Origin: a virus
DNA length: 38,758 bases
Direction: 5' to 3' (one strand)
IMG/VR virus record: IMGVR_UViG_3300042340_000245
Coordinates: 1-38,758 of that record
This document shows positions 1 through 38,758 of this stretch, piece by piece (positions within the stretch are counted from its first letter, which is position 1; each line of letters opens with the position of its first letter). The position numbers were made by a program, and so were the translations under genes. The notes below the pieces were generated by a model, which made no database searches, was not told the DNA's origin, and saw only the letters and a list, made by a program, of their open reading frames with translations.

Positions 1-127
1 AGAGAGTTAGATTTCAAACACCAATTCAAGCAACCGATAGAATTGTTCTTGAAGTTACTGACCCAGTTGGCAATAGGTGGATGCCAATCGCAGAAGTGGC
101 GACGTTCGCAAATGGTTATCCCTTAAA
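1..127. repeat. Left copy of 127-bp terminal direct repeat (circular contig overlap)
   Basis: These bases are repeated exactly at 38632-38758. The copy lies inside the tail-fibre coding sequence, and joining the two ends keeps the reading frame. A length of exactly 127 matches a common maximum k-mer size in short-read assemblers, so this is most simply the overlap left at the ends of a circular assembly graph and not a physical terminal repeat of the virion DNA. Confidence 0.95.
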
Positions 128-779
128 CCAGTTTACATTTACGACAGGAGGCACCGCCACAAACTCTGTTGGTCTTGCTTGGTTTGGTGTGTCCGGCTCT
201 ACAACAGACATAGAAGTCGCGTTTGGGCGTTACTTTTACGCTGCTCTGGATGGTAGTGCCGTACAAAACTGGGGAGATGCAAACACGGCGGGACGTCGCT
301 GGCGCCTGCGCAAAGTATCCGGCGGCGCGGTTGTGGGCTTCCCCGTAGGCGCTAGAAACGTTGTCGGCGACACGACAGGCACGGCGGTTCCGGCTGGGTA
401 TATTGGTGAGCAAGTCTCAGCGTCACTTTCAGATGTGACACTTACCACATCGACACCAGCAAACGCCGGTTCTATCTCGTTGGGCGTTGGTGTTTGGATG
501 GTATTCTACAAAGGGTCAGTAGACTACACATCCGCGTCAACCTTTACTGACGCACGAACATCAATCTCAACAACAAGTGCCGTTCAGCACGCGCCATCTC
601 AGGTTGGCGATGGTGCAACAAATACCACAGCAGCAAGGCTCTTGGGAACGTCTGTCCGCTATTTGACCGTGTCGTCTACGCAGACAGTTTACGCAGTAAT
701 TCAAGCATCTTTCACTGTTGGCGTGAATGTTCGTTCATCAGCTGCTTCATCTCAATTCTACGCCGTAAGAATCGCCTAA
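3..779 (+). CDS. Tail fibre protein, C-terminal part (continues from 37470 across the circular join)
   Basis: Read in frame from position 3, this is residues 389-646 of a 646-residue protein that begins at 37470. An apparent internal ATG at 81 is residue 415 and not the true start. The segment is rich in Thr, Ser, Gly and Val with alternating hydrophobic residues, as in beta-structured fibre tips. The pattern of 'RVRFQTPIQATDRIVLEV' followed by a Trp-containing strand and 'WRVRKVSGG'-like repeats resembles C-terminal modules of many phage fibres (recollection, not a search). It probably carries receptor-binding or trimerising function. The stop at 777-779 is followed by an AAGGAG ribosome site for the next gene. 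Confidence 0.85.
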   Translation, partial: RVRFQTPIQATDRIVLEVTDPVGNRWMPIAEVATFANGYPLNQFTFTTGGTATNSVGLAWFGVSGSTTDIEVAFGRYFYAALDGSAVQNWGDANTAGRRWRLRKVSGGAVVGFPVGARNVVGDTTGTAVPAGYIGEQVSASLSDVTLTTSTPANAGSISLGVGVWMVFYKGSVDYTSASTFTDARTSISTTSAVQHAPSQVGDGATNTTAARLLGTSVRYLTVSSTQTVYAVIQASFTVGVNVRSSAASSQFYAVRIA

Positions 780-797
780 CCTCACAAGGAGCATCCA

Positions 798-1046
798 ATG
801 ACACTCGCGGTTCAAGTATTGATTGCCTACCTTTTGAGCCACGCCACACCCGTGAAGGCAGAAGCTCGCCAATACCTCAAAGACAAGCTCTCAGGCTGGA
901 AAGAGACACTCGCCTTGGCCGTGTTCGACGTGGCCTGGGACGCAGCTCTTGCGGCCGTTGGCGGCAAGGTCGGCTCTCTGTCGCTGCACGCTGGTGACGA
1001 GTTCGCGTTGGCCTCTATCGCAGCCGACAAGGCCTCGGTGGCCTGA
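798..1046 (+). CDS. Hypothetical small protein, 82 aa
   Basis: The start has a strong AAGGAG site at 786-791. The product has a hydrophobic N-terminus (TLAVQVLIAYLLSH), a basic central stretch and a second Ala/Val-rich stretch near residues 38-55, so it may associate with membranes or form amphipathic helices. No family was recognised. It sits between the tail fibre and small holin-like proteins, and its stop overlaps the start of the next gene (TGATG), which suggests coupled late expression. Confidence 0.75.
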   Translation: MTLAVQVLIAYLLSHATPVKAEARQYLKDKLSGWKETLALAVFDVAWDAALAAVGGKVGSLSLHAGDEFALASIAADKASVA

Positions 1047-1216
1047 TGTTCTGGAAGCTTTTGCCGCTCATCATTGAGGTTGTGCGTCACGCTGGGAGCG
1101 TCGCCGTGGAACGTTACCGCGCGATAAAAGCAGCCGAAGAAAGAAGGAAGGCCGAAGCTCTCAAGCGGACTCAACCTGTGCAAGAATCAGGAACGCAGAA
1201 CACAGGGGAGAAGTGA
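1046..1216 (+). CDS. Hypothetical microprotein, 56 aa
   Basis: The ATG at 1046 overlaps the preceding TGA (1044-1046). Residues 1-13 are hydrophobic (MFWKLLPLIIEVV). A basic Arg/Lys/Glu/Ala-rich helix follows (about residues 22-41), then a polar tail. This looks like a small membrane-anchored or amphipathic protein. The location, directly before a holin-like gene, fits an accessory lysis role, but that is inference from position only. Confidence 0.65.
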   Translation: MFWKLLPLIIEVVRHAGSVAVERYRAIKAAEERRKAEALKRTQPVQESGTQNTGEK

Positions 1217-1222
1217 GACACC

Positions 1223-1459
1223 GTGGAAACCGACGTTCACGACATGGTGGCGATGTGGAGGACCATCAAAATGCTTTCACCACTGTTGCTCATGTGCATC
1301 GGCGGCCTTGCGACCATGATGACGTATTACATGCGCGAGATGAGCAAGAGCATGCGGTACATTTCAGAAGTCATTGTGAAACACGAATCGCGTTTCGAGA
1401 GGCACGAAGACCGCCTCGACAACCACGATGAACGCATCGACAGAATTGAACGAACATAA
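1223..1459 (+). CDS. Putative holin-like membrane protein, 78 aa
   Basis: The start is GTG at 1223, preceded by GGGGAG. Residues about 14-36 form one strongly hydrophobic segment (LSPLLLMCIGGLATMMTYYM). A charged region follows, with a heptad-like pattern ending in RLDNHDERIDRIERT, which suggests a C-terminal coiled coil. A single membrane span plus coiled coil is typical of small phage lysis or XhlA-like proteins. The endolysin is far away on the other strand, so assignment as the holin is uncertain. Confidence 0.6.
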   Translation: METDVHDMVAMWRTIKMLSPLLLMCIGGLATMMTYYMREMSKSMRYISEVIVKHESRFERHEDRLDNHDERIDRIERT

Positions 1460-1507
1460 ACACTTCCGCATCATGGCGGTGCGGTTTAACGAAAGGGATT
1501 CGCGTCT

Positions 1508-1777
1508 ATGTCTAAAGGAATCAAGGAAACCAAAGAGGCACTCGTTCTTGGCTTTGCTATCGCTGGCCTGCTCAAGTCGCACCTTGTCGACGGCTTTCAA
1601 CCTGCCGACGTGCTCAAAATCGTCGAAGGCGCCCTCACTCCTGAGTTTGTCGCTCAGGTCAAGGCTGGCGTCGAAGGCCTCAACGAAGTGAGCGCAGAGG
1701 CTGGCAACATTGACCTTTTCGAAGGTCTTGAGCTTGCCAAGTTTGCGATTGCTGAACTCAAGAAGCTTGCTGCTTAA
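1508..1777 (+). CDS. Hypothetical protein, 89 aa, last gene of the late block
   Basis: The ATG follows an AAAGGG site. The protein is mostly helical in character (Ala, Leu, Lys, Glu rich) with a short hydrophobic stretch near residues 11-22 and no clear membrane span. It is the last gene before the terminator at 1807-1848. No family was recognised. A virion-associated or late accessory function is possible from position alone. Confidence 0.75.
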   Translation: MSKGIKETKEALVLGFAIAGLLKSHLVDGFQPADVLKIVEGALTPEFVAQVKAGVEGLNEVSAEAGNIDLFEGLELAKFAIAELKKLAA

Positions 1778-1806
1778 GTAACTCGGTCTCGTTCCGTACT
1801 TACCTT

Positions 1807-1848
1807 ACGCCTCAGCAATTTCGCTGGGGCGTTTCTGTTTATTTCTTC
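1807..1848 (+). terminator. Rho-independent terminator of the plus-strand late block
   Basis: ACGCCTCAGC (1807-1816) pairs with GCTGGGGCGT (1823-1832) to give a 10-bp stem with one G-U pair and a six-base loop, followed by a T-rich tract (TTTCTGTTTATTT). On the minus strand the stem gains a C-A mismatch and lacks a T tract, so it acts mainly on plus-strand transcription. It lies at the meeting point of the plus late block and the minus block. Confidence 0.85.
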
Positions 1849-2090
1849 CAAGGACAAACGAGCCGCGTGGCATTACTCAAGCATGCAAGGTTTTCTGAGC
1901 CCTCAGGCGAGCACGCGCGTGTAAGCTCGGCAATCATTGGAAAGTCACATGGCGGCTCAGGCGTTGCGCTTGGGGGAATGGATTTAGGCTGACTTTCCTC
2001 TCCAGCATAAAGACCTCCAATAACTCCTATAAACATAGACAGAACGATGAGAGCGGTAATGGATAGAGCGTTAATCAAGGTTTCCACCAT
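1839..2090 (-). CDS. Small membrane protein, 83 aa
   Basis: Residues about 5-28 form one hydrophobic segment (LINALSITALIVLSMFIGVIG). A Pro/Ser-rich linker and a Cys-containing C-terminal half follow, with four Cys residues (near 48, 60, 69 and 79) that could form disulphides if periplasmic. It is the last gene of the minus block and overlaps the end of its upstream neighbour by 16 bases. The topology resembles spanin-like or accessory lysis proteins, but no lipobox or diagnostic motif is seen. Confidence 0.6.
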   Translation of the reverse strand: MVETLINALSITALIVLSMFIGVIGGLYAGEESQPKSIPPSATPEPPCDFPMIAELTRACSPEGSENLACLSNATRLVCPWKK

Positions 2091-2431
2091 TCAGGAGGCG
2101 AGCTTGCGAGGTGTTGTCCAACTTCCTCCGCCATAATAAAAACAGGCGAAATTGGATGAGGCTTGTAGAGATTTTTAAACTCCGCTTTCCTAAGCCACGC
2201 AATCGTGCGCTCTTGCTCTTCCCATTCTTCCATGCTCTGCACCTGTTCACGGTGCATATCAGCTCGAAGTGAGAGAAGGATTTCCGCGACAGTCTGCGGA
2301 GGCAGGCGCAACACAGCCTCGATTGCGACGTCGTTCTCGATGTGCGCTTGCAAGACGTGCTCAAGTTCGTCTAGGTCGCAGGTAAGCGATTCTTTGCGCC
2401 AGTCGTGTTGGTCATAAGGATGTAGCGTCAT
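2075..2431 (-). CDS. Hypothetical protein, 118 aa
   Basis: The start at 2431 has GAGGAG upstream and overlaps the stop of the previous gene by ATGA. The protein is acidic and helical in its first two thirds (Leu, Glu, Asp, Ala rich) and ends in a Pro/Trp-containing tail (SSPPEWWKP). No membrane span or known motif was recognised. It is one of a chain of small minus-strand genes with overlapping ends, suggesting a polycistronic message. Confidence 0.65.
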   Translation of the reverse strand: MTLHPYDQHDWRKESLTCDLDELEHVLQAHIENDVAIEAVLRLPPQTVAEILLSLRADMHREQVQSMEEWEEQERTIAWLRKAEFKNLYKPHPISPVFIMAEEVGQHLASSPPEWWKP

Positions 2432-2667
2432 TTGTTCTCCTCATCCATCCTTTCAAGATGGTACAAAACACGCGTCGCAATCATCTTTGGCTTGAACACG
2501 CCTTCGAGAATTTCTTTCATACCGTTGCGAAGGATTGTGTTTTCTCTTTCGAGTTGGCGACAAAGCCTTTCGAGAGCGGCTGCGGAATTACATTCGAGGT
2601 CGATAGCGTCGGTCCTAGGCGTCGGCATGGTGTCGGAGGGGTCAGCCCCTGCGGGTCTGCCAGTCAT
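2428..2667 (-). CDS. Hypothetical protein with short coiled coil, 79 aa
   Basis: An ATG at 2667 overlaps the upstream stop (ATGA), so it is preferred over the more distal in-frame start at 2709. After a Pro-rich N-terminus (residues 1-20), the protein has a helical stretch (ALERLCRQLERENTILRNGM) with leucine spacing suited to a coiled coil. This lies about 30-50 residues into the protein. No enzyme motif is visible. Confidence 0.6.
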   Translation of the reverse strand: MTGRPAGADPSDTMPTPRTDAIDLECNSAAALERLCRQLERENTILRNGMKEILEGVFKPKMIATRVLYHLERMDEENK

Positions 2668-3074
2668 TCGCGGACTCCGAAGCGTTCGCTCTGAACGCAT
2701 CGCACCCAACGACCGACACGAGGGTTAATGTGAGGCTCAAACGTTTGTCGGCAAACCTCGTAAGGCATACCGTTAGAAGCAAATGCTACCCAAATATCGC
2801 CTTCGGAAGCTATCCGCCTCGCCGACTCCAGCTCCTCGCGCAGCTTGTCGCGTTCTGCTTGAAGTCGAGTTGCTTGCACGCTTTCAAGTGCGCGGCCCAT
2901 TTGGGACTTCTCCAGATCTTCGCACACGCGGGCGAGTTCGTCTTGCAACAACTTGTAGTCTTGTTCCATGAGGTCAATCTTGAATTGCATAATCTTTATC
3001 TTGTCTTGTTCGCTCGGCTCCTCGCGCGTCGTGTTCAAGAGCAGTTCAGTCATCTTCTTCCTCGCACTCATCAT
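2664..3074 (-). CDS. Hypothetical coiled-coil protein, 136 aa
   Basis: The start is taken at 3074 (tandem ATG ATG; AAGGA upstream); 3071 is equally possible. Residues about 20-90 are a long charged helix with regular hydrophobic spacing (KIDLMEQDYKLLQDELARVC, then RLQAERDKLREELE). This is followed by a compact C-terminal region with Trp and Cys. The gene's start lies inside the end of the Cys-pair microprotein gene, in another frame. The function is unknown. Confidence 0.65.
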   Translation of the reverse strand: MMSARKKMTELLLNTTREEPSEQDKIKIMQFKIDLMEQDYKLLQDELARVCEDLEKSQMGRALESVQATRLQAERDKLREELESARRIASEGDIWVAFASNGMPYEVCRQTFEPHINPRVGRWVRCVQSERFGVRE

Positions 3075-3207
3075 GTTCCTTAGAAAATGCGTTACAAAGA
3101 ACAATCATAGCCCAGAGAGGTTGAGGCAGCTTTATATCGTACGTTCCACCGCATCTCGTGCAAACAAGCAGGCCTTGCTTGAAGTCGTAAACAGCGTGGT
3201 CACTCAC
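3046..3207 (-). CDS. Cys-pair microprotein (zinc-ribbon-like), 53 aa
   Basis: The reading frame starts at GTG 3207 and encodes CTRCGGTYDIKLPQP, a hydrophobic stretch (LWAMIVLCNAF) and SKEHDEC, then an acidic tail. The arrangement C-x2-C, Leu-Pro-x-Pro, hydrophobic stretch, Phe-x-Lys-Glu-His-x2-Cys matches a small phage family I have seen in many phages, where the two Cys plus His and Cys could bind zinc. The start overlaps the stop of the upstream 37-residue gene, and the end overlaps the next gene's start. The function of this family is not known to me. Confidence 0.7.
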   Translation of the reverse strand: MSDHAVYDFKQGLLVCTRCGGTYDIKLPQPLWAMIVLCNAFSKEHDECEEEDD

Positions 3208-3313
3208 GATTCGCCCCACTCATCACAGCCAACAAGTAGAGAAACAGCACGGCAGCGATGAAGCCACTGCTCACGTACGCGGCAGGCATGAGCCAGTCAG
3301 ACGTCGATTCCAC
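3200..3313 (-). CDS. Tiny single-span membrane protein, 37 aa
   Basis: The GTG at 3313 has GGAGGGAG about 10 bases upstream. An internal ATG at residue 9 would give 29 residues. The centre (SSGFIAAVLFLYLLAVMSG) is one clean transmembrane segment with a basic/acidic end (ANRE). It overlaps the upstream gene in another frame by 17 bases and the downstream microprotein by 8. Located just downstream of the endolysin, it could be a holin, antiholin or other lysis regulator; this rests on topology and position. Confidence 0.5.
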   Translation of the reverse strand: MESTSDWLMPAAYVSSGFIAAVLFLYLLAVMSGANRE

Positions 3314-3452
3314 GCGCTATCTCCCTCCGTGCGTTAGTGAACTGCCTCGTGCGGTTCCACCTGTGCATCCAGAGCTTCTCTCTGCGTGCAAAGCTGTGGA
3401 GAAACCAGCCTGCAAAGCCCCCGAGGAGGAGGCCTATGGAGAGTGTGGTCAT
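3297..3452 (-). CDS. Small N-terminally anchored membrane protein, 51 aa
   Basis: The ATG at 3452 is preceded by a near-perfect AGGAGG and overlaps the stop of the upstream helix-turn-helix gene (ATGA). Residues 1-20 are a hydrophobic signal-anchor (TTLSIGLLLGGFAGWFLHSF). The remainder is strongly basic (RREK, HRWNRTR, RREIARG). A single N-terminal span with a positively charged tail fits a pinholin/holin or membrane-tethered regulator. No database family was recognised. Confidence 0.6.
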   Translation of the reverse strand: MTTLSIGLLLGGFAGWFLHSFARREKLWMHRWNRTRQFTNARREIARGIDV

Positions 3453-3670
3453 GTGGGCCTCCTAATCTCGAAATAAGTGATTGAAGTCTTGCCGCCATCG
3501 ATGCGCACTCTTTCCTTGCGCAGGATGCCTTTATCCAGCAGTCGCGTGATTGTGAGGTTAAGAGACGAACGGTTCATTCCCGCACGCTTGATAATCTCGA
3601 CGAACGGCAGACGTGGAGTTGGCTTAAAGAGCGCCAGGAGGCGCTCGTCGTTAGAGATTCCAGTTGACAT
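3449..3670 (-). CDS. Winged helix-turn-helix DNA-binding protein, 73 aa
   Basis: The sequence pattern FVEIIKRAGMNRSSLNLTIT followed by RLLDKGILRKERV, a basic wing and a final strand (TSITYFEI) is that of a winged-helix transcription regulator of roughly MarR/IclR-like layout. It starts inside the last codons of the endolysin gene (20-base overlap). Its stop overlaps the start of the 51-residue membrane protein. A role in regulating the lysis block is plausible but inferred. Confidence 0.7.
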   Translation of the reverse strand: MSTGISNDERLLALFKPTPRLPFVEIIKRAGMNRSSLNLTITRLLDKGILRKERVRIDGGKTSITYFEIRRPT

Positions 3671-4949
3671 CGAGAACCCTCGGATTGTGCTTCCTCAGCG
3701 CTGCGACGAACCTCTTAAGATCTGAAATATCGCGAAACACAACGCAGCCAGCAGAGCCAGGAGAAGCGCCAATGTTGTGGTCTTGATGTATGCCGAAAGC
3801 CCCACGGTCATCGCTAAATTCAGCATCAAGGCCAACCCACACAGGGCCCAGACCAGCGCCAAAAGAGCCCTCATAGTTGTCCTTTCCGTTGGCAAATTCG
3901 ATTGAGCCGATGCGGTACCGACCTTGCGGAATTGGTTCGAGGTTTCCTGGAAAGCTCCGAGGGTCTTGAGGACGGCGGAGCGTCTGGCGTCCGCGAGCGC
4001 CTGAGGCGACAGCGAAAGTGTCGTCGCCGACGTAGAGAATCAGGTTCTTTAGCCCAGCCCATGCGCCGACGTACTCGCCACCTGTTGCACGCAGAGTCGC
4101 CACGCTGTTGTCTACTGGCGGCTTTGGCGCACGCGCTTTCGTGAGTGCTGCTTCGATGGCTGCGCGAGTCTTTGGGCCAACGATGCCGTCCATGTGCTCC
4201 TTGCCAAATGTGTTTCCTTGGAAAACGCGAACCGCGTACTCCACATGCTCATTGAACACGTCGCCAACGAGCTCGCCATCGGCTGGCTTGCGCAGGTATC
4301 CGAGGCCGATGAGCGCGCATTGAAGGTGGTAGATGTCATCGCCAAACGGCATGACGCTTGACGTCATTATGTTGCCTAGGTTGCGCGTCCACGGCAACGG
4401 CACCGGACACGGTGCGTAGTGTCTGCCCTGTGTCGATACAGGCGCATCAATCGGGGTTTGTGGTGCAGGTATCGATACAGCGCGCAAGAACAACTCGCGC
4501 TCTGCTTTGCGGCGGCGTGTGAGGCCAGCAAGCTCTGTCAGCTGCCCGTTGATTGTGCCTTTGTTCCACATAAGGAACGCCTCAGCACAGCCACGATAAT
4601 CGCCAGCGTTGAGCAAGCGACGCGCGGTTGAGCCAGCGAAAGCGCCAGCGCCAATGTTATAGCAAAGAGACACAAGCGCCGCGTGTTGATTCTCGTTCAA
4701 CTCAACCTTGACAAGACGTTCGATATCCTTTTCAAACCCTGCGACTTCTGCTTCGAGAAGCTCTTGCGCCAGCTTGCGCGAGATGACGTCACCACGTCGC
4801 ACGGGGCGACCGTTGAGCATGATAGAGCCCCATCCGACCGTCCAGACGCCCACGGGGTCAATGTAGGCTTCAGCATCTCCGTTTGGAAGCTCGCGGTGGT
4901 AGCCTTCGAATTCTTTGATGAGGTCGAATCCGGCTTTATTTGTCTTCAT
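3651..4949 (-). CDS. Three-domain endolysin: GH24 lysozyme, peptidoglycan-binding, L,D-transpeptidase-like
   Basis: Residues 7-155 are a T4-type (GH24) lysozyme: Glu15 in KEFEG, Asp31 and Thr37 in the D-x5-T motif (DPVGVWT), then VGWGS. The spacing from Glu15 to Asp31 is longer than in T4 lysozyme. Residues about 205-270 match a PG_binding_1 repeat (LQCALIGLGYL ... VGPKTRAAIEAAL). Residues about 285-425 look like a YkuD/L,D-transpeptidase or DUF2778-type domain, with FGIHQD and the Cys motif SPGSAGCVVF. The product should cleave host peptidoglycan at lysis. No signal peptide is seen, so export would need a holin. The start has AAAGGA upstream. Length (432) is long for a GH24 endolysin. Confidence 0.88.
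   Translation of the reverse strand: MKTNKAGFDLIKEFEGYHRELPNGDAEAYIDPVGVWTVGWGSIMLNGRPVRRGDVISRKLAQELLEAEVAGFEKDIERLVKVELNENQHAALVSLCYNIGAGAFAGSTARRLLNAGDYRGCAEAFLMWNKGTINGQLTELAGLTRRRKAERELFLRAVSIPAPQTPIDAPVSTQGRHYAPCPVPLPWTRNLGNIMTSSVMPFGDDIYHLQCALIGLGYLRKPADGELVGDVFNEHVEYAVRVFQGNTFGKEHMDGIVGPKTRAAIEAALTKARAPKPPVDNSVATLRATGGEYVGAWAGLKNLILYVGDDTFAVASGARGRQTLRRPQDPRSFPGNLEPIPQGRYRIGSIEFANGKDNYEGSFGAGLGPVWVGLDAEFSDDRGAFGIHQDHNIGASPGSAGCVVFRDISDLKRFVAALRKHNPRVLDVNWNL
3695..3874 (-). CDS. Candidate nested holin, 59 aa, out of frame inside the endolysin gene
   Basis: An ATG at 3874, with AAAGGA five bases upstream, opens a frame wholly inside the C-terminal part of the endolysin gene. It encodes two hydrophobic segments, about residues 3-26 (ALLALVWALCGLALMLNLAM) and 33-53 (TLALLLALLAALCFAIFQIL), and ends in RGSSQR. 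Two spans with a basic tail is a class II holin layout. Frames shifted within GC-rich genes can be hydrophobic by chance, so this is a candidate only. Confidence 0.4.
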   Translation of the reverse strand: MRALLALVWALCGLALMLNLAMTVGLSAYIKTTTLALLLALLAALCFAIFQILRGSSQR

Positions 4950-4951
4950 TG

Positions 4952-5341
4952 TTATTCCTTTAAGCAGACGATTTGCACGCGCTCACCCTGAGCAAGATGC
5001 TCGGGGGCACGGACGCGGATATAGGCGAAGCTGATTTCAACGATGCGTTTAAGGACGTGTGAGGGGATGGGAAACGCCTGAGCCTCCACATCCCTGCGCA
5101 GCAGGCACCACAGCGCGTTGTCTGTGACTGCGAAATCGGCAAGCCAGAATTTCCCGTTGCCATCTATTTCGGCGCCAAAGTCGTTGAGACGCTGAGCGAT
5201 AAACTGGTGAACTTGGAACAGCACACCCTCAGCGTGCAACCGCAACACAAGGTCACGCTCGAGGCGTTTCTTTGCGTCGCACAGGCTGTCTGGCAGACGG
5301 GCCTTAGCCCCGGAAGCGCGGCTGACAGTAACGTTTTTCAT
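4952..5341 (-). CDS. Hypothetical protein, 129 aa
   Basis: The start at 5341 has GGAG nine bases upstream. The protein has mixed alpha/beta character (EGVLFQVHQFIAQRLNDFG, then KFWLADFAVTDNALWC, then HVLKRIVEISFAYIRV) and no membrane span. It ends two bases upstream of the endolysin start and overlaps its upstream neighbour by 38 bases, so it is probably in the same message. No family was recognised. Confidence 0.65.
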   Translation of the reverse strand: MKNVTVSRASGAKARLPDSLCDAKKRLERDLVLRLHAEGVLFQVHQFIAQRLNDFGAEIDGNGKFWLADFAVTDNALWCLLRRDVEAQAFPIPSHVLKRIVEISFAYIRVRAPEHLAQGERVQIVCLKE

Positions 5342-5528
5342 TAGGCGTCACTCCATTCGGTCTTCCGGTTGGCACAGGCGGGCTCTTCTCGATAATCCAC
5401 TGGCGAAGTGTGGGCGTGTCCGTGGCCTTGAAGATTCCCACAACCCGACCTTCATGGTCGTATTGTGTCACAACGTCATCATCTTCGTCGAGTGTGAACT
5501 TTCCTTGTCCGCAGAGAACTTCTCTCAT
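5304..5528 (-). CDS. Hypothetical acidic protein, 74 aa
   Basis: The ATG at 5528 overlaps the upstream stop (ATGA). The N-terminal half is acidic and probably beta-rich (KFTLDEDDDVVTQYDHEG, VVGIFKA). The C-terminal half is Pro/Arg-rich and overlaps the next gene in another frame. It has no recognised motif. Tight packing with neighbours supports that it is expressed. Confidence 0.6.
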   Translation of the reverse strand: MREVLCGQGKFTLDEDDDVVTQYDHEGRVVGIFKATDTPTLRQWIIEKSPPVPTGRPNGVTPNEKRYCQPRFRG

Positions 5529-5722
5529 TCGTACTCCGATGCTATCTCGCGAATCTCTTCAAGGGCTTTGCGGTAACGTTCAATAGATGGCTCGCCGTGC
5601 TTAAGCGCTGCTCGTACAGCAGCCTGGATATCCCACATGCTTGATGCCATGAGTTGAGCGCTAGCAGCGTTCGAAAACTCTCTTTGTTCTTCTGGCAGAT
5701 TGAACTTCAGGGTGGCTTTCAT
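5525..5722 (-). CDS. Hypothetical helical protein, 65 aa
   Basis: The start is set at 5722, where GAGG lies upstream; an in-frame start at 5752 is less likely. The protein is short and helical (EEQREFSNAASAQLMASSMW, then SIERYRKALEEIREIASEYE) and resembles small phage proteins beginning MKATLKFNLPEE that I have seen in other phages without known function. Confidence 0.65.
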   Translation of the reverse strand: MKATLKFNLPEEQREFSNAASAQLMASSMWDIQAAVRAALKHGEPSIERYRKALEEIREIASEYE

Positions 5723-5803
5723 TGCTTCCTCGATAAAAGAACAACCCACCAAACAACCCCTCCCAAAAAGCGAGTCGAATGGTGGGCCGCTCCCTGGCGG
5801 AGG

Positions 5804-6052
5804 TTAATTATTCCATTGATCGACAGGAAATTTTCTCTGTTGATCCTCTCTTTGAAATGCTTCTTTTCTCATGTGTGCAGCAAGTATAGCTTCCTGATTA
5901 ATCCAGTCTGCTATCTGAACTGGGCGGAATCCATTTTTTTGCTGCACTCCGCGAGTCGGACTAACGAGATGGCAGTAAATCTTACCGTCGCGAAGCGAAC
6001 CTTGGGAGACGATTTTCCATTCTTCGCCGTCGTAGTTGACGATTGGATACAT
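5804..6052 (-). CDS. Hypothetical protein, 82 aa
   Basis: The ATG at 6052 follows a GGAG-containing leader. The first half looks like a small beta domain (EEWKIVSQGSLRDGKIYCHL), followed by a charged helical tail ending in FPVDQWNN. A promoter/operator candidate lies at 6104-6131 directly upstream. No family was recognised. About 80 bases without a gene separate it from the next gene downstream (5722). Confidence 0.65.
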   Translation of the reverse strand: MYPIVNYDGEEWKIVSQGSLRDGKIYCHLVSPTRGVQQKNGFRPVQIADWINQEAILAAHMRKEAFQREDQQRKFPVDQWNN

Positions 6053-6103
6053 GTTCTCATTCTCCGCCAGGAGGTTGTCACTCGTGACTGAGTGATGGCC
6101 AAC

Positions 6104-6131
6104 ATCTAACGAGAGCGTTAGCCTGAGTCAA
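6104..6131 (-). promoter_or_regulatory. Candidate sigma70 promoter with embedded operator palindrome
   Basis: On the minus strand, TTGACT (6131-6126) is followed after 16 bases by TTAGAT (6109-6104). A perfect 6-bp inverted repeat, CTAACG-AGAG-CGTTAG at 6106-6121, overlaps the -10 element and spacer, which is where a repressor would block initiation. It lies between the helix-turn-helix gene at 6138 and the gene starting at 6052. The -10 match is weak. Confidence 0.4.
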
Positions 6132-6137
6132 GAGGTT

Positions 6138-6350
6138 TTACCCAACTTTCTTCATCTTCAATTTGCGCCCAACCGAGGCCTCTGAGCCCGTCGACAGGAC
6201 GACTGTTGGTTTGGGTACGAGCCAGTCTGTTCCGACCTTCCTTGCCCCCGGAATGCGGTTCGCAATGCAAAGCTGCCGGAGCCTTCCTGTTGTCACTCCC
6301 AACGCTTCGGCGGCTTGCGAGACAGAAATGTAGTTCCCTTCGAGTTTCAT
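6138..6350 (-). CDS. MerR/excisionase-type helix-turn-helix protein, 70 aa
   Basis: The start is set at 6350, with AGGAA upstream; an in-frame start exists at 6404. The pattern YISVSQAAEALGVTTGRLRQ followed by LCIANRIPGARKVGTDWLVP is the standard DNA-binding module of excisionase/MerR-like proteins: helix-turn-helix, then a wing with G-x2-W-x-[IVL]-P. The tail is basic. With no integrase in the genome, it is more likely a transcription regulator than an excisionase. The palindrome at 6106-6121 is a possible target. Confidence 0.75.
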   Translation of the reverse strand: MKLEGNYISVSQAAEALGVTTGRLRQLCIANRIPGARKVGTDWLVPKPTVVLSTGSEASVGRKLKMKKVG

Positions 6351-6400
6351 CGTTTCGGTTCCTGTTTGCTCATCATTGTTTGTAACGACTGCGATAGAAA

Positions 6401-6430
6401 CCATTACTGATTCGAAGCAGAGCAGGTCAA
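6401..6430 (-). promoter_or_regulatory. Weak candidate promoter for the minus block
   Basis: On the minus strand TTGACC (6430-6425) is followed after 18 bases by TAATGG (6406-6401), about 50 bases before the start at 6350. The -35 element is good and the -10 poor, so this is a low-confidence call supported mainly by its position at the head of the block. Confidence 0.25.
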
Positions 6431-6457
6431 CCGAAAAAGGACCTCAAAAAAACAACT

Positions 6458-6470
6458 GTGGCACTGTGGC
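6458..6470 (+). repeat. Iteron-like repeat copy 1 (forward)
   Basis: The sequence is GTGGCACTGTGGC. It is the same orientation as copy 2 and opposite to copies 3 and 4. A degenerate relative (GTGGCGCTTGATGTGCCA) follows at 6477-6494. Confidence 0.7.
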
Positions 6471-6533
6471 GTATGTGTGGCGCTTGATGTGCCATTAGAT
6501 AAGCACATGTTATTACAAAAAAAAACACGTACG

Positions 6534-6547
6534 GTGGCACCGTGGCA
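6534..6547 (+). repeat. Iteron-like repeat copy 2 (forward)
   Basis: The sequence is GTGGCACCGTGGCA, differing from copy 1 only at the central C/T. It lies 76 bases downstream of copy 1, measured start to start. Confidence 0.7.
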
Positions 6548-6620
6548 ATAAAAGAACACACCTAAAATTTATCAAAGCCAAAAAAAAGAGCAGAAAGGAT
6601 TTCTCCTCTCCGCTCGGGTG

Positions 6621-6644
6621 CTTAAAATATAGTCAGATTTTAAG
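6621..6644. repeat. Inverted repeat with 8-bp arms
   Basis: CTTAAAAT (6621-6628) and ATTTTAAG (6637-6644) are perfect inverted repeats separated by eight bases. The AT-only core suggests a protein-binding palindrome or an easily melted element at the centre of the control region, since the T tract expected of a terminator is absent. Confidence 0.55.
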
Positions 6645-6660
6645 TATAGTTGCACCATTC

Positions 6661-6679
6661 TGTATCAAATATAGATACA
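6661..6679. repeat. Inverted repeat with 6-bp arms (operator-like)
   Basis: TGTATC (6661-6666) and GATACA (6674-6679) flank the AT spacer AAATATA. The 19-bp length is typical of a dimeric repressor site. It lies between the two opposing iteron pairs. Confidence 0.5.
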
Positions 6680-6703
6680 GACAGGGGGGTGGGTCGGAAC
6701 CCA

Positions 6704-6717
6704 TGCCACAGTGCCAC
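6704..6717 (-). repeat. Iteron-like repeat copy 3 (reverse)
   Basis: TGCCACAGTGCCAC is the reverse complement of GTGGCACTGTGGCA, so it matches copy 1 with one further base. Confidence 0.7.
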
Positions 6718-6774
6718 TTTTGTCGATTTCTCTTTTAGATCATGTGCTTCCGAGTGGCTGGTCAGCACCACGTT

Positions 6775-6788
6775 TGTGCCACGGTGCC
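6775..6788 (-). repeat. Iteron-like repeat copy 4 (reverse)
   Basis: Read on the minus strand this is GGCACCGTGGCAC, matching copy 2 except at the first motif bases. The spacing from copy 3 (71 bases) is close to that between copies 1 and 2 (76 bases). Confidence 0.6.
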
Positions 6789-6850
6789 TCAGTTGAAAAG
6801 GCCAAAAACTCAAGGAACATCAGTAGGCTACGCCAAAACCTCAGTCGTGG

Positions 6851-9028
6851 TCAAGCCTGGGTCGGCCTGTATTTGGTGGCGCGCGGTGTTCGAACCCTCG
6901 TTAACACCCCGGCGGCGGCAAGGTTGTCGAAAATCTTTGTGAGTGCATCTATTTTGAGCTTTCTAATGACAGACTTACGAGAAGTGCATTTGATAACCTC
7001 GGAAACAGTCATATCGAAGCGCTTCTCAGCAAACACCGACAAAATCTTGTCTGCGGCCCTTTCCTCAAGAGTCTGCGCGTTGAGCACATCCCCTCGAACA
7101 ACGCTCCAGTTCCACTTCGCCAGGGCAAGGGCAAACTCCGCGTCGACTTCTTCGACAGCGCTCATGCCGCGTCCCATTGCGTGAATGAGCGCGTACTTAT
7201 CGACGAGTGCGAGGTGCCTAGACCTCATGCTTGAAATTTCCTCCAGTTCGTCATTATCCATTGATGCTTCCTCTTTGAGCAGTTCTTTGACCCACCGTTC
7301 TTTGGCGTCTGTAATCGGACTTACGTCACCAAACGGCTTCAAGGCGCTTGGCGCGTAGCTCATCCCTCCCGCTTGAACGGTTAAGCCATCCCTTGCGTTG
7401 GTTAAGATACGACGTAGGGCGTCAACGATTGCTTGCCGCGGCTCCCACCTCGGCTTTGATACCGCGGAAAGAGGCAGGGACTCGGGATGGACAAAATAGG
7501 CGAAGCGGCTCGCAAGCCCATCAGAATGGTAGGCACGTACGGCAAAGAGCTCGCGCATGGTCTGCAAGGTCGAAACGCCAATCATGGAAAGCGTCGCAAG
7601 GGCTACGGGAGGCACCGATGCTTCGCGCCGTTCAGCAGGGAGCATGTTGGTCTGTTGGTAGTACTTGAGGAACAAAGAAACGATATTACGAGCGCCTACC
7701 TGCTTGTTTATATATGCCTCTTCAATAAGCTTGCCGAGCTCATCTTCTGCGTAAGTTCGCGAAGGGCAATCGGACATAGCCTTTTGAAACACGATTTCGC
7801 TCGCCACATTCGGCAACAGGAGGTTTGAGTCAACCTCGGACACGTAAGTCTTCACAAACTCAAGGAAGAAGCTCTTTGTCGAGCTTGAAGGTCCAACTAG
7901 GAAGCAGAGCAAGTTGGGAGCCTCCCCTGTTGGCCACTTTCTAGCTCGTTGAACGACGCCAGCGACCACGGAGAGGGCAGCGGCCATCCGGAAAGCAGGA
8001 ACCTCTCTAGAGAGGCTGCAAACATGGTCGTAGAGCTCTCGAACAAGCCCAGACGACTTGCTTATCGCTATGGCAAGAAGATCTTTGGGAGGCTCACTTG
8101 TGATAATCGTCATTATCGATGGTGGGGGCTCTGGGGTTTTGGGCTTCTCGACCTCCTTCATCGGATACCTCTCGGCAAGGTCAAGAAGACGCGAAAGACC
8201 CACAAGCGGCTCGCCTGTTTGCGCGCGCTCCCGTTCACGTTCTGGCATGTCTCTCCAGATACGTTGGACCTGAAGCTCTGTTTTACCCGCTCGCCAGCGA
8301 TGACCTCCGTTTTCCTTCGACCACGCCAAAAAGAGCTCAAGCGCTTCCTTTTTGTTTGTCATTCGATACACAGCGGCGAGAACTTGCCACCAATCCGGAT
8401 AGGGAATGTCTGCCGAGATATCCCACAACCAAGCTTTAACGGTGTCGTCGTAGTGGTCTGACGTCTCTGTTGATTGAGCGTTCCCGACTGAAATGGGTTC
8501 TTTGCACGTCATTTCAAGAAACCAATCAATCCAAGACTCTGGAAGGGTGGGCAACTCTCCTTCCGATTCCATCACATCTTGTATGGAAACTTCCCACTCG
8601 TACGCACCGCTGTATTTCTCTCCCTGGTATGTGGAAGGAGGCAAAAGGCAGTAGTGGTTTCCTGTGCGCATCTCCATTCCATGGGAGCGCCCTAAATCGC
8701 ATTTTGGAATCACTCTCCCAGGATTCCTGTAGAGAATGCCAAGGCCTCCTGAAGGCGTTCTGTACGTTGGCGCCATTGGCAGTCTGCCGAGAGCTTCTTC
8801 GAGGGAAGGCAACACGCGCGTGCCGTCTGCGCTGCCAACCTTCCTCGGACCTTCGATATCCAAAACGACCAATTCTAGTCCGCAAACAACGGCAATATTC
8901 TCTCCGCTGAGCTTCAATTCAGAAAATGGCTTTGCCGTTTCTAGCCACTTTTCCTTAGGTATTTTGCTACCGCGCGGAAGAGTAAAAAAACGACTTGACA
9001 GCGCGGAAAGCTGAGATAATGTATCCAA
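6851..9028 (-). CDS. Primase-polymerase fused to DUF3987-type helicase-like domain, 725 aa
   Basis: Residues about 10-165 are an archaeo-eukaryotic primase (prim-pol) domain: Asp57 and Glu59 in VVLDIEG, the Gly-rich TPSGGLG turn, MEMRTGNHYCLLPPSTY. Residues about 195-275 fit a PriCT-type primase C-terminal domain (PDWWQVLAAVYRMT ... ELQVQRIWRDM). Residues about 320-560 resemble DUF3987: a P-loop-like GPSSSTKS (379-386) in which Thr384 replaces the usual Gly, and a Walker-B-like DEL at 429-431. It should prime and unwind phage DNA at the origin. The start is TTG 9028 with GGAGG upstream. It is divergent from the recombination operon. Confidence 0.85.
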   Translation of the reverse strand: MDTLSQLSALSSRFFTLPRGSKIPKEKWLETAKPFSELKLSGENIAVVCGLELVVLDIEGPRKVGSADGTRVLPSLEEALGRLPMAPTYRTPSGGLGILYRNPGRVIPKCDLGRSHGMEMRTGNHYCLLPPSTYQGEKYSGAYEWEVSIQDVMESEGELPTLPESWIDWFLEMTCKEPISVGNAQSTETSDHYDDTVKAWLWDISADIPYPDWWQVLAAVYRMTNKKEALELFLAWSKENGGHRWRAGKTELQVQRIWRDMPERERERAQTGEPLVGLSRLLDLAERYPMKEVEKPKTPEPPPSIMTIITSEPPKDLLAIAISKSSGLVRELYDHVCSLSREVPAFRMAAALSVVAGVVQRARKWPTGEAPNLLCFLVGPSSSTKSFFLEFVKTYVSEVDSNLLLPNVASEIVFQKAMSDCPSRTYAEDELGKLIEEAYINKQVGARNIVSLFLKYYQQTNMLPAERREASVPPVALATLSMIGVSTLQTMRELFAVRAYHSDGLASRFAYFVHPESLPLSAVSKPRWEPRQAIVDALRRILTNARDGLTVQAGGMSYAPSALKPFGDVSPITDAKERWVKELLKEEASMDNDELEEISSMRSRHLALVDKYALIHAMGRGMSAVEEVDAEFALALAKWNWSVVRGDVLNAQTLEERAADKILSVFAEKRFDMTVSEVIKCTSRKSVIRKLKIDALTKIFDNLAAAGVLTRVRTPRATKYRPTQA

Positions 9029-9057
9029 GGCTCGGGTATCCTCCGGGCTTTTTATTT
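9027..9057 (+). terminator. Terminator-like hairpin between divergent replication genes
   Basis: AAGGCTCGG (9027-9035) pairs with CCGGGCTTT (9043-9051) with two G-U pairs, a seven-base loop and a TTTTTATTT tract. On the plus strand it would stop transcription just before the operon at 9084. On the minus strand the same bases include the primase ribosome site and its TTG start, though two pairs become mismatches. Confidence 0.5.
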
Positions 9058-9083
9058 ACGGTATGTTCTAACGGTGTAGTAAT

Positions 9084-9791
9084 ATGATTGTACGGGGAAA
9101 GCAAACGAGGTCGTTTTTCGCTCTGTTGTACGGCGCGCCAAAGGTGGGAAAGACTCATCTTGCCGCACAAGCGCCGGAGCCGCTCATCATAGACGTCGAC
9201 CGCGGAAGCGGGCAATTCGACGTCGCGAGAATCGACAAACTCGTGAACAAGACTGCGCTTATGGAAGCTCTTCGTATCGCCTACGCAGAGCAAGGCTTTA
9301 AGACAGTCGTCATTGACAGTGTAACCGCGGTGGAAAGGTTGCTTGTCAAAGAGTGCCTCCTTGTAAACAAGTGGAAGACTCTTGAAGACCCAGGTTACGG
9401 CAAGGGATTTACAGCGCTTACACAAGAATGGACAGACGTTCTCTCTGCTCTGGAGCGCATTCGTGATGCCGGAAAGAACGTCATTCTGATTGGGCACCAA
9501 AAGGTCAAAAGCGTAAATGACCCAACGTTGGATGTTTACGACAGGCTTGAGCTTGACATTACGAAAAACGCAACTACAGCTATCGTTGCCGCTACAGACG
9601 CGATTCTGTTTTACAGGTGGAAAACACGCGTAAAGAAAGAAGATAACGGAAAGAGAAGCGTCGGCGTTTCAACCGGAATTCGAGAGCTTTATACACAAGA
9701 GAAAGCTGGCTTCTTGGCGGGTAATAGATTCGGTTTAGACGTATGTATTGAAAATCCAACGAACGAAACGCTATGGGAGAAGATGAAATGA
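9084..9791 (+). CDS. Sak4-like RecA-family ATPase (AAA_24), 235 aa
   Basis: Walker A is GAPKVGKT (residues 17-24) and Walker B is VVIDS with Asp78. The segment IIDVDRGSGQFD after the P-loop and the conserved GHQKVK motif near residue 137 are typical of phage AAA_24/Sak4 single-strand annealing proteins related to RecA/Rad51 cores. It probably promotes ATP-dependent annealing or recombination of phage DNA together with the next gene's product. No clear ribosome site precedes the ATG. The stop overlaps the start of the next gene. Confidence 0.85.
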   Translation: MIVRGKQTRSFFALLYGAPKVGKTHLAAQAPEPLIIDVDRGSGQFDVARIDKLVNKTALMEALRIAYAEQGFKTVVIDSVTAVERLLVKECLLVNKWKTLEDPGYGKGFTALTQEWTDVLSALERIRDAGKNVILIGHQKVKSVNDPTLDVYDRLELDITKNATTAIVAATDAILFYRWKTRVKKEDNGKRSVGVSTGIRELYTQEKAGFLAGNRFGLDVCIENPTNETLWEKMK

Positions 9792-10336
9792 CGTGGATTC
9801 CGGAACAGGAAGAAGAAACAGAAAGCTTTGGACTCGTTGAAAAGGGCGGATATCTCTGTCTTATCTCTGACGCACAAGTCGCTATGAAGGATATTAACAC
9901 CCGTGGCGTCAAGGTCACTTTGCAAATCCTGAATCCAAACTCCACAGTAGAAACAAAATACGAGAACAGAAAACTGTTTCTTTATTACTCTTGGGATAAC
10001 CGAAACGATATGGCTGTGAAGCTTGGCAGGCAAAAACTTGCTGACCTTCTTTTCGCTATTGAGACGGACTCAAAAAAGCCCTTCAACACCCCAGATGATG
10101 TGTGCGAGGAACTCGTAAACAAGGAAGTGCTTTGCAACGTCACGACGCGCAAACGCTCGGACACAGGGGAAATGCAAAATGACGTCCAAATGTACTTCAG
10201 AAAAGACGGGGTTCATCGAGGAACAAAACAGAATTTCAAGCTCCTTACCTGGGGAGGCGTGGAGTCTGGGCTGGGAAGTGGGAGAGCAAATGGTCCAGCA
10301 ATCCTTGCGGAGAGCGAAGACGGAGTGCCTTTCTGA
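9788..10336 (+). CDS. DUF669-like ssDNA-binding protein candidate, 182 aa
   Basis: The ATG at 9788 overlaps the upstream stop (ATGA) and has GGGAGAAG upstream; a start at 9773 is also possible. The sequence pattern (GGYLCLISDAQVA, VTLQILNPNS, RKLFLYYSWDN, GRQKLADLLFAIE, EELVNKEVLCNV) is that of DUF669-type phage proteins, which usually lie next to Sak4-like ATPases and behave as single-strand binding partners. The acidic N-terminus and the acidic C-terminal end (ESEDGVPF) resemble SSB-type tails. Confidence 0.75.
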   Translation: MTWIPEQEEETESFGLVEKGGYLCLISDAQVAMKDINTRGVKVTLQILNPNSTVETKYENRKLFLYYSWDNRNDMAVKLGRQKLADLLFAIETDSKKPFNTPDDVCEELVNKEVLCNVTTRKRSDTGEMQNDVQMYFRKDGVHRGTKQNFKLLTWGGVESGLGSGRANGPAILAESEDGVPF

Positions 10337-10551
10337 TGACATCACAAGAAGAATGCGCGCAGCAAGCGCCCGAGTCGAAGAAGCGCGAGAGGCGGGAATA
10401 CTTAGACGCATCCGTGTTGACGGAGGATGGGAAAACAGTTGTCCTAAATCGACTTTACGAAGCTCTTAAAGAGTGCGCAGAGTCGCGAGACTATGCCTCT
10501 GTTGGCTTCATTGGTCGGCTATGTGAGCACATCACAAAACATGCTCCGTGA
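10336..10551 (+). CDS. Hypothetical protein, 71 aa
   Basis: The ATG at 10336 overlaps the previous TGA. The first 25 residues are polar and charged, and residues about 27-70 are helical (KTVVLNRLYEALKECAESRD, then FIGRLCEHITKHAP). It overlaps the helicase start by 11 bases. The gene is tied into the replication operon, but the function is not recognised. Confidence 0.65.
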   Translation: MTSQEECAQQAPESKKRERREYLDASVLTEDGKTVVLNRLYEALKECAESRDYASVGFIGRLCEHITKHAP

Positions 10552-12097
10552 TTACCAAGAAGAGGCAGTGAAGAGCATCGCCTCTTCTCTTGCGAAATAC
10601 TCCCGCGTGCTTGGCTGGTTTCCAACCGCCTCAGGGAAAAGTGCAATCGTTGCAGAAATATGCAGACGTTTTCTTGCCAAAGACTCAAAGAATCGCGTGC
10701 TTGTTTTGTGTCACCAGAAGGAAATACTGGAACAAAATGAGGCGTGGTGCAGGCGTGTTGGGATTGAAGACGTCGGTGTGTACTGTGCTGGGCTGAAGCG
10801 AAAAGAGGCAAGGAACAGAGTTGTTCATGCCGCAAGGGATTCTCTTGGAAATAACCCTCTTGTGTGTGGTCTGTTTCCACTTGTCATTATGGATGAGGCT
10901 CACCTCTTTTCCGACAAAGAAGGCTCTCGCTATCGTAAGATTCTCGACTCCATTGGCGCAAAGTGGGTTGTGGGGTTAACCGGAAGCCCCTGGCGAATTG
11001 ATAACGGAGTTGTCTATGGAAAAGGGAAGCCTTGGCAAGAGTGCGTCGCAAAAGTCGAAATGAAAGAGCTTTTTGCTCGCGGGTTCCTGTCTCCATACGT
11101 CATCCCTGATGGCGTTCGTGTTCCGATTGACGTGTCCAACGTTAAGAAGACTGGTGGCGATTTTAACCTTGCCCAACTAGAAGCCGTAAGCTCTAGCCGA
11201 AATGTGGTTGAGTCCTGCTTGGACGAATGGGAGAAATACGGCAGAGACAGGCGCTGCACCCTTATCTTTTGTTGCTCAGTCGTTCATGCAAAAATGACGC
11301 ACGAAATCATGACAGAGCGCGGATATGTCGGAAACATCCTGACTGGGGAGACCCCTGCCGCTGAGAGAGCGGAAATCATGCGTTCCGCAAAAGAGGGAGA
11401 ATACACCTACATTGTAAACGTGGCTGTCCTTACTGTTGGTGTGGACCTTCCGGTTATTGACTGCCTTCTCTTTTTGAGAGCAACTCAGTCGCTGTCTTTG
11501 TGGGTACAAATGCTAGGCCGAGGTCTTCGGCTGCACCCAGACAAACAAAACTGCCTCATGCTCGACGCTGCCGGCAACTTTGAGCGCCTTGGGAGGCCAG
11601 AATCTCCCAAGGAACCAAAGAAGCGCGGAAGCATGAAACAGTCTAAGTGGACTGAAGACGAGTTGAGAGAAATGGGCATAGACCCTGAAGAAATGAAGGG
11701 CGAATCGCCTCTAAAAGAATGCCCAAAGTGCAAAACGAAAGTTCCCGTTGCCGCAAAGAAATGCATACAATGCGGCCATTTGTTTATCTCCCATCAAGCA
11801 ACAGTCCTGACGCAAGGAATACTCATCCCAGATGAAGCGGAAAACACCAAATGGGCAGAGTTTCAAGTCGAAGGCCTTTCTTTAGAATACGGGATGTCAG
11901 CAAACGACAGACCGCGCACAAAAGCGACTTTTTTGACAACATGCGGTAAGACCATCACAGAATTCATCACACATTCTGTAGGTAACGAATGGGCGCAACG
12001 GGAAATCGACGAAAAGCTTCATCGAATCAAGAAGCCAGTCAGTTTGATAAGAGCGCGGAAAGTCGACGGCTGGTGGCGGACAAAAGTTCTCGCCTGA
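10541..12097 (+). CDS. SF2 DEAD/DEAH-type helicase with C-terminal zinc ribbon, 518 aa
   Basis: Starting at the ATG 10541 (MLRDYQEEAV, the usual beginning of this family), the motifs are Q/I region RDYQ, motif I PTASGKS (28-34), motif II DEAH (118-121), motif III TGSPWR, and motif VI QMLGRGLRLHP. A four-Cys ribbon lies at C394-x2-C397-x10-C408-x2-C411. The protein should be an ATP-driven helicase/translocase acting in phage replication or recombination, of the type seen in many phages as 'DNA helicase, DEAD-like'. It overlaps the upstream gene by 11 bases and the nuclease gene downstream. Confidence 0.9.
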   Translation: MLRDYQEEAVKSIASSLAKYSRVLGWFPTASGKSAIVAEICRRFLAKDSKNRVLVLCHQKEILEQNEAWCRRVGIEDVGVYCAGLKRKEARNRVVHAARDSLGNNPLVCGLFPLVIMDEAHLFSDKEGSRYRKILDSIGAKWVVGLTGSPWRIDNGVVYGKGKPWQECVAKVEMKELFARGFLSPYVIPDGVRVPIDVSNVKKTGGDFNLAQLEAVSSSRNVVESCLDEWEKYGRDRRCTLIFCCSVVHAKMTHEIMTERGYVGNILTGETPAAERAEIMRSAKEGEYTYIVNVAVLTVGVDLPVIDCLLFLRATQSLSLWVQMLGRGLRLHPDKQNCLMLDAAGNFERLGRPESPKEPKKRGSMKQSKWTEDELREMGIDPEEMKGESPLKECPKCKTKVPVAAKKCIQCGHLFISHQATVLTQGILIPDEAENTKWAEFQVEGLSLEYGMSANDRPRTKATFLTTCGKTITEFITHSVGNEWAQREIDEKLHRIKKPVSLIRARKVDGWWRTKVLA

Positions 12098-12465
12098 GCG
12101 AATCGGATATTCAGACCCTGATTCTCGCTTGGCTTCTCACGCAGAAGTTCTTTGTGTGGCGCAACAAATCGGAAGGCACCTTCGACCCGTTAACCGGCAA
12201 GCGTCGCGCGATGAACCAAGTCGGCGCCAAGAAGGGTGTTCCCGACATCCTGGGCATCCTTCCGGATGGTCGTTTCCTTGCCATTGAGGTAAAAACACAG
12301 ACTGGCAAGGTTTCTGCGGAGCAAGGAGACTTCATCCGTCAAGCCAACACCCTTGGAGGTCTTGCGCTTGTCGCGCGCTCCTTAGATGATGTGAAGGCAC
12401 ATCTTGAGGACTACACGCATGGACGTAGAGACTCTGAGGGCCGCGTACCGCAAAGTGCCCCTTGA
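12073..12465 (+). CDS. VRR-NUC domain nuclease, about 130 aa
   Basis: The core GVPDILGILPDGRFLAIEVK carries the PD-(D/E)xK signature: Asp of PD, then Glu and Lys of E-V-K. It is followed by a conserved Gln and helical segment (EQGDFIRQANTLGG, LVARSLDDV). VRR-NUC proteins act as structure-specific endonucleases, often with SF2 helicases in phages. The start is uncertain: GTG 12073 with GGAAAG upstream is chosen, while the furthest in-frame start at 11989 would overlap the helicase by over 100 bases. Confidence 0.85.
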   Translation: MADKSSRLSESDIQTLILAWLLTQKFFVWRNKSEGTFDPLTGKRRAMNQVGAKKGVPDILGILPDGRFLAIEVKTQTGKVSAEQGDFIRQANTLGGLALVARSLDDVKAHLEDYTHGRRDSEGRVPQSAP

Positions 12466-12643
12466 CGAGCTGTGGAAGATTGTCGGTGTCGTCGAAGATG
12501 CGTTGATGCGATGGGAGTCCAGGGCGGCTGAAGAGCCCTGTTTGCGCATCCGCATTCGTCAGGGTTACGAAAGCCTGTCCATTGTGCAGCAAGCCATAGC
12601 CGAACGCGTGGAGGAAATGAACGAGGATGAGCTTCTCCACTAA
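12419..12643 (+). CDS. Hypothetical helical protein, 74 aa
   Basis: The ATG at 12419 has TTGAGG ten bases upstream and overlaps the end of the nuclease gene by 47 bases. The protein is all-helical in character and acidic (LRAAYRKVPLDELWKIVGVV, then EAERVEEMNEDE-like tail). No motif was recognised. Membership in the replication operon suggests an accessory role. Confidence 0.65.
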   Translation: MDVETLRAAYRKVPLDELWKIVGVVEDALMRWESRAAEEPCLRIRIRQGYESLSIVQQAIAERVEEMNEDELLH

Positions 12644-12965
12644 TGAGTTTGGCTATCGCATCGTGTTCAACCGTCCGCGCACGCCAGTCTTTCCCTTTCC
12701 CGACCCTCCGTATTCCTATGCGTTTGTCTTCGAATTCGCGTCTGGCCTTGCCTCTGCGTGTCAGAAGGACTTCGAAGTCCCTGAGGACAACGCAAGCGAG
12801 GCAAGGAAGCGCGGGGAGCGGATGGGGCAGCATCTCAAACTCTATGCAAGGCGATGGGACCTCAACGAGTCTGACTTTCGCTCTATTTCCATTGAATGGC
12901 ACCGTCGAGATGGGATAATCAAAAGGCTTCGATACTCAAGCATCATCGAGGCGGCCCATGGATGA
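12627..12965 (+). CDS. Hypothetical protein, 112 aa
   Basis: The ATG at 12627 overlaps the upstream gene by 17 bases, with GGAGG at 12610-12614. The protein is rich in aromatic residues at its N-terminus (FGYRIVFNRPRTPVFPF, YSYAFVFEFASG), followed by a charged helical half. No family was recognised. It overlaps the next gene by 8 bases. Confidence 0.65.
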   Translation: MSFSTNEFGYRIVFNRPRTPVFPFPDPPYSYAFVFEFASGLASACQKDFEVPEDNASEARKRGERMGQHLKLYARRWDLNESDFRSISIEWHRRDGIIKRLRYSSIIEAAHG

Positions 12966-13260
12966 AATGAAAGCTCTTGCGCAGTGGTTCGGCGAAAACA
13001 CTGTCGTAACAGAAGTGGATACGGCTATTCAGCAGAAGGACAAGTGGAACATTAACGAAAGGCGAAGGCTCAAAGAGCGTGCCGCGTTCCTTCTGGCGAA
13101 GAAGCTTATTGAGAACGACCTTGTGGCCATTACGGTTGTGCAAACCCTCGTGGGTGACGTCATGCGCGTCGGTGTCCAGTGTGTCAGGCCGCAGGTGTGG
13201 TGTGAGTCCCATGGTCAAACGTTCTTCGCAGAGCCCCCTGCGCAAGAGGTGACGCAGTGA
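12958..13260 (+). CDS. Hypothetical protein, 100 aa
   Basis: The ATG at 12958 overlaps the upstream stop region. The N-terminal two thirds are helical and charged (NINERRRLKERAAFLLAKKL), and residues about 56-75 are hydrophobic and beta-like (LVAITVVQTLVGDVMRVGV). The tail contains two Cys and ends in PPAQEVTQ. The function is unknown. Confidence 0.6.
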   Translation: MDEMKALAQWFGENTVVTEVDTAIQQKDKWNINERRRLKERAAFLLAKKLIENDLVAITVVQTLVGDVMRVGVQCVRPQVWCESHGQTFFAEPPAQEVTQ

Positions 13261-13646
13261 ATACGCACGAATACATAAACAGTACGCAGTTTGCAAAGAA
13301 GATGGGAATTTCTAGGACCATGGTCGATTGGTACCTTAGAAACGACAGAATAGATGGCGCACTCCGGGACGGAAAGAAGATAAAGATACCCGTAGACGCC
13401 AAGATAAAGGACCTTGATGAAGACGGATATGTTAAGAAACTGGGAGAAAGAGTAAATTATTTGCTATCGCAGCTAGAAGAATCGAATAAAAGAAACAGCT
13501 TTTTGAGCAAAAGCCGAGGGGAGCTTTTTCAAGCTCTTAGAGAGATTCGAGCTGCACTAGAACAGTCGAAGACAAAGCCTTTAGAGGGCGAACGTCTTGG
13601 CAGGGTGTTGAGATACATCTCTAGTGCGTTAGGGGAGTGCCAATGA
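13257..13646 (+). CDS. Helix-turn-helix protein with coiled coil, 129 aa
   Basis: The GTG at 13257 overlaps the previous TGA. Residues about 8-45 (NSTQFAKKMGISRTMVDWYL, then DGKKIKIPVDA) resemble a MerR/excisionase-like DNA-binding module. Residues about 60-125 form a charged helical segment (RVNYLLSQLEESNKRN, ELFQALREIRAALEQS), probably a dimerising coiled coil. AT content is locally higher than in its neighbours. It may regulate the switch to late transcription; this is inferred from position. Confidence 0.65.
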   Translation: MNTHEYINSTQFAKKMGISRTMVDWYLRNDRIDGALRDGKKIKIPVDAKIKDLDEDGYVKKLGERVNYLLSQLEESNKRNSFLSKSRGELFQALREIRAALEQSKTKPLEGERLGRVLRYISSALGECQ

Positions 13647-13927
13647 GCCTTCCCGTAGCCCTCGCTTCGATGGTCAACACCCTACGGACAGACGTCGATG
13701 ACACTGCCGCGCGGATTCAGCATCAGGTGTCAGAAGCCGCAAGGCTTCGTGTGGCGGATGACCGCACGACCCACGACATTCTTGACGAGCTCAAGTCGAA
13801 GGTAGCCGCAAGGTTCCTTCACTGGTTTGAATCAGGCCAGATGGCAGAGGCATTGCTCGCAATCGGCCAGGATGCCGTAGTGCACAAAGCCCCTTCTTCT
13901 AGTATTCAGTTTCCTACCGGAACTTGA
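13643..13927 (+). CDS. Hypothetical protein, 94 aa, last gene of the replication operon
   Basis: The ATG at 13643 has GGGGAG upstream and overlaps the previous stop (ATGA). The protein is helical with a central charged region (DDTAARIQHQVSEAARLRVA, then ILDELKSKVAARFLHWFESG). It ends convergently with, and overlaps by 14 bases, the minus-strand gene at 13914. No terminator is evident at this junction. The function is unknown. Confidence 0.65.
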   Translation: MSLPVALASMVNTLRTDVDDTAARIQHQVSEAARLRVADDRTTHDILDELKSKVAARFLHWFESGQMAEALLAIGQDAVVHKAPSSSIQFPTGT

Positions 13928-14270
13928 AGCCGTCGTTGATAGCCTTCGCCACGGTTTCAGCAGACTGCCTCTTTTTGTTTCCTTTGAGGGTTACGGCACG
14001 AAGTCTGAACACTTCGCAAGCTGCCCCAAGGCGCACCTTCTCGTTGTCTGAGCCCATGAGCTCCACAAGCACGCTTGCAGCCTCGGCGAAAAGCTGGTCG
14101 GCTCGAATCTCGGCCAACGCATCCCGGGCATCTTTGTCTTTGTCCGCTCTGAGAACGTCTTTCCTGCTCTCCTCGGGAAGAGAGTCGTACGTCGTGCCCT
14201 CAGCGGCATAGTCGAAAATCGTCTTCTGTCCCGACCCAGACCCTTGATTATGGCCGTTGTGATTGCTCAT
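13914..14270 (-). CDS. Hypothetical helical protein, 118 aa, isolated on the minus strand
   Basis: The start is placed at 14270 (MSNHNGHNQGSGSG), though it lacks a clear ribosome site; 14351 is another in-frame start but would overlap the capsid gene. After a polar Gly/Asn tail, the protein is highly charged and helical (EESRKDVLRADKDKDARDAL, then LFAEAASVLVELMGSDNEKV) and ends in basic residues. The Ala/Leu pattern could be HEAT-like. It is the only minus-strand gene between two plus-strand blocks. It could be a regulator or a small terminase-like protein; neither is shown. Confidence 0.55.
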   Translation of the reverse strand: MSNHNGHNQGSGSGQKTIFDYAAEGTTYDSLPEESRKDVLRADKDKDARDALAEIRADQLFAEAASVLVELMGSDNEKVRLGAACEVFRLRAVTLKGNKKRQSAETVAKAINDGFKFR

Positions 14271-14284
14271 GCTGAAAACATAAG
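14257..14284 (+). promoter_or_regulatory. Candidate promoter for the capsid operon
   Basis: TTGTGA (14257-14262) and CATAAG (14279-14284) are separated by 16 bases, each matching four of six sigma70 consensus positions. It lies 20 bases upstream of the capsid start, with a strong AGGAGG at 14290-14295. It overlaps the start of the opposing minus-strand gene, so the two could interfere. Confidence 0.3.
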
Positions 14285-14304
14285 CCAACACAGGAGGCCA
14301 TACA

Positions 14305-15588
14305 ATGGCAGGAGCTATCGGTTCGGACGTCGACGCATACGGTGGAGTCAAAGAACTTTACGCGGATGACAAATATTACCAGGAGCGCACAGCCGCATCC
14401 CTCTTCAAGTTCGTCCGCAAGGCGCGCGAAGGCGAAGTCGAATTTGACGGCAAGCGTTTCAACGTCTCCGTGCAGTTCCAGTACAACGAAGCATTTGGCG
14501 CCAAGAACGACAACGAAGCGCTTCCACAGGCTGACTACCCTGCGGAAATCTTCTGCCAGTGGAGCCCCAAGCTTCACTACGCGACCATGGAAATGACATG
14601 GTTCGCTGCTACCCGTGGTCACAAGGATGGCCGCGTGGGCGGTCGTTACATGGACGACTACGTGAAGGGCACGCTCATTTCGATGAACGCTGGCCTCTCG
14701 CACGCTCTCTACAGCAACGGACGCGGCTACATCGCCACCGTCGACACCGCGACCCCGGGTGCTGGCTCGTTCACTGTTCTGACCTCGACGCGCATCCGTC
14801 CTGGCATGAAGTTCGATTGGTATGACTCAGGTCTCACGACGAAACGCGGCACAATCCAAATCGACTTCAAGGGCGTTGACCGTATTTCGAAGACGCCTTT
14901 CATCAAATCGAGCTTCGGCACGGGCGTTGTCCCTGTCGGCGCGACTTCTGGCGACGTTCTTGTCGTCATCGGGTCTCTTGACGCTGGCGAGCCCTCCGAC
15001 GGGCGCTTCCTCGCAGGCTTCAAGCGCATCACGGACAACTCCAGCGCTTACGGCTCGCTTGACCCTGCCAACTATGCTTGGTGGCGCGCAACGAACCAGA
15101 ACGCTGGCGGCGGGAACATCACCGAAACGCTCATGCAGCAACAGTACGACCTCATGTACGACATCACGGGCGACTATCCGAACAAGATTGTCATCCGCTC
15201 GAACCAGAAGCGTTTGTACCTTGCCAACTTCCTCAACCAACGTCGCTTCGCTTCGGCCTCCTTCGAGACCGGCGCAACGAATCTTTCGTTCAACCCTCTC
15301 AAGATGGGCGAAGACGAGAAGAACGAGAAGCCAACAGAAGGCCGCATTCTCGAAGACCGCGATGCGGACCTCGACGAAATTCTCTTCTGGAACGACGAAA
15401 TGCTCTGCCTTGCGTCTGACCTTTACGATGGCCCCACCATCGCAGACGAAGACGGCTCTGAATTCCGCAAGCGCATCGGCTTCGATGCTGACCAAGGCTT
15501 CTACCGCGCGTGGATGAACACCGTGTGCTACAAGCGCGCTGCTATCGGTAAGATTTCGAATCTCGCGACCGGAACCGCGAACATCTAA
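14305..15588 (+). CDS. Major capsid protein, 427 aa
   Basis: The ATG has AGGAGG ten bases upstream, the best ribosome site in the genome, as expected for the most abundant virion protein. Length fits HK97-fold capsid proteins. Features include an early acidic/basic helix (ASLFKFVRKAREGEVEFDG), PQADYPAEIF, and a middle domain with MYDITGDYPNKIVIRSNQK, a pattern seen in HK97-type A-domain helices. The C-terminal FWNDEMLCLASDLYDGPTIA also fits. Identification rests on length, expression signals, position at the head of the late block and recollection of related podoviral capsids. Confidence 0.8.
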   Translation: MAGAIGSDVDAYGGVKELYADDKYYQERTAASLFKFVRKAREGEVEFDGKRFNVSVQFQYNEAFGAKNDNEALPQADYPAEIFCQWSPKLHYATMEMTWFAATRGHKDGRVGGRYMDDYVKGTLISMNAGLSHALYSNGRGYIATVDTATPGAGSFTVLTSTRIRPGMKFDWYDSGLTTKRGTIQIDFKGVDRISKTPFIKSSFGTGVVPVGATSGDVLVVIGSLDAGEPSDGRFLAGFKRITDNSSAYGSLDPANYAWWRATNQNAGGGNITETLMQQQYDLMYDITGDYPNKIVIRSNQKRLYLANFLNQRRFASASFETGATNLSFNPLKMGEDEKNEKPTEGRILEDRDADLDEILFWNDEMLCLASDLYDGPTIADEDGSEFRKRIGFDADQGFYRAWMNTVCYKRAAIGKISNLATGTANI

Positions 15589-15599
15589 GGAGTGCGAGC

Positions 15600-15905
15600 G
15601 TGGCGATGAATCCCATGGATGATGAATTGGTCGCAGCCGCTCGCCGTCGCATCCTTCGTGAGCTTGAGAGGGAACAGGCAGGCGCCTCCGTTGTGAACAA
15701 CATCGGGGGCGGCCTTCCTGTTACTCTTCGTGAGCAGATGGCTTCTGCGGTCTCTCCTGAAGGCTCCCCGGAAGACGACTACTATGTCGCCATTCGCCGA
15801 GAAGCCAACAAGAAGGGTGGCTGGGACAAGATGGTGAAGCGGTTCAAGGCTCAGAAGGGCAGCAAGCCCCCAACGATGGAGGAGCTTTTCGGTGGCGATG
15901 CGTGA
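15600..15905 (+). CDS. Hypothetical protein, 101 aa
   Basis: The GTG at 15600 has AAGGAG upstream. The protein is charged at the start (MDDELVAAARRRILRELERE), has a Gly/Val-rich middle and an Ala/Gly-poor basic end (KKGGWDKMVKRFKAQKGS). As the gene directly after the capsid gene it may be a small head protein. No family was recognised. Its stop overlaps the next gene. Confidence 0.7.
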   Translation: MAMNPMDDELVAAARRRILRELEREQAGASVVNNIGGGLPVTLREQMASAVSPEGSPEDDYYVAIRREANKKGGWDKMVKRFKAQKGSKPPTMEELFGGDA

Positions 15906-16122
15906 GGCAATGAAAGAGGCGGAAACAAAGCTCAAGAAGCTCACAAAAGAAGAGTGGGTGGCTTTGCTTCAACAGGAAGTTGACCCCCTCTATCATGCTG
16001 GCGAAGGCGTAAGCGACACTGAAGAGATTCCTCGTGCGCAAGACATTCGAAACAAGTTCCTTCGCGCTCGCATAGGGCGGGAGGGAGAGTACCATCCAGG
16101 ACCAAGGAGAATCAGGCAATGA
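15892..16122 (+). CDS. Hypothetical protein, 76 aa
   Basis: The GTG at 15892 has GGAGG at about eight bases; an ATG at 15898 is also possible. The N-terminus is a charged helix (REAMKEAETKLKKLTKEEW), followed by a short acidic middle and a basic C-terminus ending RRIRQ. It overlaps both neighbours by a few bases. The function is unknown. Confidence 0.65.
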   Translation: MAMREAMKEAETKLKKLTKEEWVALLQQEVDPLYHAGEGVSDTEEIPRAQDIRNKFLRARIGREGEYHPGPRRIRQ

Positions 16123-16487
16123 TGGCAAACATGATAAAGGCTCTCAAGCGTTCGGGGCCTCAGTCCAAGAGGCTTCTTGAGCAGCTTATAGAAACAGGCA
16201 AGCTCACAGGACAGGGCGCTCTCGACGTCGGCAAGGCTGGCGGCGCTGCGGGGCTCCAAGCTGCACGTCTTGGCGGAAAGAAGATGGGCTCGCGCTTGAA
16301 AGAAGCAGGGGCGCTCACGGGCGAAGGTCTTGGGCAAGTGCTTGGTGCTGGCGGCTCTGCTGCCAAGCAGGCATTTAAGCAGAACCCCTATGGCGCGGCG
16401 GCTCTCGGTGCTGGTGGCGCTGCGGGCGCTGGCGGTCTTGCAGCCCTTCTGGCATCTCTTGGTGAAGACGAAGACGAGGATATGTAA
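16119..16487 (+). CDS. Gly/Ala-rich protein with glycine-zipper segments, 122 aa
   Basis: The ATG at 16119 has AAGGAGA upstream. After a basic N-terminus, the protein has repeated Gly/Ala-rich hydrophobic segments (LQAARLGGKKMG, YGAAALGAGGAAGAGGLAAL) and an acidic tail (EDEDEDM). Small-residue repeats with G-x3-G spacing are typical of membrane-inserting virion proteins that form DNA-ejection channels. It is paired with the similar gene downstream. The ejection role is inferred. Confidence 0.65.
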   Translation: MMANMIKALKRSGPQSKRLLEQLIETGKLTGQGALDVGKAGGAAGLQAARLGGKKMGSRLKEAGALTGEGLGQVLGAGGSAAKQAFKQNPYGAAALGAGGAAGAGGLAALLASLGEDEDEDM

Positions 16488-16489
16488 CC

Positions 16490-17062
16490 ATGGATGAGAC
16501 GACCAAAGACGAGCTTATCAAGCTCATTCTCTCGGGCGCGGCTTCTGGCGCACTTCTGGGTGGTGGCGGTCGTCTTCTTTCTGGTGCGCGTTCTCTCGGG
16601 CAGATTGCCAAGGGTGCAGGCGTGGGCGCTGCCGCTTCGGGAGGTCTTACGGGGCTTTCTGGAGCCATTGGTCTTGGCGTGGGCGGGTCTCCTTCGGAAG
16701 AAGAAGGCTCGGGATACTCCAAGCGTCTTGGCGTCGGTGGCGCGATTGCTGGTGGTCTTGCGGGCGCAGGTCTTGGCGCTCTTATGGGTTCGAAGGGCGG
16801 TCGAGGGATGGCCTTGAAGGCTCTTCAGAAGCTCGGACAAGGTGACGTTGCGCGAGACATCAAGCGTGGCACCACGGTGCTTGGTCGCGGGATTGGGACG
16901 CTTCAGAAGCCCGCTTACGCAGCCGCAGGGCTTGGCGCGGGTGGCGCTGCTGTTGGCGCGTTCCAGGGCGCGGATGAGGGGATGCAACTCGATTTTTTGC
17001 ATAACCTGAGCAGAGAGCAGAAAGAGCGAATGCTTCGTCAGAAGATGATGGAGGAAGTATGA
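16490..17062 (+). CDS. Gly-rich membrane-active protein, 190 aa
   Basis: The ATG at 16490 follows the upstream stop by two bases. Three Gly/Ala/Leu segments suited to membrane insertion lie at about 15-34 (SGAASGALLGGGGRLLSGA), 80-100 (GGAIAGGLAGAGLGALMG) and 143-155 (GLGAGGAAVGAF), separated by basic stretches. The C-terminus is a charged helix (SREQKERMLRQKMMEEV). Its composition matches that of the preceding gene, suggesting duplication or shared function, perhaps as minor capsid/ejection proteins. Confidence 0.65.
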   Translation: MDETTKDELIKLILSGAASGALLGGGGRLLSGARSLGQIAKGAGVGAAASGGLTGLSGAIGLGVGGSPSEEEGSGYSKRLGVGGAIAGGLAGAGLGALMGSKGGRGMALKALQKLGQGDVARDIKRGTTVLGRGIGTLQKPAYAAAGLGAGGAAVGAFQGADEGMQLDFLHNLSREQKERMLRQKMMEEV

Positions 17063-17541
17063 TCGAGTGGTTTCTTTCCCCATCAAACGACAACGAGCGT
17101 GCTATTTCATATGCCATGAAGCTGTATGGAGCTGGTGAATTAACCAAAGATTTGACAAACAGACTTTTAAGCTCCAGCGATAGAAATCTTGACCGCAAAT
17201 TGAAACAACTCCAAGTACGCGACTTGGCTTCTCGCCAAGGACTCAACCCTGACAAGTTCATGGACGACGACGCAAACGAGATGAATCGCACTGCGCAAGG
17301 CGCAATCGCTTATGGCGCGAAGATAGCAAAGCCGAAAAGCTCTCTGTTCGTCGAAGCTGCTGGCATGAGCCTTCCAGCGCAACAACCACGCACTGTCTTT
17401 AAAGCAGCACTCAAGAGTGCGGGTGGCGAGTCTCCGGGTTTCTTCTTCAAAGAAGCCATGCGCGATTTGAAAGCTTTGGGCGGAGCAGCTACCATGGGCG
17501 GCAGAGCAAAAGCAATAGCCCGTTACGCTTCGGTCCTTTGA
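17059..17541 (+). CDS. Hypothetical protein, 160 aa
   Basis: The ATG at 17059 overlaps the upstream stop (ATGA), with GGAGG just upstream. The first 70 residues are charged and helical (NERAISYAMKLYGAGELTKD, then RKLKQLQVRDLASRQG). The C-terminal half is Ala/Gly/Lys rich (FKEAMRDLKALGGAATMGG). One of the nine GATC sites of the genome is at its start. The function is unknown; it is possibly a virion protein by position. Confidence 0.65.
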   Translation: MIEWFLSPSNDNERAISYAMKLYGAGELTKDLTNRLLSSSDRNLDRKLKQLQVRDLASRQGLNPDKFMDDDANEMNRTAQGAIAYGAKIAKPKSSLFVEAAGMSLPAQQPRTVFKAALKSAGGESPGFFFKEAMRDLKALGGAATMGGRAKAIARYASVL

Positions 17542-17577
17542 AGGTCCGGGGCGCACAACCCCAGACTGAGGTAGAGC

Positions 17578-18462
17578 ATGAACGTATCCCTTCCTTCTCC
17601 GCTTATGAACGCAGATGGCGGAGGCGGCGGAGGACCTGTTGCGTCTCCTTTTACTCAAGGCGGCGGAGGCGGGCGCGGACAGTCGCAAGGCGGCGACATG
17701 GACACTGCCGAGCTTCTCAGGCAGCTCCAAAGCGAGATTCAGCAAGCGAACGCGCGCGCCTCGCAGGCTGACCAACGCTCGCAAAGTCTTGCGGGCGTGC
17801 TGGGTGGCATCAAACAAGCGGTGACAGGCGAATCCAACGAACCGCAAGAGCAGGATTGGTACGAACAAGGTCTTCTTCCCATGCTTCTCGAGCTCGAGAA
17901 GGAGGGCAAGAGCCACCCGATGACAGCGACCCTGGCTCGGGAGCTTAAGAAGAGCCAAGAGCAGCAGCGGCAGCTTATGGAGCTTGTGCAAGAGCTTCGT
18001 AACAAGACGCAGGAAATCCAGGACCCGCAGGTTCAAAACGACGAGCGTGCTTTTTCTCAGATTGACGACGCCATCATCGAAGAGCTCACGAGCGTCTATG
18101 GTGAGCCTAAGACGAACCTTCACCGCGCCGTCGCTGCCAACATCGCAGCCGACATCCAGGCTCTCAAAGCCAAGCTTCCTGGCAAGTGGGAAGAGATTCG
18201 CAGGGACCCAAGCAAGCTTCGTCGAATCGTTCAGCACCACATTACGGGCATCATCCCGCCGACCGCGCGTCAAGCTATGGCCAAGCAAATCGACGACAAC
18301 ACGCCAGTGACAATGCAGACACTCAACGCGGCATGGTCGGAGTTTCAGCAAATCAAGCACAACCTCGACCCACAGTCTCGGGCTGAGATTGCAGCCAATC
18401 TGCGCCAACAGATTCTTGCAGAGCAATTTATGCAGAGCCGTAGGCTTCCAGGGCGCAGATGA
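17578..18462 (+). CDS. Candidate scaffolding protein, 294 aa
   Basis: The ATG has GAGG upstream. The N-terminus is a flexible Gly/Ser/Gln tract (residues 1-40). Residues about 41-150 are Gln/Glu/Ala-rich helix with coiled-coil spacing (ELLRQLQSEIQQANARAS, LKKSQEQQRQLMELVQELR). The C-terminal part is helical and ends in a basic segment (QSRRLPGRR). An extended, Gln-rich, helical protein with a basic C-terminus encoded near the capsid gene fits a scaffolding protein, although scaffold genes usually precede the capsid gene. Confidence 0.55.
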   Translation: MNVSLPSPLMNADGGGGGGPVASPFTQGGGGGRGQSQGGDMDTAELLRQLQSEIQQANARASQADQRSQSLAGVLGGIKQAVTGESNEPQEQDWYEQGLLPMLLELEKEGKSHPMTATLARELKKSQEQQRQLMELVQELRNKTQEIQDPQVQNDERAFSQIDDAIIEELTSVYGEPKTNLHRAVAANIAADIQALKAKLPGKWEEIRRDPSKLRRIVQHHITGIIPPTARQAMAKQIDDNTPVTMQTLNAAWSEFQQIKHNLDPQSRAEIAANLRQQILAEQFMQSRRLPGRR

Positions 18463-18498
18463 GAAGCTAGACTTCTGCTCAATCCTGGTACAAAACAA

Positions 18499-18530
18499 AA
18501 CCCCCGGCAGCTATGGGAGCACCGGGGGTT
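18499..18530. terminator. Strong GC hairpin between scaffold candidate and DNA-binding gene
   Basis: AACCCCCGG (18499-18507) pairs perfectly with CCGGGGGTT (18522-18530) around a 14-base loop. The T-rich tract lies on the minus-strand side (TTTTGTTTTG), while the plus-strand side lacks one. As a terminator it would work best on leftward transcripts, and on plus-strand mRNA it may act as a stabilising or attenuating hairpin. Confidence 0.6.
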
Positions 18531-18555
18531 CATCTTCGTCAAGAAGGATTCCTTT

Positions 18556-19323
18556 ATGGATGATTCTGTCGCACTTGTCAATAAGGCTTTCGTCGTCCCC
18601 ACCCCTCAAAAAGCACTCGGCGGCAAGGAGGGGATAACCCACGTCGAAATAGCCCAAAGCCTTGGAATCAGACAAGATAACTTTAAAAAAAGGTTTTTTG
18701 AATTAGAGTACGACAAGTTGTTGTGCCAGTTGGATTTGAAATTTACGATAATTCAGGAAAAATCCAATAAGCGCGGTAGACCTATACAAGTGCTCGTGTT
18801 CCCAACCGAGGTTGCTCGCGTCCTTGTTGCCAACTATCCGAACAACGTCGGCGTGGGTTATGCTCTTTGGTTAGTCAAAAACGCTCACCGAGACGACGAT
18901 TGGATTTACGACAGGCTTAAGTGGCTTGAAGACGACAATAAGATTCTGCGCGAGAACCAAAAGAGCAAACCTCTTGAGCCTCCCAAGAAGCGCCCAAGAA
19001 GGCTGCATGTGCCGTTTCTTGTTGTAGGCATGTACGGCATCACGATTGAGCTTAGAAAAAGAGCAAAGAACGAGTGCGAGCCATGGCAGTGGGAGATTGG
19101 CCTTCTTCCTTGGTCTGTCCATGTCGTCCAGAAGCTTCAAAAGCGCATCGAGTCAGCCCTCATTGAGGGTGAAAGGTCTATTGTAGAGAGATTCCTGCCA
19201 ACAGAGATGCTCGCAGACGATGGCTCCGTGCGCACGCTTCTCAAGAGGCTTATCGCAGACATGATGACAAACACAGAGAGGTACACCGAAAGCGACAAGG
19301 AGGAATTTCTCCTTGAAGCCTAA
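18556..19323 (+). CDS. Helix-turn-helix protein, 255 aa, upstream of terminase
   Basis: The ATG at 18556 has AAGGA upstream. Residues about 27-50 (ITHVEIAQSLGIRQDNFKKR) look like a DNA-binding helix-turn-helix, followed by a beta hairpin (KFTIIQEKSNKRGRPIQVLV) and a region (FPTEVARVLVANYPNN) resembling Rha/antirepressor-type regulators. The C-terminal half is basic then acidic and helical. Two readings are possible: a late-stage regulator, or a DNA-binding terminase small subunit. The position two genes before the large terminase favours neither strongly. Confidence 0.6.
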   Translation: MDDSVALVNKAFVVPTPQKALGGKEGITHVEIAQSLGIRQDNFKKRFFELEYDKLLCQLDLKFTIIQEKSNKRGRPIQVLVFPTEVARVLVANYPNNVGVGYALWLVKNAHRDDDWIYDRLKWLEDDNKILRENQKSKPLEPPKKRPRRLHVPFLVVGMYGITIELRKRAKNECEPWQWEIGLLPWSVHVVQKLQKRIESALIEGERSIVERFLPTEMLADDGSVRTLLKRLIADMMTNTERYTESDKEEFLLEA

Positions 19324-19684
19324 TCAAATCGCAGAGCTAAAAGAGATATGCGCAGAGCTTCTTGCTACAATCGAGTCTTTGGCCTTCGGTCTTTCGGATG
19401 TTCCTAGCAAGTACGAAAACGAAGATGGCGAGATAGATGAAGTGTCATACGAGGAATACCTCGATGCAGTCTCTAATGGATACATGGCGGCAGCATCAAG
19501 GTATGCAGAGCGTTTGGCCAAGATAGACAAGCACTATTTTAGCGATTCCCTTGTTCGAAAGCTTATGGAAGAAGCCAAAAAAGGTTACCTTACCCCGCAA
19601 GAGCAAGAATCAGAGACTTTGGCTGTCTTGAGAGCCACGGAGATTAGGGACTCAAACAGGGTTAAGCTCGAAGTCGTGAGGTAA
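19313..19684 (+). CDS. Hypothetical protein, 123 aa; possible terminase small subunit
   Basis: The start is TTG 19313 with AAGGAGG at 19297-19303, an ideal ribosome site. The protein is acidic and helical (EICAELLATIESLAFG, EVSYEEYLDAVSNGYMAA, then YAERLAKIDKHYF). It ends four bases before the large terminase start, the usual position of a small terminase subunit. No helix-turn-helix is obvious, so the assignment rests on position. Confidence 0.65.
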   Translation: MKPNQIAELKEICAELLATIESLAFGLSDVPSKYENEDGEIDEVSYEEYLDAVSNGYMAAASRYAERLAKIDKHYFSDSLVRKLMEEAKKGYLTPQEQESETLAVLRATEIRDSNRVKLEVVR

Positions 19685-19687
19685 AAT

Positions 19688-21013
19688 GTGATAAACGCGT
19701 GGGAGCTTCGGCCTATCCAGTCTCTCGTCGCGTCTGCGTTCTTTCACTACAAACACGTCATGCTCATGCTCCCTAGACAAGAGGGGAAGACAGAGCTTGG
19801 CGTGCGTATTGATAGGCATTGCATCGCAAACACACACGAGACAAGGCAGGCCATCTTTCTCACAAAGAGCAAAGAGGCGGCAAAGAAGATGACAAGGGAG
19901 AAGTTCTCTCGCATCTTCGAGCCAGAAGACTTCCAAGTAAACACAGAAATCATCGTCAACAAGAACATGCCTACCAACGTCATGTTCATAGACTCTGTGG
20001 ACAAGCGCCCTGACAAGCTTCGAGGCGGCACTTATCACCTTATCAACTGGGCGGAAGTCGCGTTCTCCGAGTTCGACATGGGCGTGACTGTCCATGACGT
20101 GAACCACAAGATTCTGCGCCCTACTCTTCGTGCCACCCGTGGGTATTCCTTTCTTGAGAGCACGCCAAACGGCTCCAATGGCTGGAAGGAGATGTGGGAA
20201 GACACAGAGCAATACCCTTTACCAGACGAAGACAACCCAGGGACGGGCTACAAGCGTCTTGTGTTTCCTCTTTCGAAGCTTGTTGAAATGGGGTTTCGAA
20301 CCAAAGAAGAGTACGAATTTCTCAAAAACACCATGCCAGACTTGGAGTTCTTGCAGGAATACGAATGCCAGTTTGTCTCATTCCAAGGTCGTGCGTACCC
20401 CGAGTTTATGCCGCACATGGTCTGGTCAGAGATGCCTCCTCCGCAACACTGGCAGCGCACGTTCTTCGCCATTGACTGGGGTTACAACCCTTCTGCAACG
20501 TGCGTCTTGTTTGGCTATGTGCTCGACGGGCGGGTGTGTGTCTTTGATGAGATTTACGGAACAGAAATGCTTCTCGACGAAATACAATCGAAGATTCGTC
20601 AGAAGATGGGCCAATGGCAGCTTCGATATGTTGCTGGCGTTGCCGACCATGACCCTCGGTCGAACAAGGAGCTTGAGATTCAAGGTATTCTCGTGACCCC
20701 TGTCGATAAGCTCAACGTTTACGGCAACAGGCTTGAGATAAAGACGCTGCTTAAGAATAACATGCTCTACATCCACCCGAGATGTGAGTACCTGATTCGG
20801 GACCTCAACAAGGCGCAGTGGGACCCGAAGAAGGAAGGCGAGATAGACTACAAAAACTGCAACTATGGGCACTATGACGGCGAGGCGGCACTACGGTACC
20901 TTGTCCGTGGGTTCAAACATCACGAAGCCGACGCGCCGAAGGTTCTCAAAGCCTCGGACAATGCGTCCAAAATGGAGGCTCTCCGACGTGGCGCTCTCTC
21001 TCGCCTCTCTTAA
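19688..21013 (+). CDS. terL: Terminase large subunit, 441 aa
   Basis: The GTG at 19688 has GAGG upstream. Walker A is PRQEGKT (residues 29-35). The Walker-B position reads INWAEVAF, with Glu123 as the catalytic carboxylate and Ala122 where Asp is usual. The coupling motif is FLESTPNG (155-162). The RNase H-like nuclease shows Asp263 (FAIDWGY), Asp320/Asp322 (VADHDPR) and Asp397 (HYDGEAALRY). This is the ATP-driven DNA packaging motor and headful nuclease, docking on the portal. A terminase of this type with a circular map is compatible with headful packaging. Confidence 0.92.
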   Translation: MINAWELRPIQSLVASAFFHYKHVMLMLPRQEGKTELGVRIDRHCIANTHETRQAIFLTKSKEAAKKMTREKFSRIFEPEDFQVNTEIIVNKNMPTNVMFIDSVDKRPDKLRGGTYHLINWAEVAFSEFDMGVTVHDVNHKILRPTLRATRGYSFLESTPNGSNGWKEMWEDTEQYPLPDEDNPGTGYKRLVFPLSKLVEMGFRTKEEYEFLKNTMPDLEFLQEYECQFVSFQGRAYPEFMPHMVWSEMPPPQHWQRTFFAIDWGYNPSATCVLFGYVLDGRVCVFDEIYGTEMLLDEIQSKIRQKMGQWQLRYVAGVADHDPRSNKELEIQGILVTPVDKLNVYGNRLEIKTLLKNNMLYIHPRCEYLIRDLNKAQWDPKKEGEIDYKNCNYGHYDGEAALRYLVRGFKHHEADAPKVLKASDNASKMEALRRGALSRLS

Positions 21014-21638
21014 GACCAAGATTCTCAATATTCTTCAAAAAGAAACCAGCTACCAGGGCTTCTACACCGACTCGAAGCTTGAGCAGGGTATCAACGAGTC
21101 GATGGATTACATCGCAGCTAGAGCCATGCACGAGATGGGGGAAGGGTGGTTTCAAGAGCTCACCTACATCACGACAACGGCGGCAACGGCTTCCTACGCA
21201 CTCCCAAGCGGCACCGCTCTCGTGCGAGAAGTGCGCTATCTTTCGGGAGATGTGTATATCCCTCTGCGCCCTATCGAAGCTGTTGACGAAGCGTGGCTTC
21301 CTACGGACGTGCAAGTCGCCTTTCCTTGGCGGTACGAGCTCATTGGCGGAAGCATCGTGTTCAACCCGGTGCCATCCATCGTCGGGACGAACTATCTCCA
21401 GCTCAAGGTAACGAAGTTCCCCACAGCTTTGACCACAGGTACAGACACTCTTCCCACACAGTTCACCAACGCGCTTGAGTGGTATTTGATTTACCGAACA
21501 GCGTCTCTTCTCGTTATGGCTGTAGGGAATCCTAGCCCTGAATGGCAACAAAAAGAGGGCGAGTGGTACAACGTCATGGAGTCCATGATTACAGCCCGCA
21601 TCAAGAAGCCTAAGTTTGTCAAGGATTTTAGGTTCTGA
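20988..21638 (+). CDS. Head-tail adaptor-like protein, 216 aa
   Basis: A GTG at 20988 with GGAGG about nine bases upstream is the preferred start; it overlaps the terminase gene by 26 bases. A longer in-frame opening (ATG 20961) is possible. The pattern LKTKILNILQKETSYQGF, LEQGINESMDYIAARA, then beta strands (YALPSGTALVREVRYL) and a helical C-terminus with WQQKEGEWYNVMESM fits P22 gp4-like podoviral adaptor proteins. These form the ring beneath the portal. The identification is by sequence character and size. Confidence 0.7.
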   Translation: MALSLASLKTKILNILQKETSYQGFYTDSKLEQGINESMDYIAARAMHEMGEGWFQELTYITTTAATASYALPSGTALVREVRYLSGDVYIPLRPIEAVDEAWLPTDVQVAFPWRYELIGGSIVFNPVPSIVGTNYLQLKVTKFPTALTTGTDTLPTQFTNALEWYLIYRTASLLVMAVGNPSPEWQQKEGEWYNVMESMITARIKKPKFVKDFRF

Positions 21639-21651
21639 TAGGGTTCTGTGG

Positions 21652-21704
21652 CTCCTCTCTCTCGGCCGAGGGTGGAGGAGAAATCTTCCACTGAGAGAGA
21701 GGGG
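21652..21704 (+). promoter_or_regulatory. Structured RNA leader with nested stems and GAAA tetraloop
   Basis: An outer stem pairs CTCCTCTCTCTC (21652-21663) with GAGAGAGAGGGG (21693-21704) over 12 bp with one G-U. Inside it, GTGGAGGA (21672-21679) pairs with TCTTCCAC (21684-21691) over 8 bp with one G-U, closed by a GAAA (GNRA) tetraloop. The 3' arm of the outer stem is the ribosome binding site of the 35-codon gene at 21710, so the structure would restrict its translation. There is no T tract, so it is not a standard terminator. Confidence 0.65.
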
Positions 21705-21709
21705 TTCCT

Positions 21710-21817
21710 ATGATTTACGTTGGGCGCGAGTACATCGCAATTTGGAATACATCAGGTGTGAGTGGTGACGCAGAGCCTGCTTCACTAGCTATTTCAAACA
21801 TTTACAAAAGAGTTTGA
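21710..21817 (+). CDS. Hypothetical microprotein, 35 aa
   Basis: The ATG at 21710 has AGAGGGG about eight bases upstream, inside the 3' arm of a hairpin. The protein begins MIYVGREYIAIWNTSG and ends SNIYKRV. It has no membrane span. It lies in an otherwise empty 190-base stretch between the adaptor and the next gene. It may be a genuine late microprotein or a leader peptide for the downstream gene. Confidence 0.45.
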   Translation: MIYVGREYIAIWNTSGVSGDAEPASLAISNIYKRV

Positions 21818-21826
21818 AGAGCAGGC

Positions 21827-22291
21827 ATGATGCACGAACCCTTTTCTTACATGTGCAGCGAATACCACCACATCTTTGTTGAGCTTGGCGTGCCACAACT
21901 CGACATCAAGCGGTTCGAAGATGGTGAGTTTGCCATCCGCGAGTTCTACCGCTCTCCCGTAGTTCCTTCTCTTACTCCGTGGAAGTACGTACTCACAAAG
22001 CTTCGGAACGTCGAAATCTCCGAAGGCTTTATCCGTCGCTATCTCTGGCAAATCGACCCGCGCACCAAAGCGTTCTGGGAAAAGGACGAGGCCGAGAGAA
22101 TCGAGAGAGAGTCCACGCGCGCGTATTATGAGAATGAGAAGGCCGAGCGTATCATGCAGCTTGGTAAAGAACTTTCTAAGAATGAAGACTTGATGGAGCG
22201 CGCCCGTCGGATAGGTCCGGCAGCGTTCGACCTCGAAAACATTGGCCGGAAGATCCACGCGGAACGGCCCTGGAAGCTAAAGGACCTGTGA
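21827..22291 (+). CDS. Hypothetical protein, 154 aa
   Basis: The start is a tandem ATG ATG at 21827/21830. The N-terminal half is mixed alpha/beta with many aromatic residues (FSYMCSEYHHIFVELGVPQL). The C-terminal half is a long charged helix (EKDEAERIERESTRAYYENE, then KAERIMQLGKELSKNEDL). Its stop abuts the next ATG. It lies in the connector/tail region, so it may be a neck or tail-assembly protein; no family was recognised. Confidence 0.7.
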   Translation: MMHEPFSYMCSEYHHIFVELGVPQLDIKRFEDGEFAIREFYRSPVVPSLTPWKYVLTKLRNVEISEGFIRRYLWQIDPRTKAFWEKDEAERIERESTRAYYENEKAERIMQLGKELSKNEDLMERARRIGPAAFDLENIGRKIHAERPWKLKDL

Positions 22292-23002
22292 ATGATTATC
22301 GGCTGCTTCTCGCCTCTCATCAAAATCTTCCTCCCCTCGTTCTGGGTGCCTGTTCTCGACGAGAAGGGTCAGCCCGTCTTGGATGAGCACGGAAAGCCCA
22401 AGGAGAAGCGTGTCAAGCAGACAGAGCTTCTTCAGAATCCCACACGCATTGTCGAAGATGAGCAGATGCGCTTCGAGATTCCCCGCTCTGTGGGCGCGTA
22501 CCACATGCGTCTCAATCGCCCTGTGAACCTCGATGACAAGAACCTTGCCGTCTATCTCACAGGCGACGACATCGGCCAGCAGCTTGACGAAGAGTTCCGT
22601 ATTCACACCGAAACGGATTGCTACGGCGTTGCAGCCATCCCTCTGCGCTCCGATGTTCAAGGGATGCTTGTGGCGTCTCTTGCAAGCGGGGATGGGGCTG
22701 CCGAGCAACTCCTTCTCGAAGAGCGCAAGCAGGCAAAGGAGGCTCACGATAGAGCCATCAAGATTTCCCACCACAGGTGTGTGCGTGCGGCAAAGAAGAT
22801 GGTCGCAGCACTCAAAGACCAGCGCCAGAAGGACAGGGAGTCTAACCGCGGCTCTTACGTCCCTTCGCCCTCGGAGTATCTCGCTGCCTACTACCTCGCA
22901 GAACAGGAATCTGAGGAAGCGGAGAAGATGCGCGCCGTCGTCGACCAGTTCTCGGGCATGATGGACAAAATCGAGCAGAAGGGCCTCCAGCTCGGTCGAT
23001 GA
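22292..23002 (+). CDS. Hypothetical protein, 236 aa
   Basis: The ATG is preceded by AAAGGA. Residues 1-18 are hydrophobic (IIGCFSPLIKIFLPSFW). The next 100 residues are mixed alpha/beta with DEKGQPVLDEHGKP and RSVGAYHMRLNRPVNLDD. Residues about 125-210 are charged helix with coiled-coil tendency. No family was recognised. Position between the adaptor and the large hub protein suggests a virion or assembly role. Confidence 0.7.
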   Translation: MIIGCFSPLIKIFLPSFWVPVLDEKGQPVLDEHGKPKEKRVKQTELLQNPTRIVEDEQMRFEIPRSVGAYHMRLNRPVNLDDKNLAVYLTGDDIGQQLDEEFRIHTETDCYGVAAIPLRSDVQGMLVASLASGDGAAEQLLLEERKQAKEAHDRAIKISHHRCVRAAKKMVAALKDQRQKDRESNRGSYVPSPSEYLAAYYLAEQESEEAEKMRAVVDQFSGMMDKIEQKGLQLGR

Positions 23003-23044
23003 TGCGTGGTAGCCTTTGGTCATTCATGACTGGAGGGCGCTGCC

Positions 23045-26000
23045 TTGAACTCTGATAAGCTTGTCGTCTTGGAAGTTCCCGAAGAGCAAATCGACTCGGG
23101 GTTAGACTTCCACTACCGCTCGTTGCACCCCGTGCTTTCGTTTGAAGAGGGCACGGTCAACGTTTCTGTCGAGAAGGTGCAAGGTGTCGGCCCTCGTTAT
23201 GGCATGGAGCCTGTTATCGGGAACCTTGCCGACAAGATTACGGGCGCTCAGATAAACGGAAGCAGGTACCTTACAAACCTGATTTATGGCGAGCGTACAT
23301 CAGCCCAACAGACGCCAAACTTCTCTGTGAGCCGCGACAGAAAGAAATACTACGGCACGGTTTCGTTCCAAATATCGGCACCCAAGGCCATTGATGAGCT
23401 TACAGAAGCTCAAAACGAGCTCAAGTCGACGACCGTCTACGTCCACCTCGGCGCAGAGTTTAACTCGGTTTATGGTTACAACCTGTTCAACTTCTACGCA
23501 GGCTCCAGTGTTCAAAACTATGTAAGCTGGGATGTCGGTCTCTTGGCTCAGGGTGCTATTTGGAAGGGCGGCCTTGACGCGGAAATTACAACCAACTCTT
23601 TTGTGACCGCAAGTCAGCTTCAGGTTCACCGCGTCGGAAACTCGAACACTCTTGCGACGCAGCAGGCGCAATGCGGAACGCTCGCGCAGTTCAAAACAAC
23701 GACCCCTAACTTCATCAAGTTCGCAAACTTCTCCGTGGATAACGGAGAATACCCTTGCGGAATCGTGACGTTTAGAAACGACCTTTTCACGGTCGCGGGA
23801 ACCACCACAGTCAGCGGCGCTGTTGGGTATGATTACAAGATACCTCGCACGCTTATCTACAAGAACCTTCCCGAGAAGAACTCGACCATCAACGTGTATG
23901 TTACGGCAGTCAGTGGTGGCATATGGAAGACGTGGAAGGTCTGGAACTTCCCAAACGTCAACTTGAAGTCCTCCATCGTCGGCTCTCCTGTTCCATATAC
24001 AACGACAGATGACTACAGATGCCTTGACTTCTCCCTTGGCTCCCTGTCTCCGACTACGGTTTCCACAACCGCCGGGACGTTTGCGGATGGTACTTGTTTC
24101 TACAACGTGCAAGGCTCTCCGTTTACGATGGCGTCGAAATACCACGCTATTTGCGTTGCGGCTGAAAAGCCCATCATTGGAATCATCAAGGATGAAGAGC
24201 TCCCTGTAACGACGTTTGCAAGTGGTTCTGCGAATAGCTACGTCCAATGGGCTGACCCAACGTCTTTGTATATCCAGCCCAGGGACAAGACGACACGAGA
24301 AGGGAATGGCGCAGTAGGCGCATCCAGACCCCTTCTTATCGAAACAGGACTAGGCTCTAACAAGAGCGTCTCAACGTGCTGGGACTACTTCGCAGGTTTC
24401 GACTACGGAAGCGGAACGGGGCTTTCTGCGGATGTTGGTGCAGCAGATGGCGCTTTGCATTTCACCTACGGGGCTGCCGGAACAGGCATATTCCGAACAA
24501 GCACATCGTACGAGTTTGCATACTCCATCTTCGACAAGTCGACGGGTGTTGAGTCGAACGTAGGCACGCCTGCAAAGGTCAGAATGCCCGCTGTCGACAA
24601 CATTTACATGACCATCTATCGCAAACCCACGACGGGCGCCCTGTCTGGAGGATGCCCATTCTCGTGCGAACAAGCGGGCATCCAAGGAAACACGGATGCT
24701 ACAGACGGAAGCTCGAAAAACTTCAACGCCCTTGTGTTCAAGTTCTACTATCGGGAAATCGGAACATTCGAATGGCTTCCCTGTGGTGAGCTTGAGTCGT
24801 CGTCTTACAGATTCAATGGCGAGCTTCCTTACGTGCGACTCGGGGAGAGGCCTATTGCGGGCCTTCCTGGGCCACAGCCAGGAGGCTTCAGAGACTCGTC
24901 CTCTCTTCCGGCAGACCAATATTTCGACGTGCAGAACTTCCTCGGGCACGCCTTCTGGATGTCGAAAAACAACCTTGTTTACTCGAACAAGAACGACGTC
25001 TTTACATACCCAGTTCTCAATGCCGTTTCTCTCTCCAAGGGCTCTTACCTGGGCATGATTCCGCACGCCTACCCAGGACAGGCAAACCAGGATTCGAGGC
25101 TTGTCATCTTCACCACAGAGGCTGTCTACATTGGCAGGTTCAAGGGGGATGGGTTCTTTCAGGATGTGGCTGTGCGCGTGTCTTCTGACACTGTAGCAAC
25201 GTTCCCTCGTCCTGGTTCAGACTTCAGCCTCGATATCTGGACCTCCTCGACTTCCTACTCGGGACGCTCCGCAGTCAACGCAGATGGCGTGCTTTACTGG
25301 TGGGGCCCTCAAGGTCTCTTTCGAGATGAGGGGAACAGCCTTCCTTCGAAAGACTGGTCTCTTGATATCATCCCGTTCCTTGAGAAGGACGCAGACCCGC
25401 AAAAAGCAGACAGAATGCACGCTGTCTATAATCCAAGAACTTTCGAGGTCATTTGGTTCTACGTTTCCAAGGCAGGAGTTCAAAAAGCCCTCGCTTACAA
25501 CAGACGGGCGGAGTCGTTCCATATCTGGCAATTCGACTCACTCTTCATCGACCACTCTCAAACCATCCAGGCCGTTTACAATCGCTCTGTGACCACAGAA
25601 ACAGCGGGAGGCCTGCGCATCCTTCTGTCTGTTCGGGATTCTTCGACCGGCATTCAGCGCCCTATGTTCATGGACGACTTCGTGAACAATGGCGACTTGC
25701 GTGTCACTCGTTACCTCATGGTACAGACTGTCACCTCTCCAACGGCCACAACTCGAAGGCTCACGTTCAGGGCTGACACAACAAGAAGCTTGACCCTTCC
25801 GACAACAGGAAGCGTCACCATCCCACAGATGAGCAGATGGACAGGCAACGGCCTTTCGTGCTCGGGAATCTTCACGATTGTAGGTTCAGACACATCGACC
25901 TACATCGACATCAGCACACCTGCTGCTCTTTTGTCTCTTACAGGCGACCCGCAGACAGCGTACGACGCTACGGGGACGTGGGAATTCCCTGTTTTCATCG

Positions 26001-26386
26001 AGTCGACACACGGCTTTAGCTTCAACATGTTGTCGAGCTATTACGCTCCATCCATGCAGTCATGGTGGCGTTTTATTCACTGCCACCATGCGTATGACGT
26101 GCGTGACTTGCTCCCAGCGACAACGCAAACCATCACGCTCAAGTGGCGCTCGAACCAGGGCACAGATTCAACCGACAGAACGTCGACCATCTCCGACAAC
26201 AGCCGGGGCATGTGCCAGATATTTAGCCAAATCGTGTTTACGAAACTCAATCACGAGTCTCAGGGCATCAGCATTCAAATCACAACGTCTTCGGGTCTTT
26301 TCAACGGCTCACGCTGGAGGCTCCAGTACCTCGCTTACCACTGCAATCCGATGTCTGGCGGTTACCTGCGCTCGTTCGAGGGGTAG
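23045..26386 (+). CDS. Large beta-rich tail hub/nozzle (stabilisation) protein candidate, 1113 aa
   Basis: The start is TTG 23045 with GGAGG eight bases upstream. The protein is almost entirely beta-rich, with abundant Thr, Ser, Gly and aromatic residues and no membrane span. The region around residues 650-830 (FTTEAVYIGRFKGDGFFQDV, SGRSAVNADGVLYWWGPQG, LFRDEGNS) resembles beta-propeller nozzle proteins of podoviruses such as P22 gp10 or T7 gp12 (by recollection). Its position after the adaptor fits a protein that extends the tail tube. It is the largest gene in the genome. Confidence 0.65.
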   Translation: MNSDKLVVLEVPEEQIDSGLDFHYRSLHPVLSFEEGTVNVSVEKVQGVGPRYGMEPVIGNLADKITGAQINGSRYLTNLIYGERTSAQQTPNFSVSRDRKKYYGTVSFQISAPKAIDELTEAQNELKSTTVYVHLGAEFNSVYGYNLFNFYAGSSVQNYVSWDVGLLAQGAIWKGGLDAEITTNSFVTASQLQVHRVGNSNTLATQQAQCGTLAQFKTTTPNFIKFANFSVDNGEYPCGIVTFRNDLFTVAGTTTVSGAVGYDYKIPRTLIYKNLPEKNSTINVYVTAVSGGIWKTWKVWNFPNVNLKSSIVGSPVPYTTTDDYRCLDFSLGSLSPTTVSTTAGTFADGTCFYNVQGSPFTMASKYHAICVAAEKPIIGIIKDEELPVTTFASGSANSYVQWADPTSLYIQPRDKTTREGNGAVGASRPLLIETGLGSNKSVSTCWDYFAGFDYGSGTGLSADVGAADGALHFTYGAAGTGIFRTSTSYEFAYSIFDKSTGVESNVGTPAKVRMPAVDNIYMTIYRKPTTGALSGGCPFSCEQAGIQGNTDATDGSSKNFNALVFKFYYREIGTFEWLPCGELESSSYRFNGELPYVRLGERPIAGLPGPQPGGFRDSSSLPADQYFDVQNFLGHAFWMSKNNLVYSNKNDVFTYPVLNAVSLSKGSYLGMIPHAYPGQANQDSRLVIFTTEAVYIGRFKGDGFFQDVAVRVSSDTVATFPRPGSDFSLDIWTSSTSYSGRSAVNADGVLYWWGPQGLFRDEGNSLPSKDWSLDIIPFLEKDADPQKADRMHAVYNPRTFEVIWFYVSKAGVQKALAYNRRAESFHIWQFDSLFIDHSQTIQAVYNRSVTTETAGGLRILLSVRDSSTGIQRPMFMDDFVNNGDLRVTRYLMVQTVTSPTATTRRLTFRADTTRSLTLPTTGSVTIPQMSRWTGNGLSCSGIFTIVGSDTSTYIDISTPAALLSLTGDPQTAYDATGTWEFPVFIESTHGFSFNMLSSYYAPSMQSWWRFIHCHHAYDVRDLLPATTQTITLKWRSNQGTDSTDRTSTISDNSRGMCQIFSQIVFTKLNHESQGISIQITTSSGLFNGSRWRLQYLAYHCNPMSGGYLRSFEG

Positions 26387-26437
26387 GGTATTGAGAAAGC
26401 CTTGCTATCAAACGACACTAAACGTGTGAGGTGAGCC

Positions 26438-27814
26438 ATGGTGTGGGAAAAGAACCTTTTTGCTTCGACGGGCATTCCCTGGACGACAAGCACAGCCAAA
26501 AGCCTTTTTAAAGGCGATTTCAAGGGCGCTGGGGACAACTTTGTCAAAGGGTGGACCGACACGTCTACCATCGGCATCTCTGCCGGGATGCGCGACAAGA
26601 AGAAGGGCGAAGAGGAAGCCGCGCGCAAAGCCGAAGCTCTCAATCAACAGATTGGCCGCGAAGCAGCGCAAAGCCTAAAAACGCAGAGCTCTTTGAATCA
26701 AAGATACACAGGAGAGCGAAACAAAGCTCTCGCTGGCATGGACCAAACAGACTTGGCCTACCGCGACAGGGTGCGAGGGCTTACGCGAGAGGCGCAAAAC
26801 TCTGCTCGTGACGCCTCGCAGGTCTACGGGAACATGTCGAACCAATACCGTTCGATGCAAGAGAAGGCCAACGAAGACGCCAATAATGCCATGTCTCTGC
26901 GGGAGTACATGGACCCGAATAACCGCGTCGCTACGTCGGTTCGGGGGCTTTACGACGAGAGAGCTGAACAAGAGCGCCTTAGGGGGCAACAAGACTTTGG
27001 CGTCCTCTCGGCACTCGGCTCGCAGGCAACGGGAACCATGGCAGGCGGCATGGGTCCTTTGACCGTTGGTCAGCAAGTCGCATTGCAAGCGCAGAACCAA
27101 CGACAAGCAGGCGAGGCGTACTCAAGCGCGCAACGCAAGATGCAAAACCTCAGGGACCAAGGCTTGCAGATGGGCTTTGACCGCTCTGATGCGGCTTACG
27201 CAGCAGGACAGGGCGCGCGCGACAGACAGGGCAATCTCCTGCAAGACAGGCGAGCGCTCGAAAACGAGTTTCGAAACTTCGAATTCAGCTCCCGAGGGGA
27301 GCGCGAAGGGTTCAGCCAGAACGAACGCGAAGCGGATATGTCTCGCTTCGGAAGAGCGACGAATAGGGCGGGTGAAGACCGTGGCATGGCCATGGAAATC
27401 GAGCGTGCGCGCATGGCTGAAGTCATGCGCTCTGCGGGCGCGTCCGAAGCAGCCATTCAACTTAAGCTTCAGCAGATGGCCGCAGAGCAGGCGCAATATG
27501 CGTCTATGGTGGGTTCTGGCGTCTCGGCTGTCGGAAGCGTCGTCGGCGGCATGGCGGGAGGTCCTGCGGGCGCTGCGGCGGGGAATGCTGTCGGCCAAGG
27601 GATTGGCAATTCAGGGCAGGCAGGAGCGCAAAGCGCAGCACCTTCAGCTTCTCGAACAGCGCAAGGGATGAACCCTAACGCAGCCCAACCCTCTTCCTTT
27701 AACCAAGGCAACACGCCAATGGCTGTCATGCCCCAAAGACAATCAAGCCAATCAAACCCGTTTGGTGATTACCTCCAACGCAAGTATTCTTCGCCCGGCA
27801 GAACAATCGGGTAA
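26438..27814 (+). CDS. Internal virion/ejection protein candidate, 458 aa
   Basis: The ATG has GAGG upstream. Residues about 50-340 are Arg/Glu/Gln/Ala-rich long helices (GEEEAARKAEALNQQIGREA, NRAGEDRGMAMEIERARMAE). Residues about 358-395 form a Gly/Ala-rich hydrophobic zipper (SGVSAVGSVVGGMAGGPAGA) able to insert in membranes. The end is a Ser/Gln/Asn-rich tail. Helical bulk with a glycine-zipper membrane segment is the pattern of podoviral ejection proteins (T7 gp14-like). Confidence 0.7.
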   Translation: MVWEKNLFASTGIPWTTSTAKSLFKGDFKGAGDNFVKGWTDTSTIGISAGMRDKKKGEEEAARKAEALNQQIGREAAQSLKTQSSLNQRYTGERNKALAGMDQTDLAYRDRVRGLTREAQNSARDASQVYGNMSNQYRSMQEKANEDANNAMSLREYMDPNNRVATSVRGLYDERAEQERLRGQQDFGVLSALGSQATGTMAGGMGPLTVGQQVALQAQNQRQAGEAYSSAQRKMQNLRDQGLQMGFDRSDAAYAAGQGARDRQGNLLQDRRALENEFRNFEFSSRGEREGFSQNEREADMSRFGRATNRAGEDRGMAMEIERARMAEVMRSAGASEAAIQLKLQQMAAEQAQYASMVGSGVSAVGSVVGGMAGGPAGAAAGNAVGQGIGNSGQAGAQSAAPSASRTAQGMNPNAAQPSSFNQGNTPMAVMPQRQSSQSNPFGDYLQRKYSSPGRTIG

Positions 27815-27825
27815 AGGATACACTC

Positions 27826-28068
27826 ATGTTTGAAGTCGGCATCAAGCGGAAATTCTGGTTCGGTTACACTCGTTACGTTGTGAAGAAGGCATTCATTCGT
27901 GGATACACACGCCTTTATGACGCAACAGACATGGCCTTCGACGCGCCCATAAATCCGTACCTTGTTCTCATTAGGCCAGACGGCACAGAATTCTACATCT
28001 CGGATATCGAGAGACGCGATTGGTACTCAAAGGAGTTCAAGGATGGGCTTTCGAAGACTTCAGGCTGA
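27826..28068 (+). CDS. Hypothetical protein, 80 aa
   Basis: The ATG at 27826 has AAGGA upstream. The protein is small, basic and aromatic-rich (KRKFWFGYTRYVVKKAFIRG), with a beta-like C-terminal half (PYLVLIRPDGTEFYISD). It lies between two ejection protein genes and overlaps the start of the second by 26 bases. No family was recognised. Confidence 0.7.
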   Translation: MFEVGIKRKFWFGYTRYVVKKAFIRGYTRLYDATDMAFDAPINPYLVLIRPDGTEFYISDIERRDWYSKEFKDGLSKTSG

Positions 28069-29494
28069 AGAATACAACCCAGCGATTCCCAACTACGCAG
28101 AGCAGATGCGCAGCATTTCGGACCTCACCAACGAGGAAACGAGACGCATTCAAGACATGCGCGCGCGCGGACAAACAGAGAGGCTTGCTCGCGAAGAGGA
28201 AGGCCTTTCGAACCTTCTTGGCGGCATCAAAGAGGGTGTCGTCGGCGGCATGGACCGCTTCAAACAAAACCAGCGCGAAGCTAGGCAAGAGAAGCGTCTT
28301 CAGACAGAAGAAGAACGCGCTGCGCGTGCGGAAACCCGTGCGGACAAAGTTGCAGCCATGCAGGAAGAAGAGTTCGGCCTTCGCAAGCCAGAACTTCAAG
28401 CCCAGGCAGAAACCGCAAGGCAGCGCGCAGCACTGGGCATCCGGGGCCAAGAAGCAGGCATTCGCCAATCCGAAGGCTCGGCAAGACTTACCGATGTTCA
28501 GGCGAAATCCGCAGAGCGTGAGCAGGCGTACCTTTCGGCTCAATCGACTCTGCCTGGTGCGAGAGTGGGAGAAACAAATCAAGACTACATGCGTCGCAAA
28601 GCCGACGAGAAAGACTTGGCCAACTTGGACCTTGCGAAGGAACAGCTCGCAAGCGTCAAAGAGCTTCGCCCTTTCCAGGTGGCACAAATCCGTTCTGGCA
28701 TCGCAGCCCAGGGCGCAGCGACAGAAGCCCAGCAGATGCAGACGGCACAGCTCAAAGAAGACATGGAAGTCAAACGGCTCACAGCCATCGCAACGGCTCC
28801 GACGCCAGAAGACTTGCAGCGCATGGCTCCAAATCTAGCCGCCAAGGTAAACAGCGGGGAAATCTCTCCCGAGCGCGCGGCGCAGGTTATTGGCGCAATC
28901 AAAAGCCAAGAAGTTCAGAAGGCCCTTCAACAGCAACTCGTCAACAACGCAAGCCCACAATATCAAGACCGCATGGCTCGCACATTCGCTGCGCAAGACA
29001 AGGCAGAAAATTACCTCTCTGCCATCGCGGAAATGGAGTCGGCCCTTGCTGCCAACAAGGCCAACACGTTCTTTACCGACGATGGAGCTCGCGAGCGGTT
29101 TGCTTCTATGCTCGATGGTGTCGGCATGAGTTCGGAAGCCGAGAAGATTCGCAGAGGTGTAGACATTGGCGCCATTGGAGACGCAGACAACCCACTCGGC
29201 CTCACAGGGCGCATGGAAACCATTCTCGCGAAGGTAAAAGCGTCTGCTCGCGCCCAGATGAACGTGCTTCCTGATGCTGTCAGACAGGACCCGAGGGTCT
29301 CCGAACTTGTCACACGCATCAACTCCATCGACAGCTCCGGGGCTGTCGGCGGGGCGAGCAAGCCAAGTCTGTTCGGCGCACCTCCACAGCAAAACGCAAG
29401 CGGCACTGTCACCCCTGGAGGGTTACAGCCGCTGCCTAGCAAGAGTGCGCGCAAGCGCGTCGCACCCGCACAAGTCGGAGGTCCTAAGAAATGA
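28043..29494 (+). CDS. Internal virion/ejection protein candidate, 483 aa
   Basis: The ATG at 28043 (MGFRRLQAEEYNPAIPNYAE) has AAGGAG at 28030-28035 and is preferred over the far upstream in-frame start. Residues about 25-150 are a long Glu/Arg/Ala helix (EERAARAETRADKVAAMQEE). The rest is Ala/Gln-rich helix with repeated AQ motifs, and the C-terminus is Gly/Ser/Pro-rich and basic. The composition resembles T7 gp15/P22-type ejection proteins. It overlaps the next gene by ATGA. Confidence 0.68.
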   Translation: MGFRRLQAEEYNPAIPNYAEQMRSISDLTNEETRRIQDMRARGQTERLAREEEGLSNLLGGIKEGVVGGMDRFKQNQREARQEKRLQTEEERAARAETRADKVAAMQEEEFGLRKPELQAQAETARQRAALGIRGQEAGIRQSEGSARLTDVQAKSAEREQAYLSAQSTLPGARVGETNQDYMRRKADEKDLANLDLAKEQLASVKELRPFQVAQIRSGIAAQGAATEAQQMQTAQLKEDMEVKRLTAIATAPTPEDLQRMAPNLAAKVNSGEISPERAAQVIGAIKSQEVQKALQQQLVNNASPQYQDRMARTFAAQDKAENYLSAIAEMESALAANKANTFFTDDGARERFASMLDGVGMSSEAEKIRRGVDIGAIGDADNPLGLTGRMETILAKVKASARAQMNVLPDAVRQDPRVSELVTRINSIDSSGAVGGASKPSLFGAPPQQNASGTVTPGGLQPLPSKSARKRVAPAQVGGPKK

Positions 29495-31098
29495 GTCTTC
29501 AATACACCGTTGAAACACCCGATGGTCAATCCAATAGCTACGGCGCGGACGAGATTCAGCAACAACTCGCACAGGCTGGATATCAAAACGCGCAAGTAAA
29601 CCCCGATGGGAAAACCATCAGCTACCAAATCAATGGCGAGACGTACGACGACGAGATTCCTTCTCTTCTGGAGACGCTAGGCCACAAGGTGTCAGGCATC
29701 GCGCCTATCCAAGCCGATGAGAGCTTCGTGCAGCCGACGTGGCGAGCGGGCATCGCCCCCTTAGGGAACGACGACGAAGCAAAGAAATCTTACATTGAGT
29801 CAAAGCTCAAAAAGATGGGCATGAAAGGCGAAGTTGTCGGCTCGGGTGATGATTGGTACTTCCACAACCCTGACACAGGCAAGTGGTACAATACCACGAA
29901 CGCCAAAGGGTTCGACATGACCGACCTTATTGGCGGAGGAATGGCGACCCCTCAGGTGCTCGCAAGCATTGTGGGTGGCGGCATTGGCGCGGCAGGAGGC
30001 GCAGGGCTTGCCGGACCTGCGGGAGCGGTGGCAGGAGGCATGGCAGGAAGCGCGGCAGGCGACCTTGCAGGTGGGCAGCTCACTCGTGCGTTGGCCCGCT
30101 CCTTTGACCCCGAGTTGAATCAAGTCTTGTCCGAGAAGGGTGGCCAGTTTGGCACTGAGGACCTTGTAAGCGCAGGCATCTCGGGGCTTGGCGGCGGCAT
30201 CGCGGGCCTTCCTGCTCTCGCGAAGGTCATGAACAGAGGCCTTCTGACACAGGCGGCCAAAGGCGTGGGCGGTGTATCCGAGGCGGCAGGGACTCTCACG
30301 TCGAAGGCCGGCAAGTTCGCGGCCGAAAGCCCGCTTGTAACAGGACTCACGACCGCGCTCACACCAGGGCTTGGCACTGTGCAGGGCGCGGGCCTTCTTG
30401 CGCGCGCAGGTGAGCTTGCCCCTTGGCTCAACCGACTTGTCGGCAAGGGTGCGGGCAAGGTGTCGGGGATGGCAGACGAAGCGCTGACACAAGGTGGCCT
30501 CAACGCAGAAGAAGCAGCACTTGCTCAGGCCATCAAGAGCCGTGCGGCGAACACACAAGTAAACGCCATGGCGCGCGAAGTGCCAACCAATGTGAACACC
30601 CCAGGCTCTCGGCTCAATCGACGTATCTTTGGAGGCATCGATGCGGCTGACGTCAACGCTGTCGAGCAGATGGCCGAAGAAGCAGCTCTCAACAAAGGCG
30701 CTGTCCGAGGGTTTTACGAAAACGTGGGCGCAAGACTCGGACGCACGCGCGACCTTGAAATGAGCCCGAACTTCGTCGGGCCTGCAAAGCCAGGGCGCAT
30801 TGACTTCACGGGCGCGGGCAAGACAGCGGGCAAGCTCGCAGAGGCAGGCAGCAACGTCGGACGAGCGCTTGAAGGAACAGCCGAGGGCGTGACAAAGGCT
30901 GCGTTTCGCGGCGTGCAGGGCGCAGGGATTGGCATGGAGAAAGGCGGGCGCCTTCTTTCAAGGGGGGCTGGCTTTGCCCAGCCGTGGGAAAATAGAATCC
31001 TTCTAAACCAAGGTTTGCAGCAGGGCGGAGACGAGGCGCAAACTCTTTACGAGATGATGACTCGCTCACGTCAAAAAACACCGGCATTTTCGAGGTAG
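29491..31098 (+). CDS. Internal virion/ejection protein candidate with glycine zippers, 535 aa
   Basis: The ATG at 29491 has GGAGG upstream and overlaps the previous stop. Residues 1-145 form a small soluble alpha/beta region (YTVETPDGQSNSYGADEIQQ). Residues about 148-200 are a hydrophobic Gly/Ala segment (GGGIGAAGGAGLAGPAGAVA), probably membrane-inserting. Residues 215-510 are Ala/Gly-rich helices with repeats such as GKVSGMADEAL and GKTAGKLAEAG. This fits a large ejection protein that crosses the cell envelope. No lytic transglycosylase motif was found. Confidence 0.68.
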   Translation: MSLQYTVETPDGQSNSYGADEIQQQLAQAGYQNAQVNPDGKTISYQINGETYDDEIPSLLETLGHKVSGIAPIQADESFVQPTWRAGIAPLGNDDEAKKSYIESKLKKMGMKGEVVGSGDDWYFHNPDTGKWYNTTNAKGFDMTDLIGGGMATPQVLASIVGGGIGAAGGAGLAGPAGAVAGGMAGSAAGDLAGGQLTRALARSFDPELNQVLSEKGGQFGTEDLVSAGISGLGGGIAGLPALAKVMNRGLLTQAAKGVGGVSEAAGTLTSKAGKFAAESPLVTGLTTALTPGLGTVQGAGLLARAGELAPWLNRLVGKGAGKVSGMADEALTQGGLNAEEAALAQAIKSRAANTQVNAMAREVPTNVNTPGSRLNRRIFGGIDAADVNAVEQMAEEAALNKGAVRGFYENVGARLGRTRDLEMSPNFVGPAKPGRIDFTGAGKTAGKLAEAGSNVGRALEGTAEGVTKAAFRGVQGAGIGMEKGGRLLSRGAGFAQPWENRILLNQGLQQGGDEAQTLYEMMTRSRQKTPAFSR

Positions 31099-31101
31099 CA
31101 C

Positions 31102-31950
31102 ATGGCTTTCGCGCTCTCTAAAGCATACTTTTACAAGGTGGACACGCCTTCCCATATTCGCAAGTGGGGATTCCAGGCGGCTGAGTTCCACATCACTCGC
31201 ACGTCATCAGACACTGACCTGGACCTGGGCGATGTCTCGGGAACGTTTTGGACGGCTGTTGGCGCAAGCGGAATAGGGGCCGTCGCACTGCCTCTTTGGC
31301 GTTCTGTGCTTCCCAACTTCGAAGAGCTTGCAGGCCTCCAGCTCACAAGCGACTCGGGCTTCCTTGTTCAGTCTCCCGGAGATGCTTACCTGTCTGCAAT
31401 GGGCTCGCACACAGCCGTGTGGGCTGGCGGCACGGCGGGAACGGCACTCAATGCCAACTCTCCAAACCAGACCATCCGCTATCAGCATGACGGCGAGTTT
31501 GTCACTCTTCAGATTCCTGGCTACCAAGCGGCAGCGAAGGGCGCATCTCCTGGTGCGGTCATTATCCTGACTGGCGCGACAGTTCTTCCTGCGGCTCTTC
31601 GTCCAACGGTCGATGTCGTCGTGCGCACGCGCAAGATGGACAACGGGTCGTTTGTTTCAGGCGCAGGCATGGCCGTTATCAAGACAACGGGCCAGATTGA
31701 AATGTATCTCGATGGCGTTGGCACGACAGCGTACACCGTGACTGCAAACATTGGCTTTGACTCGTTTGCGACCGAGTACCGCGTTGGCGCTGCTCCCGTT
31801 TCTGCGGGGACCTTCCAATTGGTCAACGGCGACACGTATCCTGTCATTGAGCCAAACATTGTTCTTCCTGCGGCAGCGCCAACAACTCTTCGAGTGTTCA
31901 TGCTCGTAGGACTCAAACCAGAAACTCGCCCAGTCGAATTTGGAGTGTAA
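31102..31950 (+). CDS. Beta-rich virion protein with inserted fibre-like module, 282 aa
   Basis: Residues 1-60 align without gaps to the next gene's product: E28 to W50 share 17 of 23 residues, including TR, SD-x-DLD, GDV and GTFW. The C-terminal 25 residues are also similar. Between them is an extra segment of about 110-130 residues (IRYQHDGEFVTLQIPGY, TGATVLPAALRPTVDVVV, MAVIKTTGQIEMYLDG) resembling beta-sandwich tips of phage fibres. It sits before the portal gene. It may be a head or tail decoration/fibre protein. Confidence 0.72.
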   Translation: MAFALSKAYFYKVDTPSHIRKWGFQAAEFHITRTSSDTDLDLGDVSGTFWTAVGASGIGAVALPLWRSVLPNFEELAGLQLTSDSGFLVQSPGDAYLSAMGSHTAVWAGGTAGTALNANSPNQTIRYQHDGEFVTLQIPGYQAAAKGASPGAVIILTGATVLPAALRPTVDVVVRTRKMDNGSFVSGAGMAVIKTTGQIEMYLDGVGTTAYTVTANIGFDSFATEYRVGAAPVSAGTFQLVNGDTYPVIEPNIVLPAAAPTTLRVFMLVGLKPETRPVEFGV

Positions 31951-31955
31951 CCACC

Positions 31956-32393
31956 ATGGCATTTGCAGTAACCGCTTTCAAAACCTACTCCGTTGCCGCT
32001 TTCGAAGCTGTCACCGCTCAGTTCGAGCAAGTCGCCGAGTTCACTATCACGCGCGGCGCGTCTGACATCGACCTGGATATCGGCGATGTGGCAGGTACGT
32101 TCTGGGCTGATGCTGATGGCACGGCACTTGGACTCGAAGTGCTCGGATACTGGAAGAGCATTCTCGGGAAGGCTCGCAACATCCTGTCGATTCACGCACC
32201 ACAAATCACAAACGCATTGGCTCAGTCTTATGACGGCACGCCTGCAACAGGACAGTACGAAGTCGTCTCGACGACTCCAGCAGCTCTTGCGTTCTTGTTC
32301 TTCGCAACAGACGCAGCTCCTGCGACCATCACCCTGACAGTTCGTTTTTCGCTCAAAGCTGGTGAGCTTCCTGTCAAGAATTACGGCGTTTGA
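31956..32393 (+). CDS. Beta-rich virion protein, short paralogue, 145 aa
   Basis: The ATG has GGAG upstream. The protein starts MAFAVTAFKTY and carries EFTITRGASDIDLDIGDVAG at residues 28-47, aligned with the preceding gene. Its C-terminus (LTVRFSLKAGELPVKNYGV) matches the other's end (KPETRPVEFGV) in position and pattern. It therefore looks like the same fold without the inserted module. The size and beta character fit a capsid decoration or short tail protein. Confidence 0.72.
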   Translation: MAFAVTAFKTYSVAAFEAVTAQFEQVAEFTITRGASDIDLDIGDVAGTFWADADGTALGLEVLGYWKSILGKARNILSIHAPQITNALAQSYDGTPATGQYEVVSTTPAALAFLFFATDAAPATITLTVRFSLKAGELPVKNYGV

Positions 32394-32396
32394 TAG

Positions 32397-32425
32397 GATG
32401 CCCTCACACTCACCATGAGGGCATC
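32397..32425 (+). promoter_or_regulatory. Perfect 10-bp hairpin covering a ribosome binding site
   Basis: GATGCCCTCA (32397-32406) pairs perfectly with TGAGGGCATC (32416-32425) around a nine-base loop, and the ATG of the next gene starts at 32426. The GAGGG ribosome site is within the 3' arm, so the stem would hide it. There is no T tract, so termination is less likely. Confidence 0.65.
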
Positions 32426-32656
32426 ATGACAGACGCAGAACGCACTCTCCTTCTTGCATTCATCGACAGCACAATAAACCAACTCCAAGCGCTTCGCGGC
32501 GCTGTTTCTTTATTGTCAAAAGAGCCAGGTAAAATAACAACCGTTGGCGAAAGAGCCCGGCACGTGGACGATGATACATTTAGTGAAAACTACGCAAAGA
32601 TGATGTCAGCCGTCCAGCGCGGCAACGACTTGGGTGAGGCTGTCGATGATAAATGA
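32426..32656 (+). CDS. Hypothetical protein, 76 aa
   Basis: The ATG at 32426 directly follows the hairpin. The protein starts with a helix (TDAERTLLLAFIDSTINQLQ), then a charged C-terminal half (GERARHVDDDTFSENYAKMM). It overlaps the portal start by 11 bases, so its translation probably controls entry to the portal gene. No family was recognised. Confidence 0.65.
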   Translation: MTDAERTLLLAFIDSTINQLQALRGAVSLLSKEPGKITTVGERARHVDDDTFSENYAKMMSAVQRGNDLGEAVDDK

Positions 32657-35060
32657 GTTGAAGCTTGAGAAATACTGCGGACATCTCCCGTGGGTGACTC
32701 GCGACCCAAAGAAGCTTGGCGGAGTTATTTCGAACTTTGTCGAGAAGAATGACCGGTTCATGGGCCCGTGGTACGAGCGTTGGTTTACAAACTTTCAGTT
32801 CATCTACGGAAACCATCGCTTCCAATGGTCTCAAAAGTATGGCTTCCCGCTTGATGTCGATTTCCTCTCGCGAGGGAACAAGAGCATAAACTCGCGCTCC
32901 CAGACCGATATCTCTCGAACTATCTTCGAAAGCCTCGTGTCTTCCCTCTTTGGCAATGCTCCAGACTGGGAAGCGATTGCCATGGATGACAACGCGGCAA
33001 GGAACCGACGTTTCAAAGAGATTTCAGAGAAGGCACTGGCTGCTTTCTATGAAAAGCTCTTGATGGAAAAGGAGGTCAAAGGGTTTGTCCAGAACCTTGT
33101 TGCTTATGGCCTTTCTACGTTTAAAACAGACTTTGACCTCACAAGCGGACAAATCGAAGAGATTCCGCAGTACGAACAGCGCGAAGTCACTATCCATGAA
33201 ACGGTAGCGCAGTCAGCAGACCCGCTTGGTCTTATCAATTCCATCGTCGAAGCGAACAACTCCGAAGGGATGCCTCTCACTCAGACGCGGGTCGTTCCTG
33301 CCCTCGATGAGAACGGCAAGCCTCGTGTTAACCGTCGCTGGATGGGTCAGCCTCGCGTGCGAACGCGCACACCCTTCGAGCACAGACGGGAGCTTTGCAG
33401 TGGAGGAGCCCAGCACGCGCGCTGGCACCAAGACATTCGCATCATGGAGTTCTCCGAATTCCTCGAAGAATACAAAGATATGGATGGCCGTACAGAATTC
33501 TTCGACAAGGTGCGACCAGGGCTCATTCACGAGGCAGCCACCAGCTTCGCTATCCGCCATTTCATGCGAATGAACTTCCTCACGCCTCAAAACGACATGG
33601 CTTATTGGTTCAGGGCTGAAACCGCTCTGTCCCAAGACTTCCTGAAGACAAAAGTCATGGTCATCGAGCATTACGACAAGCCCAACATCCAGCATTGGCC
33701 AGAAGGAAGACTTGTTGTTGTCGTCAACGGCTATTGCACGCACATCACAAAGCCACAGTACCGCACAAACAAGATAGACGGCTGGCATCCATTCTCTGAA
33801 GCGATGTGGATGAACATCAACCCATCCCCTATGCCATCAGGGCCTATGGATGGCGTCACGCGCAAGAACAAAGAGCTCGACGATGCAGACTCCCTCATCG
33901 ACACGATGATGCGGCGAAACATGGGCGCCATGATTCTCTACAAAACAGGCAACGGGTTCGACACCCAAGCCGTGTTTGGAGAGCCAGGGCAGCTTATCGA
34001 CGTCAACGACATTAATGGCGTGCGCATCCTCAAGGATGACCAGCCCATCCCGCCAGTTCTCGACAAGCTGCGCGAAATGAAGAAACAAGACGCTTACGAG
34101 ACCTCGGGCGCGGGAGATTCCTTGCGCGGAGAGCGTCCCGCAGGCGTCGAAGCAGGCTACGCCTTCAGGCTTCTTGAGGAGCGCGAGCAAAAGCGCATCA
34201 CGCACGTCCGCAGGGCTCTCGAAGGGGCTGTGGGAAGCGCCGGGGAAAAGCTCCTCTCGTGTGTTCGCGCCATGGGCAAGGGATTCGGGCCCGACATCAT
34301 CGGTTACATGATGCGTAACAGCGCAGGTGGGTTCTCTGCATCCGACATCAAGGCGTTTATCGACATGCCTCTGTCGTTTGGCGTGGACGTCATTATCCGT
34401 CCAGGCTCCATGCAAGCAAAGAGCAAGGCGACAGCGCAGGCCACGTACCTCGACCTTATCAACAAGTCGCCTATCATTGCCCAGCGCCTCCAGGATGCGG
34501 ACGTTCTTGACCGCTTCTTGCAAGAGTTCGACGCAGACGTCTTGCGCGACCGCTCCAGCGTCCACAGGGACAGAGCGAAGAAGGAAAACGACGTCCTTAT
34601 CGACATCAGCCAGCAAGGGCCAGATGTTCTTCTGCCTCTGCCTGTGGTCTGCGAGAACGACAATCACGTCATTCACCTCGACGAGCACGAGGCAGAATAC
34701 GTTCGCCGGTTCGACGAGTTCCAAACCGACGAATTCGCGCTTCAGGTTTGGAATCTGCACATGGAAATGCACAGGTTCTACGAGAAGCAACAGAAGGGCG
34801 AAATTCCCCCAGGAACGATGCACAACTTCCGCCAGCTTACGAAGGTCGCAGGTGCGAATTTGCCTGACGACCTCAACACAAACCTTCAAAAGGGCGCGGC
34901 ACTCCAGCAGACACGCCAAATGGAAGCGCAGGCGTCCAAGCCGCAGGGCGCTCCAGGAGCTCCGGGAGGGCAGCCACCACCCGGCGCGCCACCTACCCAG
35001 GGACCAGGGGCTCAGAGAGGCGAATCGGTCGCAAGAGATACAGGAATGGGGATGCAATGA
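32646..35060 (+). CDS. Portal protein, 804 aa
   Basis: The ATG at 32646 has GAGG six bases upstream and is preferred over GTG 32634. Length and sequence fit P22 gp1-type podoviral portals: aromatic-rich wing region (WYERWFTNFQFIYGNHRFQW), DGVTRKNKELDDADSLIDTM, the ILKDDQPIPPVLDKL stem region and the signature GAGDSLRGERPAGVEAGYAF followed by a helical crown. The C-terminus is Pro/Gly/Gln-rich (GAPGAPGGQPPPGAPPTQG). The portal is the dodecameric DNA gate at the vertex, docking the terminase and adaptor. It lies about 12 kb from the terminase gene. Confidence 0.88.
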   Translation: MINELKLEKYCGHLPWVTRDPKKLGGVISNFVEKNDRFMGPWYERWFTNFQFIYGNHRFQWSQKYGFPLDVDFLSRGNKSINSRSQTDISRTIFESLVSSLFGNAPDWEAIAMDDNAARNRRFKEISEKALAAFYEKLLMEKEVKGFVQNLVAYGLSTFKTDFDLTSGQIEEIPQYEQREVTIHETVAQSADPLGLINSIVEANNSEGMPLTQTRVVPALDENGKPRVNRRWMGQPRVRTRTPFEHRRELCSGGAQHARWHQDIRIMEFSEFLEEYKDMDGRTEFFDKVRPGLIHEAATSFAIRHFMRMNFLTPQNDMAYWFRAETALSQDFLKTKVMVIEHYDKPNIQHWPEGRLVVVVNGYCTHITKPQYRTNKIDGWHPFSEAMWMNINPSPMPSGPMDGVTRKNKELDDADSLIDTMMRRNMGAMILYKTGNGFDTQAVFGEPGQLIDVNDINGVRILKDDQPIPPVLDKLREMKKQDAYETSGAGDSLRGERPAGVEAGYAFRLLEEREQKRITHVRRALEGAVGSAGEKLLSCVRAMGKGFGPDIIGYMMRNSAGGFSASDIKAFIDMPLSFGVDVIIRPGSMQAKSKATAQATYLDLINKSPIIAQRLQDADVLDRFLQEFDADVLRDRSSVHRDRAKKENDVLIDISQQGPDVLLPLPVVCENDNHVIHLDEHEAEYVRRFDEFQTDEFALQVWNLHMEMHRFYEKQQKGEIPPGTMHNFRQLTKVAGANLPDDLNTNLQKGAALQQTRQMEAQASKPQGAPGAPGGQPPPGAPPTQGPGAQRGESVARDTGMGMQ

Positions 35061-35509
35061 AGGACAACCCTTACATCAGTCAGCGCACGCGCGATGTCGC
35101 AATGAGGGCCATCGACGACCTTCCGACCGATGTGCTTCTTGATGCCATGCGGCAGCTTCCCCTTTCGTCTTTTCGAAAGAAAGAGCTCGAAGAGGCGTAC
35201 TCCAAAGACGTGTCGGAGCATCGCAAGGTGTTTCGAATGGAGGAGAAGGCGCCGAAGGAAGCAGAACCCATCGACCCAGGGCGCCTGATGGCGGCTATGT
35301 CGTACGCCAATGCTCCGCAAGGGCCATCCGGCGGTGACGCGGCGGGGCTCAAGACGCGCTCACGTTCCGCGGCTCCCGAGCAGGGCGACCCACTGGGCGC
35401 TTACAAAGTCGCCAAGCCCGAAGTGCCAGACTCCCAGGCACCCATTTACAATGGGTTCAAGATTGATGGCTCTGCGGGCGACGGAACGGCTCAATCGGAG
35501 GTCGGCTAA
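35057..35509 (+). CDS. Hypothetical protein, 150 aa
   Basis: The ATG at 35057 overlaps the portal stop (ATGA), with GGGGA upstream. The first half is helical and charged (QRTRDVAMRAIDDLPTDVLL, then KKELEEAYSKDVSEHRKV). The second half is Pro/Gly/Ala-rich and probably disordered. The product follows the portal in tight coupling, so a head-completion role is possible, but no family was recognised. Confidence 0.68.
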   Translation: MKDNPYISQRTRDVAMRAIDDLPTDVLLDAMRQLPLSSFRKKELEEAYSKDVSEHRKVFRMEEKAPKEAEPIDPGRLMAAMSYANAPQGPSGGDAAGLKTRSRSAAPEQGDPLGAYKVAKPEVPDSQAPIYNGFKIDGSAGDGTAQSEVG

Positions 35510-35760
35510 TGATGAACCAAGCCATGCTTGCGGCGAAGCTTCAGGCATCCAAAGAGGACAGAAACGCGAAGCTTGAAGAAGCGCTTGCGTATCTCCAGGG
35601 CGGGCGCACGAGAGAGGAAATCACTCTTCCTTCGGGCCTTCGCGTGCGCATGAAGAAGCCGCCTCTTTCGCAGCTTCTCGGGGGGAACCCCCTGGACCCT
35701 GAAGGTGCGGGCGGCGATGATGAGCTTTTGAAGATGCTCAAAGTGACAAGGGGACAATGA
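35509..35760 (+). CDS. Hypothetical protein, 83 aa
   Basis: The ATG at 35509 overlaps the upstream TAA (TAATG), with GGAGG upstream. The N-terminal 25 residues form a charged helix (AAKLQASKEDRNAKLEEALA). A basic middle (LRVRMKKPPLSQLLGG) and an acidic end with DDELLKMLKV follow. It is small and probably helical. The function is unknown. Confidence 0.65.
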   Translation: MMNQAMLAAKLQASKEDRNAKLEEALAYLQGGRTREEITLPSGLRVRMKKPPLSQLLGGNPLDPEGAGGDDELLKMLKVTRGQ

Positions 35761-35761
35761 C

Positions 35762-36250
35762 ATGACGCAAGCATGGGGTGGGATTTCGCTCGGGAACGTA
35801 AACACGGGCGGCGCTTTGACTCAGCTCTACCCAAACTGGCTTCAAGCAGGAAGCGCTGCGGCAGGCGTGAAAACACGTAGGCGTCCAAACGAGGGCGTCA
35901 TCAGCCGAATGGAAGTCGTCCCCGCTGCTGGTATTGGCGGCGTGTTCGAACTTTGGGACCTTGCCGGTACGCTTACAGGAACGAATCAAGTCAACTCCGC
36001 AGCGTCGATTACAAACGCTTTCCTCTTGGCAGAGCAGGCGCGCACACCTCCGCGTGCGAGGCTTATTTGGTCTGTTGACTTTAGCGGCGACCTTGACGGC
36101 GTGAACAAGCTTCTCGGCGTGCGCGTTGTCTTTGCTCGCGGCCTTGCGGCTCGGTATATTCAAGCGGCAACACCAGGAACCAACATCGTTACGATAAACA
36201 TGGTTGTCGATGGTGGCTACCAGCTTTGGGAAGGAGAGCTTCCCGGATGA
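35762..36250 (+). CDS. Beta-rich virion protein, 162 aa
   Basis: The ATG at 35762 has AAGGGG upstream. The protein is Gly/Ala/Val-rich with alternating strands (RMEVVPAAGIGGVFELWDLA, RARLIWSVDFSGDLDG, IVTINMVVDGGYQLWEG), typical of a compact beta fold. It is encoded directly before two fibre genes and overlaps the next start by ATGA. It may be a decoration protein, fibre base or adaptor. No family was recognised. Confidence 0.68.
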   Translation: MTQAWGGISLGNVNTGGALTQLYPNWLQAGSAAAGVKTRRRPNEGVISRMEVVPAAGIGGVFELWDLAGTLTGTNQVNSAASITNAFLLAEQARTPPRARLIWSVDFSGDLDGVNKLLGVRVVFARGLAARYIQAATPGTNIVTINMVVDGGYQLWEGELPG

Positions 36251-37461
36251 CAACGACAGCGCAAGAGTACAATCGCGACGGAGACAGAACGGCCCAGCCC
36301 GCGCCTTTGGCGTTTTGGGACCCTGTTTCCGAAACGACCTACATGTTCGAAATTGACCCAGCAGACCCGAAGATTCCCGTGGACGCCATCGTTACAGTTC
36401 CTCCGCTTCAGTACACGAGGAACGCGACAGCGACGAACGTCACAAGAGACACTGCAACGGCGGCGAACAACCGTCCGCTGCCTGTTGAGCTCATGGCTGG
36501 CGACTCCGCAGGTCCTATCGATTACAACGCGGGAAACGCATCGGCAGCGACCCAGCGCGTCGTCATCGCTACGGACCAAGCGCCTATTGACGTAGAAGTC
36601 ACGGCGTCGGTTCTGCCGACAGGCGCGGCGACAGAAGCGACCCAGCTTATTGTCGCAACAGAGACTTCTGAGACATCAACAAACACGCTGGCAACTGCGC
36701 TTGCTGTCACCTCAATCGATGGAAAGACCCCCGCTCTTGTGGGCGGGCGAGTGCCTGTCGACGTTGGCGCTTCTGTTCTGCCCACAGGTGCTGCGACAGA
36801 GACAACCCTGTCCGCATTGAACACCAAGGTCGCTAATGACTTTGGTGCGTCGAGTGGGGCTGTCAGGGCTGCGTCTCAGATTGGCAATGCCACAGGTGCG
36901 GCAGACTTCAACGCTGGAACAAGCGGCGCTCAAACCGTACGAGTTGCAGCGAACCTTTACAACAACGGCGCAGCTCTCACGTATGGCGTTGGCCTGGCCA
37001 CTTCAGCAACACTTCGAGTCGCTGCCGTTCCTGTGCAGGGTGGCTCTGCGGTCGACAACACAAACCCTCTTGCCACAGACCTCACGACGCTGGCCGGAGC
37101 GCCGATAACAGACGCGCTTCCGACGCGGAGTCTTTCAGGCGCATCGGTTCAACTCACGTCTTCGACCGTGCATCCCTATTTCCAAGACTTTTCATCGTCA
37201 TCCCTTACTACGTCATACACTCAAGTCATCGCAGCGACAGGAACGGCGATTCAGGCCATTTCAGCAGTAAACAACAGCTCTACGGCAATACGGATTGCCA
37301 CGGGCGCTGCCGCGTCTGAAGTCGTCCGTTATATTGTCATGCCTGGAGAGAATACGAGCTTTATTCTCCTGAATATTCCAAGCGGCACAAGAATATCCAT
37401 AGCAACGCAGACAGGAACGCTTTCAAGCGGTCAATTCTCTCTCAATGCGTTTGCTGGCTGA
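36247..37461 (+). CDS. Repeat-containing fibre or decoration protein, 404 aa
   Basis: The ATG at 36247 has AAGGAG upstream and overlaps the previous stop. After an N-terminal domain (residues 1-85), the protein contains repeats built on SVLPTGAATE, about 55 residues apart (near residues 122 and 177), with IDGKTPALVGGRVPVDV between them. These are common in long phage fibre/decoration proteins. The C-terminal domain (about 305-404, YTQVIAATGTAIQAISAVNN, then PGENTSFILLNIPSGTRISI) is a beta module seen widely in phage structural proteins (recollection). Confidence 0.72.
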   Translation: MTTTAQEYNRDGDRTAQPAPLAFWDPVSETTYMFEIDPADPKIPVDAIVTVPPLQYTRNATATNVTRDTATAANNRPLPVELMAGDSAGPIDYNAGNASAATQRVVIATDQAPIDVEVTASVLPTGAATEATQLIVATETSETSTNTLATALAVTSIDGKTPALVGGRVPVDVGASVLPTGAATETTLSALNTKVANDFGASSGAVRAASQIGNATGAADFNAGTSGAQTVRVAANLYNNGAALTYGVGLATSATLRVAAVPVQGGSAVDNTNPLATDLTTLAGAPITDALPTRSLSGASVQLTSSTVHPYFQDFSSSSLTTSYTQVIAATGTAIQAISAVNNSSTAIRIATGAAASEVVRYIVMPGENTSFILLNIPSGTRISIATQTGTLSSGQFSLNAFAG

Positions 37462-37469
37462 GGTGAAAC

Positions 37470-38758
37470 ATGGGTCTCGTTATTCCATCCACAGGCACGA
37501 ACGCGAAGCTCCTCGTTGGCGACTCTATTGAGACGCAAAACGGCTTCTTGATTGCGCCTGCCATCAATTACATCAAGAACGCGCTGTTCACTTCAAACAC
37601 AACCACAGGCTGGGCTACGTACGCCGACGCTGCTGGCACCACACCTGTCGACGGTACAGGCGGAAGTCCTAACGTCACGTTTACTGCTGTTTCAGGCGCT
37701 ACGGTGCGCGGAACATACGCGGGCAGGCTCACCAAAGACGCTTCGAATAGGCAAGGCCAGGGGGCCTCGTATGACTTCACCATAGACGCGGCAGACACTG
37801 GCAGGCCTGTAAGCATCGCGTTCGACTTCCTCGCTTCCTCCGCATACGTGGCAAACGACGTCGGTGTGTACATTTACGACGTGACCAATTCGACGCTCAT
37901 CACTCCGGCTGCAATCAACGTGGCTGCTGGTAAGGGCACGTTCAAGGCGTTTTTCGTTGCCACAACAAGCACGAGCTACCGGCTGATTCTGCATGTGGCT
38001 TCGACCAATGCGAGCGCTTGGACACTCGACACGGACAATTTCCAAGTTGGGCCGCAAGTGCAGCTGAGCGGTGCTGCGGTGACGGAACCTGTTTCTTTAA
38101 GCCCAAGCACAACTCAGGGCTTCGGGACAATCTCGGCTAACAACCTTTTTTACCGCCAAATCGGCTCGTACATGCTCATTACGGGCAGGTTTACTACCGG
38201 AACAGTCGACGGAAATGAAGCTCGGATTGGCCTTCCAAGCGGGCTTACTGTCGGCGCTCAAAATGGTTCTGGAATAGTTACCGTCGGTGGAAAATGGTGG
38301 CGAAATAATGCTTCCGCTACCACAAGAAAAACAGGATCGATAATCTACACCAGCGGCAATTCGTACATTAACTTTTCCCTTGACGACTACACGACGGCTG
38401 CCAGCCCAATTACTCCTCAGGTCGGCGTCGGTTTTGTTGGTTCCGCAGAAGTGGTGTGGATTGAGTGCTGCATACCAATCTCCCAGTGGTCCAGCAACGT
38501 GACCATGGCTGAGCGGGCGGTTGAGGAGTATGCGAGCAACAGCAACACTACTGATGCAGACAACTCAGCTGCCTTTGTAAATGGCGCAGAGGGCTCCCTT
38601 GTTCCTGTTACGCTCTCTCAAACTCGGATTAAGAGAGTTAGATTTCAAACACCAATTCAAGCAACCGATAGAATTGTTCTTGAAGTTACTGACCCAGTTG
38701 GCAATAGGTGGATGCCAATCGCAGAAGTGGCGACGTTCGCAAATGGTTATCCCTTAAA
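37470..38758 (+). CDS. Tail fibre protein, N-terminal part (continues at position 3 after the join)
   Basis: The ATG at 37470 has GAGGTG upstream. The frame is open to the window end and continues in phase into 3-779, giving 646 residues. Residues about 30-200 look like a carbohydrate-binding jelly roll (CBM4_9-like: NALFTSNTTTGWATYADAAG, GRPVSIAFDFLASSA, then TLDTDNFQVG). Residues about 210-340 are a beta-sandwich of fibre type (YMLITGRFTTGTVDGNEARI, IGLPSGLTVGA). AVEEYASNSNT begins the C-terminal module. The likely role is host recognition by binding surface sugars. Confidence 0.8.
   Translation, partial: MGLVIPSTGTNAKLLVGDSIETQNGFLIAPAINYIKNALFTSNTTTGWATYADAAGTTPVDGTGGSPNVTFTAVSGATVRGTYAGRLTKDASNRQGQGASYDFTIDAADTGRPVSIAFDFLASSAYVANDVGVYIYDVTNSTLITPAAINVAAGKGTFKAFFVATTSTSYRLILHVASTNASAWTLDTDNFQVGPQVQLSGAAVTEPVSLSPSTTQGFGTISANNLFYRQIGSYMLITGRFTTGTVDGNEARIGLPSGLTVGAQNGSGIVTVGGKWWRNNASATTRKTGSIIYTSGNSYINFSLDDYTTAASPITPQVGVGFVGSAEVVWIECCIPISQWSSNVTMAERAVEEYASNSNTTDADNSAAFVNGAEGSLVPVTLSQTRIKRVRFQTPIQATDRIVLEVTDPVGNRWMPIAEVATFANGYPL
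38632..38758. repeat. Right copy of 127-bp terminal direct repeat
   Basis: This is identical to 1-127. The coding frame of the tail fibre passes through it unchanged, so only one copy is expected in the real molecule. The unique genome length is 38,631 bp. Confidence 0.95.

Follow-up and report, generated by a model that had tools for sequence, protein, structure and literature searches.

A facing iteron array directly 3' of a DUF3987 primase-helicase gene as a candidate replication origin in a tailed phage

Facing tandem repeats lie in the gap 3' of rep

We analysed a 38,758-bp IMG/VR virus record of a tailed phage (IMGVR_UViG_3300042340_000245, positions 1 to 38,758; hereafter the window). 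Its gene set includes a terminase, a capsid protein, an endolysin, a Sak4-like annealing protein, a DUF669 SSB-like protein, a DNA helicase and a VRR-NUC nuclease. The endolysin gene (3651-4949, minus strand; phage lysozyme plus peptidoglycan-binding domain) lies in the rep-side leftward operon, apart from the structural genes. A non-coding gap of 446 bp (6405-6850) separates the 3' end of rep from an HTH_17/excisionase-like gene:

6138..6404, minus strand: small HTH_17/excisionase-like DNA-binding protein, adjoining the proposed origin
6851..9028, minus strand: rep, encoding Prim-Pol, PriCT_2 and DUF3987 helicase domains and ending in a predicted winged helix (about residues 654-722); candidate initiator that would bind the iterons

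With rep on the minus strand and its end at 6851, the gap lies directly 3' of it, as the first-pass annotation had it when placing the block just downstream of a primase-helicase gene. Within the gap are tandem dimers of the form GTGGCAC(Y)GTGGC at four sites. Two lie on each strand, the pairs facing each other, and the units repeat with an 8-bp period:

6458..6471, plus strand: left outer iteron dimer GTGGCACTGTGGCG, 1 mismatch, with an extra GTGGCGC unit at 6477
6534..6547, plus strand: left inner iteron dimer GTGGCACCGTGGCA, exact
6704..6717, minus strand: right inner iteron dimer GTGGCACTGTGGCA, exact
6777..6790, minus strand: right outer iteron dimer GAGGCACCGTGGCA, 1 mismatch, closest to rep

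Two forward and two reverse copies had been reported earlier, with similar spacing within each pair (76 and 71). All four sites were found, but the last starts at 6777 rather than 6775, and this 2-base slip accounts for the value of 71; the right-hand spacing is 73. A motif scattered through the genome had been named as a finding against an origin. The array is instead confined to the gap, with no further copy at up to two mismatches elsewhere in the 38,758-bp record, while the rate in shuffled sequences at up to one mismatch was 0.08 per genome, with 2 as the maximum. An unbiased scan, scoring 6-mers of any sequence that cluster on both strands, ranked positions 6426-6825 (GTGGCA, three forward and three reverse) as the top 400-bp segment of the record, at 8.06 compared with 4.4-7.2 in 25 shuffles.

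Between the inner iterons lie the following features:

6548..6703, no strand: core, 62% AT; candidate region for melting and helicase loading
6588..6615, minus strand: intrinsic terminator, a 12-bp stem followed by T8
6621..6644, no strand: core hairpin CTTAAAAT-8-ATTTTAAG
6659..6681, no strand: core hairpin TCTGTATC-7-GATACAGA

Describing the core as AT-rich is fair, though its AT richness is moderate (62% in 6548-6703 vs roughly 46% in the record); an 80-bp stretch at 6507 has the third lowest GC content in the record. The two palindromes noted there are both real (6621-6644 and 6659-6681) and make up two of the five perfect hairpins with stems of at least 8 bp in the whole record, with a folding z of -4.5. 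Core hairpins are not a general feature among the relatives described below. Transcription of rep probably stops at the strong terminator, within the core of the proposed origin.

Rep is a DUF3987 primase-helicase with a predicted C-terminal winged helix

Window Rep matched the PHROG 3022 profile of DUF3987 phage primase-helicases (phrog_3022, E 3e-17) and PF13148 (38.8 bits, cut-off 27). A published prediction assigns DUF3987 to the helicases of mobile elements (PMC5862659). The Pfam search returned no DUF927 or D5 match for window Rep, placing it outside the SaPI Rep families (DUF927 or D5_N/Primase_Cterm).

A first structural model of Rep had a pLDDT of 45, and a model built with 63 sequences reached 72, with the helicase core and the C-terminal helices mostly at 80-95. 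Two additional C-terminal strands complete a winged-helix pattern in the earlier model, and Rep is predicted on these models to end in a winged helix. Foldseek matched the model to MCM-type AAA+ helicases (E about 1e-5, with a low TM of about 0.25-0.28 over the whole query) and also to phage DUF3987 proteins. The family profile A6, unlike the window protein alone, matched the 'DNA primase' chain of 7OLA/7OM0, which we take to be SaPI5 Rep, over the primase half (E 4e-56). Over the same half it also matched NrS-1-like primase chains.

Near relatives keep the layout and change the repeats with Rep

Homology searches with window Rep gave no match in isolates or IMG/VR, searching the gap against isolates gave none either, and a scan of genome contigs found no relatives. 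Relatives were recovered through capsid-protein and profile queries, and the capsid scans identified two near relatives, L006 (major capsid protein 92% identical) and L007 (99%). In both, the Rep gene has diverged (about 29% identical) and is followed directly on its 3' side by the same layout as in the window, made of unrelated repeats. A motif search in relatives had been suggested; in these two the layout beside rep is kept with a different repeat sequence.

Where alignable, L007 shares about 92-97% DNA identity with the window over much of the structural region, and the nucleotide match is lost at 6100-9364. Within that region the flanking HTH protein (51% identical) and Sak4 (61%) are still recognisable, while L007 Rep is 29% identical to window Rep and has no Prim-Pol part. 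Directly 3' of rep, L007 carries GGCGACAA repeats, with eleven GGCGAC units in both orientations surrounding a perfect 17-bp hairpin. L015, whose Rep is 67% identical to that of L007, shares with it a common GCGACA repeat core and spacing.

L006 carries TTGGTTGCG-type dimers, two facing two, directly 3' of rep. Read in rep orientation, its TTGGTTGCG units lie at 28, 37, 105 and 114 (forward) and at 278, 287, 355 and 364 (reverse), and the window units lie at 68, 133 and 141 (forward) and at 303, 311 and 387 (reverse). Spacing is almost identical, with an inner gap of 162 bp in the window and 164 bp in L006 and an outer-to-inner distance of about 65-76 bp, and no repeat sequence is shared between the two. 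The gene at the HTH position in L006 has no detectable HTH match. Taken together, the comparison of Reps and repeats among the window, L006, L007 and L015 indicates that the repeat word tracks Rep, not the phage backbone or the conserved HTH protein.

A more distant phage, L011 (capsid 52% identical), has opposed GTGGAACAG repeats at 2599-2940, 3' of a gene for a 526-aa protein. This protein has a P-loop-like motif, no detectable similarity to window Rep and no Pfam match, which suggests, as far as sequence goes, that the layout is not confined to one helicase family. The L011 word GTGGAACAG resembles the GTGGCAC of the window.

Arrays recur 3' of DUF3987-type helicase genes

Among isolated phages that carry this helicase family, similar arrays were found in the gap 3' of the helicase gene in Stenotrophomonas and Variovorax phages (GGGGATAG), in Vibrio phages VpKK5 and 033B (AAAGGGAA) and in Microcystis phage Me-ZS1 (AAAAAGGA). 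Escherichia phage Halfdan has a comparable but less clear 3' array, and that of Synechococcus phage Ssp-JY40 sits about 0.4 kb farther from the gene. The two examined isolates with a window-like Prim-Pol arrangement, Loktanella phage pCB2051-A and Roseobacter phage CRP-901, have no array 3' of the gene.

In Loktanella phage pCB2051-A (L027, 5277-5649), two long inverted repeats with arms of 41 and 56 bp lie 3' of the Prim-Pol/DUF3987 gene, replacing short iterons. The primase-gene 3' gap of Stenotrophomonas phage Bhz54 (L021, 5552-5705) has a perfect 77-bp tandem duplication with iteron-like units. In Manatee Spring phage MW202458 (L005, 39951-40400), AACAGC words (5 and 2) cluster beside the helicase gene, possibly as an origin of another type.

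A scan using an alignment of four such helicase-family proteins as the query yielded 80 more loci. Among the 68 loci that went through the unbiased repeat scan, 28 scored at least 8, and the top cluster of 14 of these fell in the roughly 1-kb 3' zone (2.8 expected), so that strong-score clusters just 3' of rep reached five times expectation. Within 2.2 kb downstream the count was 22 of 28 (6.4 expected). Over all 68 family loci, the best cluster was in the immediate 3' zone in 21, and in the others further downstream or, for many loci, not detectable. Several unrelated words share one geometry, namely a forward pair followed after 72-105 bp by a reverse triplet with 7-9 bp spacing, and then a forward unit about 45 bp on. 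A single-switch strand model over all loci outperformed random expectation only slightly (22/2000 shuffles), since other fixed patterns, e.g. > > core < < < >, occur in several groups. Repeat similarity correlated with Rep similarity in 23 non-redundant members (Spearman-Mantel 0.55, 0/2000 permutations). This correlation is partly due to shared ancestry, and the contrast between the window and L007 is the cleaner control.

The gap is likely a replication origin

We consider it likely that the gap at 6405-6850 is the replication origin of this phage, with the adjacent Rep recognising the tandem repeats through its winged helix and loading its helicase at the core. An origin had been proposed here on first reading, and its location on the 3' side of a helicase gene of the self-loading type, the facing iterons around an AT-richer core and the recurrence beside other Reps all support it. 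Its strongest support is comparative, as the layout is kept while the repeats change together with Rep. Cumulative GC skew, proposed earlier as a check for an origin peak, has its minimum off the block at 8954, a divergent gene boundary, and not at 6627. Since skew follows gene direction here, it is uninformative and speaks neither for nor against an origin.

Paired loading of an initiator had been suggested earlier, with DNA binding by the primase-helicase or the helix-turn-helix proteins as a check. The primase-helicase itself, acting through the C-terminal winged helix predicted from the models, is a more likely initiator than the small HTH proteins. This winged helix would recognise the 8-bp-period tandem repeats, and we propose that Rep or its C-terminal domain binds GTGGCACYGTGGCA DNA. 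Rep would then assemble on the two facing wings, so that the core would receive two helicase assemblies with opposing polarity. It may melt the core, perhaps helped by the hairpins. One hexameric helicase ring would be loaded per fork, giving bidirectional replication, and the Prim-Pol domain would prime.

The repeats could instead be an operator array to which a regulator, perhaps the small HTH protein (6138-6404), binds to control the promoter of the leftward operon or the expression of rep. The gap does lie upstream of the leftward HTH/endolysin operon and has the strong rep terminator inside it, and self-regulating iterons are common in plasmids. However, the HTH protein is conserved in L007 (51% identical) while the repeats are wholly different, which weakens this explanation. 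Moreover, no HTH match is detectable for the gene at the corresponding place in L006, phages with other downstream genes also have the array after rep, and promoters in the gap are not above chance (1 found, 0.6 expected). We therefore regard an operator as unlikely.

Arm-like repeats that face each other across a core, with an HTH_17/excisionase-like neighbour, would also suit an attP with arm-type integrase sites. Yet the repeats track the helicase, and no tyrosine or serine recombinase (PF00589, PF00239) was found in the window, L006, L007 or L015 records, which are possibly incomplete. The lack of a recombinase in these four records weakens the attP explanation, which we have set aside as very improbable; both it and the HTH operator are weaker than a replication origin. 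Clustered repeats with hairpins can serve partition and packaging too, and a parS- or pac/cos-like site might sit beside rep by chance. The terminase gene is far from the gap (TerL at 19688), however, and phages of other lineages have the layout beside rep as well, leaving such a site with very little probability.

Implications

On a more tentative level, DUF3987 phage helicases may make up a wide class of self-loading replicons. Within it the facing-iteron geometry would be fixed, and the DNA-binding domain of Rep would be swapped together with the iteron 'word' as a cassette between otherwise near-identical phages, giving private origins unusable by co-infecting relatives or satellites. We hold this to be possible, though somewhat doubtful. 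The origins of most tailed phages are unmapped, and if the position of one gene family predicted both the origin and its repeat word, many would become testable at once. Near-identical phage pairs with swapped rep-ori cassettes supply a ready-made specificity code for DNA-binding helicases and make it possible to ask if private origins shield phages from satellites or co-infecting rivals.

Comparison with known systems

The principle of a self-loading helicase with downstream iterons is already known. In the open-licence papers searched, we found no description of its DUF3987 phage version, of a conserved geometry with changing words, or of exchange between near-identical phages. The alpha protein of phage P4 combines primase, helicase and origin binding in a single protein, and the P4 ori and crr iterons differ from those of the window in arrangement and placement.

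PICMI marine satellites have a DUF3987 primase, AlpA and an integrase, and this primase is required for their full replication (PMC10803314). Like the window, they have an HTH_17/AlpA gene in the element (PMC10803314), but they are integrated satellites, whereas the window record has no integrase. The term 'iteron' is absent from the main text of their description (PMC10803314).

The primase-polymerase of phage NrS-1 resembles window Rep in combining Prim-Pol, a PriCT-like helix bundle and a C-terminal helicase ring in a phage, and related isolates match the NrS-1 HBD model. Its 8-nt recognition sequence occurs in two copies, one per strand, at the genome centre (PMC7102993). Unlike the window, NrS-1 has no facing iteron arrays 3' of the gene.

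In SaPI and SCCmec elements, Rep uses its C-terminal domain to bind iterons that lie just downstream of its own gene, SaPI Rep appears to bind as two hexamers, and an AEP primase is fused or nearby (PMC7581432). As in the SaPI rep-ori, and in SCCmec Cch2 with its downstream origin, the window has its origin candidate directly downstream of the helicase gene, and it resembles the SaPI type in having multiple short iterons (four dimer sites) flanking a 62% AT core. It differs in being a tailed phage with a DUF3987 helicase, not DUF927 or D5_N/Primase_Cterm, and in having iterons that are tandem dimers of 8-bp period in facing sets. For window Rep, the models predict a C-terminal winged helix, which may bind the iterons in the manner of the SaPI-type rep-ori. 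By analogy, the window system would work like a SaPI-type rep-ori in a different helicase family.
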